Positions 1 to 64,000 of a stretch of DNA of 64,000 nt are shown one piece after another. Position numbers and translations under genes: made by a program. The stretch comes from Meghimatium bilineatum. Lineage: Eukaryota; Mollusca; Gastropoda; Stylommatophora; Philomycidae. The DNA lies in NCBI GenBank assembly GCA_034231615.1, contig CM067306.1, positions 42,208,761 through 42,272,760 of the forward strand, read 5' to 3'. Within the stretch, counting starts at the first letter, position 1; every line of letters starts with the position of its first letter. The notes beneath the pieces were generated by a model that made no database searches, was not told the DNA's origin, and saw nothing but the letters and a program-made list of their open reading frames with translations.

Positions 1-4
1 GTCG

Positions 5-192
5 TCTTGGCACATATTTAGTGTAGACTCCTTGGGACATTTCTAGTGGAGACTCCTTGGTAGATTTCTAGTGGAGACTCATTGGTAGATTTCTAGTGGA
101 CACTTCTTGGTACATTTCTAGTGGACACTCCTTGGTACATTTATAGTGGACACTTCTTGGTACATTTCTATTGGACACTCCTTGGTACATTT
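5..192. repeat. 25-bp minisatellite
   Basis: About seven imperfect copies of a 25-bp unit built around TTGGTACATTTCTAGTGGAC. The array probably continues beyond the left edge of the window. Confidence 0.85.
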
Positions 193-1142
193 GGCGTCTT
201 GATAAACTTGATCGGTGTGTTAGTGGAATATGAAATTTCATAAGCACACTTATATACAGGCATACTACACATATCCCCCCCCCTCAATCCAACCAACGAA
301 AAATGAACAAAGGGCTCTGTAAATTTCGTCTGCAATATTACGCCAACTCTGACCCCCCTCCCACCCATGTCAACTTTTTTTTCAGACCCCCTCCTTCCCC
401 GTAACTTTTAAAGTAATTATGGAAATCCCCAAACAAATTGTCTGAGTTTAGAAGAATGTATGTTGGTCGACGGTGCCGAGCTACTGTGTCAGTGCTGTTA
501 CTGAATATGACATGGTACACAACGGGTGTGCTTTGTACACACGCGTCCTGTTTTGTCGCGATTCATTATTTCATAGGACCAAGTTACTTACTACTCTAAG
601 TCTTAACTTCCATTAAATTTTCTACAGTTGATAATAATCTCCACGCCACCTGTCGATGACCTCAGATTGAGAACAACCAAAGTATTGTCCCTTGAATACT
701 TTGTGTCTGAGACATCTCTATCCCTGACTCGTCCTGTGTAGCTATTTATAATTTCCAGAGTCCATTCCGTTGAGTCATTCACACTTTACTTCAGTGAGAT
801 TGTGGACGGAGACAGCTGCACTTAGTGGAGTAAGTGAAGTTTTCAAGATATTCCCATATTTACGTGTGACCACCATATCATTTGACCGTCAGAAAACGAT
901 TACTACTTGTGATAAATTTTGACATAAAGTATGTAACGTTGAAGTGATGGCTATGTCCATTTGATAGCAGGTCTTGACAAGAGTGCAACCTTCTGCTGAT
1001 GTTTAGATATTTTTATTAATTACTAAATGTACCAGTGTTTGGAATATCCCTACGTTGATAGGACAAAGTAGAAGTGAAAAGGCAAGAGAGAAGGTAAGTT
1101 ATCTTTTAAATATATCAGTTTATGAAAAATGATTATAGACAT
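193..1142. other. no gene recognised
   Basis: Unique-looking sequence with C-rich stretches near 275 and 355. Short open frames here show no recognisable domain. A good splice-donor-like AG/GTAAGT occurs near 1092, but no coding exon can be attached to it. Confidence 0.5.
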
Positions 1143-1412
1143 CAATAGTGTTATACATATTCACTAACTCCTCAATAGTGTTATACATATTCACTAACTC
1201 CTCAATAGTGTAGACTGTAGTTATACACATTCCTTAACTCCACAATAGTGTTATACATATTCCTTAACTCCACAATAGTGTTATACACATTCCTTAACTC
1301 CACAATAGTGTTATACACATTCCTTAACTCCACAATAGTGTTATACATATTCCTTAACTCCACAATAGTGTTGTTATACCCATTCCTTAACTCCACAATA
1401 GTATTATACACA
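1143..1412. repeat. 30-bp minisatellite
   Basis: About nine copies of a 30-bp unit containing TTATACACATTCCTTAACTC and ACAATAGTG. One unit is enlarged near 1205 and one carries an extra GTT near 1372. The unit length is divisible by three, so both strands show spurious open frames with 10-residue repeats. Confidence 0.9.
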
Positions 1413-2035
1413 TTCCAGAAGTCTTATGCGTCAGGCGGAAAGAAGCAGACATCACAGCAAAGCTGTAAATGTAAACATTCCGCTCTCTGTACTAGAAAAG
1501 AACTTCTGGAAAAGAATGCAGAATAAACAACAACTGCAGTAAAATTGTAATCCGAAAGACGGAAATTAGAACCCCAGGGTATGAAGTTTTGCTAATCACT
1601 GGAAATACACAGAAAAAAAACAAACGCACAAAGAATTCGACCACGAGGCCTTCATCAAGAACACACATCATAACAGATGACGACTAAAGGAAAGGTACTG
1701 CCAACAATCAGTGATATGCCTGTGTTGTGATCTTGATAAAGGTATTTTATTAGAAACGTCGATTTGTTTGTGTGTGCAGGATTAGTAAAACTTCATTATC
1801 TTGCATTCCCAATATTCCAAGCCTGTATAATCATACGTACGACGGGAGAGGGATAAAATTGTTCTTGTAAAGATAGCTTTTCACTTTGAGTTGGATATGT
1901 TTTGGGAATAACTATTGTAACTTATTTACAAGAAAAGACCACTGCGAATTCTTTCGAAATCAGAGAATTCATTTGCTCATTTTTCGATGGCTGACTTAGG
2001 GAATGGATTCTACTGACATTGTATTACTGTATGAT
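1413..2035. other. no gene recognised
   Basis: No domain-bearing frame, RNA gene or clear repeat was recognised in this stretch. Confidence 0.45.
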
Positions 2036-2059
2036 GGATTGTATTACTGTATGATGGAT

Positions 2060-2509
2060 TGTCAATCAATCAATAAAACCCATAACCCTTCAGGGTCGTA
2101 GGGGTACCACATTGGAAGCTTCAGCACACAGAGTCCTCCAGCGAATTCTATCCTCAGCGATGCGGATGAGTGTGGAAATATCTAGCCCTGTCCATTCCTT
2201 GATGTTGTCTGTCCATGTCTTTATTTGCCCTCCTCTGCTTCTTCCACCCTCGACAGTTCCCTGCAGTATTGTTTTTGACAAGGAATCGTGCCTGCATACA
2301 TGTCCGAACCATGCTAGTTTTCGTCGTTTCACTATTGAAAGCAATGGCTCCTGGACACCTGCACACATCTCTACTTTATTTCTTACGTACACATTGGTCT
2401 TATGTTCCCTATAGGAAATTCGTAGAATTCTTCTGTAGCATTTATACTCGAAAGCCTGTAATCTTCTCTCCATGTCCGCAGTGAGTGTCCAACTCTCACA
2501 ACCATGGGT
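2060..2509 (-). mobile_element. 5'-truncated non-LTR retrotransposon (LINE) tail
   Basis: The minus strand encodes the C-terminal end of a LINE reverse-transcriptase polyprotein: a GCESWTL motif, then RLQAFEYKCYRRILRIS, KLAWFGHV and a GGRSRGGQIKTW motif. These are typical of the region after the RT domain. The fragment is flanked by a nearly perfect 24-bp duplication at 2036-2059 and 2510-2533. This supports target-primed insertion of a severely 5'-truncated copy about 450 bp long. The 3' end has an ATTGATTGATTG-like microsatellite tail. RT catalytic motifs and the endonuclease are missing, so it cannot move by itself. The clade (RTE-like or related) is a guess. Confidence 0.85.
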
Positions 2510-2533
2510 GGATTGTATTACTGTATGATGGAT

Positions 2534-2974
2534 GATGCGAAAATGTAATTTTCTTTTATTGAAACGTTTTTTAAGGACGCAAAAGAGGAATAAGGAATGT
2601 TTACGTATCCTGCCATGCATGTCACAAGTGGTGATTAAGGAAAGTCCAGATTCGGATTAGGGCCCGGGTTGAGTATCCCACACTGGAATATAGTAAAGCA
2701 ACACACACACATACCACGCTGAAGTGTGATGTGTTAGACTGAAAGGTACATATATCGCAGCCTAGTAATGACGCCAAACATACTGGTATGTGTAGGAAAA
2801 TGGCTGTCTACAATATAAGACCTAATGTTAGTTAATGTGTTACGTTGTTTAATGGCGGCGTATAGGGCAGAAGTCATGTTTCTCGGCGGCATGCATTGCG
2901 GTTCGCTGCAAGCTGTTGTAATTATTGGGTTTTGTTAATACCCATTGTCATTGTTTTGTGCTTGATAGTACTTC
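2534..2974. other. no gene recognised
   Basis: Flank between two LINE remnants, with a short CA-rich tract near 2700. Nothing else was recognised. Confidence 0.4.
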
Positions 2975-3310
2975 GTAGTGTTGTCCTGGGTCTTCCATGT
3001 TTTCGTTTTCCTGCTGCAGACCACGATAGATCTTGGTGACTAAACCTATTGTCGTCCCGATCTAAACTTAAACACATGACCTAAATACTGCCAACGTCGT
3101 CTTCTAATAATTGTTGGCATATTTTATTGTTTGGATATGTCTCTTATTGATTCATTTGTGACAAAATTTTCCCAAACTTTGTTCAGGATTTTTCATAGAC
3201 ATTTATTCTGAAATTTTCTAGTCTTTTTTCTATGGTCAGATTTCACATCCGTATGTTAATACAGGGATCAGGCAACAGTTGAACAGTTTGATCTTGATAT
3301 TTGGTCTGCC
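2975..3310 (-). pseudogene. degenerate LINE RT C-terminal remnant
   Basis: Read on the minus strand in several frames, the sequence shows a PVLTYGCE-like motif followed by a degenerate connection region and a GKRKHGRP-like basic motif. This is the usual order at the end of LINE ORF2. Multiple stops and frame changes break it. It is older and more decayed than the copy at 2060-2509. Confidence 0.65.
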
Positions 3311-3403
3311 ACATGTTAACTAGTTTACTGGATCTACTGGATAATGGGAACTCCAGCTTTTTTAATGGCTTACTTGACCATGCACAACTTAAATTACAGA
3401 AGT

Positions 3404-3792
3404 TTTACAGAATACTTGCCCATACACAACTAACCTGCATAAGTTTGAGAGAACAGCTTGACCACACACAACTAACCTAAATAAGTTTGATAACAACTTG
3501 ACCACACACAACTAACCTGCATAAGTTTGAGAGAACAACTTGACCACACACAACTGACCTGCATAAGTTTGAGAGAACAACTTGACCACACACAACTAAC
3601 CTGCATAAGTTTGAGAGAACAACTTGACCACACACAACTGACCTGCATAGGTTTGAGAGAACAACTTGACCACACACAACTAACCTGCATAAGTTTGAGA
3701 GAACAACTTGACCACACACAACTGACCTGCAGATGTTTGAGAGAACAACTTGACTATACACATCTGACCTGCATAAGTTTGAGAGACAAATG
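3404..3792. repeat. 42-bp minisatellite
   Basis: About nine copies of a 42-bp unit containing TTGACCACACACAACT and CATAAGTTTGAGAG. One copy is 2 bp short. The unit is 14 codons long, so open frames on both strands are by-products of the array. Confidence 0.92.
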
Positions 3793-3815
3793 CGAAAGAA
3801 GAATAAAAGCTACGG

Positions 3816-3866
3816 TCACCCACACACAGGTCACCTACACACAGGCCACCCACACACAGGTCACCC
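3816..3866. repeat. 15-bp minisatellite
   Basis: Three to four copies of a GTCACCCACACACAG unit directly following the 42-bp array. Confidence 0.8.
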
Positions 3867-3974
3867 ACACACCGTATCTAATTTTCAGTGATCCTCATTC
3901 TTCGTGCCACTAGTTTCAGATGAGGTAAAACAAGATAATGGTAAATGTAAGCTGAGTTATCTTCTTATTCTTCT

Positions 3975-4243
3975 TTTGCTTTCTTTCTCAAACTCCTGCA
4001 GATTAGCAGGATGTAGTCTGGAGAACGGAATGCCTTGTGTCATGGTTTGCAGCATTGCTGCGATATCTGCGCCTTTCGGCCTGACACATCCCACTTCAGC
4101 ATGGCTTTTGGTCACTGACCCTATATGGGATGGGACTACCAACTCCATCCCATAGCCTCCCTAGTCGCCTCTTACGACATACATGGAAGGTAAACTGTTG
4201 TTATGCTATGTTCCCCTCCCGGACTCCGGCAACACACGGGCTG
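3975..4243 (-). mobile_element. SINE-like dispersed repeat, family A
   Basis: This is one of many copies in the window. The family-A head carries a GCCCGTGTGTTGCCGG-like end and the tail carries GAGTTTGAGAACGAACG followed by GAA-rich sequence. In between are the conserved blocks CGACTAAGGAGG, CCCATATAGGG and GACACAACGCATTCCG. On the plus strand this copy runs tail to head, so it lies on the minus strand. It is about 270 bp long. No RNA polymerase III boxes were recognised with confidence, so SINE is a working label. Confidence 0.8.
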
Positions 4244-4257
4244 AGTTATGAATCAGC

Positions 4258-6953
4258 ATCATAACATACATCCCCCGTTCAGCTGCCTAGTCAATGGTTG
4301 AACCTGCTCATATAACACACATCCCCCGTTCAGCTGCCTAGTCAATGGTTGAACCTGCTCATATAACACACATCCCCCGCTCAGCTGCCTAGTCAATGGT
4401 TGAACCTGCTCATATAACACACATCCCCCGTTCAGCTGCCTAGTCAATGGTTGAACCTGTTCATATAACACACATCCCCCACTCAGCTGCCTAGTCAATG
4501 GTTGAACCTGTTCATATAACACACATCCCCCGTTCAGCTGCCTAGTCAATGGTTGAACCTGTTCATATAACACACATCCCCCACTCAGCTGCCTAGTCAA
4601 TGGTTGAACCTGTTCATATAACACACATTCCCCGCTCAGCTGCCTAGTCAATTGTTGAGCCTGTTCATATAACACACATCCCCCACTCAGCTGACTAATC
4701 AATGGTTGAACCTGTTCATATAACACACATCCCCCACTCAGCTGCCTAGTCAATGGTTGAACCTGCACATATAACACACATCCCCTGCTCAGCTGCCTAG
4801 TCAATGGTTGAACCTGCTCATATAACACACATTCCCCGCTCAGCTGCCTAGTCAATGGTTGAACCTGCTCATATAACACACATTCCCCGCTCAGCTGCCT
4901 AGTCAATTGTTGAGCCTGTTCATATAACACACATCCCCCACTCAGCTGCCTAATCAATGGTTGAACCTGTTCATATAACACACATCCCCCACTCAGCTGC
5001 CTAGTCAATGGTTGAACCTGCACATATAACACACATCCCCTGCTCAGCTGCCTAGTCAATGGTTGAACCTGCTCATATAACACACATCCCCCGTTCAGCT
5101 GCCTAGTCAATGGTTGAACCTGCTCATATAACACACATCCCCCGTTCAGCTGCCTAGTCAATGGTTGAACCTGCTCATATAACACACATCCCCCGTTCAG
5201 CTGCCTAGTCAATGGTTGAACCTGCTCATATAACACACATCCCCCGTTCAGCTGCCTAGTCAATGGTTGAACCTGCTCATATAACACACATCCCCCGTTC
5301 AGCTGCCTAGTCAATGGTTGAACCTGCTCATATAACACACATCCCCCGCTCAGCTGCCTAGTCAATGGTTGAACCTGCTCATATAACACACATCCCCCGT
5401 TCAGCTGCCTAGTCAATGGTTGAACCTGCTCATATAACACACATTCCCCGCTCAGCTGCCGAGTCAATTGTTGAGCCTGTTCATATAACACACATCCCCC
5501 ACTCAGCTGCCTAATCAATGGTTGAACCTGTTCATATAACACACATCCCCCACTCAGCTGCCTAGTCAATGGTTGAACCTGCACATATAACACACATCCC
5601 CTGCTCAGCTGCCTAGTCAATGGTTGAACCTGCTCATATAACACACATCCCCCGTTCAGCTGCCTAGTCAATGGTTGAACCTGCTCATATAACACACATC
5701 CCCCGTTCAGCTGCCTAGTCAATGGTTGAACCTGCTCATATAACACACATCCCCCGTTCAGCTGCGTAGTCAATGGTTGAACCTGCTCATATAACACACA
5801 TCCCCCGTTCAGCTGCCTAGTCAATGGTTGAACCTGCTCATATAACACACATCCCCCGTTCAGCTGCCTAGTCAATGGTTGAACCTGCTCATATAACACA
5901 CATACCCCGCTCAGCTGCCTAGTCAATGGTTGAACCTGTTCATATAACACACATCCCCCACTCAGCTGCCTAGTCAATGGTTGAACCTGCACATATAACA
6001 CACATCCCCTGCTCAGCTGCCTAGTCAATGGTTGAACCTGCTCATATAACACACATCCCCCGTTCAGCTGCCTAGTCAATGGTTGAACCTGCTCATATAA
6101 CACACATACCCCGCTCAGCTGCCTAGTCAATGGTTGAACCTGCTCATATAACACACATCCCCCGTTCAGCTGCCTAGTCAATGGTTGAACCTGCTCATAT
6201 AACACACATCCCCCGCTCAGCTGCCTAGTCAATGGTTGAACCTGCTCATGTAACACAAATCCCCCGCTCAGCTGCCTAGTCAATGGTTGAACCTGCTCAT
6301 ATAACACACATCCCCCACTCAGCTGCCTAATCAATGGTTGAACCTGCTCATATAACACACATCCCCCGTTCAGCTGCCTAGTCAATGGTTGAACCTGCTC
6401 ATATAACACACATCCCCCGTTCAGCTGCCTAGTCAATGGTTGAACCTGCTCATATAACACACATCCCCCGCTCAGCTGCCTAGTCAATGGTTGAACCTGC
6501 TCATATAACACACATCCCCCGTTCAGCTGCCTAGTCAATGGTTGAACCTGCTCATATAACACACATCCCCCGCTCAGCTGCCTAGTCAATGGTTGAACCT
6601 GCTCATATAACACACATCCCCCGTTCAGCTGCCTAGTCAATGGTTGAACCTGCTCATATAACACACATCCCCCGCTCAGCTGCCTAGTCAATGGTTGAAC
6701 CTGCTCATATAACACACATCCCCCGTTCAGCTGCCTAGTCAATGGTTGAACCTGCTCATATAACACACATCCCCCGTTCAGCTGCCTAGTCAATGGTTGA
6801 ACCTGCTCATATAACACACATCCCCTGCTCAGCTGCCTAGTCAATGGTTGAACCTGCTCATATAACACACATCCCCCGTTCAGCTGCCTAGTCAATGGTT
6901 GAACCTGCTCATATAACACACATCCCCCGTTCAGCTGCCTAGTCAATGGTTGA
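4258..6953. repeat. 51-bp minisatellite, about 53 copies
   Basis: A long array of a 51-bp unit containing CAGCTGCCTAGTCAATGG, TTGAACCTGCTCATATAAC and ACACATCCCCCG. Variant units (for example TTGTTGAGCCTGTTC near 4650, 4905 and 5465, each followed by the same run of variants) recur in order, so local blocks have been amplified. The unit is 17 codons long. The minus strand therefore reads open for about 960 codons of a 17-residue repeat, but that frame begins with TTG and has no recognisable domain. I treat it as a non-coding array. Confidence 0.95.
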
Positions 6954-7077
6954 TCAGAAACCTGATTACTAGCGTCGTCTACAGCACGTGTTGACTTTCC
7001 TTGATCAAGACTAGGCTCCAGTTTAAAGACCTGTGCACAGAAAGGTAAACATGACCTGAAAAGCGAATTTGTATTAT

Positions 7078-7215
7078 TTCTGTGCATTTCGTTGGGCCGT
7101 CGTCTTTTTTGGCATGCAATTCCAAATATATAACTAGGACCCAACGAAAATCACAACAATAATAAAAAAAACGTAGCGAATGAAGTTTACTTTCTGTACA
7201 GATAGAAATCTTTAC
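7078..7215 (+). mobile_element. foldback/MITE-like element
   Basis: Shares the dispersed core CCAACGAAAATCACAACAAT and the end AACGTAGCGAATGAAG with copies near 7700, 11155, 15315, 16195, 53115 and 58385. The ends form a short inverted repeat (CATTTCGTT against AACGAATG). There is no coding capacity. It is probably a small non-autonomous DNA transposon. Confidence 0.6.
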
Positions 7216-7457
7216 CGCCGTTGGTTTAGTCTCGACCTTCTCAAAGCCAATATGTCTGATCTTTCATTTGCGAGTGTTTCAGCATGCCCTGGTACCATAC
7301 TCTCTGATGTTTGCGGGTACCGTGGCAACTAAATTTATTTCAAACTGCTAATAATTAAGCTAACTCGAAACCCAGGTTTGCTGGCCATGGAGCTAATATG
7401 TCGCCTGGTCAGCTAGCGAATAACTACGCATTACGGCCGCGATAGTGTAATGAAGTC
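7216..7457. other. no gene recognised
   Basis: Spacer between an inverted pair of foldback elements. No supported feature. Confidence 0.4.
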
Positions 7458-7535
7458 ATTAAAACGTCGCGAGTGAGATTCGAACCTGCTACCTCTTGAA
7501 CACAAAGATAACGGTTAATCAATCAATGCGCCAAT
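7458..7535 (-). repeat. tRNA-like sequence (tRNA-derived repeat)
   Basis: The minus strand has a box B-like GGTTCGAATCTC and, about 45 bp upstream, a box A-like TGGCGCATTGATTG. Acceptor-stem pairing is not convincing. It is more likely a tRNA-derived SINE fragment than a working tRNA gene. Confidence 0.5.
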
Positions 7536-7699
7536 GAGATCTTTGATTTTTTGTTTTTCATTGTACTTTATCAACCACCGCAGTAGTAGTCAACCGCTAG
7601 TAGATGACATGCAGGTATAGTCATGTGTCCCCATTACGGATATCTCACACTTCATTTATACAATTATACTCTCTGTGTAGGAACATGAGCGTGTGAGGT

Positions 7700-7850
7700 A
7701 TAGAAGACATATGTACATAATTAATTAGGACTTCATTCGTTACGTTTTTTTTAAATTATTGTCGTGATTTTGGTTGGCACTATTTAAATACTTGAAGTCG
7801 CCTTCCAAAAAATAGCAATGACCGACTAACGAAATGCACTGAAATAATCA
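7700..7850 (-). mobile_element. foldback/MITE-like element
   Basis: Reverse-oriented copy of the same family as 7078-7215, including TTCGTTACGTTTTTTTT and ATTGTCGTGATTTTGGTTGG. With that copy it forms an inverted pair about 480 bp apart. Confidence 0.6.
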
Positions 7851-8229
7851 AAGTCTGCCTTTTATGTCATCTGTACACAGGTCTGTTGTACTGGGGTTAA
7901 GTCATGGCTGAACGGACATGGTTCAATCCGGTCTGCTGCCTGCTTAGAGAAGGTGAATGATTCAATCAACAGAAGTGTAGCTTGACTAAACACATGAACA
8001 AAGCAAGTGGACGTATCAGCAAATATGTCCTAGTTAGCATACAGCTCCACGGGGACGTGTGAACAATAGGAGGTCTGGGAGAAGCCAGAAGGATGAGAAG
8101 GATTAAATGAGGAAATTTAATATTAAAAAGGAATGGGAGAGAGAAAGAGAAAGGGATGGGTTTAGAGAACAAACACAGAATAGTCATTTCTCATGGTATA
8201 ACCTTTCACAGTAAGTCTCACACAAAACG

Positions 8230-8340
8230 TTCCTACTCATCACTGCGAGAGGCTGATTCGAGGATTATATTGGTCACTTTTTTAATACTTTGTGCCATCA
8301 GCCAATAAAAATCGCGGAATAGCCTCTCACAATGACTAGT
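8230..8340. mobile_element. short foldback element
   Basis: Imperfect palindrome. GCGAGAGGCT on the left pairs with AGCCTCTCAC on the right, and inside there is ATTGGTCAC against AGCCAATAAAAAT. It is related in plan to the elements near 35540, 56455 and 57150. Confidence 0.5.
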
Positions 8341-8404
8341 AAAATACTATTATTGTGGAAAGGTCATGCAGTTGTGCCACTGTTTAAAGCTTAGCTGCGA
8401 TATC

Positions 8405-8545
8405 TAGTGGCTCACAGGCCATGCTGAAGTCGAATGTGACAAGCTCAAAAAGACAGATATCACAGTCACGCTATAAACTGTGACAAAACGCATTCCGTTA
8501 TAATGACTACATCTTGCTAACAAGGAGTAGTTTGAGAACCATCGC
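8405..8545 (+). mobile_element. SINE-like family A, partial
   Basis: Degenerate central and tail blocks of family A: CCATGCTGAAGTCGAATGTG, GACAAAACGCATTCCG and AGTTTGAGAACC. The head is missing. Confidence 0.6.
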
Positions 8546-8655
8546 AGAATAAGAAGAGAGAATTGACAATAAGAAGATAGAATTGACAAGAAAAAGAGAG
8601 AATTGACAATAAGAAGATAGAATTGACAAGAAAAAGAGAGAATTGACAATATATG
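8545..8655. repeat. about 39-bp minisatellite
   Basis: Roughly three copies of an AAGAAGATAGAATTGACAAG / AAAAAGAGAGAATTGACAAT composite unit. Confidence 0.75.
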
Positions 8656-8907
8656 AAAATGTGAAACATACAATAAATATAACCATGTAGCATAGAATGA
8701 CATAGAAAACTGAATGGATAGATATCTCAGCATTAGAAGCCGCTCAAAAAAGGGAATCACAAGTCGTAGATGATCGACTTCGCTGTACTCAGATTTCTCC
8801 ATATTACTCTGCCTCTTTCAGTGAAGCGGCAAGCCGCCCATCGAGTGTACATTAGCTTCAAGAGATAATTCCAAAATGTCCAAAAGAATGCACTTTGTCA
8901 ACAAGCT

Positions 8908-8978
8908 GTTACGAGCCGAATACGAGCCTGTGACCTCTTGAGCACAACGCGAACGTCTTAACCAATATGCCACAGAGA
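8908..8978 (-). repeat. tRNA-like sequence
   Basis: The minus strand reads like a decayed tRNA: GTGGCATATTGGTTAAGACG for the D-arm/box A part, and AGGCTCGTATTCGG where box B would be. The mutated box B argues for a SINE relic. Confidence 0.45.
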
Positions 8979-9019
8979 TTCAATAGGTTTGATCCCCCCT
9001 CCCCCTCGCTTTCTAAACA

Positions 9020-9135
9020 TATTGGTCTTCAACACAGCACAGATCATAAGTGAACTAGCCATCTCCTTATTCGCATGTTACGACATGTGTGGCAGAATGC
9101 AGTCTATTTTTTACTCTCCATTCAAACCCCGGCAA
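9020..9135 (-). mobile_element. SINE-like family A head, degenerate
   Basis: Weak match to the head half of family A on the minus strand: CGCATGTTACGACATG, a stretch like GTTTACCTTCCACGC, and a CCCCGGCAA end. Confidence 0.35.
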
Positions 9136-9166
9136 AATATTGTGCGGTGATGCTGAATAGAAGTTT

Positions 9167-9706
9167 GTATGTCAACGGAAGTTATGTAAGCAGACGCTGT
9201 TGGAAATAATGTGTTGGTATGTCAACGGAAGTTATGTAAACAGACGCTGTTGGAACTAATATGTTGGTATGTCAACGGAAGTTATGTAAGCAGACGCTGT
9301 TGGAACTAATGTGTGAGTATGTCAACGGAAGTTATGTAAGCAGACGCTGTTGGAACTAATGTGTTGGTATGTCAACGGAAGTTATGTAAACAGACGCTGT
9401 TGGAACTAATGTATGAGTATGTCAACGGAAGTTATGTAAACAGACGCTGTTGGAACTAATGTGTGAGTATGTCAACGGAAGTTATGTAAACAGACGTTGT
9501 TGGAACTAATGTATGAGTATGTCAACGGAAGTTATGTAAACAGACGCTGTTGGAACTAATGTATGAGTATGTCAACGGAAGTTATGTAAACAGACGCTGT
9601 TGGAACTAATGTATGAGTATGTCAACGGAAGTTATGTAAACAGACGCTGTTGGAACTAATGTATGAGTATGTCAACGGAAGTTATGTAAACAGACGCTGT
9701 TGGAAC
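9167..9706. repeat. 50-bp minisatellite
   Basis: Nearly eleven highly similar copies of a 50-bp unit containing GTATGTCAACGGAAGTTATG and CAGACGCTGTTGGAACTAAT. Variants (GTGTTG against GTATGAG) segregate left to right, indicating local amplification. Confidence 0.95.
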
Positions 9707-10129
9707 TGTGTGAGAGCTCAGCGTAACTAACATTAAGGGGGCTGAGAATATATTTGGCGAGACTAATACAGGAGCCACGGAGCAGCAGTGTAATTGCTTT
9801 TATAATCATGTGCATCTGTTCGATTTCCAGTTCAGCTGCAACCGGTCTCCAGGTCGATGTGTCCTCAGGAAATGGTGCGAGGTCAAAATCTGAAAAGTAA
9901 AGACTGCAGAGCATTCAAATCATCAGATACCGTCTCTGCATTGAAGGTTGCCCTGGTAGTGCACTCTGTCTGTTCATCTCACGATATTTTCCCCCCACTT
10001 GTATTGCTGCTTACCTCTTGATCTCCGCAACTTGATTACCTTCAAGTGAGGTTTTCAACATGGTTTCATGTCTTTTAATACAAGTGTGTGTCCAAAGTAT
10101 TTAGTCTATTTGATTTGTATGTGGCATAT
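9707..10129. other. no gene recognised
   Basis: Unique-looking sequence. The short minus-strand frame at 9672-9914 starts inside the minisatellite and has no domain. Confidence 0.4.
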
Positions 10130-10285
10130 CCACGACTCTGACGGGTTATGGGTCTTATTATTATGATCCATGTTTCTGAGCCATACATAGGATATGTGTA
10201 GCCAGCATTTGATCATTCTCACTTTTTGTTTGTGATTTGCTTTTATGTTAATATTTTTCTCATGTCATTTAAAGTGTTTTAACCA
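10130..10285 (-). pseudogene. possible LINE RT remnant
   Basis: In one minus-strand frame a short stretch resembles YGSETW, the motif of the LINE region after the RT domain. The rest is too decayed to extend. Confidence 0.3.
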
Positions 10286-10329
10286 TGTTTATCCGGGTCT
10301 GTGACGGCCCGTGTACATTGTTATTAAAT

Positions 10330-10500
10330 CCAGCAGCCTCACCAAAGACGGATGTGTCGGACCATTGACGCAAATAAAACGGCGACACATCGCATTCCCA
10401 TTCTCTGGACTACATCCTGCTAGAAATCTAGGACTATTGTCCTTCTACAAGAGAGATCCATTGGGAGTTTGAGAATGAACGATGAAGAAGAAGAAGAAAC
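10330..10500 (+). mobile_element. SINE-like dispersed repeat, family B
   Basis: Family-B order: AAGACGGATGTGTCGGACC, GCAAATAAAACGGCGACAC, CTCTGGACTACATCCTGCT, AAGAGAGATCC, then GAGTTTGAGAATGAACG and a GAAGAAGAAG tail. It shares the 3' module with family A but has a different head. Confidence 0.8.
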
Positions 10501-10754
10501 CTCTTAATTGTTGATCTTATCTCTAATGGACAACTAACATAATCACCAACGATATCTACCATGACCGTCTCCAATAATGGGGTCTTAATTAATTCTGATG
10601 GAAGGGCTTCTATACCTAACGGTCTCTATCTACACAATGGATACCCATGACCCCGTGCAACTATTTTGGGTGTGTTTTCTATTCCAGTGACTCAAAAATA
10701 AAGTGTTTATATAATCTTTTATTGACATTCTTCTCTGAGGTTGAAAGCAAGAAT

Positions 10755-11103
10755 ATGTCATAGTTGGGGGTAATACACGGGTATCTAGGCACAAGGATGT
10801 ACTACGGGTGTTAATTCAGGATAACTGTTGTAAACAAACATTGCTGGGCGAGTGATACACGGATCTCTAGGCACAAGGATGTACTACTGGTGTTAATTCA
10901 GGATAACTGTTGTAAACAAACATTGCTGGACGAGTGGTACACGGATCTCTAGGCACAAGGATACACTACGGGTGTTAATTCAGGATAACAGCCTGTAAAC
11001 AAACATTGCTGGGCGAGTGGTACACGGATCTCTAGGCACAAGGATGCACCACGGGTGTTAATTCAGGATAACAGCCTGTAAACAAACATTGCTGGGCGAG
11101 TGG
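10755..11103. repeat. about 83-bp minisatellite
   Basis: Four copies of an 82-84-bp unit containing GGGTGTTAATTCAGGATAAC, AACAAACATTGCTGGGCGAG and CACGGATCTCTAGGCACAAG. Confidence 0.92.
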
Positions 11104-11154
11104 TTACAAGTAAACGTATATTATATTCTAGCCATGACTATCTACAGTATATAA

Positions 11155-11348
11155 GACCGGCACAGAACTAATTAAGCATTCATTTGTTACTTTAAAAAAG
11201 TTATTGTCAGGATTTTCATTGGTCACTATTCACATACTTGGAATCGATTGCTAAAAAATAGCTAAGGCGATTCCAAATATATAAATAGTGATCAATGAGA
11301 ATCACGACAATACTCAAAAACTTGACGAATGAAGGCTTCTTTACTTTC
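11155..11348. mobile_element. palindromic foldback element, full-length
   Basis: A palindrome about 190 bp long. The left arm (ATTCATTTGTTACTTT, TTGTCAGGATTTTCATTGGT) pairs with the right arm (ATCAATGAGAATCACGACAA, CTTGACGAATGAAGGC). The centre also folds (TTGGAATCG against CGATTCCAA). It is the most complete copy of the family. It carries no coding sequence. Confidence 0.75.
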
Positions 11349-11702
11349 TGTACTGAGGTCTTCTTCACAGAAGACGGTCATATTCTAGTTATGCTGATGC
11401 AAAGTCTCACAATGTTATAAACAAGTTGACACATTTTTGGGCGGATTTCCTGGTGTAATTGTCAAAAGGTAGCAGGTACGAAACTCCTGACGGAGTCCTG
11501 TTTGTAAAATGGAAATTTTCGGAAATCCATGGGGAATTCACCTTGGAGCTACGAAATTACGTGCTATGAGTGGCACTTGGCAGGTGACGTCTCGCTTCGT
11601 TGAGATGGACATGGCATGCATGGGGTAACAGGAGTGCGATGAAGTAAAAATCCTCTACACCTTCTCGGACAAGCGTTCACCAGAAGTCGTTGTTTATATT
11701 TC
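11349..11702. other. no gene recognised
   Basis: Unique-looking sequence. TTTTCGGAAATC and TGAAGCTACG motifs partly recur near 11790, which hints at an old duplication. No gene is supported. Confidence 0.35.
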
Positions 11703-11772
11703 CTGACATAGTGGTAGAACCGTTTGCTTTGTGCTCAATAGGTTTCTGGTTCGATCCCCGGTTGGAACGACT
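11703..11772 (+). repeat. tRNA-like sequence
   Basis: The plus strand shows CATAGTGGTAGAACCGTTTG (box A-like) and GGTTCGATCCCC (a good box B) with suitable spacing. Acceptor pairing is poor. Probably tRNA-derived SINE sequence. Confidence 0.5.
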
Positions 11773-12119
11773 GGTTTACAAGTTCACTTTTCGGAAATCT
11801 ATGAATTATGACTTGAAGCTACGGAGTTACGTGCTTTGAGTGATGCACTAGACAAGCGGCTTAGTTGAGAAGAGTATGTATATGGGATCTCAATTACAAT
11901 GAAGTAAATCCCAATCTGTCGGCTCGAGATGCGCAGATATTGCAGCCAAACTGCAAAGAGTATAATGCATTCAAATCTATAGACTACATCGTGGCAACTG
12001 ATGGAAGTGTGAGTGAAGCAGAATATAAAGTAATCTATAGAGGCAAGGCGCAGAGCACGTCTGACGGACGAAGCGCCATTATCAAAACCTACAACAGGTT
12101 TCTGAACTCTACCCGACAG

Positions 12120-12375
12120 TTCAAAAATAAATGACAAACTATTAGGCAATCTTGCACAACAACAGTCCACACAAAAATGACAAACTTCCAGGCAACCGTG
12201 CAACCCAACAGTTCACAAAACAATGACAAACTACCAGCAACCGTGCACCCCGACAGTTCACAAAACAATGACAAACTACCAGGCAACCGTGCACCCCGAC
12301 AGTTCAAAAAACAATGACAAACTTCCAGGCAACCGTGCATCCGACAGTTCATAAAACAATGACAAACTTCCAGGA
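12120..12375. repeat. about 46-bp minisatellite
   Basis: Five to six copies of a unit containing ACAATGACAAACTACCAGGC and AACCGTGCACCCCGACAGTT, with small indels. Confidence 0.88.
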
Positions 12376-12649
12376 CTGTAGATATATATTGTGTTGGAAA
12401 AGTGTGATATTTTTATGAAAAAAACTACCAAATGAAATTTTTTGGCTAATTTGAATTTGGCTAATTTTGGCCAATTTGAAAATGTACCGCCTTTTGGTCG
12501 TTTCTAAAGATACTAAAAATCATGTTTCTAACTTCTAGTGTTCCCCCCCCCCCCCCTACGGTTTTCTTCGGACCTTGAACTACTAAACTAAATAAATCAA
12601 TACAATAGAAATATCGGATTGATGGCTACGTGCTGAATGTGATAATGTT

Positions 12650-12840
12650 AAAAACGTCCTTGTGCTGCCAGTGCCAGAAAGAGGAGAAAAGGATAGCAAC
12701 ACTGTATGCATGTCATAAGATGCGACTAAGGAGGTTTTTTGGGTGAAGTTGACTGTTCTATCCCAGAAAGGGTCAAAGTGATCATAAGCCACGCCGAAGT
12801 CGGGTGTGTCAGAACACAAGAAGCAGAAGTAATGTTTCAA
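12650..12840 (+). mobile_element. SINE-like family A, head and middle
   Basis: Contains the family-A blocks ATAGCAACACTGTATGCATG, CGACTAAGGAGG, AAAGGGTCAAAGTG and CACGCCGAAGTCGGGTGTG. It lacks the shared 3' module but ends in AGAAGCAGAAG. Confidence 0.65.
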
Positions 12841-13867
12841 GTATCAGATAAACACAAATAACAAACAATATCAAACCCATAACACCTCATGGTCGTAAAG
12901 GTGTCAGTCTGGAAACATCAAACATGCCTCTGTTCTTTGTAAGACTATAATGAAAAGTGAAAGTGTGTAGCGTGTTATAAACGTGTATATAAATATGTAT
13001 ATAGTGTGTAATCTTCACATCATCTTACCCGCCTCTCACCATAGCCCATTCAGAGACGAAGGGTCAAAGTTCATGTTTGTCAAAAAGTAGTACTTGAAAA
13101 TTTAACTAACACATCCAGTTCATCAAACCACTGAATCTGATTGGACACGACTTGCTCATCTGCGCAGGTCGCTCCCACATTGTACCTCTGCTTGGTCAAA
13201 TAGGAAATATCATATTAGCTCTGTCTAAGGGGGTCGTTTCTTCTCTAAGGTTAATAATATCAGCTGGGGCCCGGAATTTGTGTTCCCTCCATTTTATTGT
13301 TGCTGAATACCGGCTAGGATTTTTGGTGAAGTCGGGGAACGGTACGAGACATTTGCAGTGTGTGCTTGGTGACAAGGCGATGTGGGGGACATTGTTCAGT
13401 ACTGTTCGTATAGGCATGTACTTGTGTGTGTGGTTGGATTTGATCTTTTGTGACAGATTTCCTTCATTACTTTCTACACCGCGAGCATGGGACTTGTTTT
13501 ATTTCAGTCAGTTCCGTAAGTAAATTATATTATATTAGTGTTTATACAACATATTCAAGGCAACGCTTTTCTATGATAATTGTCTATAAACATTTTTCCC
13601 CCTCCCCCCAACATTTTCGTCAACTCAAGAAAACTCACTCTGCTTTAATTATGTAAACAATTTTATTTTGTATAATCCAATGATTAATTTGAAGCATAGC
13701 AAGCGCGGAAAAACAATGATTTCGGCGTACCATTATTTCTTTCCAGATTTTAATAAATTACTTGAACTCAAATTAAATGGTTTTTCTTTGCTGTTTCCAC
13801 AGTGATTGCTATGAAGTTTGACTGAATTTTCTTTATTTAATCTTTATGTTAACATTTGTGTCTTATA
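12841..13867. other. no gene recognised
   Basis: Contains a 123-codon plus frame at 13152-13523 with no recognisable domain and no supporting splice or start context. Nothing else was recognised. Confidence 0.4.
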
Positions 13868-14205
13868 TAACCAGTGGCTGATTGACTGACATGTTTATAT
13901 TAATAGTTGTGTCTTGTAACCAGTGGCTGATTGACTGATATGTTTATATTAACAGTTGTGTTTTGTAACCAGTGGCTGATTGACTGATATGTTTATATTA
14001 ACAGTTGTGTTTTGTAACCAGTGGCTGATTGACTGATATGTTTATATTAACAGTTGTGTTTTGTAACCAGTGGCTGATTGACTGAGTTGTGTCTTGTAAC
14101 CAGTGGCTGATTGACTGATATGTTTATATTAACAGTTGTGTCTTGTAACCAGTGGCTGATTGACTGAGTTGTGTCTTGTAACCAGTGGCTGATTGACTGA
14201 TATTG
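13868..14205. repeat. about 48-bp minisatellite
   Basis: Seven units containing TAACCAGTGGCTGATTGACT and GATATGTTTATATTAACAG. Two units are shortened by an internal deletion that removes the ATATTAACAG part. Confidence 0.92.
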
Positions 14206-14214
14206 TCTATTTTT

Positions 14215-14330
14215 GTTGGTTCCAAACTCCCACTGCGTATCTTGTAGCAGGATGATCTCACTAGATTTCCAACAGGATATAGTCCAGAGAACGAAAATAT
14301 ATTATATCGCAGTTTAAATTTCATTCACGT
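14215..14330 (-). mobile_element. SINE-like family B, partial
   Basis: Minus-strand copy showing CCAAACTCCCACTG, TCTTGTAGCAGGATGATC and CAGGATATAGTCCAGAGAAC. The head is missing. Confidence 0.6.
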
Positions 14331-14452
14331 CAATGGCCAGACATACCCGACCGTGCGAGACGTTCATTTCCAATGTTTACCATAGTAGACATAGATATAA
14401 TCTTATGTGGTTTCCCTCTGTCATAGGGCCTATCTGTTATATAACAAATGTA

Positions 14453-14634
14453 GTGTTGCCAGGTAGTTAAAATTAACTGAAGTCAAATTTCAGGTAAAAT
14501 ATGGCCAAAGATAGCCAAACTCCTAACTTTTGATAGATTTCTAAAATTTACCAAAAATACGAAAATGACTAAAGTATAAATTTCATGGACAAATGGATTT
14601 TAAAAATGGCAAAATTTGTTACATTTGGCAACAC
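14453..14634. mobile_element. MITE with TA target duplication
   Basis: A 182-bp AT-rich element. Its ends are perfect inverted repeats (GTGTTGCCA against TGGCAACAC) and it is flanked by TA on both sides (14451-14452 and 14635-14636). TA duplication plus short inverted repeats fits the Tc1/mariner type. Related interior sequence appears near 61800-61900. Confidence 0.75.
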
Positions 14635-14649
14635 TATCCTAGTTTACAG

Positions 14650-14911
14650 TAGTGGTTCTCAACCTCTTTCCACTGAACCTCTTTTGGAACACATTTTCCC
14701 GTTCTCCCGCCCTTTCAAAGAATCCAAGAAAAACGTGTTAACTTTCCTCAAGATTTGTTACCATATATCAAATTAAATAGTGTTCAATTTGTTACATTTC
14801 TGTTTTGGTGCCCTCTAATCTCTGGCACTGCACCATTAAAATTTTTTAATGTCCCCTGGAAATCGATGTTGTTCCTTAGTGGACACATATGTTCCACGTT
14901 GAGAACCACTG
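14650..14911. mobile_element. hAT-type MITE
   Basis: The ends TAGTGGTTCTCAAC and GTTGAGAACCACTG are inverted repeats of the common hAT MITE form. The flanking 8-mers (GTTTACAG and GTTTAGCA) are similar and could be a decayed 8-bp target duplication. There is no transposase. Confidence 0.75.
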
Positions 14912-15314
14912 GTTTAGCAATTGATGCGATGTACGGGAGCCGCAATAGTGTAATGTTAAGTCATGCTACTGCTGACCAGCAGACCCTAGTTTTGAGTTCA
15001 TTCTTGGTTTGAAATAAAAATTACTGCCCTGTTCACCCATCCACCATGAAGTATGGTACCAGGATGCATGCTCTGAGAATGTAGAGGAATGGTACCATCG
15101 CTCTGAGCAAGTGCGGTAGACGATGCTAGTTATGCCGTTTCGGTCAGCCACTGACTAGGCAGCTGAACATTACTGTAAACCATGTATTATGACGCTGGTT
15201 CGTAACTCATCTTACCGTCACATTCTATTAGCTTTTCGGATGGACGATCTGACTTTAAAATTTGACGTTTTGGATCACTTTCATAGTGAGGTAGCGGTGA
15301 CCTTTGACAGTACT

Positions 15315-15462
15315 TATATAAGACCTTTGCACATAATTAATTAGGACTTCATTCATTAAATTTTTGATTATTGTCGCACTCTTCGTTGACCATTATTTAT
15401 ATACTTGGGGTCTCCTTGGCTATTTTTGGCATGAGACTCAAAGTATATAAATAGTAGGTACT
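15315..15462. mobile_element. foldback element, left part
   Basis: Contains ACATAATTAATTAGGACTTC, ATTATTGTCGCACTCTTCG and a central palindrome (TATTTATATACTTGGGGTCTC against GAGACTCAAAGTATATAAATA). It is oriented opposite to the part at 16195-16305. Confidence 0.6.
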
Positions 15463-16194
15463 TAGACACAATTTTCAAAATAGTGTTACATAATTTCAAA
15501 TAATATAGTTAGATAGCCCTTAAAAATTGCAATTCAACGATACCTCAACCAAGTATGTACGTCAATGCTGAAAAAAGTTATGATTTTTTTCTAATGAACT
15601 TGATATCAAAATAATTTACATGGAACATATAGGAAAATATAAATAAAACTTGCTACTACAAAATGTAGCCAAGCTGATAATTTCTAATTATCTTTGCTAT
15701 TTTCAATAATACAATACACAAACTATACATTTTTGTGTTTGCGGAGACAAGACGCTTATGTTGATCACATTTCTGAAATTTTCTGATGGACACAGAACTA
15801 ATTGTTATTCAAAATGGCTGCTAGTTTGCATAATTAAAATGAAAATAAATTATATATCTATTAAACATAATAAAATACCACAGAAACTATATATTTTTGT
15901 ATTCGCAAAGACATACCGCATTTGTTGATCACATTGCTGTGATTCTCAGATGCACGTACAACTAATTAATATTCAAAATGTTGGCTAATTTACATAATTT
16001 AAACAAATGTTGATGTTTTAAATAATTAACTGTTGGTTTGGACATTGTTTTACTCTCTCAAAAGTTACATATATAAAAAGAAAAATGGTTACAGAACTTA
16101 ATAAATCTAGTTTTAAACACAACAAATGATGCGAACACTATTTTAAACCCTGTCACAAGAAATTTGTAGCCTAAGCAAAATTTCCTAAACAAGC
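15463..16194. other. AT-rich spacer between foldback halves
   Basis: AT-rich sequence with two diverged copies of a stretch (around 15660-15820 and 15855-15990) that share ACTATAxATTTTTGT, AAGAC and TTGTTGATCACAT. No coding signal. It may be the interior of a larger element bounded by the inverted foldback sequences on each side. Confidence 0.4.
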
Positions 16195-16305
16195 TAATCC
16201 CAGATGTCCAAGTACCTATAAATAGTAACCAACGGAAACACGACAATAATCGATATCGTAACGAATGAAGTCCTAATTAATTATGTGCATGTCTTCTATA
16301 CTACT
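16195..16305. mobile_element. foldback element, right part
   Basis: Contains AACCAACGGAAACACGACAA and GTAACGAATGAAGTCCTAAT, the reverse complement of the ends seen near 15340. Together they could be the termini of one element about 970 bp long. Confidence 0.6.
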
Positions 16306-16394
16306 TAACCCATACTAAATTACCCTTTAGCATAACATAGGACATAAATGGTGGTGTTACACAATCTTCTGTTCTCCCCTCTCGGGCCCTGACA

Positions 16395-16985
16395 ACATAT
16401 ATGAACACAACGAAGGAGAGCAGTTACCCTAGCAACACATGCATACATAGCGAGCACAAGCAATGGTCTCTGCATCACGCTTGACATACCGGTGGAGAGC
16501 AGAAGCACCAGCAATATACGTAAACACATCGATGGGGAGCAGTAACATCAGCAATACACGTAAACACATCGGTGGAGAGCAGTAACAACAGCAATACACG
16601 TAAACACATCGGTGAAGAGCAGTAGCACAAGCAACACGTAAACACATTGGTGGAGAGCAGTAGCACAAGCAACACGTAAACACATTGGTGGAGAGCAGTA
16701 GCACAAGCAACACGTAAACACATTGGTGGAGAGCAGTAGCACAAGCAACACGTAAACACATTGGTGGAGAGCAGTAGCACAAGCAACACGTAAACACATT
16801 GGTGGAGAGCAGTAGCACAAGCAACACGTAAACACATTGGTGGAGAGCAGTAGCACAAGCAACACGTAAACACATTGGTGGAGAGCAGTAGCGCAAGCAA
16901 CACGTAAACACATTGGTGGAGAGCAGTAGCACAAGCAACACGTAAACACATTGGTGGAGAGCAGTAGCACAAGCAATACATGTAA
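16395..16985. repeat. 38-bp minisatellite
   Basis: About fifteen units containing GCAGTAGCACAAGCAACACG and TAAACACATTGGTGGAGA. The first units are longer and more diverged. 38 is not divisible by three and the unit lacks minus-strand stops in any frame. All three minus frames therefore stay open for about 140-200 codons, cycling through the same peptide. None is a gene. Confidence 0.94.
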
Positions 16986-16989
16986 ATAT

Positions 16990-17574
16990 TAAGAGGAAGC
17001 AGTAAATACCAAAGGTAAGCACACATCGTGATGCCCTCGTCATTGAAAGATTGCTGATGCTTAATTTTGCATGAATCCCTTATCAATTATACATTCATGT
17101 GGACTCAGAGAATCATCCATCAAATTTGGCGCTATTTTAGTTTAGGAGGATGAACTCTGATGAACTCCACATGTACAGAAGAAGAACTCGGTTGTGTAAG
17201 GTAAAATACACACGTCATATCCATGTAACATGATATCTATGGAATCTTCGTTGCTTTTTGAATAAACCATTTTCCGTGTGTTCATCATATACATCGCAGG
17301 TTCGAAACACGGCCGTGGCGTTTTGTTTCCAAGTACATTATTCTGAAGTATCTGGAGATCTAAGCTCCCTCAGTGTTCCTTTTGTGTATGTGCGCGCGCA
17401 TCGGACTCCGATTTGGGCAGCTACAAAAGCCACGACAGCTGCAATACTTGGTTACCTTTTTTAGGTTGGCTGTTTAGATTTTGTGTGCCGAATTTTAAAT
17501 TGCGTACGCGGCACTCTATGGTGAAATGCGCAGCTAAGAAGTAGTATTGCTATAGATTATCGCTTGATGCTTCT
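16990..17574. other. no gene recognised
   Basis: Unique-looking sequence with only short uninformative frames. Confidence 0.4.
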
Positions 17575-17790
17575 GAGCTACATGCTCGTAACAAGTGACT
17601 GTTGTAACCAACCACCATGGAAGGTCTTACGGTTTCGCCAGTGGCTCATCAGATCAACCACAATGTAAGGTCCAATGGCCTCACTAGTGGTCCACAAGAC
17701 CACCATGGAAGGTCTCGCCAGTGACCTATCACACAACCACCATGGAAGGTATGAATCTCTCACCAGTAGCTCATCAGCCAACCATCATGA
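17575..17790. repeat. degenerate minisatellite, about 50-bp unit
   Basis: Four imperfect copies built from ACCACCATGGAAGGTCT, CGCCAGTGGCTCATCAG and similar. It resembles the array at 22270-22730. Confidence 0.7.
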
Positions 17791-18114
17791 AAGAACAAAA
17801 TCCTAAAATTCCGTCTTGTAGAAACCACACATCACAACCATAATACAAGTATGTTTTTACCCTCTCTGAATATGAGGCTTCACCTCAAAGCATTGCACAT
17901 CGCTAAGAGTTGGAGTATTCTGGTGCACACCACTAAAAGTTAGTCCTCTGGGTTAAGGCTCTGGAGAAACCATCCACTGCGCCAAAGGATACCAGAGATC
18001 TATTGCTGGTGATTCCTGAAGATGAAATCAAACAAAACATCTCAAGTGTTAAAACAGGTCTACAAGATAGTATGAAACAATTGTCTATGGCTTCTAGATA
18101 CTAGGATTGTATAC

Positions 18115-18335
18115 CAAGAGATATGCCTGAGAAGGGAGCAAAGAACAGCAGTACTGTTACATACGACGCATGTTGTAGATGACTAATGATGTTGGGGGGG
18201 GGGAGGAGGTATTATCCCATTCCATAATATCAAAATGACCAAGAAATCACGCTGAAGCGGGATGTGTCAGTTGGAAAAGCGCATATATCCAAGCCAAGCT
18301 GTAAACCATGACACAACATATCCCGTTCTTTTCTT
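18115..18335 (+). mobile_element. SINE-like family A, interrupted
   Basis: Degenerate family-A head and middle: GGGAGCAAAGAACAGCAG, TATTATCCCATTCC, GCTGAAGCGGGATGTGTCAG, AAACCATGACACAACAT. The copy is cut at the shared module. Its tail (CTGCAGGAGTTTGAGAATGC) resumes at about 18532-18585, after a family-B insertion. Confidence 0.65.
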
Positions 18336-18520
18336 CTCTCTTCTTCTTCAGCGTTCATTCTTAAACTCCCGATAGTTCTTTTTTATAGCAGGACAATGAT
18401 CCTACATGATTTCCAGCAGGATAGCATGTAATCCAGATAATGGAAAGGCGTAGTGTCACCGTTTTGTTTGTGTCAATGGCCCGACACTTCCGTCTTCTGC
18501 GGGATAAGTTCTTTTAAAAA
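18336..18520 (-). mobile_element. SINE-like family B nested in family A
   Basis: Complete-looking minus-strand family B: a CTTCTTCTTCAGCG tail, CTCCCGATAG, AGCAGGACAATGATCC, ACCGTTTTGTTTGTG and CCCGACACTTCCGTCTTC. It lies between the broken halves of a plus-strand family-A copy, so B was moving after this A copy inserted. Confidence 0.7.
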
Positions 18521-18639
18521 TCTTTAAATTCTGCAGGAGTTTGAGAATGCGAACGCAGAAGAGGTAGAGGAAGAAGGATTTGTATCTGTAACAGTACAAT
18601 TGTGTTTATGTTTAAGATGAGATCGTGAGTTGAAGGGCT

Positions 18640-18910
18640 CGAAAGTGAGCAAAGAATAGTAACACTATCAACCACCATATATGTCGTAAGAGGCGATTAA
18701 GAATGGTTAGATGTTCGATTTACTGTGCAGACATGTTAAACTGCTAACCAGAAGTTAGGTGTGTGATTTGCTAACGAACCTTATAGTTCAAAGTGACCCC
18801 AAGATATAATGTTAAAGTCGAATGTTTCGTCGGGTCGAAAAGCATGAGTATCACATGTAAACTACGGCATAATGCAATCAATGTTCCCGGTTACAGTCTG
18901 TTAACCAGCC
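18640..18910 (+). mobile_element. SINE-like family A, very degenerate
   Basis: Weak but ordered matches to family A: GAGCAAAGAATAGTAACAC, GTCGTAAGAGGCGATTAAG, AAAGTGACCCCAAG, TTAAAGTCGAATGTTTCG and GTAAACTACGGCATAATGC. Confidence 0.5.
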
Positions 18911-19329
18911 AAAAAAGCATCCCTTCACATGAAAACACGCAGTAATGAAAGTAAAGTTAAACAAGTAACCAACCAACTGTTTGTAACTAACGCCGAGAAG
19001 AATAAATTGTTCACAAACTTAGTCGAATTACCAGAATATTTGCAAGAAGTGCATTGTCATTGGTTCCCTCCTTGGCAAAACTTCAATCTGACCCTGTTAG
19101 TTGCCCAGTACTTGCTGAAGCTAAATTTATCTTGGCTTCCAGTAACAGTTTCATATTTTTGCAAGTGTTATTCTTCAAGGAAGACCACTAAAAGAATATT
19201 TTTTCAAATGTTTGATCATATCTGGAATGTGAGCTGAAATATTTGACAAGAGAGTTGAGTTTTCAATGAGTTAAAGAAGGGCGTGTAAGTGATTATAACT
19301 TCTTTCTGTTGTGGGGAAGGTTTGCCATT

Positions 19330-19515
19330 TTATACATTTCATGCTCAAATAAGACAACTTATGCTATTTCATGGTCAAATAAGACAACAGGCAATTTCAT
19401 GATTAAAAAAAAGATAAACGTAGGCCAATTTCATGGTGAAAAAAACAACAACGTAGGGTCATTTAAGACAATGTAGGTATTTTCATGGTGAATTAAGACA
19501 ACTGGGGTTATTTAA
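19330..19515. repeat. degenerate short tandem repeat
   Basis: Repeated ATTTCATGGTCAAATAAGAC-like units separated by variable spacers. Confidence 0.6.
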
Positions 19516-19669
19516 TTTAAAAAATCTGTTCCGATCAAGAAAAGACACATGTGCTTCATCTTCATGATCGAAAAGTTCCAATAAACAGTGGCTTCTTCTG
19601 TTTCTTATAGTTCGAACTGAATAACATTACACAGAAATATCGATTTATTGTTCAATAATAAATAATAAT

Positions 19670-19812
19670 GCAGCGCACGGGATGTGAACCAGGACCGCAT
19701 CCCTAAAAAAAAGATGCGAATTTAGTCAAAACTTTCGTCTCAAGCCACTATGAATAAGGACAAGTCGATCGACACACAGACAACAACACACACTGCACAG
19801 TGACGTAAATTC
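19670..19812 (-). mobile_element. composite repeat with tRNA-like end
   Basis: Contains CATCCCTAAAAA, GATGCGAATTTAGTCA and GTCGATCGACACA-type blocks that also occur near 40810 and 51820. One end reads GGTTCACATCCCG on the minus strand, a box B-like motif. It is a low-copy dispersed element, not a working tRNA. Confidence 0.5.
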
Positions 19813-20560
19813 CCCGAGGAACACAACTACACATTTGGTGCTTCTATATTATATGCCCTATTATTCATTTACCCATGTTATTTATGTTTTGCAAGTAGGC
19901 CTAATTGGCCTTACTGAGGCCTTCTGTCATGTATCAATGTTTAGTGTTTGTGATTCAAAGGGAAGTTACGTAATAATTATATATTCTTTTCTAATTCTAA
20001 ACACGTATTTAAAACGCAATATAACAGATTTGGCTTTATAATGTTCTCGTTATCACAGTTTTGTCATCGTTGTTTACTTGGTGATGTATTTTATGAGCTC
20101 AGGAACAAGTACATTCAATTAATTTTAAACCAACCGTAACCGGATAGTAAAAATAGAATAGCAGTGCAGGAAGAATTTATCCCTTGGGTGGAACTTCTGT
20201 AAATCAATGATTAAGATTTCTTTTTATTTGTACATTCCTCCAAGTCAGCCTGAATGGTTTCAAAATAAATCGCAGCAGTTAGCCCACGATTCATGAAATT
20301 CAGTAAGTCAATGACAGCAACAGGTGTAAATCACATGCTAATGTCCGTACAGCAAAAATAGAAAACTCTGAAACATATGTTCAACAGTCACAGCACGGTC
20401 GTCTAAATATATATAAGGTCATACTACGGCTTTATAACAAGCAAGAGTCGGTTGTCAGCGTTGTCATGATGCCCCATTCTTGATATTAAATCATTTTCAA
20501 CCAGTATAGCTGGAAAATGTATGAGCCTCATGTATGCCAAGCCCTTCTCCAAGATAGTCC
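19813..20560. other. no gene recognised
   Basis: AT-rich, unique-looking sequence. Small frames show no domain. Confidence 0.4.
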
Positions 20561-20624
20561 CACCTGATGGCCACACGCAACGTCAATTATCTTTGCGTAT
20601 CCGACTTTTTACGTAATTTTTTAT

Positions 20625-20800
20625 TAGATTGCGACACAACCGCCGAAGACGGACGCGTCGGGCCATTGGCGCAAATAAAACGGCGACACAACGCATTTCC
20701 ATTCTCAGGACTACATCCTGCTGGAAATCTAGTTGGACCATGGTCCTGCTACAAGGGAGATCCAGCTGGAGATTTAGAATGAACGCTGAAGAAGAAGATT
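20625..20800 (+). mobile_element. SINE-like family B, well preserved
   Basis: Shows every family-B block: CCGAAGACGGACGCGTCGGG, GCAAATAAAACGGCGACAC, GACTACATCCTGCTGGAAAT, CTGCTACAAGGGAGATCC, TTTAGAATGAACG and a GAAGAAGAAG tail. Confidence 0.82.
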
Positions 20801-20929
20801 AGATTGCGACACAAAATGCAGGAAAAGTTGCTAATAAATAGTCGCATCATCCAAGATGAGTAACGCTGCGTCAGAGACAGACAAAACCACAGAAAGAAAC
20901 AATGATTCTCCGGACATGTCATGTGAAAT

Positions 20930-21780
20930 ATCTTTGTAACACATCGTCAGACGACAAGATATAGAACGACGGAGATATAAGGTTCTTGGTACCCCTTGAA
21001 CAATGAACCCTGGATTACTAATACACAAACCAAAGTAAAAGAAATATGAAGTGAGGATGAACAGAACATAAGTGACCCTCAATTCACAATATACACGGAT
21101 GGGTCAGCACAAAATGCAATATGAAATAGAGGGTCAGGCGTATAAATGGAGTGTCCAAACAATGCTAGAGATACAAACAGTAAAATTGGGTAATAATTAT
21201 GATGCAAAAATTCGGGCAATCAATGTTGCAATTGAGGAACTGCTGAGCTCCAATCGTGGTGTACAAATTGTGGTACTTCTGACAGATGCAAGATCAGTGC
21301 TTCAAATGCTCCAATCTGAACAACTACCAGACTTACACAGAATACTGTCAGAACTGTGCAATCAGCATCCGGGTGGGGGGATGCAGTGAATACACGGTGG
21401 AATACCAGGAAATGAGAGAGCACATCAACTATGTAGGATACTACCAATATCCAACCAAATGTACCAATCATTTACCATTTGAAATGCAAATTTTCAAATC
21501 AACCAAAATGACACAAAAACTAAAACAAGGTGACTATCAATTTATGAAAAGATCAAAATAGATTGCAAGTCTACGTCTCAGAACAGAGACAACCGACTCT
21601 GTAGTCACATGTACACACAATTCTGGTACAGGTGGATAGGCACCACTGACTTCAGAAGACTCATACTTTAAGAATGTTCAGTGTATGAGATCATGAGAAA
21701 AATATACTATCCCATAGAATCAAGAATTGAATCAAAGCTATATGGACCTTATATATTATATAAGCTGCAAAAGACTTGAT
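20930..21780 (+). pseudogene. LINE remnant with decayed RNase HI domain
   Basis: The plus strand has IYTDGSAQNA (first catalytic Asp of RNase HI) near 21085. A region like AINVAIEELLSSN follows (helix carrying the catalytic Glu), then LLTDARSVLQML (Asp) and, after a frame change, a GIPGNERAHQL motif near 21390. A decayed LRLRTETT stretch and LINE-like C-terminal sequence come after. Stops follow TDGSAQNA and frames shift at least twice. This matches the RT-RNaseH-tail order of LINE clades that carry RNase HI (such as I/Nimb-like). It is non-functional. Confidence 0.75.
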
Positions 21781-21839
21781 TCTTGATTAGGAACAAGCGT
21801 CACATCACTGGGGGCATTCCTATATATGCTCTGCTTGCC

Positions 21840-22200
21840 GTACCGTCAGCCATCTAAAAGTATATAAGCCCAGTGCCCCAGTCCGTTGCCGATTACGCGT
21901 TCTTCTGATCTCTCCGGAGAGGGATAATTTTCTCCCATCGCCTCTAGTCCCTCTCATTTCTACCATTCTCTGAATATGTACATTGTCTCGTTCGACCTCC
22001 TCGTCTTCTCGTTAGGGTATCCATGACTAATCAATTCAATCCTGCATCTTCGTATCTCGGTGCCGTTCACCAAGGCTTTACCAGCCAGCACATCGGCTCT
22101 TTCGTTTCTCCTGGCCCCAGCATGACCTGGACAGTAGATGTAATGCTCTGCGCCCTGTTGAGAAGAGTGACCCATTCAGTTCTGATCATACACTTTTCTA
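21840..22200 (-). pseudogene. LINE RNase HI C-terminal remnant
   Basis: The minus strand encodes IYCPGHAGARRNERADVLAG, the C-terminal His-containing motif of RNase HI, preceded in another frame by WVTLLNRAQ. It lies head to head with the remnant at 20930-21780. It is frame-disrupted and truncated. Confidence 0.7.
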
Positions 22201-22269
22201 TCTTGCGCAGCATACTTTTAGAGTGCTAATAAATCTGTGGTTCGATATTTATACATATCGTTTTATGCA

Positions 22270-22730
22270 TGCAGTGTCTAAAGTTCCCACACCAGTGGTC
22301 CACCAGACCAACGACCATGTAGAATGTCTGGTTCTACATCAGTGGTCCACCATACCAACACCATCGCGGAATGTCTAAAGGACTCACACCAGTGTTCTAC
22401 CAAAAAAACAACCGTGCAGTTTGTCTGAAGGTTCCTCACCAGTGGCCAACAGATCAAGAAGCATGCAGAATGTTTGAAGGTCCCACACAGTGGTCTACCA
22501 GACCAATAACCATGCGGAATGTCTGACGATTCGTCACCAGTAGTTTAACAGACCAACAATCATGCACAATGTCTGAAAGTCCCACACCAGTGGTCCACCA
22601 GAAACAACCGTGCGAAATGTCTGAAGATCCCACACCAGTGGTCCACCAGAAACAACCGTGCGAAATGTCTGAAGATCCCACACCAGTGATCCACCATTCA
22701 ACAATCATGCCTAATGTTTGTTTTCCTCCC
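22270..22730. repeat. minisatellite, about 50-bp degenerate unit
   Basis: About nine copies built from CACACCAGTGGTCCACCAGA and ACCGTGCGGAATGTCTGAAG. The two copies around 22590-22690 are nearly identical, a recent duplication. It is related in sequence to the array at 17575-17790. Confidence 0.85.
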
Positions 22731-22814
22731 GTGGAAGCTCCAAGAACGTAATATAAGAACATGATTACCATTTCTCAGTAGGACAATTTCTGAAAACGTT
22801 TCACAGCTCTGAGA

Positions 22815-23100
22815 GTTTGAAGTATCGTCTTCGTTCATTCGTTCTTAAAGTCCTCCAGATGATCAGGATGTAGTCCGGAGAGCAAAATGCGCTGTGTCAT
22901 GGTTTACAAATTTGCTGCAATTTCTGTGCCTTTCGGAATGACACATTCGACTTCAGCATGGTTTCTGAGTCACTTTGACTTTTATGGTATGGGATAGCCA
23001 ATCTACCACATTACATTCTTAGTCGTCTCTTTCGACATGCACGAAGATAAGCAGTGCTGAAAGTCTTGCGCGCCTTTTCGGCTCCGGCAACACACGGGCG
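22815..23100 (-). mobile_element. SINE-like family A
   Basis: Near full-length minus copy: TCGTTCTTAAAGTCCTCCAG tail, GATGTAGTCCGGAGAGC, GTGCCTTTCGGAATGACAC, CTTAGTCGTCTCTTTCGAC, and the CCGGCAACACACGGGCG head end. Confidence 0.78.
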
Positions 23101-23325
23101 GTTCTCTGGGTATGACCAACAAATGGGCTGTATATACTCTATATATAAATGGGCTGTAAATACTCTAGATATGACCATCACATGGACAGTCATCTGGGTA
23201 TGACCAGCACATGGGTGGTCCTCTGGATATGACCATCACATGGACAGTCCTCTGGGTATGACCATCACATGGGCGGTCCTCTGGGTATGACCAACACACG
23301 GGCGAACCTCTGGGTATGAAATTAA
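23086..23325. repeat. about 29-bp minisatellite next to a SINE end
   Basis: About eight imperfect units of TCCTCTGGGTATGACCA, plus CACATGGGCGG. The unit contains ACACACGGGCG, the same string as the family-A head end it abuts. Either the SINE inserted into a similar sequence or its end was drawn into the repeat unit. Confidence 0.75.
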
Positions 23326-23439
23326 GCTACGGAAAATTCTCCCGTCCTTCGATCTCAAAAATTCACAGAAGCATCTATGTCTTTTCAGTGTCCGGTGGAA
23401 CATAAGGCTGCCAATTGTTGCTCTTCAACGATTTTTGTG

Positions 23440-26360
23440 CTGCGCTGTCTTCTTCTGTGATGTGATGTCATCATTTTCTGTATGCGCTCTTCTTCTGCGA
23501 TGTGGTGTCATAATTTTCTGTGATGTCATCTTCTGTGCTGTGATGTCATATTCTCCGCTGTCTTCTGTGATGTCATCTTCTGTGCTGTGATGTCATCTTC
23601 TCAGCTGTCTTCTGTGCTGTGATGTCATCTTCTGTGCTGTGATGTCATCTTCTCAGCTGTCTTCTGTGCTGTGATGTCATCTTCTCAGCTGTCTTCTGTG
23701 CTGTGATGTCATCTTCTGTGCTGTGATGTCATCTTCTGTGCTGTGATGTCATATTCTCCGCTGTCTTCTGTGATGTCATCTTCTGTGCTGTGATGTCATC
23801 TTCTCAGCTGTCTTCTGTGCTGTGATGTCATCTTCTCAGCTGTCTTCTGTGCTGTGATGTCATCTTCTGTGCTGTGATGTCATCTTCTCAGCTGTCTTCT
23901 GTGCTGTGATGTCATCTTCTGTGCTGTGATGTCATCTTCTGTGCTGTGATATCATCTTCTGTGCTGTGATGTCATCTTCTCAGCTGTCTTCTGTGCTGTG
24001 ATGTCATCTTCTGTGCTGTGATGTCATCTTCTGTGCTGTGATGTCATCTTCTGTGCTGTGATGTCATCTTCTCAGCTGTCTTCTGTGCTGTGATGTCATC
24101 TTCTCAGCTGTCTTCTGTGCTGTGATGTCATCTTCTCAGCTGTCTTCTGTGCTGTGATATCATCTTCTGTGCTGTGATGTCATATTCTCCGCTGTCTTCT
24201 GTGATGTCATCTTCTGTGCTGTGATGTCATCTTCTCAGCTGTCTTCTGTGCTGTGATGTCATCTTCTCAGCTGTCTTCTGTGCTGTGATGTCATCTTCTG
24301 TGCTGTGATGTCATCTTCTCAGCTGTCTTCTGTGCTGTGATATCATCTTCTGTGCTGTGATGTCATCTTCTGTGCTGTGATGTCATCTTCTGTGCTGTGA
24401 TGTCATCTTCTCAGCTGTCTTCTGTGCTGTGATGTCATCTTCTGTGCTGTGATGTCATCTTCTGTGCTGTGATGTCATCTTCTGTGCTGTGATGTCATCT
24501 TCTCAGCTGTCTTCTGTGCTGTGATGTCATCTTCTCAGCTGTCTTCTGTGCTGTGATGTCATCTTCTGTGCTGTGATATCATCTTCTGTGCTGTGATGTC
24601 ATCTTCTGTGATGTGATGTCATCTTCTGTGCTGTGATGTCATCTTCTCAGCTGTCTTCTGTGCTGTTATGTCATCTTCTCAGCTGTCTTCTGTGCTGTGA
24701 TGTCATCTTCTGTGCTGTGATGTCATCTTCTCAGCTGTCTTCTGTGCTGTGATGTCATCTTCTGTGCTGTGATGTCATATTCTCCGCTGTCTTCTGTGAT
24801 GTCATCTTCTGTGCTGTGATGTCATCTTCTCCGATGTCTTCTTTTGTGCGGAGCTGGCCTCTTCTGTGCTGTGCTGTCATCTTCTGTGCTATGATGTCAT
24901 CTTTTGAACTATGATGTCATCTCTGTTGCAGTGATGTCTTCTGTGCTGTGATATCATCTTTATGTGATGTGGTGTAATCTTTACGTACCTTGATGTGATG
25001 CCATCTTCTGTACTGCAATGTCTTTTTTTCTATGCTGTCATCAGGGTTGTGATATAATCAGTGCTACAATATCTTCTTCTGTGCTACAATATCTTCTGTG
25101 CTACAATATCTTCTTCTGTGCTACAATATCTTCTGTGCTGCAATATCTTCTTCTGTGCTGTGATGTCATCTTCTGTGCTGTGATGTCATCTTCTCAGCTG
25201 TCTTCTGTGCTGTGATGTCATCTTCTCAGCTGTCTTCTGTGCTGTGATGTCATCTTCTGTGCTGTGATATCATCTTCTGTGCTGTGATGTCATATTCTCC
25301 GCTGTCTTCTGTGATGTCATCTTCTGTGCTGTGATGTCATCTTCTCAGCTGTCTTCTGTGCTGTGATGTCATCTTCTCAGCTGTCTTCTGTGCTGTGATG
25401 TCATCTTCTGTGCTGTGATGTCATCTTCTCAGCTGTCTTCTGTGCTGTGATGTCATCTTCTGTGCTGTGATGTCATCTTCTGTGCTGTGATGTCATCTTC
25501 TGTGCTGTGATGTCATCTTCTCAGCTGTCTTCTGTGCTGTGATGTCATCTTCTGTGCTGTGATGTCATCTTCTGTGCTGTGATGTCATCTTCTGTGCTGT
25601 GATGTCATCTTCTCAGCTGTCTTCTGTGCTGTGATGTCATCTTCTCAGCTGTCTTCTGTGCTGTGATGTCATCTTCTGTGCTGTGATATCATCTTCTGTG
25701 CTGTGATGTCATCTTCTGTGCTGTGATGTCATCTTCTGTGCTGTGATGTCATCTTCTCAGCTGTCTTCTGTGCTGTTATGTCATCTTCTCAGCTGTCTTC
25801 TGTGCTGTGATGTCATCTTCTGTGCTGTGATGTCATATTCTCCGCTGTCTTCTGTGATGTCATCTTCTGTGCTGTGATGTCATCTTCTCCGATGTCTTCT
25901 TTTGTGCGGAGCTGGCCTCTTCTGTGCTGTGCTGTCATCTTCTGTGCTATGATGTCATCTTTTGAACTATGATGTCATCTCTGTTGCAGTGATGTCTTCT
26001 GTGCTGTGATATCATCTTTATGTGATGTGGTGTAATCTTTACGTACCTTGATGTGATGCCATCTTCTGTACTGCAATGTCTTTTTTTCTATGCTGTCATC
26101 AGGGTTGTGATATAATCAGTGCTACAATATCTTCTTCTGTGCTACAATATCTTCTGTGCTACAATATCTTCTTCTGTGCTACAATATCTTCTGTGCTGCA
26201 ATATCTTCTTCTGTGCTGTGATGTCATCTTCTTGGCTGTCATGTGCTGTGCTATGATGTCAACTTTATGTGATGTCATCGTTATGTAATGTGATGTAATC
26301 TTTTGTGCTGTGATGAGATTTCTATGTGATGTGATGTCATCTTCTGTGCTGTGATGTCTT
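23440..26360. repeat. compound minisatellite with higher-order duplication
   Basis: Nearly 3 kb built mainly from a 20-bp unit (TGTGCTGTGATGTCATCTTC) mixed with a 12-bp insert (TCAGCTGTCTTC), giving 20- and 32-bp steps. A diverged non-repetitive stretch (TTGTGCGGAGCTGGCCTC through to ACAATATCTTCTTCTGTGC) occurs twice, at about 24840 and 25898. A block of about 1058 bp has therefore been duplicated in tandem. The unit contains TGATGTCA, close to a CRE-type site, at every repeat. Confidence 0.95.
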
Positions 26361-26882
26361 TTTCTGTGTCCACGAGATTCTAATTGATTTACACAGAATG
26401 ATACTAGAGATTTATTGCTTTTAATCTCTAGGGATAAAACAAACTTGTCTATTTTCCAGGAAGGTCATGCGAAAATGTAATGCAAGGTCTTATAGCTTTA
26501 CCGCAGATACCTCATAAAGTTTCGAAATGGAAGTTCGCCTATCGTCTAATGTGTTAGGCGACAAGTGCCTAGCACTCCCGGCTGCGTGTCTCGGCATGCA
26601 CAGTTCAAACGAAGAAAATAGTATGTACAACAGATAGATATTAGCATAATTTATTCTCACGTGAACGGAATACGAGAATGAGCGATCGTTCTTCCTTGAA
26701 TTGGCTTTTCGTCTGAATGAATGTTTCAATCGTGATGTTAGGATTGCCCAAATGAAAGCAACCTGACACAGGGTTCACACGGAAGTCGGCACGAACTAAC
26801 TAGTCTCGAGTGTAAACATCATGTATGTGTGCTACTGTTCGTGTAATTATAATTTATGAATAAACATTTGTTGGGACTAGTA
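26361..26882. other. no gene recognised
   Basis: A 79-codon minus frame (26490-26729) has no domain. No other feature is supported. Confidence 0.4.
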
Positions 26883-27096
26883 CAAGAGTAGGCAATCTTT
26901 TCGGATCTGAGGGCAGATACAGCTTCTTTTATCGTAATAGGGAGAAATTTGTTTTTTTTAAATTTTTATTTCTTGTATTATTTTTTGTTCTCGTGAAGGG
27001 CCTGTGCATGTTTCACCTTTAGTTAACATTGCGAACCATACAAAAATTGCTTGGTGGGCCGAATTTGACCCACAGATCGTATTTTGTCCATCCCTG
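26883..27096. mobile_element. hAT-type non-autonomous element
   Basis: Begins CAAGAGTAGGCAATC and ends TTTGTCCATCCCTG, imperfect inverted repeats of the CAGGGxTGG type seen in many hAT elements. Inside is GGTGGGCCGAATTTGACCC, a typical hAT MITE-like string. The flanking 8-mers GACTAGTA and AACTAGTG agree at six positions, consistent with a decayed 8-bp target duplication. Confidence 0.65.
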
Positions 27097-28040
27097 AACT
27101 AGTGCAATCCCACGCATATGGTTGGCCGCCTCAATCAACTCGCTCGATGTCTGTAGACACATTTACCATGCACGCTACACCACAGCGCATGAGATAACAA
27201 CGCTGCAACCTGCGTCACTATATCTCTTATCACTTCAATCTACTACAACTTCTGGCAAATACTGATATCAATCTAGTCTTGTGCCGCCGTCACCAAATTT
27301 CCGTATCAACTAAAGCTACTATCGCTTCTACTACTTCTGCTACTAATGCTGCCGCTCCTATGACCACCACCACCGCTACAACAAGTGCCACTATCACTAT
27401 ACTATTATTACTACTATATTGGTATCGCTCAAAATACATAGAGGATTGACTTCATTGCCTTTGTGTTCCTCATATGTACTACACCCTCTCAACGAGGCGA
27501 CTGCCGCCTGTAAGAGTTCCATTCACAACACGTAACTGTGGAGGTTTAGGCGATAGACCAAATGATCTTCGAAAAAAAGCACACGTAAACAAGACGTCAC
27601 GAACAGGGATTGAATCCGTGACCTTTTATGAGCTTTCGGCACAGTACTACTGCTAATACTACTCGTAATATCACTTTATTGTATCTTGTGTTACTTACGC
27701 TATTTGGTAGGTTCCTAGGATTATCATTCAAGCTACGGAATAGCTCTCCTGAAATCCTTTTCCTAGCGCCTTCCCTTTACCCCTCATAGCAGTCCACTTT
27801 TCTAAATACAAGCAAGGCATCTAGCTACATACTTTAGTACGTCACATTAGTTGGTTGCTGTAATCAAACATTGTCAGGTTTTCCTTTATAGTAATAGTAT
27901 TTTTAAAAAGTTTTTTAATATGTTTTTGAGCGTTTCTGATGAACATTTGTCACATTGAATCATTTATTGTTGGCCCCGAAATGAGTTGCAAAGAATATCG
28001 ATACCAAGGAAACAATAACGATCTTGATACATAATACTAT
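27097..28040. other. no gene recognised; triplet-rich patch
   Basis: Contains a low-complexity ACT/ACC-triplet-rich patch at about 27310-27420 and, near 27590-27650, a weak tRNA-like minus-strand pattern (GGATTGAATCC). No gene is supported. Confidence 0.35.
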
Positions 28041-28064
28041 GGACAGAGTGCTGTGGAGAGCCAT
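28041..28064 (+). pseudogene. LINE 3' coding fragment, left of LTR element
   Basis: Encodes DRVLWRA-type residues of a LINE ORF2 C-terminus. The frame is interrupted by the LTR element and resumes at 35119. The last four bases, CCAT, are the target duplication. Confidence 0.6.
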
Positions 28065-29512
28065 TGTAACAGTATATTCTTTTGACGAAGAAGAGGACTA
28101 GTATTATTATTGTTGAGAAAGTGTTACTGTATATTATTATTGTTGCGTTCCGAACCCTGGGTTCTGTGTTTTGATCAACAATGACTGCTGGCGTAGATCT
28201 CTTCTTGGTTTTAATAAGTGCTTATCAATGAATGCAGAGACACTTCTTGTTACAGAAATAAAATGTCGTTTAATATAAACATCAAGCCAACGACACAACC
28301 AATATTATACTCTGGAGTAATTGATATCTCCGAGACGTATAATATATCATCAATATAAAATATACAATGTCAAGATTTGCATACTATTCTAACACTTCCA
28401 GAATTATAGGCGCACGTTATGACACGAGCTTAATGAGATTATGAACTATCTCATTATTTTACTAGACGTATAATCTATCGCCAATATAAACTATACAGTG
28501 TCAAGATTGCATACTATTCTAACACTTCCAGAATTAAGCACACGTTCTGGTACGAGCTTTAATGAGATTATGAACTATCTCATTATTTTACTAGACGTAT
28601 AATCTATCGCCAATATAAACTATACAGTGTCAAGATTGCATACTATTCTAACACTTCCAGAATTAAGCACACGTTCTGGTACAAGCTTAGTGAGATTCTA
28701 TACCATCTCATTAATCTACTACTAATCTCACTTTTTGGTCAACTAACTTTGTTTCCAGTTGTTGAAGTCAAACAAGGGACTTGTCTCCTGTGAGACAAGT
28801 ACTAACTCTCCACACACGTCCGGGGGGACTCTGTGTGATCCTGTCGACTGATCCGGGATTCTCGACTGATGCTGGGATTCTCCTCTCATCTCTTTTTGTG
28901 TCTTCTGGTGAGATTTTTAGCTCCCCCCTCGTCTTAGTCTCCCACCTATCCACTCTCTTCTCGTCCGCACGTCACTGCTTCTGACTCCGCCTCTACATTA
29001 TCACCTGTCAAACTCCTGTACGCGTTTCTTAGACCATGCGTAACGTTTGATGTTCCTCTCTGGTCGGAGGCTATGCCCTTGGCGTTACGCACTTAATACT
29101 CTTGCCACTTCCATCTTCCATTGTCTGGTCGTTTCAAGTATTCGCGAGTTCAGACGGCTTGTGTGAGTTTGTAGACTCTTGTCTGAACCTCGTCCAAACA
29201 TCTCATTGTCCTTTCTGGTGTGTGGTGTAATGGCGTCGTCTGCCACCTACGATCGAGTGCGTGGATGCATTCTTTCTGATAATTACCTTTTGCCCTTGGG
29301 CCAAACCGTGTAAGCTTGTCTCAGACTTTCTGTCTGACATCTGCGCGACAACTCGTCTGCAATTTAAGGTATCTGTATCAACATTTTCACAGGAGCAAAA
29401 CATTCGATGTGTTGCATTTCCCCAGTTCATCTCTTGTTAACCATGAAGGGTTCTCACTTCTTACTGTGAAACCCCCTGCCTGTGAAGATTTCTGCAACCA
29501 GATACTATCACA
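28065..29512 (-). repeat. 3' LTR (left copy)
   Basis: 1448 bp. It holds three tandem copies of a unit of about 130 bp (starts near 28338, 28464 and 28593) carrying GACGTATAATCTATCGCC and CTAACACTTCCAGAATTA. Differences from the other LTR were seen at 28084, 28087 and 29249. Confidence 0.93.
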
Positions 29513-29523
29513 CTCGCCCCCTT
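29513..29523 (-). promoter_or_regulatory. polypurine tract candidate
   Basis: On the minus strand AAGGGGGCGAG directly precedes the 3' LTR. This is where the plus-strand DNA primer of LTR elements lies. One C interrupts the purine run. Confidence 0.65.
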
Positions 29524-29753
29524 GTCACAAAAAAACTTTATGCGGCTTTGTGTCGAGGCGAATCTAAGTCTATACTTAATTCTGCTGAGGCGGAAGGCCA
29601 AGCATAAATTTTTCCTGATATAATAATTAAAAGAACAGTGATCCCTCCAACCATTCTGTCTTTTTTATCAAGCTACAACTTTGTATCAACTATGTACATT
29701 CCATGGGACGTTATATACAAATTACTTAATAACCTAGTTTCGCCATCCTCCGG

Positions 29754-32294
29754 TTAGTTCTGTTTCATATGATCCATACCTAGAACGATTTGGCGAGCTA
29801 ATCTGAACGCTGCCTCATTCCTCGGTTTTCTCCTTACCGCCTGTATCGTAGGTTGGGTATTAACGGTGTCTGCAACGTCTTTACATTGCCTACTCGCGGC
29901 CCGAGTGTTCCGGAAAGGTGCGTCCTCCGTGCTGTCCTCCGTAGGCTGAGGTGGTGCCACCACTTTGACTGTCTCACTGTGAGTCCTCGGTTCCGTTTCG
30001 GTGCTGTCGTGTGACTCGCACTCGTCTGTATCAGTGTAGTTATCCGCTGCGATTTCGTTGTCATCAGTGTCGTGGTCTGATGTGCTGTCGTCCTCGTTCT
30101 CTTCGAGCCTTTCCGACGTCACCTCTTCTAGGTGTTCTTCCGTGGCTGGCTCGTCCGGAACCCTGGACTCGGTCCTGAGCTCCTGAGCCTCTTCGGTCTC
30201 TGTGATTACCCTTCCGGCGCTGCCCATGTAGCCGGTGTTCCAATAATCGTCGTCGTCGTCGCTCAACGCCACGGCGTATGTAGCTTGGCGTTTCCTCCGA
30301 ACCCTGGGTTCTGCTCTAGGAACGTCGTGGGGGTTGTGGTCCTTTTGTAGATGCTGTACCTGCGTCCGTATCGTTCTTTTTCCTTTATTATGCTTTATGA
30401 TGTACGACACTGGACCTGTTCTTTCTATCACGACGTAGCCCTTCTCCCAGCGCGCTTCCAGCTTTGAATTTCTGCAGTGCTTTTTATAATACACGTTGTC
30501 GCCTACTGCAAATTCCTGAAGTGAGGCTCCCTTGTCCGCGTACTTCTTCCTCTTTTCTTCGGCCTTCGTAACGTTCGTCGAAACCGCTCTGTGGGCTTTG
30601 TGCATTTCTTGCAACGTGATCTCTACAACATCTTCTCCCAGGTATTTGCGTCTAGGTTTCAGAATGTGGTCTAAGGGAAGCATAGGTTCTCTGCCATGCA
30701 GCAGGAAGAACGGGGAGAATCCCGTGCTCTCATTTGAATTAGTCCGGATGGCCGAAAGCGCTTGATTGAGATGTACGTCCCAATTTCTGTCATCTCCTCC
30801 TATGCTCTTGGCGAGAACGTCCGTCAGCGTTTTATGCTGACGTTCGTTAATTCCATTGGCTTGCGGCCAATAAACTGAGGTGGTCACGTGCCTGACGTTT
30901 AGTGACCTTAAGGCCTTTTCGAATTTCTTGCTAGTGAATTCGCCCCCGTTGTCCGTTAGTATAATCTGAGGGCAGCTGTGTCGTGGCACAAACTCGGTCA
31001 GGAGCAAATTCACCACCGTCTCCGTAGTCTTGTCCGCTACGGCGAAAGCTTCTGGCCACCTGCTGTAGCAGTCGGTGAATTGTACTATGTACCGGTTTCC
31101 AGTCCATGTCTCGGGAAACGGTCCTGCTAGGTCGATGCTAACCTTCTGCATCGCATATTGTGGTTTGTCAGTTTCTTGTAAAGGGCACTTTGTCTCTTTC
31201 AAGTTTCGCAGCCGGCAGGTTTCGCAATTTGCGACCTTCTGCTGCACATCCCTAAACATATTTGGCCAGTAATATTTCCTCTTGAGGGCGTCCATCCCTT
31301 TGTCCCGGCCCATGTGTCCGTTATCTTCGTGGTATTGGGTCAGCACTCGCGCTCGTAGTGCTGCCGGAACGTATACCTTTAGCTCGGGGTTTGTGTCCTT
31401 CTGTGCTATATAGCACAGCAAGTTGTCACCTTCAGACAAGGTGAAGCATTCCACACTTTTGTCGTCTTTATTTGACAACAACATTTCTATTTTTCGTTTA
31501 AGATCTGGGTCCCTTTCTTGCTCCGTCTTAATGTCTACAGCCAGGTCTGTGTCTCTCGAACTCGCTATCGGGAATCGTTCCTCCGTCCTATCCAGTGGTT
31601 CGGCGTCCTTCCGTGACCTGTTTTCAGTCCTCTCGGAAGGTCGCTGTAAGTCCTGTTTCCTCCTGGGCTTGCGGCGTTCTTCAACCTGCCTTCTTAGGGT
31701 GTGCAGATCTCTTGATAAATCGCCGTCCGATTTCTCTCTTTTTGTCCCGTCCCGTTCCACTGCTGCGATTACTTGGTTACGGTTGTCACCCTGGTTAGGT
31801 GGCTTATGGTTGGCCATTTCATCGTTTCTTGGTCGGGCTGGGGTGATAGACACACCTTTGGTTTGTCTTATGTGGTCCGCCCACTGAAGACATTTTTCTG
31901 TGTCCTTCGAGTTGCTAAACTCGACAAAGGCGAACGGACGACGTTTGCCTTCTTTGTTTACAGGTAGACACACCTCTTTGATTTCTCCGAACCAGCGGAA
32001 GTATTTGGCTATTTCTGACTCTCGCACTTTGCTGTTTATTTTGTCAATAAACAATCTCCCCCCGTTGTACGCTCCTGGTGCCAACATGGGTACAACTCTG
32101 TTTCCCGTTACTGCTCTATCTATGCGCCTTTGACTGGTTACAAAGAGCGTGTCTAGTGTGCTCCTACTATGTCTCTTTCGCTCCTTCCGCATTACTACTG
32201 CTATCCTTCCCACTGTTCTGTCTCTATTAAGGGGGACCTTGCCTTGGGGTCCGCTCCGGTAGGTCCCTATCTCCGAGCGGTACGTCCGTTTCCC
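29754..32294 (-). CDS. RRM-integrase polyprotein of LTR retrotransposon
   Basis: Numbering is from the GTG at 32213, the first residue of an 819-residue reading. The open frame actually extends upstream to 32324 and no ATG is suitable, so entry by -1 frameshift from gag is likely. That would add about 844 residues to Gag. Residues about 53-127 look like an RRM: RNP2-like LFIDKI at 54-59, RNP1-like RRPFAFVEF at 91-99. A charged linker follows. From about 222 there is the integrase N-terminal region with HHCC zinc ligands (H295, H300, C330, C333). Then comes the catalytic core D361, D421, E457 (D-D-35-E), and a C-terminal module near 565-625. The tail is highly acidic. No protease, RT (YxDD) or RNase H motif occurs. 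All integrase key residues are present and there is no internal stop. Confidence 0.9.
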   Translation of the reverse strand, partial: GKRTYRSEIGTYRSGPQGKVPLNRDRTVGRIAVVMRKERKRHSRSTLDTLFVTSQRRIDRAVTGNRVVPMLAPGAYNGGRLFIDKINSKVRESEIAKYFRWFGEIKEVCLPVNKEGKRRPFAFVEFSNSKDTEKCLQWADHIRQTKGVSITPARPRNDEMANHKPPNQGDNRNQVIAAVERDGTKREKSDGDLSRDLHTLRRQVEERRKPRRKQDLQRPSERTENRSRKDAEPLDRTEERFPIASSRDTDLAVDIKTEQERDPDLKRKIEMLLSNKDDKSVECFTLSEGDNLLCYIAQKDTNPELKVYVPAALRARVLTQYHEDNGHMGRDKGMDALKRKYYWPNMFRDVQQKVANCETCRLRNLKETKCPLQETDKPQYAMQKVSIDLAGPFPETWTGNRYIVQFTDCYSRWPEAFAVADKTTETVVNLLLTEFVPRHSCPQIILTDNGGEFTSKKFEKALRSLNVRHVTTSVYWPQANGINERQHKTLTDVLAKSIGGDDRNWDVHLNQALSAIRTNSNESTGFSPFFLLHGREPMLPLDHILKPRRKYLGEDVVEITLQEMHKAHRAVSTNVTKAEEKRKKYADKGASLQEFAVGDNVYYKKHCRNSKLEARWEKGYVVIERTGPVSYIIKHNKGKRTIRTQVQHLQKDHNPHDVPRAEPRVRRKRQATYAVALSDDDDDYWNTGYMGSAGRVITETEEAQELRTESRVPDEPATEEHLEEVTSERLEENEDDSTSDHDTDDNEIAADNYTDTDECESHDSTETEPRTHSETVKVVAPPQPTEDSTEDAPFRNTRAASRQCKDVADTVNTQPTIQAVRRKPRNEAAFRLARQIVLGMDHMKQN
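32233..32294 (-). promoter_or_regulatory. -1 ribosomal frameshift signal: slippery heptamer plus predicted pseudoknot
   Basis: The minus strand at 32294-32288 reads G GGA AAC in the gag zero frame, a classic X XXY YYZ slippery site. Seven bases later stem 1 starts: CCGCTC (32280-32275) pairs with GAGCGG (32256-32251), extended by GG/CC with a bulged G. The loop GGGACCT (32267-32261) is fully complementary to AGGTCCC (32239-32233), making stem 2 of an H-type pseudoknot. The gag TAG lies inside the loop region. A -1 shift enters the RRM-integrase frame exactly. The same heptamer is known from type D retrovirus gag-pro and from PEG10. Confidence 0.88.
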
Positions 32295-33127
32295 GACGTC
32301 CAGGCCATTGGGTGTCCTGTCTCCTCATGACGTCTTGTTTCTGGCTGAGCGTATTGTCTACGCTCCTGGTTCCTGCCACTTCTTCTGAACTCTGTTTCAT
32401 CTAACCTCTCGGTTCTGTGTTCTCGTATCCGGCCCCGGTGGTCCTCATCTCTACCTCTGTCGACTTCAGCTGGGGTGATTTGGTTCCTCTCTTGTCTCTC
32501 CGACCCCATGTTATATTCTACCCACCGTGTGGTGCGTTCTTTTCTTGTCGCTATCTGGATGGCCTTTTCTAACGTTGTCGGCTCTGCCTCTAATACGTGG
32601 CGTCTTATTTCTCCTGGCTTCAATCCATCTATGAAGTAGTGTAGCAACTGTTTGCCCACCCCTTTTTCTCCCATTTCATTTGGGAACGCTTCCTCGGCCA
32701 AATTGATAAGCCTATCTCCGAATGCCTCTATTGATTCATCCGGTTTTTGGCTAATTTTGGCTAATTTTGTCAGCGCATAATGCTCCCCTGTGAGGCCGGC
32801 ATACCTCCTTTCTAACTCTGCTCGTAGTTCCTTCCAAGATTCCGTCGGAGTTCTTGCTAACCTTTTAAGGATTACATCAGCAACTAATCCACGGCTTGCT
32901 TGTAGCGCTATGCTTCGTTTTGCGTCGTCATTGGCTTTTGTCACAAATGCATATTTTTCAATCTCGCCTATCCAATCTTTGAAACGGTGCTCTTCTTCTG
33001 CGAACGGTGCGATCGCCGTAGCCGCTCCCTGATACCTCAAGGTTTCCCATAGATCCCGTATCGAACCTCTTTCTGTTTCTGTGTGGTTGATTTCCGATTT
33101 TGAGCTATCTTCCATCTTTTGTTCCAT
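32267..33127 (-). CDS. gag: Gag protein of LTR retrotransposon
   Basis: 286 residues from a true ATG at 33127 to TAG at 32267. Residues about 45-195 match the retrotransposon Gag (capsid-like) pattern. Signs include a W-x-GEIEKY helix, SWKELRAELERRYAG, then KISQKPDESIEAFGDRL (the usual Q-x-x-ESV-like helix), and FIDGLKPGEIRRHV. The C-terminal third is rich in R, E and H. No CCHC zinc knuckle is present, so RNA binding may depend on this basic tail or on the RRM in the fused frame. Gag presumably forms the particle that packages element RNA. The last 20 bp overlap the frameshift signal. Confidence 0.88.
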   Translation of the reverse strand: MEQKMEDSSKSEINHTETERGSIRDLWETLRYQGAATAIAPFAEEEHRFKDWIGEIEKYAFVTKANDDAKRSIALQASRGLVADVILKRLARTPTESWKELRAELERRYAGLTGEHYALTKLAKISQKPDESIEAFGDRLINLAEEAFPNEMGEKGVGKQLLHYFIDGLKPGEIRRHVLEAEPTTLEKAIQIATRKERTTRWVEYNMGSERQERNQITPAEVDRGRDEDHRGRIREHRTERLDETEFRRSGRNQERRQYAQPETRRHEETGHPMAWTSGNGRTARR

Positions 33128-33224
33128 TTTGTTAATGTAGTCAATTCGAACACAAATTTATATTATTTTCTAGGACAAAAAAATAAACATATTATCGAAC
33201 ACAATTAATATTTTCAATTAACTG

Positions 33225-33520
33225 AATCATTGTTCTCCTAGATACATCTTATACACAACTGTTCATTGTCAATTAACTAACCTATTGTTGTCACACTTGT
33301 CTGTAGAAAACTTGTTCCTTCTAGATATATCTTATACACAACTGTTCATTGTCAATTAACTAATCCATTGTTCTCCCAATGATCTGTAAGGAAAAACGTG
33401 TTCCTCCTAGATATATCTTATACACAACTGTTCATTGTCAATTAACTAATCCATTGTTCTCACACTTATCTGTAGAAAACTTGTTCCTTCTAGATATATC
33501 TTATACAAAACTGTTCATTG
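33225..33520. repeat. leader tandem repeat, 83-86-bp unit
   Basis: About 3.6 copies in the untranslated leader between 5' LTR and gag, each with CTAGATATATCTTATACAC, CTGTTCATTGTCAATTAAC and ATCCATTGTTCTC. Confidence 0.9.
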
Positions 33521-33600
33521 TCAAATACCTTAATACTCACAATCCGAATCTTCTTGAACACATGTCGGAATTTGTAACGAATCCATGAATATTTAAACAT

Positions 33601-33670
33601 ACATTGGCGTAGATCAATATAGTGGTTAGTACTTCGTGTTGGCCGGGAACGTACTGGTCCTAGGCCTCAG
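33601..33670 (+). ncRNA. tRNA-like segment abutting the 5' LTR
   Basis: The plus strand, antisense to the element, reads GATCAATATAGTGGTTAGTAC then TTCGTGTTGGCCG. This resembles the 5' half of a tRNA, most like tRNA-His (TATAGTGGTTAGTAC with a GTTGTGGCC anticodon arm). The 3' half lacks a good T-loop. It ends exactly at the LTR border, where the primer-binding site should be. No conventional TGG-starting primer site is seen in the first bases inside the LTR. Confidence 0.45.
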
Positions 33671-35118
33671 TGTAACAGTATATTCTTTTCACAAAGAAGA
33701 GGACTAGTATTATTATTGTTGAGAAAGTGTTACTGTATATTATTATTGTTGCGTTCCGAACCCTGGGTTCTGTGTTTTGATCAACAATGACTGCTGGCGT
33801 AGATCTCTTCTTGGTTTTAATAAGTGCTTATCAATGAATGCAGAGACACTTCTTGTTACAGAAATAAAATGTCGTTTAATATAAACATCAAGCCAACGAC
33901 ACAACCAATATTATACTCTGGAGTAATTGATATCTCCGAGACGTATAATATATCATCAATATAAAATATACAATGTCAAGATTTGCATACTATTCTAACA
34001 CTTCCAGAATTATAGGCGCACGTTATGACACGAGCTTAATGAGATTATGAACTATCTCATTATTTTACTAGACGTATAATCTATCGCCAATATAAACTAT
34101 ACAGTGTCAAGATTGCATACTATTCTAACACTTCCAGAATTAAGCACACGTTCTGGTACGAGCTTTAATGAGATTATGAACTATCTCATTATTTTACTAG
34201 ACGTATAATCTATCGCCAATATAAACTATACAGTGTCAAGATTGCATACTATTCTAACACTTCCAGAATTAAGCACACGTTCTGGTACAAGCTTAGTGAG
34301 ATTCTATACCATCTCATTAATCTACTACTAATCTCACTTTTTGGTCAACTAACTTTGTTTCCAGTTGTTGAAGTCAAACAAGGGACTTGTCTCCTGTGAG
34401 ACAAGTACTAACTCTCCACACACGTCCGGGGGGACTCTGTGTGATCCTGTCGACTGATCCGGGATTCTCGACTGATGCTGGGATTCTCCTCTCATCTCTT
34501 TTTGTGTCTTCTGGTGAGATTTTTAGCTCCCCCCTCGTCTTAGTCTCCCACCTATCCACTCTCTTCTCGTCCGCACGTCACTGCTTCTGACTCCGCCTCT
34601 ACATTATCACCTGTCAAACTCCTGTACGCGTTTCTTAGACCATGCGTAACGTTTGATGTTCCTCTCTGGTCGGAGGCTATGCCCTTGGCGTTACGCACTT
34701 AATACTCTTGCCACTTCCATCTTCCATTGTCTGGTCGTTTCAAGTATTCGCGAGTTCAGACGGCTTGTGTGAGTTTGTAGACTCTTGTCTGAACCTCGTC
34801 CAAACATCTCATTGTCCTTTCTGGTGTGTGGTGTAATGGCGTCGTCTGCCACCTGCGATCGAGTGCGTGGATGCATTCTTTCTGATAATTACCTTTTGCC
34901 CTTGGGCCAAACCGTGTAAGCTTGTCTCAGACTTTCTGTCTGACATCTGCGCGACAACTCGTCTGCAATTTAAGGTATCTGTATCAACATTTTCACAGGA
35001 GCAAAACATTCGATGTGTTGCATTTCCCCAGTTCATCTCTTGTTAACCATGAAGGGTTCTCACTTCTTACTGTGAAACCCCCTGCCTGTGAAGATTTCTG
35101 CAACCAGATACTATCACA
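33671..35118 (-). repeat. 5' LTR (right copy)
   Basis: 1448 bp, collinear with the left LTR at a constant offset of 5606 bp and without indels. It would supply the promoter for minus-strand transcription. No TATA box was assigned with confidence. Confidence 0.93.
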
Positions 35119-35170
35119 CCATGACCGCCTACGCCAGCCGTCATGGCAGCTGATGATGATGATAATGGAT
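35119..35170 (+). pseudogene. LINE 3' coding fragment, right of LTR element
   Basis: After the CCAT duplication the frame from 28041-28064 continues as TAYASRHGS and stops, followed by a GAT-rich tail. This matches the W-R-x-x-x-AYA-x-RH ending of the LINE at 43129-43690. It shows the element's target was an older LINE tail. Confidence 0.65.
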
Positions 35171-35539
35171 GTGTAATGTTCGTAACATTTATTTTCAGAA
35201 GCATGTATTCACCTCTCCATTTCCGCTGTAACTGTCTCACTCTCCCACCCGTAGAATAGAGTGTGTATTATTCGAGGTTTATATAAACGATATTCACACA
35301 CAACACGCATTCATTTCTCAGGGATGCATGCTGCTAATCGGCAGGAGTTTGAGAATGAATGAAGAAGACGACACAGAGTATCATGTCTTTGAACATATTT
35401 TTATCAATATATATATATATAAAGTGTACAAGACTCTCGTATGCTAAGGGAATTCATGATTGTTCACAACCGTCTGTTACTTATATCTAGATGTCTGTGG
35501 CGAGACCCCATCCGCGATATGACTTATTGGCTAATGGGA

Positions 35540-35672
35540 AATTAAACCTTCAAAAATGATTCGTGTGACTATTCTCGTGATTGTTATTGGTTGTCATACA
35601 AGGTGTAAAAGCGTATTGACCAATGAATATCACGGGAAGTCGAGTCAATAAGAAGTCTTGATTTCCGATTAG
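35540..35672. mobile_element. short foldback element
   Basis: Arms include TCTCGTGATTGTTATTGGTTG on the left and GACCAATGAATATCACGGGA on the right. It shares the GACCAATGA core with other foldbacks in the window. Confidence 0.5.
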
Positions 35673-35686
35673 TCAATAATGTAGAC

Positions 35687-36021
35687 CAGTATTTCCCAAC
35701 GTGGGACACACGCTCCGCAGGTGGACAATTTGATTGTTCAAGGGAACAATTAGAAAAATAATTTTGTAATTGGGTTTTAGTTGTTTATTATATGTTTTGA
35801 AAATTTACCTTTTATTTTTCTTAAAAATTTCCTAAAGATTTCTTATTAAAACCTACGTCTTGTGTTTTGTGCTCTGTACATGTTGTAATTATGCTTCATT
35901 TAGGGAATAATTCAATCGTTTAATATAACAAAAATGTATATGCTACGCGGGGGGGGGGGGGACTAAAAGATTAGAAAGACTTAGGTGGGGTATGGTTTTA
36001 AAAAAAGGTCCGGAAACACTG
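35687..36021. mobile_element. hAT-type MITE with 8-bp target duplication
   Basis: 335 bp with CAGTATTTCC at the left and GGAAACACTG at the right. It is flanked by ATGTAGAC (35679-35686) and CTGTAGAC (36022-36029), which match at seven of eight positions. There is no transposase. A long G run lies near 35950. Confidence 0.8.
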
Positions 36022-36029
36022 CTGTAGAC

Positions 36030-36491
36030 AGGCATGTCTGTAGGCAGTCTCAATCGGAATTTCAAGAGAAAAGGCACTTCTTAATAGAAGGTGTATTCAG
36101 TCCGCCGCCTCACTCCTCTTCTCCCCCTCCCCATTGTATTCACATGCGTACGTTATTATTGCTGTTGTAGTTTTATTTGAACCTGTTTCATTCTTCAACC
36201 CCTCCCCCAACCATTTCATTTTTCACCGAAGATGTTCTATTGAATAGCCGCCCCCCCCCCAACCGTTTCAATTTTCACCTGAGATGGTATTTCTACTGAA
36301 TAAAAGGTCAAATCGTGTGTCGATTGTGTACCTGTAGCTTATTTATTCTTTAAAAAACATTGATTCACAAAGCAATAATCAATAAGCTGGTGAATTCTGG
36401 TTTATAAGAAAAAAAAGTCACAGCAAAATAAACCCGATATTAGTCATGTCTTTGCGTTATTATTTAGTTTCCGGGGCCGAAAGGAAAGAAA
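36030..36491. other. no gene recognised
   Basis: C-rich tracts near 36110 and 36250, otherwise unique. No gene is supported. Confidence 0.4.
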
Positions 36492-36763
36492 ATAACAGAC
36501 ACATCATAACATCTGCATGTGGTTAGAAGTGGCAGCAAATAACAGACACACTGTAACCTTCACTGCATGTGGTTAGAAGTGGCAGCAAATAACAGACACA
36601 CTGTAACCTTCACTGCATGTGGTAAGAAGTGGCAGCAAATAACAGACACACTGTAACCTTCACTGCATGTGGTTAGAAGTGGCAGCAAATAACAGACACA
36701 CTGTAACCTTCACTGCATGTGGTTAGAAGTGGCAGCAAATAACAGACACACTAACTTTCCCAG
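36492..36763. repeat. 50-bp minisatellite
   Basis: About five copies of a unit containing GCATGTGGTTAGAAGTGGCA and AACAGACACACTGTAACCTT. Confidence 0.93.
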
Positions 36764-36959
36764 CATATGGTACGAAAGTTGATATGTCACTGCGTTTGCC
36801 TTCTGGCACCTTGATTCTATTTCTCTGTCTGCTTTCACATTTTCAGATACACTTGCTACATATTTGAATTTGTTTGTTTGTTTCACTGCTGAGTCATCTA
36901 TTGCAATAACAATTGTTGTTGGTGACGTGATGACTTTTTAATCTATTTCTATGATTTTA

Positions 36960-37790
36960 TTAAATACATCGAGATCTAAAAATCTATATCTAAACGCACA
37001 GAAAACAAAACATTATGACAACAGACAAAACAAAGATCATACCAATAATCAACATAGACAAGAAAGTGTAAACAAATTTGATTATCTGGGAGCAAATATA
37101 AACAGTTAAGAAGACTCGAATACTGTTCAGTCGAGATTAGAAGACTCGCAATTGCAACAATCAAATTAACACAAATGAGCAAGATGTGGCAAAATAACAT
37201 CACTAAAGTAAGCCTTTTAAGATCAAGTGTTTTCCCAGTGACAATATATCGATGCGTGACTTGGACTTTAAACAGGACAATATCCTAAAGAATAAACTAA
37301 TTTGAAATGAACTGCTACAGAAAGATCCTACGAATATCATGGACAGAGAAAAAGAACAACACCGAAATTTTGAAATTACTGAAACTAAATAAACGGTGAC
37401 TTCTAAATGCTATCATAAGAAGGAAGCTACAGTATTTTGGACCTTAAAGCGCCATGACGATATCCAAAGGCTGATTCTGGGATGCAGAGTGCCAGGAAAT
37501 AGAAGAAGAGGAAGACCAAGAAGTCGATGGACCAGCGACAACGAAGAATGTTTGCACGTCTCTGGTGAATGCAGGCCTGATTTCCCGGGACAGAAAGACG
37601 GTCAGAGTATCAACGACGAAGACAACGCAGGCCTGCTTGCCGGGACAGAGAGACTGTCAGAGTATCCACGACGAAGACAACGCAGGCTTGCTTGCCCGGG
37701 ACAGAGAGATGGTCAGAGTATACACAACGAAACAACGCAGGTCTGCTTGCCCGGGACAGCGTTCTGGAAAGAATGTCACTTGATGAATGA
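36960..37790 (+). pseudogene. LINE RT thumb/C-terminal remnant
   Basis: In shifting plus frames: KFDYLGANI (a conserved LINE motif after the YxDD region), IKLTQMSKMWQN, VFPVTIY, NCYRKILRISWTEK, KLQYFGHLKRHD, then NRRRGRPRSRW. This is the C-terminal half of ORF2 with at least four frame breaks and stops. The RT catalytic core is lost. The 3' coding end has been expanded into a tandem repeat (37565-37770). Confidence 0.8.
37565..37770. repeat. about 57-bp tandem repeat made from LINE coding sequence
   Basis: About 3.5 copies of GCAGGCCTGCTTGCCCGGGA, CAGAGAGACGGTCAGAGTAT and CACGACGAAGACAAC. The unit corresponds to the normal NAGL-x-x-RDR-x-x-R-x-SI-H end of LINE ORF2. Confidence 0.8.
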
Positions 37791-38065
37791 CTTTATTACC
37801 TATCCCCATAACCAAGTATAACATTTTTCCTGTTACTTGTTTTCCTAGTCAAATTTGTGACTTTTTCCCGTGACTTTATTACCGTTTACCGAATTCTGCT
37901 CTATGAGCGTAGACAGGCACCATCAGTTAATGTTTCTCACATTGGCAATCCTACAACCATGAACGGTTCGGATTTAGTGTATTGTAATGAATATTGGGAA
38001 ACTTACAATCAAATTAATACTGGAACTAGCCTGCAGAAAAGGTGGAAGGGTTTACAAAGGTCATA

Positions 38066-38232
38066 AACATTTCTTCTTCAGCGTTCATTCTCAAACTCCC
38101 GCTGGATCTCCCTTGTAGCAGGGCTATGATGCTACTAGATTTCAGTAGGATATAGTCCAGAGAATGGAAATGCGTTGTGTCGCCGTTTTGTTTGCGCCAA
38201 TGACCCGACACGCTCGTCTTCGACGGGATAAA
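38066..38232 (-). mobile_element. SINE-like family B
   Basis: Near-complete minus copy: TTCTTCTTCAGCGTTCATTC tail, GCTGGATCTCCCTTGTAGCA, CCAGAGAATGGAAATGCG, GTGTCGCCGTTTTGTTTGCG and CCCGACACGCTCGTCTTCG head. Confidence 0.82.
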
Positions 38233-38309
38233 ACATTTGAAAATTAGGAAACTTAGATCATTACTTGTAATCTCAAATCACAGTTTATAATCTCAGATGA
38301 TCATTAATT

Positions 38310-39062
38310 GTAATATTAGTTAGATTATTGCTTGTAATCTCCGTTAGATCACTGCTTGTAATCTCCGTTAGATCACTGCTTGTAATATCCATTAGATCGC
38401 TGCTTGTGATTTCAGTTAGATCACTGCTTGTAATATCCGTTATATCACTGCTTGTAATATCCGTTATATCACTGCTTGTAATATCCGTTATATCACTGCT
38501 TGTAATATCCGTTATATCACTGCTTGTAATTTCAGTTAGATCACTGCTTGTAATATCCGTTATATCACTGCTTGTAATTTCAGTTAGATCACTGCTTGTA
38601 ATATCCGTTATATCACTGCTTGTAATATCCGTTATATCACTGCTTGTAATTTCAGTTAGATCACTGCTTGTAATATCCGTTATATCACTGCTTGTAATAT
38701 CCGTTATATCACTGCTTGTAATCTCCGTTATATCACTGCTTGTAATCTCCGTTAGATCACTGCTTGTAATATCCGTTATATCACTGCTTGTAATTTCAGT
38801 TAGATCACTGCTTGTAATATCCGTTATATCACTGCTTGTAATATCCGTTATATCACTGCTTGTAATTTCAGTTAGATCACTGCTTGTAATATCCGTTATA
38901 TCACTGCTTGTAATTTCAGTTAGATCACTGCTTGTAATCTCCGTTAGATCACTGCTTGTAATCTCCGTTAGATCACTGCTTGTAATCTCCGTTAGATCAC
39001 TGCTTGTAATCTCCGTTAGATCGCTGCTTGTAATTTCAGTTAGATCACTGCTTGTACTCTCA
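38310..39062. repeat. 24-bp minisatellite
   Basis: About 31 copies of ATCACTGCTTGTAATATCCG plus TTAT/TTAG. The unit is eight codons long, so the plus strand is open for 270 codons of an LLVISVIS-type repeat starting at a TTG. That frame is not treated as a gene. Confidence 0.95.
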
Positions 39063-39394
39063 CTTAGAACACTAAAGATGACTAGTCACATCATTTCATT
39101 GTCTGTGTTGATTCGTGCATTTAATTGGCTGGCTACATAAAATGTAAAAGTAATGTAAAGTTTAACCCATAACATTTATTAATGACGCATGGGTGTAAGA
39201 TGTTAGCGATCTCACATTTTAGTGGCTCTGCTATATGAGGACGGCTTCCATCTCTTCTTCCTAACAGATTTTACTTCACGGATTAATATACTAAAAAAAA
39301 CATAAAGCGCATGGCCGTGGAAAGGCTGGGTATATCCGGGAGTCGTTGCGATCTGAAAAAACATTTCTGTCTCAACTAGGGAATGAATTCATGG

Positions 39395-39450
39395 CCACTC
39401 ATATTCGAAGCCAGTGCGCTAACCACTGCACTACGCGGCCTCATTACGTG
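39395..39450 (-). repeat. tRNA-derived repeat
   Basis: The minus strand reads GTAGTGCAGTGGTTAGCGCA, a strong box A/D-arm, followed by GGCTTCGAATATGAG, a weakened box B. Confidence 0.55.
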
Positions 39451-39479
39451 TATTGGTAGCGTATTCTATTCAGAACATA

Positions 39480-39660
39480 GCCATCAACCCATCATTTTTT
39501 GATTGTAGTGATTTTCTAGGCAATATAAATACTTTCAGTAGTTTACTATTCTTTCTGAACGGTCTTGATGCTCAAATGCCTGTGGCGGAGATCGAACTCG
39601 GTACCTTGGCCGTTATAGACGCGCTCTGTATCACTTCACCTCAGAGCCGGACATTACGCG
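39480..39660 (-). repeat. tRNA-derived SINE-like repeat
   Basis: The minus strand has GAGTTCGATCTCCGCCAC (box B-like) and AGAGCGCGTCTATAACGGCC. A second copy with the same flanking AGTGATTTTCTAG module lies at 42850-42985. Confidence 0.55.
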
Positions 39661-39739
39661 TATTCATTCATTTTCCTTTTGCGCTGAAGTTAGCGCATAG
39701 GGCAGAGGTCAGATCTCTCCAATTCTATCTGTTCAAAGC

Positions 39740-39995
39740 TATTCTGTGCAGTTCTTGAATAGTATGAATATTGGTTGTTTTACTTTCTCTAAGTATTGTT
39801 CTTCTGAATATTTCTTTTGGTCTACCCCTTGCTCTTTTGCCTGTAGGTACCCATTCAAGAGATTGGTGGTGTATTCTGTTGGTGTCTGCGCGTAGGACAT
39901 GCCAGATGTAGGACCAACGGCGTTTTCTGATAACATCTGTGATGAAATTTTGATGTGTCTCTTCTCTGATTTTATCATTCGATTTGAATTCATTC
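39740..39995 (-). pseudogene. LINE ORF2 C-terminal remnant
   Basis: In one minus frame: HQSLEWVPTGKRARGRPKE, then FRRT. This is the basic GKR-x-RGRP motif near the end of LINE ORF2. The adjacent frame carries the upstream part, so there is a frameshift. Confidence 0.7.
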
Positions 39996-40809
39996 CAATG
40001 GGTGTTAGTTATCCAACGAAGACATTAAGTGTATACATAAAGTATATAATCGAATCTGCCAAGATTAGTAACGTAGTCCGCATACCTTCTGGAGAAGGGG
40101 TTGATATAGCACTAGTAATCTTGAGCAATGGCAAACTACTGAACGTATTTATATTGCCTAGAAAATCACTACAACAAAAAAATAAATGCTAGGTTGATGG
40201 CTAGGTCCTGAATAGGATACGCTACCAAAATCTTGAGCAATGCTGTAACCATGAGACGATTAGATCAGAGTGACTGACATTTCTTGCGTGTCTCGTCAGA
40301 AGTGGTAAACTCCAGCCTTAAATCAAAAAGGTCACTAAATGTTAGAGAACAACATATTATTGGCGGAGTTTTCAAGTGGTATTAAAATAAAGTAGGTCGG
40401 TCCCTACTCAACTAACATACATATTGGTGTGTGTCTATACGTGGAATTATAGATACAAGGATACGATTCCTTTTAAAAAAAAATACGTCACAGTAATGGT
40501 TGCAGACACAAATTTCTGGGAGTTACCTTACAACAGGGTTCTCAACCTATTTCAGAAAGCGAACACAGCCCACATGAAATCTAAGTGTTCTCGAGCACTA
40601 AACTCGCAAAGTACGAGTATGTCCTTACGGGAGCACCAATGTGCTCCCGAGTACCAGGATGAGAACACGTCTTACAGTATTATCATTTTCTAGCTATACT
40701 TGTGAAAATGGTCTCAAAAACGTTATAACATGGACGTTATAACCAGTCGTGCAGATGGCAACCAATCGTCTGGCAACTTGAATCAATACTTTTCCGTCTT
40801 CAATCACAC

Positions 40810-40990
40810 CCCATCACTAAAAAAGATACGATTTTAGTCACGACTTTCAACGTGCATATTCTCAATCTACTAAAATCTCATCTTTTTTAGGGATGCGGCC
40901 GGAGACAGAACACGTATTAACTCAAGGTGTGAGGCGAGTGGGTGTCACCTGAAGTGACAAGGTTCAAATCCCGTTTGCTCCATGATTGAT
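40810..40990 (+). mobile_element. composite repeat with foldback and tRNA-like end
   Basis: Foldback arms CTAAAAAAGATACGATTTTAG and ACTAAAATCTCATCTTTTTT, then AGGCGAGTGGGTGTCAC and GGTTCAAATCCCG (a good box B). It shares its blocks and order with 51820-52070 and in part with 19670-19812. Confidence 0.6.
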
Positions 40991-41092
40991 TTTTCTTGAT
41001 TAATAAATCCCCGGTACTAATATATTATATAATTAATTTACTCATGTCATATCTAAAGTAAACATTTTTACCTGTGATTTATGTTTACGTGT

Positions 41093-41165
41093 GGCGCATG
41101 GCCGAGAGGTTAGAACGTTGGTCTCACACCCTTGAGGTCCAGAGTTCGATCGCCGGTAAGTACTG
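41093..41165 (+). repeat. tRNA-like sequence
   Basis: TGGCCGAGAGGTTAGAACG (box A) and GAGTTCGATCGCC (box B) with a class II-like spacing. The 5' GTGGCGC is not matched at the 3' side, so a working tRNA is doubtful. Confidence 0.5.
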
Positions 41166-41463
41166 TGTTTTTTTTCTGCCGGAGGGTAAATTTAAAAAAA
41201 ATCTCACCCTGTACATGACGTGGCGACAGTAAGTGCATGCGGCCTTTATAACACAGCTACAAACCCTAACAGGGAAAAATGCAGTATTGACAGTTTTATT
41301 TATGTTTACAAGTAGGCCTAATTGTGATCATTGTAGTATTGGCAAATCAAGAAGTGTTAAGATCAATAAACGTCAAATATGGCTGTCTGCTTAACAGCAT
41401 CATAACAAGAAAACTGTTAATTCTTTTTTTTTTTTTTTTGTGGTCATACAAAGAGACACAACA

Positions 41464-41657
41464 GCATGGAACGATTAATAGCTGAAAGCAGAGTTAACGC
41501 CAACAGGGGAAGAGGACGCCCAAGACGACGATGGTGCAGTGGTATATCAGATTGTTTAAACATGCCTCTATTTGCGGCAGATCAACTCTCCCAGAATCGC
41601 GGAGTGTTTAGAGAATCCATAACGAAGATCACGTTCTGGAAGGAATATGCTACATGA
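41464..41657 (+). pseudogene. LINE ORF2 terminal fragment
   Basis: 63 residues from ATG to stop: NRGRGRPRRRW near residue 13, then a tail ending FWKEYAT. The same FWKE ending occurs in the LINE remnant near 37770. A poly-T run (41425-41442) lies just upstream. It is a 5'-truncated fragment. Confidence 0.65.
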
Positions 41658-42348
41658 TGATGATACGTATTGGCATTTACGAATGTTTTGAAAAGTACTT
41701 ACTTTCTTATTCTTTACGAACCCCAGGGATTGGGATCGATTAACATTTACTTTGTATGTGCAGTGGAGAGATTTCTTTCATGCTCAGGAGGCTTCAACTT
41801 TCGGCTTAATGCAATGCCTTTTGAAGGAGCATTCTACTCAGATGGGGTACATAGTACTTAGTAAACACAGGGTCTTGTAATTTTCCTGGACGACGATTGA
41901 CAGCCTATCACTATCGGACTATGAGGTGCTAACGTGAAACAATACAAATAACAGTACTCATAATCGACATTTCGACCACAACGACTTTAACAAGATAACA
42001 TACACATATACATAAAAAACAACGAGCAGGAACCATACAACTGACATAGGGATGAAAATGAAACTATACTAATATCTAAGGCACCTACGTGACGAGTAGT
42101 TGCAGTTAATATAATAATACGTTTGTGGTTATAGAAGAATTTAATACCTGAGCATTGTGTGTGTTGTTGTCTGTGTTGGTGTTGTGTGTGTTGTTGTCTG
42201 TGTTGGTGTTGTCTGTGTTTAGATCGACCGGTACATATCTGAAATAAGTCTGGATTTACTACGTCACTAAAAGAATTTAGCGAGATGTAGTCACTACGCG
42301 CCCAAATATTTGAACCAATAATGTGATGTCTCACTTAATATCACGACG

Positions 42349-42512
42349 CAGGGTTGCCATGCAGTTGAAATTTATTATCAAATTTGTAATAAATTTTCAA
42401 ATAGATCAATACTACAAAATTGAAAAAGAACACCAATTATTTCATGGCCATTGAATTTAGAAATAGTCATTTTAAAATTCAGTCATAAAATGGCCAATTT
42501 TAGGTAACCCTG
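42349..42512. mobile_element. MITE-like element with CAGGGTTGCC ends
   Basis: 164-bp AT-rich element with inverted ends CAGGGTTGCC and GGTAACCCTG (one mismatch). The interior resembles the TA-flanked MITE at 14453-14634. Confidence 0.55.
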
Positions 42513-42615
42513 TCCCAACAACAATGAATGTTACATGATTACAGTTATCTCTTTTATATCTAAAATAAGAAGTAAATAAAGATCAAGTATATTTATGGTA
42601 CCGTGCAGATGCATT

Positions 42616-42735
42616 GGGGCAGTGGTTCTCAAGTGGTGGTATATTAGCCATCGCTTAAAGGGGAGGTGGGCCCACAAAGAATAATAAACAATTGGATTGG
42701 TTGCCAGGGGAATGTTTGAGCGACCATCGAAGGTC
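42616..42735. mobile_element. hAT-type MITE, one end
   Basis: Starts CAGTGGTTCTCAAGTGGTGG and continues with GGGCCCACAAAGAA, the usual hAT MITE style. No matching 3' end was found. Confidence 0.45.
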
Positions 42736-42849
42736 ACTATATTTGGATTATTTGATAAAAAAAATATAATAAAAATATATAAATATGTATGCATGTAAAT
42801 ATAACTAATCTTGATTGGTAGCATTCAGGATGTAGCGATTAACCCAGCA

Positions 42850-42985
42850 TTTTTTAGCTGTAGTGATTTTCTAGTGAATTCCATTGCTTTCTGAATATCC
42901 GGATGCATAATTGCTTGTGGCTAGAAACGAACTCGGTACCTTGCTCGTCACAGACGCGCTCTGTGCCACTGAGCCGGACAACTCT
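42850..42985 (-). repeat. tRNA-derived SINE-like repeat
   Basis: Second copy of the repeat at 39480-39660: AGTGATTTTCTAG, then GAACTCGGTACCTTG and CAGACGCGCTCTGTGCCAC (tRNA-like on the minus strand). Confidence 0.55.
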
Positions 42986-43139
42986 TGGTTAGACAAGGTA
43001 TAGGAAAGGTTACACAGTAACGCGAGTGGTCACATGATGAAAATGTTAGATAACGTAAATGTATTCATATAAAAAATTGCATCACACAGAGCCCTTGATA
43101 TAATCACACAGAGCCCTTGATATAATCACACATAAATCT

Positions 43140-43690
43140 AGAATATATAGGGCTACTACAAGAGATTAGGGGAAGACAGTCAAGGTTTCTAGGGCATGTG
43201 CTGAGAAGAACACAGCTTGAACACTTAATCGCCCGTGTGTTGCCGGGGCCCAAAAGGGGAGCAAATAATAGCAACATTGTTTACCTTCCACGCATGTCGT
43301 AAAAGGCGACTAAGGAGGTTATGGGATGGCGTTGGCTATCCCATATAGGGCCAGTGACCCAAAGCCATGCCGAAGTCGGATGTGTCATGCCGAAAGGCTC
43401 AGATATCGCAGCAATGCTGTAAACCATGACACAACGCATTCCGTTCTCCGGACTACATCCTGCTAATCTGCAGGAGTTTGAGAACGAACGCAGTAGAAGA
43501 GGAAGAAGAACACTTAATAACCTCTGGAAAGATCAAGGGGAGAAGAAATAGGGGACGACAAAGAGAAAATTTGATAGATGGACTAGTATCGTGGCACGGT
43601 AGAAGCTCACCAACCGAGCTTATTGACAACACAAGAGACAGAGAGTCGTGGAGAAACATGATAGCCTACGCCATTCGGCATGACGCTTGA
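43140..43690 (+). pseudogene. LINE ORF2 C-terminus interrupted by a SINE
   Basis: Upstream part: SRFLGHVLRRTQLEHLI-type residues (43165-43229). After the SINE (43230-43507) it continues as HLITSGKIKGRRNRGRQREN, then WHGRSSPTELIDNTRDRESW and an AYAIRHDA end. Without the SINE the frame is continuous except for the target duplication. Confidence 0.82.
43230..43507 (+). mobile_element. SINE-like family A, complete with target duplication
   Basis: Best-defined copy: 278 bp from CGCCCGTGTGTTGCCGG to a GAGGAAGAA tail. It is flanked by GAACACTTAAT at 43219-43229 and 43508-43518. The 11-bp duplication and GAA tail support retroposition. Confidence 0.88.
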
Positions 43691-43899
43691 TTGACTACAA
43701 GAGAGTGTGTGTGTGTTGTGGTATACATTTAGAATACATAGGACTACTGGGTGTGTGTGTGTGTGTGTGGGAGGGGGGTGGTGATGTGAGAACTACATTA
43801 TTGACTAATACGGTGCTAGACATCTATACATATTTTGTTGGCAAACAGAATGCACAGAGATGATGCTGCCGCCAACATTACCTTCCTCAGAAGATCTGG

Positions 43900-44103
43900 G
43901 TGGGGGTATGAGGTTCAAATGCATTTTTTTTTTGGGGGGGGGGGGTCCTTTCAAGCTCTTAGTGGCGCTACCTGAGCTTCGAAATCAGTGCATATAACAT
44001 TAGATACACATGTGATTTAATAGCAGAAACTGTCTTGGTAGGGCCGGATTTGGACAGCTGGACATATTTTACCCATCAATGGTCTATCCTAAGGCAATGG
44101 GTA
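43900..44103. other. spacer of the inverted duplication
   Basis: About 204 bp between the arms, with T and G homopolymer runs near 43930. No coding signal. Confidence 0.6.
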
Positions 44104-44279
44104 CCAGGTCTTCTGAGGAAGGTAATGTTGGCGGCAGCATCATCTCTGCATTCTGTTTGCCAACAAAATATGTAATGATGTCTAGCACCGTATTAGTCAA
44201 TAATGTAGTTCTCACATCACCACCCCCCTTCCACACACACACACACACCCAGTAGTCCTATGTATTCTAAATGTATACC

Positions 44280-44855
44280 ACAACACACACACTCTCTCTT
44301 GTAGTCAATCAAGCAAGTGTCATGCCGAATGGCGTAGGCTATCATGTTTCTCCACGACTCTCTGTCTCTTGTGTTGTCAATAAGCTCGGTTGGTGAGCTT
44401 CTACCGTGCCACAATACTAGTCCATCTATCAAATTTTCTCTTTGTCGTCCCCTATCTCTTCTCCCCTTGATCTTTCCAGAGGTTATTAAGTGTTCTTCTT
44501 CCTCTTCTTCTGCGTTCGTTCTCAAACTCCTGCAGATTAGCAAGATGTAGTCCGGAGAACGGAATGCGTTGTGTCATGGTTTACAGCACTGCTGCGATAT
44601 CTGCGCCTTTCGGCCGGACACATCCGACTTCGGCATGGCTTTGGGTCACTGACCCTATATGGGATAGCCAACGCATCCCATAACCTCCTTAGTCGCCTTT
44701 TACGACATGCGTGGAAGGTAAACAGTGTTACTATTCTTTGGGCCCCGGCAACACACGGGCGATTAAGTGTTCATGCTGTGTTCTTCTCAGCACATGCCCT
44801 AGAAACCTTGACTGTCTTGCCCTAATCTCTTGTAGTAGCCCTATATATTCTAGAT
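44280..44855 (-). pseudogene. LINE ORF2 C-terminus, inverted copy
   Basis: Same coding order as the left arm (LEYIGLLQEI, SRFLGHVLRRTQHEHLI, then GKIKGRRDRGRQRENLIDGL after the SINE), with R/N, L/S and T/A differences. The end AYAIRHD runs on without the stop seen in the left arm. Confidence 0.8.
44496..44761 (-). mobile_element. SINE-like family A, inverted-copy partner
   Basis: Same SINE as 43230-43507 in the opposite orientation, between two ATTAAGTGTTC duplications (44485-44495 and 44762-44772). Shared site and target duplication mean it was present before the duplication. Confidence 0.85.
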
Positions 44856-45057
44856 TTATGTGAGATAAGCTCAATCCAGCCCGACGAACCAAAAATAATG
44901 CCCACGTTTGGGACAGATCAACCATGAACAGTTGGTGACCTACAGATATTTTCAATTGATCTGGAATTCGAACGTTGGACAACCCGACTAGGAAGCTAGT
45001 GAATTATCAGTAAGATCGCGCAGTTCACAAAACAAAAGTATGTTCACTTTATGCTCA

Positions 45058-45241
45058 CTACCGTCAACTTCTGTATATTTACAGTACTTTCAACTGCGGT
45101 GTGTTTACAGTACTTTCAACTGCGGTGTGTTTACGGTACTTTCAACTGCGGTGTGTTAACAGTACTTTCAACTGCGGTGTGTTTACAGTACTTTCAACTG
45201 CGGTGTGTTTACAGTACTTTCAACTTAAATATGTTTACAGG
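45058..45241. repeat. 26-bp minisatellite, left part
   Basis: Seven copies of TTTCAACTGCGGTGTGTTTA plus CAGTAC. The array resumes at about 45521-45600 after a SINE insertion. Confidence 0.92.
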
Positions 45242-45520
45242 CCAGTGTGTTTCCGAGGCCCGAGAGGGGAGCAAATAATAGCAACACTGGTTACCTTCCA
45301 TGCGTGTCATGTCGTAAGAGGCGACTAAGAAGGTTATGGGATGGAGTTGGCTGTCCCATCCCATATAGGGTCAGTGACCCAAAGCCATGCTTAAGTAGGG
45401 TGTGTCAGGCCGAAAGGCGCAGATATCCCAGCAATGCTGTAAACCATGACACACCGTATTCCGTTCTCCGGACTACATCCTGCTAATCTGCAGGAGTTTG
45501 AGAATGAACGAAGAAGAATG
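45242..45520 (+). mobile_element. SINE-like family A inserted in a minisatellite
   Basis: Near full-length copy: GCCAGTGTGTTTCCGAGG head, AGGCGACTAAGAAGG, CCCATATAGGGTCAGTGACC, CACACCGTATTCCG, and TTTGAGAATGAACGAAGAAG tail. Confidence 0.85.
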
Positions 45521-45597
45521 ATGTGTTTACCGTACTTTCAACTTATATATGTTTACAGTAATTTCAACTTCGGTGTATTTACATTGCTATTAACATT
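45521..45597. repeat. 26-bp minisatellite, right part
   Basis: Three diverged units (GTGTTTACCGTACTTTCAAC and variants), continuing the array left of the SINE. Confidence 0.75.
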
Positions 45598-45835
45598 TTT
45601 ATGATTACATTACTAACAACTTCTGTATGATTACATTACTAACAACTTCTGTATGATTACATTACTAACAACTTCTGTATGATTACATTACTAACAACTT
45701 CTGTATGATTACATTACTAACAACTTCTGTATGATTACATTACTAACAACTTCTGTATGATTACATTACTAACAACTTCTGTATGATTACATTACTATCA
45801 ACTTCTGTATGATTACATTACTATCAACTTCTGCA
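45598..45835. repeat. 26-bp minisatellite of different sequence
   Basis: Nine copies of TTCTGTATGATTACATTACT plus AACAAC. It has the same period as the neighbouring array and shares CAACTTC-like strings, so it may be a derived form. Confidence 0.92.
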
Positions 45836-46077
45836 TCTCCCAAGTTGCAATATACAATCAAGATGCCGTTTCCAAACAATTCCGTCTACTACAGTTCTTT
45901 AAACTATTCTCTTTTCCGGTAAGGCCCGTGTGGCAACCGGGACCAGAACTTCTAGTTCTGGGTGCAAAGAATAAGGTATCGCTCTCCTTTCCAGGGATAT
46001 CGTAGGAGGCGGACACATTCATTGTATTTGTAATTGTCTGAAAGAAGCTGATCAATGAGACACATTCCTTGTATTTG

Positions 46078-46630
46078 TACAGCCCCAAGAACTGTTTATT
46101 AGCCGCGAGAACTGTTTGTTAATCCCAAGAAACGGAACTGTTTATTAGCCGTGAAAACTGTTTGTTAGCCCCAAACAGTGTTTGTTAGCCTTGAGAACCA
46201 GTTAGCCCTGACAACTGTTTGTTAATCCCACGAACTATTTGTTAGTCTTGAATACTGTTTGCTAGACGCAATAAATATTTTTAGCCCTAATAACTGTTTT
46301 AGTCTTCAGAACTGTTTGTTATCCAAAAGAACTGTTTGTTAGCCCCAAGAACTGTTTGTTATCCCAGAGAACTTTTTGTTATCCCAGAGAACTGTTTGTT
46401 ATCCCAGAGAACTGTTTGTTATCCCCAAGAACTGTTTGTTATTCCAGAGAACTGTTTGTTATCCTAGAGAACTGTTTGTTATCCCCAAGAACTGTTTGTT
46501 ATCCAAGAGAACTGTTTGTTAGCCCCAAGAACTGTTTGTTAGCCCCAAGAGAACTGTTAGCCCCAAGAACTGTTTGTTAGCCACAAGAACTGTTTGGTAG
46601 TCTTGAGAACCAGTTAGCCTCATTAACTAT
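46078..46630. repeat. 20-21-bp minisatellite
   Basis: About 25 imperfect copies of AAGAACTGTTTGTTAGCCCC. The central part (46330-46520) is more regular, with ATCCCAGAG variants. Diverged units reach to about 46890. Confidence 0.9.
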
Positions 46631-46654
46631 TTGCTGATAACTAATTTTTGTGTG

Positions 46655-46800
46655 CCATTCTCATGTGTTCGTTCTCAAATTCCCGCAGATTAGCAAGGTG
46701 TAGTCCGGAGAACGGAATGCGTTCATCATGGTCTACAACTTTCGTGCAATATCTGCACCTTTCGGCCTGATACATCGGACTTCAGCATGTTTTTTTTTGT
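46655..46800 (-). mobile_element. SINE-like family A, tail half
   Basis: GTTCTCAAATTCCCGCAGAT, AGGTGTAGTCCGGAGAACGG, CACCTTTCGGCCTGATACAT and CTTCAGCATG. The head half is absent. It lies inside the decayed end of the 21-bp array. Confidence 0.75.
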
Positions 46801-46899
46801 CCTGACAACCGATATTAGCCACTATACTAACTTTTTTGTTAGTCGAACAAACTGTTTTTAGCCCAACAAATTGTTAGCCATGAGAAGTTTTTGTTACCA

Positions 46900-47629
46900 T
46901 AGTCCTTCCTAAAAATATCCGAGGAAAACTCTGAAAATAAGACCTTGTGGGTTTAAAAAAACACTGTTATTTAGTTAATGAGGAAAACGCTCTAAAACGC
47001 ATATATATATATCATGAATGTGTTATTCCATGTAGCAGACTGCAATTTATCGTTTCTCTCCTTTTATCTGTGCATATATCTCATTTTTTAGGAAACTGCC
47101 ATGACATAAGATCCACCGTCGCCATGTTTGATTATGACACTTGTGAACTGTGTGACGTGACGGTTGTCGTTCATGATAGAGCAATGACATTTTCCGACAC
47201 ATATTTACCTTTACTCGTTATATTTCTTTCCTGTTATTGTCTTTTATTGTGTGACCCCCCTCCCGCCGTATCTTGTTTCTATATTCACTCACTCGTTCCT
47301 CGTCCTGTAACCTCTCATTTCAAGAGTTGCAGGTTACTGGTGAAACATATTTACCTTGTTCAGGAGTAAATAATGTTTCACAAGTTCCAGCTCTTATCGT
47401 TTGGCTAATTGAATATCTGGTTGTATCTGTCTGCCAGCGTACTTGCTTGCATATCTGTCTGTCTGCCTGTCTGTTTGTCTGGCTGTCCATGACCTTCTAT
47501 AATTATAGTTCGAACAAGGTCAAGAAAAAGGTCAATTCCGGGTTACGATAGGAGTCTCACAATTTGAATGTTTTCAAAAGACTAATATAGACATACTATA
47601 TTTACGTTGTGATCGTTTTAATATGTAAA
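46900..47629. other. no gene recognised
   Basis: A 140-codon plus frame (46947-47369) contains LCDVTVVVHDRAM, which recalls the start of a BTB domain, but nothing further supports it. A TGTCTGTCTGCC-type repeat lies near 47425-47490. Confidence 0.4.
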
Positions 47630-48500
47630 AAGTATTGTTTTCTAGGGATATCAATTCAAATAGCACACTGTTGTCGCGATTTCCGTGTAACACAATGAAA
47701 TTATTGAAATTAATGGATGCCGTGAGTCACATCTCCCTACACAAACGACATCAAGCACACTTAAATTATAATTTTGATAACTAATTTATTTTTTTCATTT
47801 ATAACTGATCCTAACCCTTACCCCCATCACTAATGTAAATATACTAATACGAAATTAATGTGCATTTTCAATGAATATACCGTAATACAAATTATACTAA
47901 TCACGCTGCAAAAGGTTAGGACATACATCGAAAGTAGAACAAAGGTCACAGTGGAGAATCAAACTAGGATTTCACCTAGAGATATATGAATGTGCACCAG
48001 TAAATTGGGACATATTTAAACTTTGGTGTTTACTAATATATCGTACAATGTCAAGAACTTAACTAGGTAAAACTACGGATTAACTCTTCAAAGTGCTATA
48101 AATAGCAGACTGTTACATTTTTACTAGTTGACGTCACGGATTTCCGTGTAACATCAATGAAATTAATGGCTGCCGTGACGTCACATCCCGACAATCACTT
48201 GAGTGCAAATCTAGACACAGACGAACTTATGCATAATCTGTTTCTTTTCAATGTACATACTTTTTAAAAAATTTCCACTGATTTGTACTGAGCGCTCAGT
48301 ATTTCTGCGCGCTATACACGGAGCGAGGTGCGCACACACATTTGAAATATTATTTCTAATCCTAACCGTACTCTAAGTAATTAACCATAAGCTTGCAAAT
48401 CACACAACAAAGGTCAGGGTAATACCTCGAAACTAGAGCAAAGGTCACAGTGAAGAGTTGATCCGTAGTTGACAACCAAGGAATATTTAGAATTTCCACT
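47630..48500. repeat. diverged direct duplication, about 0.45-0.5 kb
   Basis: Two ordered matches link the halves. ATTTCCGTGTAACA plus ATTAATGG(A/C)TGCCGTGA occur at about 47680 and 48128. AGAxCAAAGGTCACAGTG occurs at about 47938 and 48435. No protein coding is seen. Confidence 0.65.
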
Positions 48501-49095
48501 AGATTCCAAATTGAGGGAAAGGTAGTAATATGTATTCCACGAAATGGTCACCTACCGGTACTTGTCACATAATCACAGATGAAATGTGTAAAAAAAAATC
48601 CCTATCTTGTTATATGGGTTTGTCTTGTATAATAACCTACAACTTATGAGTTATGCTGATCCTCAACGAATGAATTCTGAACGCCGATAACTTACTCATC
48701 TTTGTTTCCAGAATTACATTCCTACCTTTCACTTCTTGTAAAACAATCTCGTAAAGATACAAAAAAACGTGTTTCAGAAACCACGTGTAAGTAGATAATT
48801 TGACATCTGAATGCTTGTTATTGCTATCACACTATACCGCTCTTTTGTGTGGTGGACGTGTAAAAGATACTTCAGCTCTCGTTAATCATCCTATTAACAT
48901 TTGTGATATATTCTGCTATGCACGGACTCAATCACGAGAATGTGAAGCCAAATTGAAGCTGCTTATAAATATTCAGTACTATGATTGCAGTGCAACCACC
49001 TTTCCGCCAATTAATGCCAACCTGTGGGATTATTTCCTTGCTCATGTTTATCAGCGTATGTTTATCATTTATTAATTTAAATATAATTATATTTT
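48501..49095. other. no gene recognised
   Basis: A 91-codon plus frame at 48800-49075 has no domain. Nothing else was recognised. Confidence 0.4.
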
Positions 49096-49148
49096 GGGTT
49101 AGGGTATGGATTAACTATGTAAAACATAACTAACCATAACCCTAACCC
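49096..49148. repeat. foldback with TTAGGG/CCCTAA ends
   Basis: GGGTTAGGGTATGG at the left and CCATAACCCTAACCC at the right form an imperfect hairpin with a TAAAA loop. Only one telomere-like unit lies per arm. Confidence 0.7.
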
Positions 49149-49627
49149 GAGAAAATGAATATCTCAATTAATTATGATTATTTATTGATATAGTATTTAG
49201 ATAAATTAACCACAAAATACGTATGTAGGCACTAATGGAAAATGAGAACGAAAACGAAGGTTGGACTGCGATAACAGTACCAATTGTTACATACGGTTTC
49301 TGTGAAATATTGTGTTAATGTGTGTGTGCGTGCGTGCGTGCGCAGGTCAAAGGCAAAGATTATTTCAAAAGCTGCTTCTTATCTGATTGTCTTTTCTAAA
49401 ATAATTACACAGAGATCAAAGAATGAAATTTGTTGTACTCAGTTCATTCTGCAAAAGAAAATTAGTTAAATTTGCACATTAAATCATTACAATTATTTCC
49501 ATTCTCTGTTTGCTGTAGTGTCCATAATGGTGAATAACTATATTTAATTTGCAAATATATATAATTCTATCTATCTATTGTCATTTCTAGCTTTTGCTGT
49601 GATGCGTCGCAGGATTTAACGGTGGTT
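49149..49627. other. no gene recognised
   Basis: AT-rich sequence with a TG/CG microsatellite near 49320-49345. No gene is supported. Confidence 0.4.
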
Positions 49628-49632
49628 GGCTA

Positions 49633-49706
<74 letters not shown>

Positions 49707-49707
49707 A

Positions 49708-49778
<71 letters not shown>

Positions 49779-49800
49779 TATAATATATATATATATATTC
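49628..49800. repeat. (TA)n microsatellite
   Basis: About 170 bp of nearly pure TA dinucleotide, with a few phase shifts (ATTATA, ATAATA). Confidence 0.97.
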
Positions 49801-50164
49801 GATATACTATATATAATTAATCATTTAATATGCAAATAGATTATATATAATTAACCAGATTTTTATCTGCAAATAAGGTGGATTAAAAGAGCTACGTAAA
49901 AGAGGTCTGAGATGTCACAATATTAATTGCATATTAAGAGATTAATAAACTATTATATTATAACTAATATATTTTAACTATTTGCCTATAGTGAAATACT
50001 TCTAAAATTCTGATTATGTCCACTATTTACTTTAAATCAAGTAGTTCTCTTCTACATTGTTAGGCACTGGTCGGCATTTTACTAAAAATGACAGTGGATA
50101 AGACTAACCTGGAAGGGCTAGCAGCCGTTACTCAATGCGCACAGCTTCCATAGTTTTCCATACT
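49801..50164. other. no gene recognised
   Basis: AT-rich unique sequence between two repeat arrays. Confidence 0.4.
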
Positions 50165-50445
50165 TAGGTATTTATAACCTCTCCTACATAGCTGTTTCTT
50201 GTTGTTCCCTAAACCTCTCCTGCATAGCTGCATCGTTAATCCCTAAACTCTCTCTGCATAGCTGCATCGTTAATCCCTTAAACCTCTCCTGCATAGCTGC
50301 ATCGTTAATCCTAAACCTCTCCTGCATAGCTGTATCGTTAATCCCTAAACCCTCTCCTGCATAGCTGTATCGTTAATCCCTAAACCTCTCCGTCATAGCT
50401 GTATCGTTAATCCCTAAACCTCTCCTGCATAGCTGTATCTTGTTG
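50165..50445. repeat. about 34-bp minisatellite
   Basis: Seven to eight copies of CCTAAACCTCTCCTGCATAG plus CTGTATCGTTAAT, with small indels in the C/T runs. Confidence 0.9.
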
Positions 50446-50679
50446 TTCGCCCATCACAAGTGATGATGATCATTTGTTGCACCCACTTTTGAAATTCAGT
50501 TAAGAGGTATGTTCTTGATGAGTTCGTAGATGGCTAATAAGCCTATTCTAGCCGCAGTTAGAATGTCCTTGGGCAGTTGGGACATGAAATGAACACTGTA
50601 GACGGGTTTTATTCTACCCATGACTTTCTAGTTACTCTCAGCGTGTTGTGCTGCATTTCACATCATTTCACAGGATGAT

Positions 50680-50990
50680 GCACATTTTTTAAACTGTAGA
50701 GCACCACGTAGATCTATTTTGGGCAAGTTCTTCCCATGTATCTTGGTCTATTTCAAAGGCCTTCAGTGAGATCTTTAACGAGTCCTTGTAGCGCTTCTCT
50801 TGGCCACCTTGAGAACGTATGCCCATCTGCAATTTACCATAGAGAAGTATCTTTGACAGTCGATGATCTGGTATACGTACCACATCGCCTGCCCAACGAA
50901 TCTGTGTCTGCATCACAATAGTGTCAATGCTAGGATACCAGATCTGTTAGATAATGGTATCAAGAATCTTGCATTGCCATCTGATGTTCA
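50680..50990 (-). pseudogene. LINE ORF2 C-terminal fragment
   Basis: The minus strand encodes QIRWAGDVVRIPDHRLSKIL, then a RSQGGQEKRYKD motif and SWEELA-like WEELAQNRSTW. This pattern (RWAGHV-x-R-x-x-D..R, GGQ-x-KRYKD) is characteristic of one widespread LINE C-terminus. It is a different subfamily from the LINE at 43.2 kb. Confidence 0.78.
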
Positions 50991-51149
50991 TAACTTTTCT
51001 AAGATAGAGTTGTATCTGTAATTCTTATTAAATGCACCTGTGACATCTGATGAGGTTACACCACTTTCAACTGCGGGCATTAATTCAATTTGGTTATATC
51101 AGAGCATATAGCCATACACAAAATAGTGAAGATTGTAGTTATGGTTATT

Positions 51150-51611
51150 CTATAACCACGATCTCCGGGGATAGTCATATTTGACATAGGTAACGCAGTC
51201 TATCCCAGCGGTGTGCTCATCAAAGGTGGACATTGGTCAGCTTTCACTATGCTATTATTCAAAGAGCACCGCAACATTCCACCACTAATAAAAATCGCCA
51301 CTGAGGAGAACTTCACATGTGTATCCCGCAACGTCATCTATGCCATTATATGCAAGCGATGCGCCATGGCATATTTAGGTGAAACTGGAACTGGAAGGAG
51401 GCTCGCAGATAGCTTCTGTGAACATCTGTATAGCATAAAAAACCATTTGAGTTATTCTTTAGACGTCCACTTCATTGACACGGGCCATCGTTGCGCCCAG
51501 GACATTCATGTTACGGCCATTAAGTCCCGCTTCTCTGACCCGACCAGTCTTGCGCTTGAGAACCGCTACATTTACCAATATGGCACTCTTAAACCCGACG
51601 GCATCAATTAG
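51150..51611 (+). pseudogene. Penelope-like element endonuclease (GIY-YIG) fragment
   Basis: The plus frame 51213-51611, open further upstream without a clear ATG, contains CVSRNVIYAIICKRCAMAYL and GETGTGRRL, then CEHLYSIKNH, HFIDTGH and LALENRYIYQYGTLKPDGIN. This is the GIY-YIG fold with an IYxIxCxxC zinc-type motif. It has the Arg, the conserved Glu before the terminal aromatic residues and the P-x-GIN ending seen in Penelope-like endonucleases. The reverse transcriptase upstream is missing. The domain itself has no internal stop. Confidence 0.8.
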
Positions 51612-51819
51612 CGCATGTCTCATGTATGGTTCTAGTTGTTCCCTAGTTTCTGTTTGTTTCGTGTCACATGTAAGTAGTCATTTTTGTATATTTCTTGTCC
51701 GGTGTCATTTCACCTTTTCCGGTCAATCTACATTACACATGCCGAATTTGAACCAGGTCAGCTCAGATAGCACCCACTTGTCTCGCAGCTTGAGTCAGCC
51801 CATTCTCCGTCTTCGATCA

Positions 51820-52070
51820 GTCATCATCCCTAAAAATGATGCGATTTTAGTCAAGTCTTTCAACGTGTATATTGTCAAGTTACCATGCATATGGTCCTGT
51901 CGATCGACACAAACAACACAAACTACACAGGTATGTCATTTTTGAGAACCATAAACATCTAACATTAGTAATGTGACAGAAGACTCCAGCACCACAATGA
52001 CCAGAGTTGCGAGGCGATTGGGTGTCATTTTAGCAGATCTGTTCAAATCCCGTTTGTTGCATTACGATTT
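51820..52070 (+). mobile_element. composite repeat with tRNA-like end
   Basis: CATCCCTAAAAATGATGCGA, TTTTAGTCAAGTCTTTCAACG, GTCGATCGACACAAACAAC, then GCGAGGCGATTGGGTGTCA and GTTCAAATCCCGTTTG. Same block order as 40810-40990. Confidence 0.6.
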
Positions 52071-52104
52071 TCTTTACAAAGTGGATATTTTTGGAGATCT
52101 TTAA

Positions 52105-52378
52105 AGATTATAGCTTGAAGCTACGTACATTGAGTGTTATTATCAGCGAGATCTCGCTTGAAGGATCTGTAGCTTGAAGCTACGTACATTGACTGTTATT
52201 ATTAGCGAGATCTCGCTTGAAGGATCTGTAGCTTGAAGCTACGTACATTGAGTGTTATTATCAGCGAGATCTCGCTTGAAGTATCTGTAGCTTGAAGCTA
52301 CGTACATTGACTTAGTATAAGCGAGATCTCGCTTGAAGGATCTGTAGCTTGAAGCTACGTACATTGACTGTTACTCTA
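52105..52378. repeat. 59-bp minisatellite with two palindromes per unit
   Basis: About 4.6 copies. Each has GCGAGATCTCGC (a perfect 12-bp palindrome) and GTAGCTTGAAGCTAC (7-bp arms around G), linked by TTGAAGGATCT and GTACATTGAGTGTTATTA. One unit is short. Confidence 0.92.
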
Positions 52379-52879
52379 GGATGGTGACATTCTCTTCGTA
52401 TGACGTAACCCGATTACAATAACGTCAATCCTCTTGGACTGTTCAATGTTTTCAAAATAACATGTTATAGCTGATTCATATCTCAGCTTGTCTTTAGTGA
52501 CAAGGAAATAAAACATAAAATTGTCTTCACTGTGAAGAAATCAACAATAAAATATCAACAAAGTTGCATAGAATTCCTGAAAAGCTCCACCCAACATTCC
52601 GTAACTGCAGTCACGCTAGCTAGCTATAGCTCAGGTTAAACTTTAGTTTTAGTACATATTGTTTGATGTATGCCCTCACCCCAACCTTGAATACTAAACG
52701 CAGAAGTCTAAGCTTAGATTTAATACCCGTATTGATACATCCGGACAAATGTTACGTTTGAAAAAAGCCCCCAAAACAACCGTTTTCTTTTCACAGAGTT
52801 TAATTTTGTAGCACAAATCAAGTCATTACTAAACATGTGTGGGGAACTAACTGGTAAAAACATCATATTGTAGCTTATA

Positions 52880-53000
52880 AGTCTTCTTCTGCGTTCGTTC
52901 GCAAACACCTGCGGGTTCACAGGATGTAGTCCAGAGAACGGAATGCGTTATATTTCTTATCTGCGATTTAAACTCTCTTCGGCTTAAAACATCCGACAGC
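52880..53000 (-). mobile_element. SINE-like family A, tail part
   Basis: TCTTCTGCGTTCGTTCGCAA, ACACCTGCGGG, CAGGATGTAGTCCAGAGAAC and GGAATGCGTTAT. The remainder is decayed. Confidence 0.65.
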
Positions 53001-53114
53001 AGCAATTCTTCTACGTTACTTTGCCCTGACCCTCTGTTGGAACTATCTTCTTTTGCGCTCAATTAGATTGCACACGGTGCATCCAGTCTGATAATGATCA
53101 TGTATATAGAGCTG

Positions 53115-53240
53115 TATTTATATACTTAGTCACATGTCAAAAATTGCCAAGGCGACTCCAAGTATATAGTGACCAACGAAAATCACGACAAAATAAAAAA
53201 CGTAACGAATAAAGTTCTACTTAATTCTGTACAGGTGCCT
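53115..53240. mobile_element. foldback/MITE-like element
   Basis: TTTATATACTTAGTCAC, AAGGCGACTCCAAGTATATA, GTGACCAACGAAAATCACGA and AACGTAACGAATAAAG. Member of the 7078/11155 family. Confidence 0.65.
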
Positions 53241-54349
53241 TATAAATACTGTCAAATGGGTCACAGAACAGCTGTCACCATCTGTAAATCCATTCTCATG
53301 TGTGATGATGTTATTGTAAAGGACAGTTCAGAAAGCAATGGCAAACTACTGAACAACATTACCTTTTTCCGTGGATGATATATTTATCCCGGACCCCATT
53401 TCCGTGCTTTTTGGTTTGCCCATGGCACTCTGGCGATTTGATATATCTGTAGGACGACTAGTTAGTAATGAGAGGCAGCTGTTTCTATGCGAGAGAACTA
53501 AGAACTTTGACATGAAATAGCAATTGTAGCCAGTTTGAGGTCAGAAGATAAACTAAGCAACCCTAACAAGAATTGCGCGTTCAAATTATACTCACTGACT
53601 GTGGCGTGCGAAAATTACAATTGTGGTATTAGACTAGTCCCCAATCATTTTAGTGCTTTTGTTAAACTATTCTGAATTTAATTTCTACGGAACATAAAAG
53701 CATACATATCTGTTTTAATATATCAATAAGCAACAGTATTTACTGTTTATCTGTGCAACAAAGCTTTAATTGTGGTTACTAACGATATTGCATCGACGGT
53801 GCTCAAGATATTTCGGCAATCCCTTAAAGGCCAGTCAGTGTGGATCTGGTCACTTAATGCAGCAGACGACATAAATTGATACTGGACATGTAGTGATTGG
53901 TGAATATAATTTTCATTAAACTCTTTTATGGTGCAGTGCTGTGATTATTAAACTTTATGTAATCGTTCCCGTTAATGTATTTTTTTATTGTGCAAGTTAA
54001 AGTGTTATATTGACAATATAATTTGGTTGTGTTTCAAAATAAGTAATATGGAATGGGAGCAGGCAGCGCAAACCTGTGTCCTCCTCCATCACCCCCCCCC
54101 CCCCCAAGTTATGCATTGATATGTGACATATTTAGATTTCATCAACATTGTGTATACATACGATTTCAGATTTAGATTTCATCAACATTGTGTATGCTCA
54201 CATATTTAGATTGCACCAGTAGCCCACTCCGACTGTGTTACTTTCTCACAATGATATAATACTGGATTCGTTATGTCATAAGAACGGTTGTGAATAAATA
54301 TTGCCGTCTTCAGTTAAGTAACTCATGTCTATTATGAGTTTTCATATAC
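53241..54349. other. no gene recognised
   Basis: Unique AT-rich sequence with a C run near 54095 and a short direct repeat (ATATTTAGATTTCATCAACATTG-like, at about 54129 and 54170). No gene is supported. Confidence 0.4.
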
Positions 54350-54690
54350 GTTTTGTAAAACTATGCTGGTTAAAACACATCAAACTGATTATAATACATC
54401 AAATAGGTTAATGGTTATAACATATCAAACTGGTTATAACGTCAAACTCGTTATAACATGTCAAACTGGATATAAAATGTCAAACTGATTATAAATATCA
54501 AACTGGTTATAAAATAAAACTAGTAAGAATTCTCAAACTGGTTATAACATATCACACTGGTTATAACATAAAATTGGTTGTAACATCAAACTGGTTATAA
54601 CATATAAAACTGGTTAAAACACATCAAACATAACTATCTAGGAATAATTTTTGAGATATACTAGCTATAACATATCAAACTAGTTATAAT
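54350..54690. repeat. about 20-bp degenerate minisatellite
   Basis: Many imperfect copies of AACTGGTTATAACATATCAA. Similar sequence (AACATAAC, TTTGAGATATACTAATT) resumes at 56190-56260, so the LINE between interrupts the array. Confidence 0.8.
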
Positions 54691-54694
54691 GTTC

Positions 54695-56195
54695 ACATTG
54701 CTGTGTTCAAGCAAACACTAAGAAGTCAGAATGGTTCCAAGTTGTTACGGGCGTTAAACAGGGATGCATCATGTCCCCATTACTTTTCTATTGATTGGGT
54801 CATGAGAAAGAGCACTGAAAATGAGCTGACAGGAATAAAATGGATTGGTTGGTTGGTTGGTTGGTTGGTTGCTGATCCAGCGGCCCATGGGCTCATGCCC
54901 TTTGACACAATGCCATTAAATGGCATTATATTGATGGGAAGTCTGTGGATTTTCGGCCCACCCCGGGACAGAGCCATAGATTAACTATCACACCTCCAGG
55001 AAGGTAGGGTTCAACCTATGCAATTCGCCTATCCACTGTAGCCAATATATGGTTCACTGTGCTCATTCCCCGCCACCAATTGACTACTGGTTATGCCGAA
55101 CTTCTCTATTGCTCTAGGCATGCAACCAAAAGTCAAAAGGATTGTCACGTCCTGAGTCACTGTGCCCCTATGATGGGTCTCAGCCATAGGAAAAAACTGT
55201 GCTGTCAGTTTCCTCCTCCCCAGTGCTGCACAGAACATCTCTGGCTCCCTCCCAACCACAGAGGGTGCATACATAAATTCAAGTAATCATGAAACACATT
55301 TCAACAAAAAAATAAAAGCATAATAAGCATAATTGTATAGATGCCGTGCCATGAAGATTCTATAAGATAACCTCAATATAACGGCATGTCATCTACTAAG
55401 GTTTTCTGTTGCATGGGTGGTTTGTCTAGTGTGCCATTGGTGAGACCCATAGACGCAACCACATGCGTATAAAATGGATTAATAATACCGTTCTCGAAGA
55501 TCTTGACTACGCAGATGACCTGGCCCTTTTGAGCACAAACCACACAGATGCTCAATCTAAGTTTGACAATCTCCACACTACTCAAATCAGATAGGGTTGA
55601 AAATCAACACATCAAAAACGCATATACTAGATTTTACGAGATCAAACGACAACATAGAAATTCAAAATGTTCCATTATTAAAAGTCAACAATATTACATA
55701 TTTAGGCACCAATCTAGCATTGGATGGAGACTCAAGTTGTTTAACTCCAACATCATCCCTATTCTATCATATGGATGCGAAAGTTGGAAAGCCACAAAAG
55801 CCACAGATAAAAGACTAGACTCATTTGAAAACAAATGCCTACGTACCATTCTGAATGTTAAGTGGAGTGACCTTAAATTTACACTACTATAAGAGAGGAA
55901 AGCAAACAAACCTATATATCTTCCTTCATTAGACAAAGGCGTTGGACTTACATCGGCCATGTTCTCAGAATGAACAGTCTAAGAATTCCCCAGCAGTCAC
56001 TATATTGGGTACCACCTGGAGTAAGAAGAAGAGGGAGACCTAGAGAAACACTACGAAGAACCATTAATAGAGAATGCATGTCAATGAACCTAAACAACAC
56101 GCAACAATTAAAGACCTGGCAACACAACGACAGAAATGGAACGCTATGGTTTCTACCCTATGCGCTGCCTATGGCCCTGGAGGAACATAACATAT
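54695..56195 (+). pseudogene. degenerate LINE reverse transcriptase with internal insertion
   Basis: Before the insertion: VTGVKQGCIMSPLLF (RT block B) and IDWVMRK. After it: LDYADDLALLS (RT block C with the catalytic YADD), then LKINTSKTHILDF, NNITYLGTNL, YGCESWKATKA, FENKCLRTILN and RRRGRPRETLRRT. Order is that of LINE ORF2 from mid-palm to the C-terminus. Several frameshifts and stops break it. A 622-bp insertion (54847-55468) splits blocks B and C. Confidence 0.85.
54847..55468 (-). mobile_element. 622-bp insertion with 12-bp target duplication and (AACC)n tail
   Basis: Flanked by ATAAAATGGATT at 54835-54846 and 55469-55480. The left end is (GGTT)n on the plus strand, that is an (AACC)n tail on the minus strand, so it is a retroposon lying on the minus strand. 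No known protein domain is seen. It is either a SINE or a non-coding 3' end of a LINE. Confidence 0.8.
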
Positions 56196-56454
56196 GATGT
56201 TCTCGATACAAGTTTTGAGATATACTAATTAAAACATAACAATCTAGTTTTAACGTTCTGAGACAATTTTCGCCAGTATAGCTATAAAACGAATATACTG
56301 GCCAGCAATACATGTTTACAAAACTAACTGTTAATGTAACGTGACAAATTCCGTATAAACCCTTGTACCTGGGGATCCATTTATTAAATAGTGACCGTCG
56401 TGATTAGAAGACCAGTTGACTAATTGGAAAACAGCCTTCTACAATGACTCAGTT

Positions 56455-56540
56455 GAATTTTCCCATGATTTTCATTGGCTGTCAACACAAAGTATAATCA
56501 TAGTGACCAATGAAAATTACGGAGAAAGTTCAAATTAGTC
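56455..56540. mobile_element. short foldback element
   Basis: TTGAATTTTCCCATGATTTTC with ATTGGCTGTCA on the left against TGACCAATGAAAATTACGG and AGTTCAA on the right. Confidence 0.65.
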
Positions 56541-56544
56541 TTCT

Positions 56545-57080
56545 TTTTCTGCGTTCACTGTTAAACTCCTGCAGATTAGCTGTATATAGTCAGGAAAGGG
56601 GAATGTATTGCGTTGTGGTTTACAGCATAGCTGTGATATCTAAAGATTTTGGAGTGACACATTCAATATCAACATAGATTCTGGGTCACTTGGACCCTAT
56701 ATGAGATGAGGCAGTGAACTCCACCCTTTTCCCGTGTGCTGCCGGGCATCGAGAAGGTACAAAGAATATCAACATTATTTACCCTCCATTCATGTCGTAA
56801 GAGGCTACTAAGGAAGTTATGGGATGGAGTTGGCTGTCCCATTCCATATAGGGTCAGTGACCCAAAGCCATGCTGAAGTAGGATGTGTCAGGACGAAAGG
56901 CGCAGATATTGCAGCAATGCTGTAAACCATGACACAATTTATTCCGTTCTCTGGACTACATCCTGATAATCTGCAGGAGTTTGAGAACGAACGCAGAGCT
57001 CCACTCCAACACTGCCTTGGTCTCCTCTTATAGCATGCATGGAAGATAAGTAGTGCTGCTATTCTTTGCTTCCATTTCGA
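56545..57080 (-). mobile_element. SINE-like family A split by another family-A copy
   Basis: Tail and middle at 56545-56733 (TTCTGCGTTCACTGTTAAAC, CAGCATAGCTGTGATATC, CCCTATATGAGATG). The head resumes at about 56999-57080 (CTCCACTCC, TCTCCTCTTATAGCATGC, GCTGCTATTCTTTGC). Between them is a plus-strand family-A copy. Confidence 0.75.
56736..56998 (+). mobile_element. SINE-like family A, nested copy
   Basis: Near full-length: CCCGTGTGCTGCCGGGCATC, ATGTCGTAAGAGGCTACTAA, CCATATAGGGTCAGTGACCC, AGGCGCAGATATTGCAGC, and TTTGAGAACGAACGCAG tail. The flanks CTCCACCC and CTCCACTCC suggest a target duplication. Confidence 0.82.
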
Positions 57081-57149
57081 GATCAGGTAACAGACTGGCG
57101 AAGTGAGTGTTGGTGGTCATTATATCGTGATAATCGAGAATATATGACT

Positions 57150-57285
57150 TTTTGGCTAAATTGAGAATCATCCTTCTAAATTGACGCATCTGTCTATTCT
57201 GGTAATTTTCATTGGCTGTCTACACAAATTATACACAAAGTGACCAATGAAAATCACATGTAACACATTAGAAGGATGATCACAG
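57150..57285. mobile_element. foldback element with long terminal arms
   Basis: GATCATCCTTCTAA-type ends (ATCATCCTTCTAAATTG against TTAGAAGGATGATC). The inner arms GGTAATTTTCATTGGCTGTC and GTGACCAATGAAAATCAC match the 56455 element. Confidence 0.7.
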
Positions 57286-58384
57286 ATGAGCTAACATGAC
57301 GACATAATCATCAACGAAAGGCGCTTTGGTATCCCTGGCTAGATTGATCGCCCACAAACCTGTTTGTGTTATGCTGGGAGAATCAGGGATTAAGGAAACG
57401 AGTTAATGTGTGTTTACATTCATTACGTTGAAGTTAGGAGAAGGTGTTTGCAGACATGAAAGGGAAGTAATCAGTTTGTAGTGAATGTTACGACGATCAA
57501 ACTTGGAAGAGAATGATGGATTAGATACAATCACCATCTCCGCCTTGAAGCCCACTCTTGCTCTTTTGAACATCAGCAAATGATTGATGTTTCATCTTAG
57601 TCGTGCGTTATCGGTATGTGCCTCACATCTGACACCAATCTACTCGTATGATTAATCTCTTAACCGTTAAGCCACAACCTGTTCGTGATACATTATCCGT
57701 TTAAACAACAGTGTACTCCTTGTATTTTACCCATCTGTTTGCATACTAAAGTTACTCATTTACCCCTTTGCCATCGTGACATTACATTTTGTACCAGTTT
57801 GATTTGATGAAATATTTTAGAATAATTTACTCGTTTTATTTTACCTAAATATTTAGTATTTTACCAATTTGATTGTCTATTGTCTGTCCCAAGGTGAATG
57901 ATGGTTGACCATCATTCATAATAGCCATTAAGCGTAGGGGTTGGAGTTTAAGCTGTCGTTCCAAGGCCAGATATCAGATATCAACGTTGACTCTTGTTCC
58001 ATGACTAGTATAAGGCCGCTTGGCTTGAAAAGTGGTGTCGCTAGAGAGGAGCAGTTCATGGGTGAGGAAGAATGGTCAATCAACGGCGTACTGGGACAGT
58101 CAGTCAACAAGTAATGGCGGATACACTCTGAGAACCTAGGGACTTGTCTGGAGTGCAGTGACGATGATCCAACGAATAATTCAATAAGGAAAAGCGAAGT
58201 CGGATCAGCCAAGATGAATGTGGCATCTGCATACCATAATATATCTGAAGTTGGCCGTGGATCGAGTGTAGAAAGTGGCAAACGTGAGCGCACAACATAC
58301 AACCATAAAGTGAGGTCACTATGGGAACGGTTTCCCATTGTGCCGTTACTGTTGGTGTCACATATTTGTAAATCGTCATAGTTT
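57286..58384. other. no gene recognised
   Basis: Contains a 201-codon minus frame (57928-58533) that runs into a foldback element. It has no recognisable domain and its first residues lie in the repeat. A weak tRNA-like minus pattern lies near 57610-57680. Confidence 0.4.
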
Positions 58385-58510
58385 AGATTATTTCCGTGCA
58401 TTTCATTAGTGGGCGTTGGCAGGCGACACAAAATGTATACATAGCGACCAACGAAAAACACGAATATAATCACAATCATCACGTATGAAGACTTGTTTTG
58501 ATTCTGCTTG
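58385..58510. mobile_element. foldback/MITE-like element
   Basis: GATTATTTCCGTGCATTTCA, GCGACCAACGAAAAACACGA and CACGTATGAAGACTTG. Same layout as 7078-7215. Confidence 0.55.
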
Positions 58511-58721
58511 TAGTCCTTTACTGTAGATATCAACGATCAAGACAAACACCTTCATTAGAGGTTCTGTTTTAGTTAATGAATAGTCTTAGTGATGACGCTA
58601 TGTATACATAATATAATAATGCATAATACATGTATACATAAATACGCATGCATATAAACACTTGAATAGATCAGAACATTTACTCGTACAAGGTTAGAAG
58701 TGTAGAGAGCAATTTTCTTGA
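58511..58721. other. no gene recognised
   Basis: AT-rich spacer with TATACATAA-type simple sequence. Confidence 0.4.
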
Positions 58722-59350
58722 TCCAATTTCTATTCATTGATCTGATTGTATATCCTTTGACATGGCTGTATATTCATTGATCTGATTGTATATTCTTTGA
58801 TCTGATTGTATATTCATTGATCTGATTGTATATTCATTGATCTGATTGTATATTCTTTGATCTGATTGTATATTCATTGATCTGATTGTATATTCATTGA
58901 TCTGATTGTAAATTCTTTGATTGTAAATTCTTTGATCTGATTGTATATTCATTGATCTGATTGTAAATTCTTTGTTCTGATTGTAAATTCTTTGATCTGA
59001 GTGCAAATTCTTTGATCTGATTGTAAATTCTTTGATTGTAAATTCTTTGAACTGATTGTATATTCTTTGATCTGATTGTATATTCATTGATCTGATTTTA
59101 AATTCTTTGTTCTGATTGTAAATTCTTTGATCTGAGTGCAAATTCTTTGATCTGATTGTAAATTCTTTGATTGTAAATTCTTTGAACTGATTGTATATCC
59201 ATTGATCTGATTATATATTCATTGATCTGATTATATATCCATTGATCTGATTGTATATTCATTGATCTGATTGTATATTCATTGATCTGATTGTATATTC
59301 ATTTATTTGATTATATATTCTTTGATCTGATTGTGTCATCTTTGATGTGA
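58722..59350. repeat. 21-22-bp minisatellite, left part
   Basis: About 29 copies of TGATCTGATTGTATATTCAT and a TTCTTTGA variant. It shares its unit with 60255-60375, so the LINE fragment between inserted into the array. Confidence 0.93.
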
Positions 59351-59354
59351 TTAT

Positions 59355-60254
59355 ATTATTAGGTATTAGGTATGTTGGTTATCATCTTCGGAAACGTCCA
59401 TAGGTGCTCCGATCTCCGCTTCAGTAAATCTCTCAGGGTATAACGGCTTTTGGTTCCAGTTCTATGTTGGTTCACTACTCTTTTTGAAATCTTTGTCAGG
59501 GGTTCTCTTCGGGCCACGCCTGCATTCTTGATATTGACTCATGCTTATTCATCTCAAAATCCTCTGATCGTGAGGACTCACGAAGAGCAGTGAGTATGTC
59601 TGCTCGGTCAATAGGCTGACCGTCTGTTGTGGTGGCGAGACTAGCTAACTTGTCGGCCAGTTCGTTTCCCTCCACGCCCGCATGTCCGGGGACAAAAACA
59701 AGTGTGAGTTTTCGTAATGATGGCCGAATTTTAGCTCTCTCTAATGACTCCGCCCATTCCCTACGTACATCGCCTGTTTTGACCTTCTGAATCATATTCA
59801 GTGAATCACTTAGTATGCATGCATGGGAATAGGTTAGCGATTCCAGCCAGTAAAGTGCCTGAGTTACGGCGAATACTTCCATAGTTAGACTGCTCGTTGT
59901 TGCGGTAAAGGCACCACTGGCTTCGTGTACTGTTTTCCCTTTTGCTCTGACAGTAAAGGCCCATGCGCAACGATGGTGACGGATGACCGACCCGTCCGTG
60001 TAAATAACATCTGAATCATCGGCATTCTCGCAAATTAGTGCCTTGACCGCAGCATCCACGCTTAATTGGCTGTGTTTCCTGCACTGTTGAGCGTAATGAC
60101 GGTCTTGACTGCCTCTTGAAAGAACGTAGGAATAGGTATTCTTTCCTCGACAGGAGCTATGTCTTCTGGGGCGCTGATATGTTTAACGGGATCATCGGCC
60201 CGACACATCCACGATTTGCCTCTCTTAAGCCTGATTCCCTTCACAAGAGGGAGC
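59355..60254 (-). pseudogene. LINE fragment with well-preserved RNase HI domain
   Basis: The minus frame from 60059 to 59496 (187 residues) carries an RNase HI domain. It has VIYTDGSV (Asp), LTMEVFAVTQAL (Glu), CILSDSLNMI (Asp) and VFVPGHAGVEGNELADKLAS (His and final Asp), so all four catalytic positions are present. The upstream 60254-60062 frame (ELPLVKGIRLKRG to SAGNTAN) is the RT-RNaseH linker and is separated from it by a stop/frame change. It is truncated at both ends. The type is that of RNase HI-bearing LINE clades. Confidence 0.85.
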
Positions 60255-60375
60255 TCCCTGATTTGATTATATATTCTTTGATTTGATTGTACATTCTTTG
60301 ATTTGATTGTACATTCTTTGATTTGATTGTACATTCTTTGATTTGATTGTATATTATTTGATTTGATTGTACATT
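60255..60375. repeat. 21-bp minisatellite, right part
   Basis: Five copies of TTTGATTTGATTGTACATTC, a variant of the left array beyond the LINE. Confidence 0.9.
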
Positions 60376-60629
60376 ATTAATTTATTTCAGGGATCATGTA
60401 TGGACTGTAATTCTTCCGTAGGATCTGCACTATCTTAGGAGCATTATTGGCTCTTCATGCAGGTAATTTACAAGTTATTGCCACAAGTAAACTTCCCTTT
60501 TGTTTCTTTAACCCGTTCTGTCTCACAATTCTCTCGCATGAACTTGAGGATGGTTCTAGACGAGTCTACCGTCCATACTGAACTAGCAATTTTATTGAAT
60601 ATATAAATGGTTCCTGATAATTCAGCAGT
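60376..60629. other. no gene recognised
   Basis: Short unique spacer. Confidence 0.4.
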
Positions 60630-61235
60630 ATCTCCTGTATAAGATATACTTCCAACAGCTTTTACAGCAGTATCTCCTGTATAAGATATACTTCCAACAG
60701 TTGCTGCAGCAGTATCTCCTGTATAAGATATACTTCCAACAGTTGCTGCAGCAGTATCTCCTGTATAAGATATACTTCCAACAGTTGTTGCAGCAGTATC
60801 TCCTGTATAAGATATACTTCCAACAGTTGCTGCAGCAGTATCTCCTGTATAAGATATACTTCCAACAGTTGCTGCAGCAGTATCTCCTGTATAAGATATA
60901 CTTCCAACAGTTGCTGCAGCAGTATCTCCTGTATAAGATATACTTCCAACAGTTGCTGCAGCAGTATCTCCTGTATAAGATATACTTCCAACAGTTGCTG
61001 CAGCAGTATCTCCTGTATAAGATATACTTCCAACAGTTGCTGCAGCAGTATCTCCTGTATAAGATATACTTCCAACAGTTGTTGCAGCAGTATCTCCTGT
61101 ATAAGATATACTTCCAACAGTTGCTGCAGCAGTATCTCCTGTATAAGATATACTTCCAACAGTTGTTGCAGCAGTATCTCCTATACTTCCAACAGTTGTT
61201 ACAGCAGTATCTCCTGTATAAGAAATACTTTCAAA
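60630..61235. repeat. 42-bp minisatellite
   Basis: About 14 nearly identical copies containing TTCCAACAGTTGCTGCAGCA and GTATCTCCTGTATAAGATAT. The unit is 14 codons long and stop-free on both strands, so long frames occur on both. They are by-products. Confidence 0.95.
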
Positions 61236-61263
61236 AATTTTCTGAAAAACCAGGTCCTTTTAT

Positions 61264-61536
61264 CAGTGGTTTTCAATCTCATTGGACCCGTTGCCCCATA
61301 TTTGGGACACATTTCTTTCTGTGCTCCCCCCCCCTCTTCTGATGCCTTATAAATGTCATTGGTTTTCATTTTTCAAGTCATGAAAGATTTTTTAAGCTTT
61401 ATTGATATTATTATTGTGTTTATCGCTCAAGTGATTACCTTACTGTCGATTCAATTTCAAAATTGTCCTCCGTGACCCTCCTGTAAATCTTCGTAACTGA
61501 CAGGGGGCGCCGTTTGGCACATTTTGAGAACCACTG
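61264..61536. mobile_element. hAT-type MITE
   Basis: CAGTGGTTTTCAATCTC at the left and TTTTGAGAACCACTG at the right are inverted ends. The interior has GGGGGCGCCGTTTGG and a C run, typical of this MITE type. The 8-bp flanks match poorly. Confidence 0.75.
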
Positions 61537-61549
61537 CTACATATTATTT

Positions 61550-61805
61550 CATCAGTAACTGAAAAATAATGTCCTGTATATGCTATTCCTTCATTAGTAA
61601 CTGAATAGTAATGTTTTGTATAAGATATTCTTTCATCAGTAGCTGAAAAGTAAAGAATCGTATATAATATTCCTTCATTAGTAGCTGAAAAGTAAAGAAT
61701 CGTATATAATATTCCTTCATTAGTAGCTGAAAAGTATTGTTCTGTATATATTTTTTCAGTAGTAGTAATCGAAAAGTAATGTTCTGTATATATAATATGT
61801 TCAAA
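61550..61805. repeat. 42-bp minisatellite, diverged
   Basis: Six copies of TTCATTAGTAGCTGAAAAGT plus a GTATATAATATTCC-type half. Same 42-bp period and similar TGTATAAGATATNCTTNCA core as the array left of the hAT element, so probably the same ancestral array. Confidence 0.88.
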
Positions 61806-62836
61806 TTGGCCGAAAATACAAAAATCCCCTGAACATAAATTTCATGGCCAGTAACATTTAAAATTTGGAGAAATTTGGCTATGAAATGAGATTGTGGAAA
61901 CTGTTGTAGACAGACTCCCGTCTATTTTATCATTTGTATGTTGTGGATTGTGTCACTTGGTTTCATGTAATTTTTACTAACAAACCTGTTGCTATGAGTG
62001 TCAGCTGGTGGTTAAATCTGGCGATGATGTAATATTGACACGAGTCTGTTGACTGTATGACAACAGTAGCACACAAAAACACACACACAGGCACTCTATG
62101 CCGTGTTTGTAGTTTGTATTTCGACATGTTAAGTGAAATGTCTTATCGCCAGTTTTGAATCTCCTGCTGGAAGTTCCACAGTGATTGTATGCAAGTATTT
62201 AACAACACCTAACGGAACTTCGAGATTGGTTTGTCAACCGTTTTTGTGTGACCGTGTGACAGGTTGGAATTTTATCTCTGAAAATATATAACTCATATTT
62301 TCTTGGCGAAAGTGACATAGATAAACGTCTTCTACAATCGCTTTTGAGATGTTGACATAAGTTTGATGAAGACAACCAACATTCTACTCAAGCTTGTAAT
62401 CTACAATTTCATACGTTATTTCCAGATATGCTATAGGATGAAGTCATAAACTGCATATTATAAAATAACTGAGATTTTGGTTATTTAAGAATAATGAACA
62501 AGTCTTCTTTATGTTCAGTTGTTATGGACCCCGTGTCATTATATCATCTTTGTGAGGCAGCGTTGATTTGAAATGATTTTATTTGACATTCTTATGTCTT
62601 TAAGTGACACATGAATTCCAATTGTAATGTGTACATATTGGACGAGGACATCATTAAGGATGAGACTTTTACGAGGGATAAAGGTATTGAATGAGTTTCG
62701 AAATGCTCGAGGAGATAGTAGAGAAGGACGATTGAAGGGTAAAATGAGGAAGATATACAACCAACGGGCTCATACGAACTACCAGCATACGTAACCTTCT
62801 CTTTTCATGTTGAGAGAAATATAAATTCCCGTGGGG
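61806..62836. other. mostly unique; MITE-like interior at 61806-61900
   Basis: AATTTCATGGCC and AAATTTGG patches resemble the interior of the MITE at 14453-14634. The rest shows no gene. Confidence 0.4.
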
Positions 62837-62963
62837 ATGCTTGGAGTGTACCGCCGTTTCTTCAGAAAATCGCTCATCACTGATGTCTTGATTTTCTGTA
62901 TGTGTCTCACGTGCGCGTGTCGTACATGTCCGCGTGCCGTAGATGTGACTTCCTACAGGAGAG
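62837..62963 (+). CDS. possible first coding exon with N-terminal hydrophobic segment
   Basis: An ATG at 62837, preceded in frame by TAA at 62822, opens 42 codons. They start MLGVYRRFF with basic residues, then a hydrophobic run LITDVLIFCMCLTCA, then Cys/Arg-rich sequence. The frame reaches a strong splice-donor match (GAG/GTAAGT) at 62963/62964. It could be the signal-peptide or signal-anchor exon of a host gene extending to the right. No downstream exon could be identified, so it may be coincidental. Confidence 0.3.
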
Positions 62964-64000
62964 GTAAGTTCCTAATAATTCATCCTTCATCCTTGTTTGT
63001 TAATTAAAAATTATTTTTTTTTAGCTAAGAGATCTGTGATTAAATAATGATACACTCGTAAATAAAGAGGGACGGGTTGGGCTGCTTTCATTTTCACTAA
63101 TTTGCTATATGTTCGAGTTATCTATAGGCTAGGAGGGGAATTGAATCTTCCAAATGATTACCTAATATATTCGGCCCTGCTCGATCATGGTCATGTAGTT
63201 ATGTGTGTGTTCATGAGACATCAGTTTTTTCCACACCACAGAACTGGTGTCTATTTCTCTAGAATTGGACTTTGTCTTTGTTGCTACTCATAGATCAAGA
63301 GTGGGAATCCTTTTTGAGTCAATGTCCCAAATTCAGTAATATTCGCTCGAGACAATCAAACACCTTCACCAGAGATAGGACCTCTCTTGCAGTTTAAGAT
63401 AGCTTGTGATTTCATATTTTCGAAGATGAAGGACCAGTGCATATACGGTGTAGTAACTATATCTTACTAGTCAAGTAATATTGCTTTATCGGTCTGCATA
63501 GATGTATTGTCTTACTGGACTAAAAGTGTTCTATCAACCCGAGAACTTCTCTATAATACTATCCATATGCCGAGTCACATCATCCTTCATTGTATCTACC
63601 CTGCGTCTGCCGAGTCACATCATCCATCATTGTATCTACCCTGCGGCTCAATCAGTTGTACCATCATTTTCTGACGGGGTGGTGCGTGTGTGACAGCGAT
63701 AAGGAGGGTCTTGTTGCCTCTCTGTATCAATAGGACCCTCACTTCATACAAACTGATTTTCCAGTGTTAGAAAGTATGATGGCTCTGCCAACTAGACCGA
63801 AAGCACATTAGACTTAACCCAAGTGGTTCTATTCGTGCCTGTGTTAATGTTTGGCCTAGGAATGAGATTGTCTAAATCGGCCTGTTTGTCTGCCATTTCC
63901 CTGGCTCAGTTTCTGCAGCATTCCCGCATATATTTAGTTGACACTGGCATACCTGTCAGCTAGCACATATTTCCCGTATTTATACAGACAATACTCATGT
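62964..64000. other. no gene recognised; short direct duplication
   Basis: A 39-bp direct duplication (GCCGAGTCACATCATCCTTC unit) lies at about 63570-63650. Small frames show no domain. Confidence 0.45.

What the first reader, a model, noticed from the sequence alone, without database searches (positions are those of the whole stretch)
28065..35118. LTR retrotransposon whose pol is RRM plus integrase, with no reverse transcriptase
Seen: intact LTRs, gag and an 819-codon frame with an RRM-like domain (RNP2 near residue 54, RNP1 near 91), then a full HHCC/DD(35)E integrase. No protease, YxDD or RNase H motif exists. Known: Ty3/gypsy pol normally reads PR-RT-RH-INT. Inference: an internal deletion combined with capture of an RRM produced a non-autonomous element that still makes Gag and integrase. 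The RRM may replace the missing CCHC knuckle in RNA packaging. I know of no described metazoan element of this layout, but I could not search.
Basis: partly seen in the sequence, partly recalled or inferred. Interest (0 to 1): 0.88.

Follow-up and report, generated by a model that had tools for sequence, protein, structure and literature searches.

The report
Integrase part of a divided retrotransposon
This is a mobile element that carries a shell protein, an RNA-binding domain and the insertion enzyme but not the copying enzyme; sister elements with the same ends carry the copying enzyme but not the insertion enzyme, so the family looks like one selfish element divided into several separately inserting pieces that depend on each other.

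Summary

The host genome (1.61 Gb) holds three complementary types with common LTR termini, polypurine tract and 3'UTR: A = Gag with CCHC knuckle plus a tail; B = Gag-RRM-PR-RT-RH without integrase; C (this one) = Gag-RRM-integrase. Of 100 listed LTR junctions, 43 follow A, 10 B, 15 C, 1 A and B, 31 none of these; none has both RT and integrase within 6 kb. RT (in B) and integrase (in C) are under purifying selection; B and C share one Gag-RRM module; mosaic gags suggest co-packaging. A young B copy has a 4-bp duplication although it lacks integrase.

Most likely a multi-component Ty3 retrotransposon whose parts mobilise each other. Nearest precedent: bipartite plant pararetrovirus fossils. 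Ten paper searches showed no RRM in LTR-retrotransposon pol and no divided LTR retrotransposon. A hidden complete helper is not excluded.

The parts
33671..35118 (-). 5' LTR, 1448 bp
   Evidence: Direct repeat with 3 differences to the 3' LTR; starts TGTGATAG, ends TGTTACA; flank ATGG at 35119-35122
33128..33670 (-). Leader with internal direct repeats; no usual TGG-type primer-binding site seen right behind the LTR
32267..33127 (-). gag, 286 aa, no cysteine, arginine-rich tail
   Evidence: Pfam Retrotrans_gag 25.2 bits; composition and cysteine count
32288..32294 (-). Slippery heptamer GGGAAAC in gag's zero frame
   Evidence: kept in the aligned B and C copies, changed in A
32233..32280 (-). 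H-type pseudoknot: CCGCTC/GAGCGG and GGGACCT/AGGTCCC, 7 nt behind the heptamer
   Evidence: pairs kept or wobble in most aligned B and C copies, broken in A
29757..32324 (-). ORF2 open frame (856 codons), -1 relative to gag; RRM plus integrase plus acidic tail
31872..32054 (-). RRM (Pfam stretch, residues 54-114)
   Evidence: E 5e-11; pN/pS 0.28 for residues 47-127 within and between types
31829..31830 (-). End of the module shared with B: fixed B/C differences begin at ORF2 residue 129
31203..31370 (-). Integrase H2C2 zinc domain (residues 282-337)
   Evidence: 67.6 bits
30870..31151 (-). Integrase core (residues 355-448); catalytic E457 lies just behind
   Evidence: 60.3 bits; D361, D421, E457
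29757..30173 (-). Acidic C-terminal tail (residues 681-819), shared with type A
   Evidence: 86-88% identity to type A copy L041
29513..29753 (-). 3'UTR with polypurine tract ACAAGGGGGCGAG
   Evidence: Tract and LTR start identical in the 11 A, B and C loci printed; 102 sites in the genome
28065..29512 (-). 3' LTR, 1448 bp
   Evidence: flank ATGG at 28061-28064

Best explanation
The window element is one component (C) of a multi-component Ty3-type LTR retrotransposon. C supplies Gag and, by -1 frameshifting, Gag-RRM-integrase. B supplies Gag and Gag-RRM-PR-RT-RNase H. A supplies a Gag with a CCHC knuckle. They share LTRs, polypurine tract and 3'UTR. Their RNAs are packaged together; the RT of B copies all of them and the integrase of C inserts all of them, so each depends on the others. 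Shown: the three layouts, the shared ends, no RT and integrase in one family element among those examined, selection on each half, mosaic copies, young insertions of B and of C with 4-bp duplications. Inferred: frameshifting in fact, co-packaging, supply in trans, absence of a complete helper, and that the RRM, an old part of the lineage, binds the elements' own RNA.
For: B copies: Gag-RRM-PR-RT-RH running into the family 3'UTR and LTR. 29 of 30 RT loci have no integrase in the sequence held downstream. 61 integrase places (50 clusters) and 90 RT places (56 clusters) are at least 158 kb apart. 100 listed of 102 PPT-LTR junctions: A 43, C 15, B 10, A+B 1, none 31; none with RT and integrase within 6 kb. 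LTR of an A copy identical to the window's over 617 nt, of a B copy nearly so. Median dN/dS RT-RH 0.08 (20 pairs), integrase 0.15 (21 pairs), gag 0.18-0.23; integrase of the window against the diverged copy L027: dS saturated, dN 0.109. Frameshift signal kept in B and C. Gag does not sort by type (6 changes, shuffled mean 6.9). A-type capsid domain in C copies L028, L030, L035 and B copy L032. B copy on C3: 1 LTR difference in 1421, ATGC on both sides.
Against: No expression, particle or mobilisation data. 31 of 100 junctions are unassigned and only one of them was read. Lists are capped: 55 of 1248-1249 first-look integrase candidates and 81 of 227 RT candidates were scored, so a rare complete copy could be missed. 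One distant element, L071, has RT and integrase together, so other Ty3 elements could help. Only 5 of the 11 RT-RH copies that are at least 92% identical and nearly full length are free of stops. The RRM is under weaker constraint than RT or integrase: median 0.62 at dS < 0.1 and 0.34 at 0.1-0.5, these two with the codons behind the RRM included.
Confidence: 0.7

Rival explanations
1. A, B and C are ordinary deletion derivatives of one complete master element (Gag-RRM-PR-RT-RH-IN) that still exists but was not seen, and that mobilises them all; the parts do not depend on each other.
For: Autonomous and non-autonomous LTR partners with shared ends are well known (RLG_Cereba and RLG_Quinta, PMC11302176, passages). 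Search lists are capped and 30 unassigned junctions were not read.
Against: No junction among 100 has RT and integrase within 6 kb; selection keeps integrase in elements without RT and RT in elements without integrase; the same B/C boundary in all B and C rows compared speaks against repeated fresh deletion.
Confidence: 0.18
2. An unrelated or distantly related complete Ty3 element (such as the L071 kind) supplies whatever A, B and C lack.
For: Relatives with complete pol are common in the protein database and one decayed relative lies in this genome.
Against: L071 shows no match to the family LTR or 3'UTR; it would leave the selection on RT in B and integrase in C unexplained and also the exchange of the 5' module between B and C.
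Confidence: 0.09
3. Assembly artefact or chance collection of decayed copies.
For: Some copies lie in tandem arrays with equal spacing, which can be assembly errors.
Against: Many dispersed copies on many contigs with open frames and few LTR differences.
Confidence: 0.03

Closest known systems
Bipartite endogenous florendoviruses, Caulimoviridae (PMC4241990; passages read)
   Same: Two retroelement components with complementary, partly redundant protein sets and nearly identical noncoding region.
   Different: Plant pararetroviruses known from fossils; there the capsid part and the RT part are separated; here an animal Ty3-type LTR family with young insertions, RT separated from integrase, and an RRM.
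Complementary non-autonomous pararetroviruses ePVCVL and ePVCVL2 of rice (PMC5491270; abstract and one section read)
   Same: Complementary defects and regulatory sequence kept alike by recombination between the partners.
   Different: Viral fossils of plants; shared part is noncoding plus MP; here a coding Gag-RRM module and both ends are shared, and there are three types.
RLG_Cereba and RLG_Quinta of wheat (PMC11302176; passages read)
   Same: LTR retrotransposon partners with shared LTR parts; Quinta, like type A, encodes only Gag and a further domain.
   Different: Cereba is complete; in the present family no complete partner was found.
LINEs with an RRM in ORF1 (PMC4120745, passages read; detail recalled)
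   Same: A retrotransposon with an RRM as RNA-binding domain.
   Different: Non-LTR elements with the RRM in ORF1; here it stands in pol of an LTR element, behind a frameshift.

Membership tests
Ty3/gypsy LTR retrotransposon | LTRs with TG...CA ends and a short target duplication | tested here: met
Ty3/gypsy LTR retrotransposon | Gag of the Ty3/Retrotrans_gag kind | tested here: met
   Retrotrans_gag 25.2 bits, cut-off 24.1
Ty3/gypsy LTR retrotransposon | Pol order PR-RT-RH-IN in one element | tested here: not met
   C has IN only, B has PR-RT-RH only; member by homology of its parts, not by layout
Ty3/gypsy LTR retrotransposon | Integrase nearest to Ty3-type pol | tested here: met
   Up to 44% identity to PR-RT-RH-IN proteins P0001-P0013; no clade tree made
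Ty3/gypsy LTR retrotransposon | tRNA primer-binding site behind the 5' LTR | tested here: inconclusive
   No TGG-type site in the first 30 nt; sequence differs among the three further loci printed
Non-autonomous LTR element with an autonomous complete partner | Lacks essential enzymes, shares ends with a partner | tested here: met
Non-autonomous LTR element with an autonomous complete partner | A complete partner with the same ends exists | tested here: inconclusive
   None among 100 listed junctions within 6 kb, but 31 are unassigned and lists are capped
Bipartite or multipartite retroelement (florendovirus sense) | Components with complementary gene sets and common noncoding ends | tested here: met
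Bipartite or multipartite retroelement (florendovirus sense) | Plant Caulimoviridae ancestry | tested here: not met
   LTRs, integrase and Ty3-type parts; so it works like one, it is not a member
Bipartite or multipartite retroelement (florendovirus sense) | Components packaged together and needed by each other | not testable with these tools
   Only indirect: mosaic gags, selection on both halves
RRM | Domain match with RNP1 and RNP2 aromatic residues | tested here: met
   42.7 bits; LFIDKI and RPFAFVEF in the sequence; motif consensus recalled

The most novel reading that the evidence does not exclude
A multipartite LTR retrotransposon in an animal: three, perhaps more, separately integrating segments with common ends that together form one replicating unit, RT and integrase on different segments, and an RRM in both pol segments that gathers segment RNAs into common particles.
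Probability: 0.45. Interest if true: 0.94.

Novelty: new variant of a known kind. Interest (0 to 1): 0.87.

Why it matters
Divided genomes are commonplace in plant RNA viruses, but the florendovirus paper calls a bipartite genome unique among viral retroelements (PMC4241990, passages). A family with young insertions that separates RT from integrase would show that a retrotransposon can persist as a set of mutually dependent parts, would offer a natural system to ask how segments reach the same particle, and would add an RRM behind a frameshift site to the known parts of LTR retrotransposons. It also warns that each part alone would be filed as a defective or non-autonomous element.

Tried and rejected
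Capture of the RRM together with the deletion: rejected once RRM-PR-RT copies were found. Single decayed copy: rejected. Hidden RT remnant: none by Pfam, motif or tblastn. RRM that evolves by type: one search suggested it (3 changes, shuffled mean 10.4, 0 of 500 as low), but one search showed that the fixed B/C differences lie at residues 129 and behind, outside the RRM; with residues 47-127 the sorting is weak (8 changes, mean 10.2, 37-45 of 500 as low; without four deep rows 6 against 8.7-8.8, 10-14 of 500), and I withdrew it. A dN/dS of 3.0 between window and L012 RRM rests on very few changes and includes those codons. Single-sequence AlphaFold of ORF2 residues 1-240: uninformative (pLDDT 45). 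Protein searches with residues 1-235 and with gag: no hit. Viral contigs, prokaryote contigs, phages: no relative. Primer-binding site: unresolved. Host donor of the RRM: not found out, the search did not complete. Nature of the 31 unassigned junctions: one read, not settled; a search with its open stretch did not complete.

Rows left out before counts: from the pooled RRM counts, L026, L027, L058, L062, L029, L066; from the trees, second fetches of one place, rows with stops for the ratios. One search used 37 of 61 integrase, 17 of 90 RT and 47 stretches from the 81 A places; one search repeated it with all 61, 90 and 81 and gave the same counts.

Full report
What is in the window. On the minus strand, 28065-35118, lies an LTR element with two 1448-bp LTRs that differ at three positions and a 4-bp target duplication ATGG. 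Between them are a leader, gag (33127..32267), an ORF2 open from 32324 to 29757, and a 3'UTR with a polypurine tract. Pfam finds a Gag domain, an RRM, the integrase zinc domain and the integrase core, and no protease, RT or RNase H. The integrase has HHCC and DD35E. Related pol proteins align only with the integrase part. Gag contains no cysteine, so it has no CCHC knuckle.

Expression. ORF2 overlaps gag by 58 nt (stop included) in the -1 frame. The overlap contains GGGAAAC in gag's zero frame; 0.023 would be expected. Seven nucleotides later an H-type pseudoknot can form, with stems of 6 and 7 bp; 1 of 300 dinucleotide shuffles and 0 of 132 other positions of the element score as high. In the alignment the heptamer is present in the B and C rows that cover it (some rows are cut at the locus end); L021, typed as neither, has it changed. 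A few rows have a changed base in a stem (for example L006, L020). Two C copies whose RRM is only 52% identical also have GGGAAAC in a -1 overlap. Type A lacks the heptamer and the pairing and reads through in one frame. In some copies (L006, L018, L022; others by open-frame length) gag already runs in the ORF2 frame. Frameshifting itself is inferred.

Copies. The window lies in an unnamed assembly of 1.61 Gb in 32 contigs. ORF2 has 61 matches; 12 run from residue 1 (one: 3) to at least 778 at 91-100% identity, 11 of them without stops; six more cover most of the frame at 60-66% with at most one stop. Only 55 of 1248 first-look candidates were scored, so these are lower bounds.

The missing enzymes. 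Gag gave 146 matches. In eight of the 30 loci cut out (L012, L013, L016, L018, L019, L022, L024, L032) the same Gag and RRM are followed by protease and RT. In the copy on C3, RT-RH runs straight into the family 3'UTR and LTR. L043 (the same copy) has RRM, protease, RVT_1 and RNase H and no integrase. In 29 of 30 RT loci no integrase is found in the 1.5 kb held behind the hit; some loci are parts of one element and some hits are partial, so these are not 30 independent tests. The exception, L071, is a distant relative with stops and without the family LTR. By coordinates, 61 integrase places (50 clusters) and 90 RT places (56 clusters) come no nearer than 158 kb to each other (the integrase of L071 is not among the 61).

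A third type. L041 and L042 encode a single frame of about 600 aa: a Gag 51-53% identical to the window's, a CCHC knuckle, and the acidic tail that ends the window's ORF2. 29 of 81 matches are nearly full length at 89-100%; three of them form one tandem array. In nearly all of them a stop stands inside the query's length; I take it for the normal end, since L042 ends there and the query copy reads on (inference). One A copy's LTR is identical to the window's over the 617 nt tested, and a B copy's LTRs nearly so.

Census by ends. The 26-nt junction of polypurine tract and LTR start occurs 102 times with up to 2 mismatches; the reversed control 0 times. Of the 100 listed, the coding match within 1.2 kb upstream is A in 43, C in 15, B in 10, A and B in 1, none in 31; within 6 kb upstream none has both RT and integrase (same counts). 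One unassigned site was read: a mosaic A/B 3' end behind an open stretch without a Pfam match.

Selection and age. Median dN/dS: RT-RH 0.08 (20 pairs, B copies), integrase 0.15 (21 pairs, C copies), gag 0.18-0.23, protease 0.26-0.30, RRM segment 0.62 at dS below 0.1 and 0.34 at 0.1-0.5. For the RRM proper (residues 47-127) pN/pS is 0.28 within B, within C and between them. The tail gives 0.39-0.66. Pairs are not independent. Integrase (residues 227-420) of the window and of the diverged copy L027 differs at saturated synonymous sites but little in protein (dN 0.109), while gag of the related copy L026 is only dS 0.22 from the window's: integrase was kept for long in elements without RT, and gag moved between lineages. 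The B copy on C3 has one LTR difference in 1421 and ATGC on both sides although it has no integrase; the window C copy has three in 1448 and no RT.

Exchange between types. Gag sequences do not sort by B or C: 6 changes against 6.9 in shuffles, 155 of 500 as low; some are identical across types. Fixed B/C differences begin at ORF2 residue 129, just behind the RRM. That the RRM itself sorts by type was a first impression which came from the codons behind that boundary and is withdrawn. C copies L028, L030, L035 and B copy L032 have an A-type capsid domain (77-89% by stretch and partner); in L028, which was printed, a window-type gag tail follows. Such mosaics are most simply made by template switching in shared particles (general knowledge of retroelements; inference here). 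L026, a diverged C copy, has CCHC and RRM together.

Reading. A, B and C look like three payloads between common ends. Each lacks something essential; together they are complete. The simplest account of selection on both halves, of the absence of a complete copy among the junctions examined, and of the exchange is mutual dependence. The chief rival is an unseen complete helper. The role of the RRM is open; as part of both frameshift products it may bind the common RNA ends.

Literature. Ten searches of the PMC library listed no paper that I recognised as describing an RRM in LTR-retrotransposon pol or a divided LTR retrotransposon. I saw listings only, except passages of PMC3605345, PMC7602945, PMC4120745, PMC11302176 and PMC4241990 and the abstract and one section of PMC5491270. 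The library lacks most subscription journals and all preprints. Bipartite florendoviruses and complementary rice pararetroviruses are the nearest precedents, hence 'new variant of a known kind'.

Host. No tool named the species. The only named near hit is a Mytilus coruscus protein (P0002, 43% over 52% of the query), which hints at a mollusc or its kin; low confidence.

Noticed in passing
L074 (C23:72507900-72508614) and 30 other unassigned junctions: Family 3' ends with no A, B or C coding match upstream; the one read has an A/B mosaic end behind an open stretch of 108 codons without a Pfam match, in an array of four junctions spaced 4871 bp. Possibly a further cargo type.
   Followed up: partly
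C22:40142827-40152661, C2:47222106-47231231, C16:48122223-48136908: Evenly spaced tandem arrays of A copies (4010 and 3735 bp) and of a C copy (about 5557 bp); amplification by LTR recombination or assembly error.
   Followed up: no
33641-33670 and the same place in L012, L014, L018: No usual tRNA primer-binding site right behind the 5' LTR; after a common CTG the sequence differs between copies, which leaves the primer unexplained.
   Followed up: partly
33235-33530; 28430-28688 and 34036-34294: Direct repeats in the leader (127 nt, two copies) and a 129-nt tandem duplication inside each LTR.
   Followed up: no
4257-7144: Array of 51-bp repeats, about 95% alike, with a 961-codon open frame on the minus strand; probably a satellite without a gene.
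   Followed up: no
23433-26368, 38253-39140, 60662-61342, 16429-17086, 36463-36762: Further tandem repeats, some with long repetitive open frames.
   Followed up: no
59496-60059 and 2090-2620, minus strand: Open frames that look, by recall only, like an RNase H piece and an RT-end piece of non-LTR elements.
   Followed up: no
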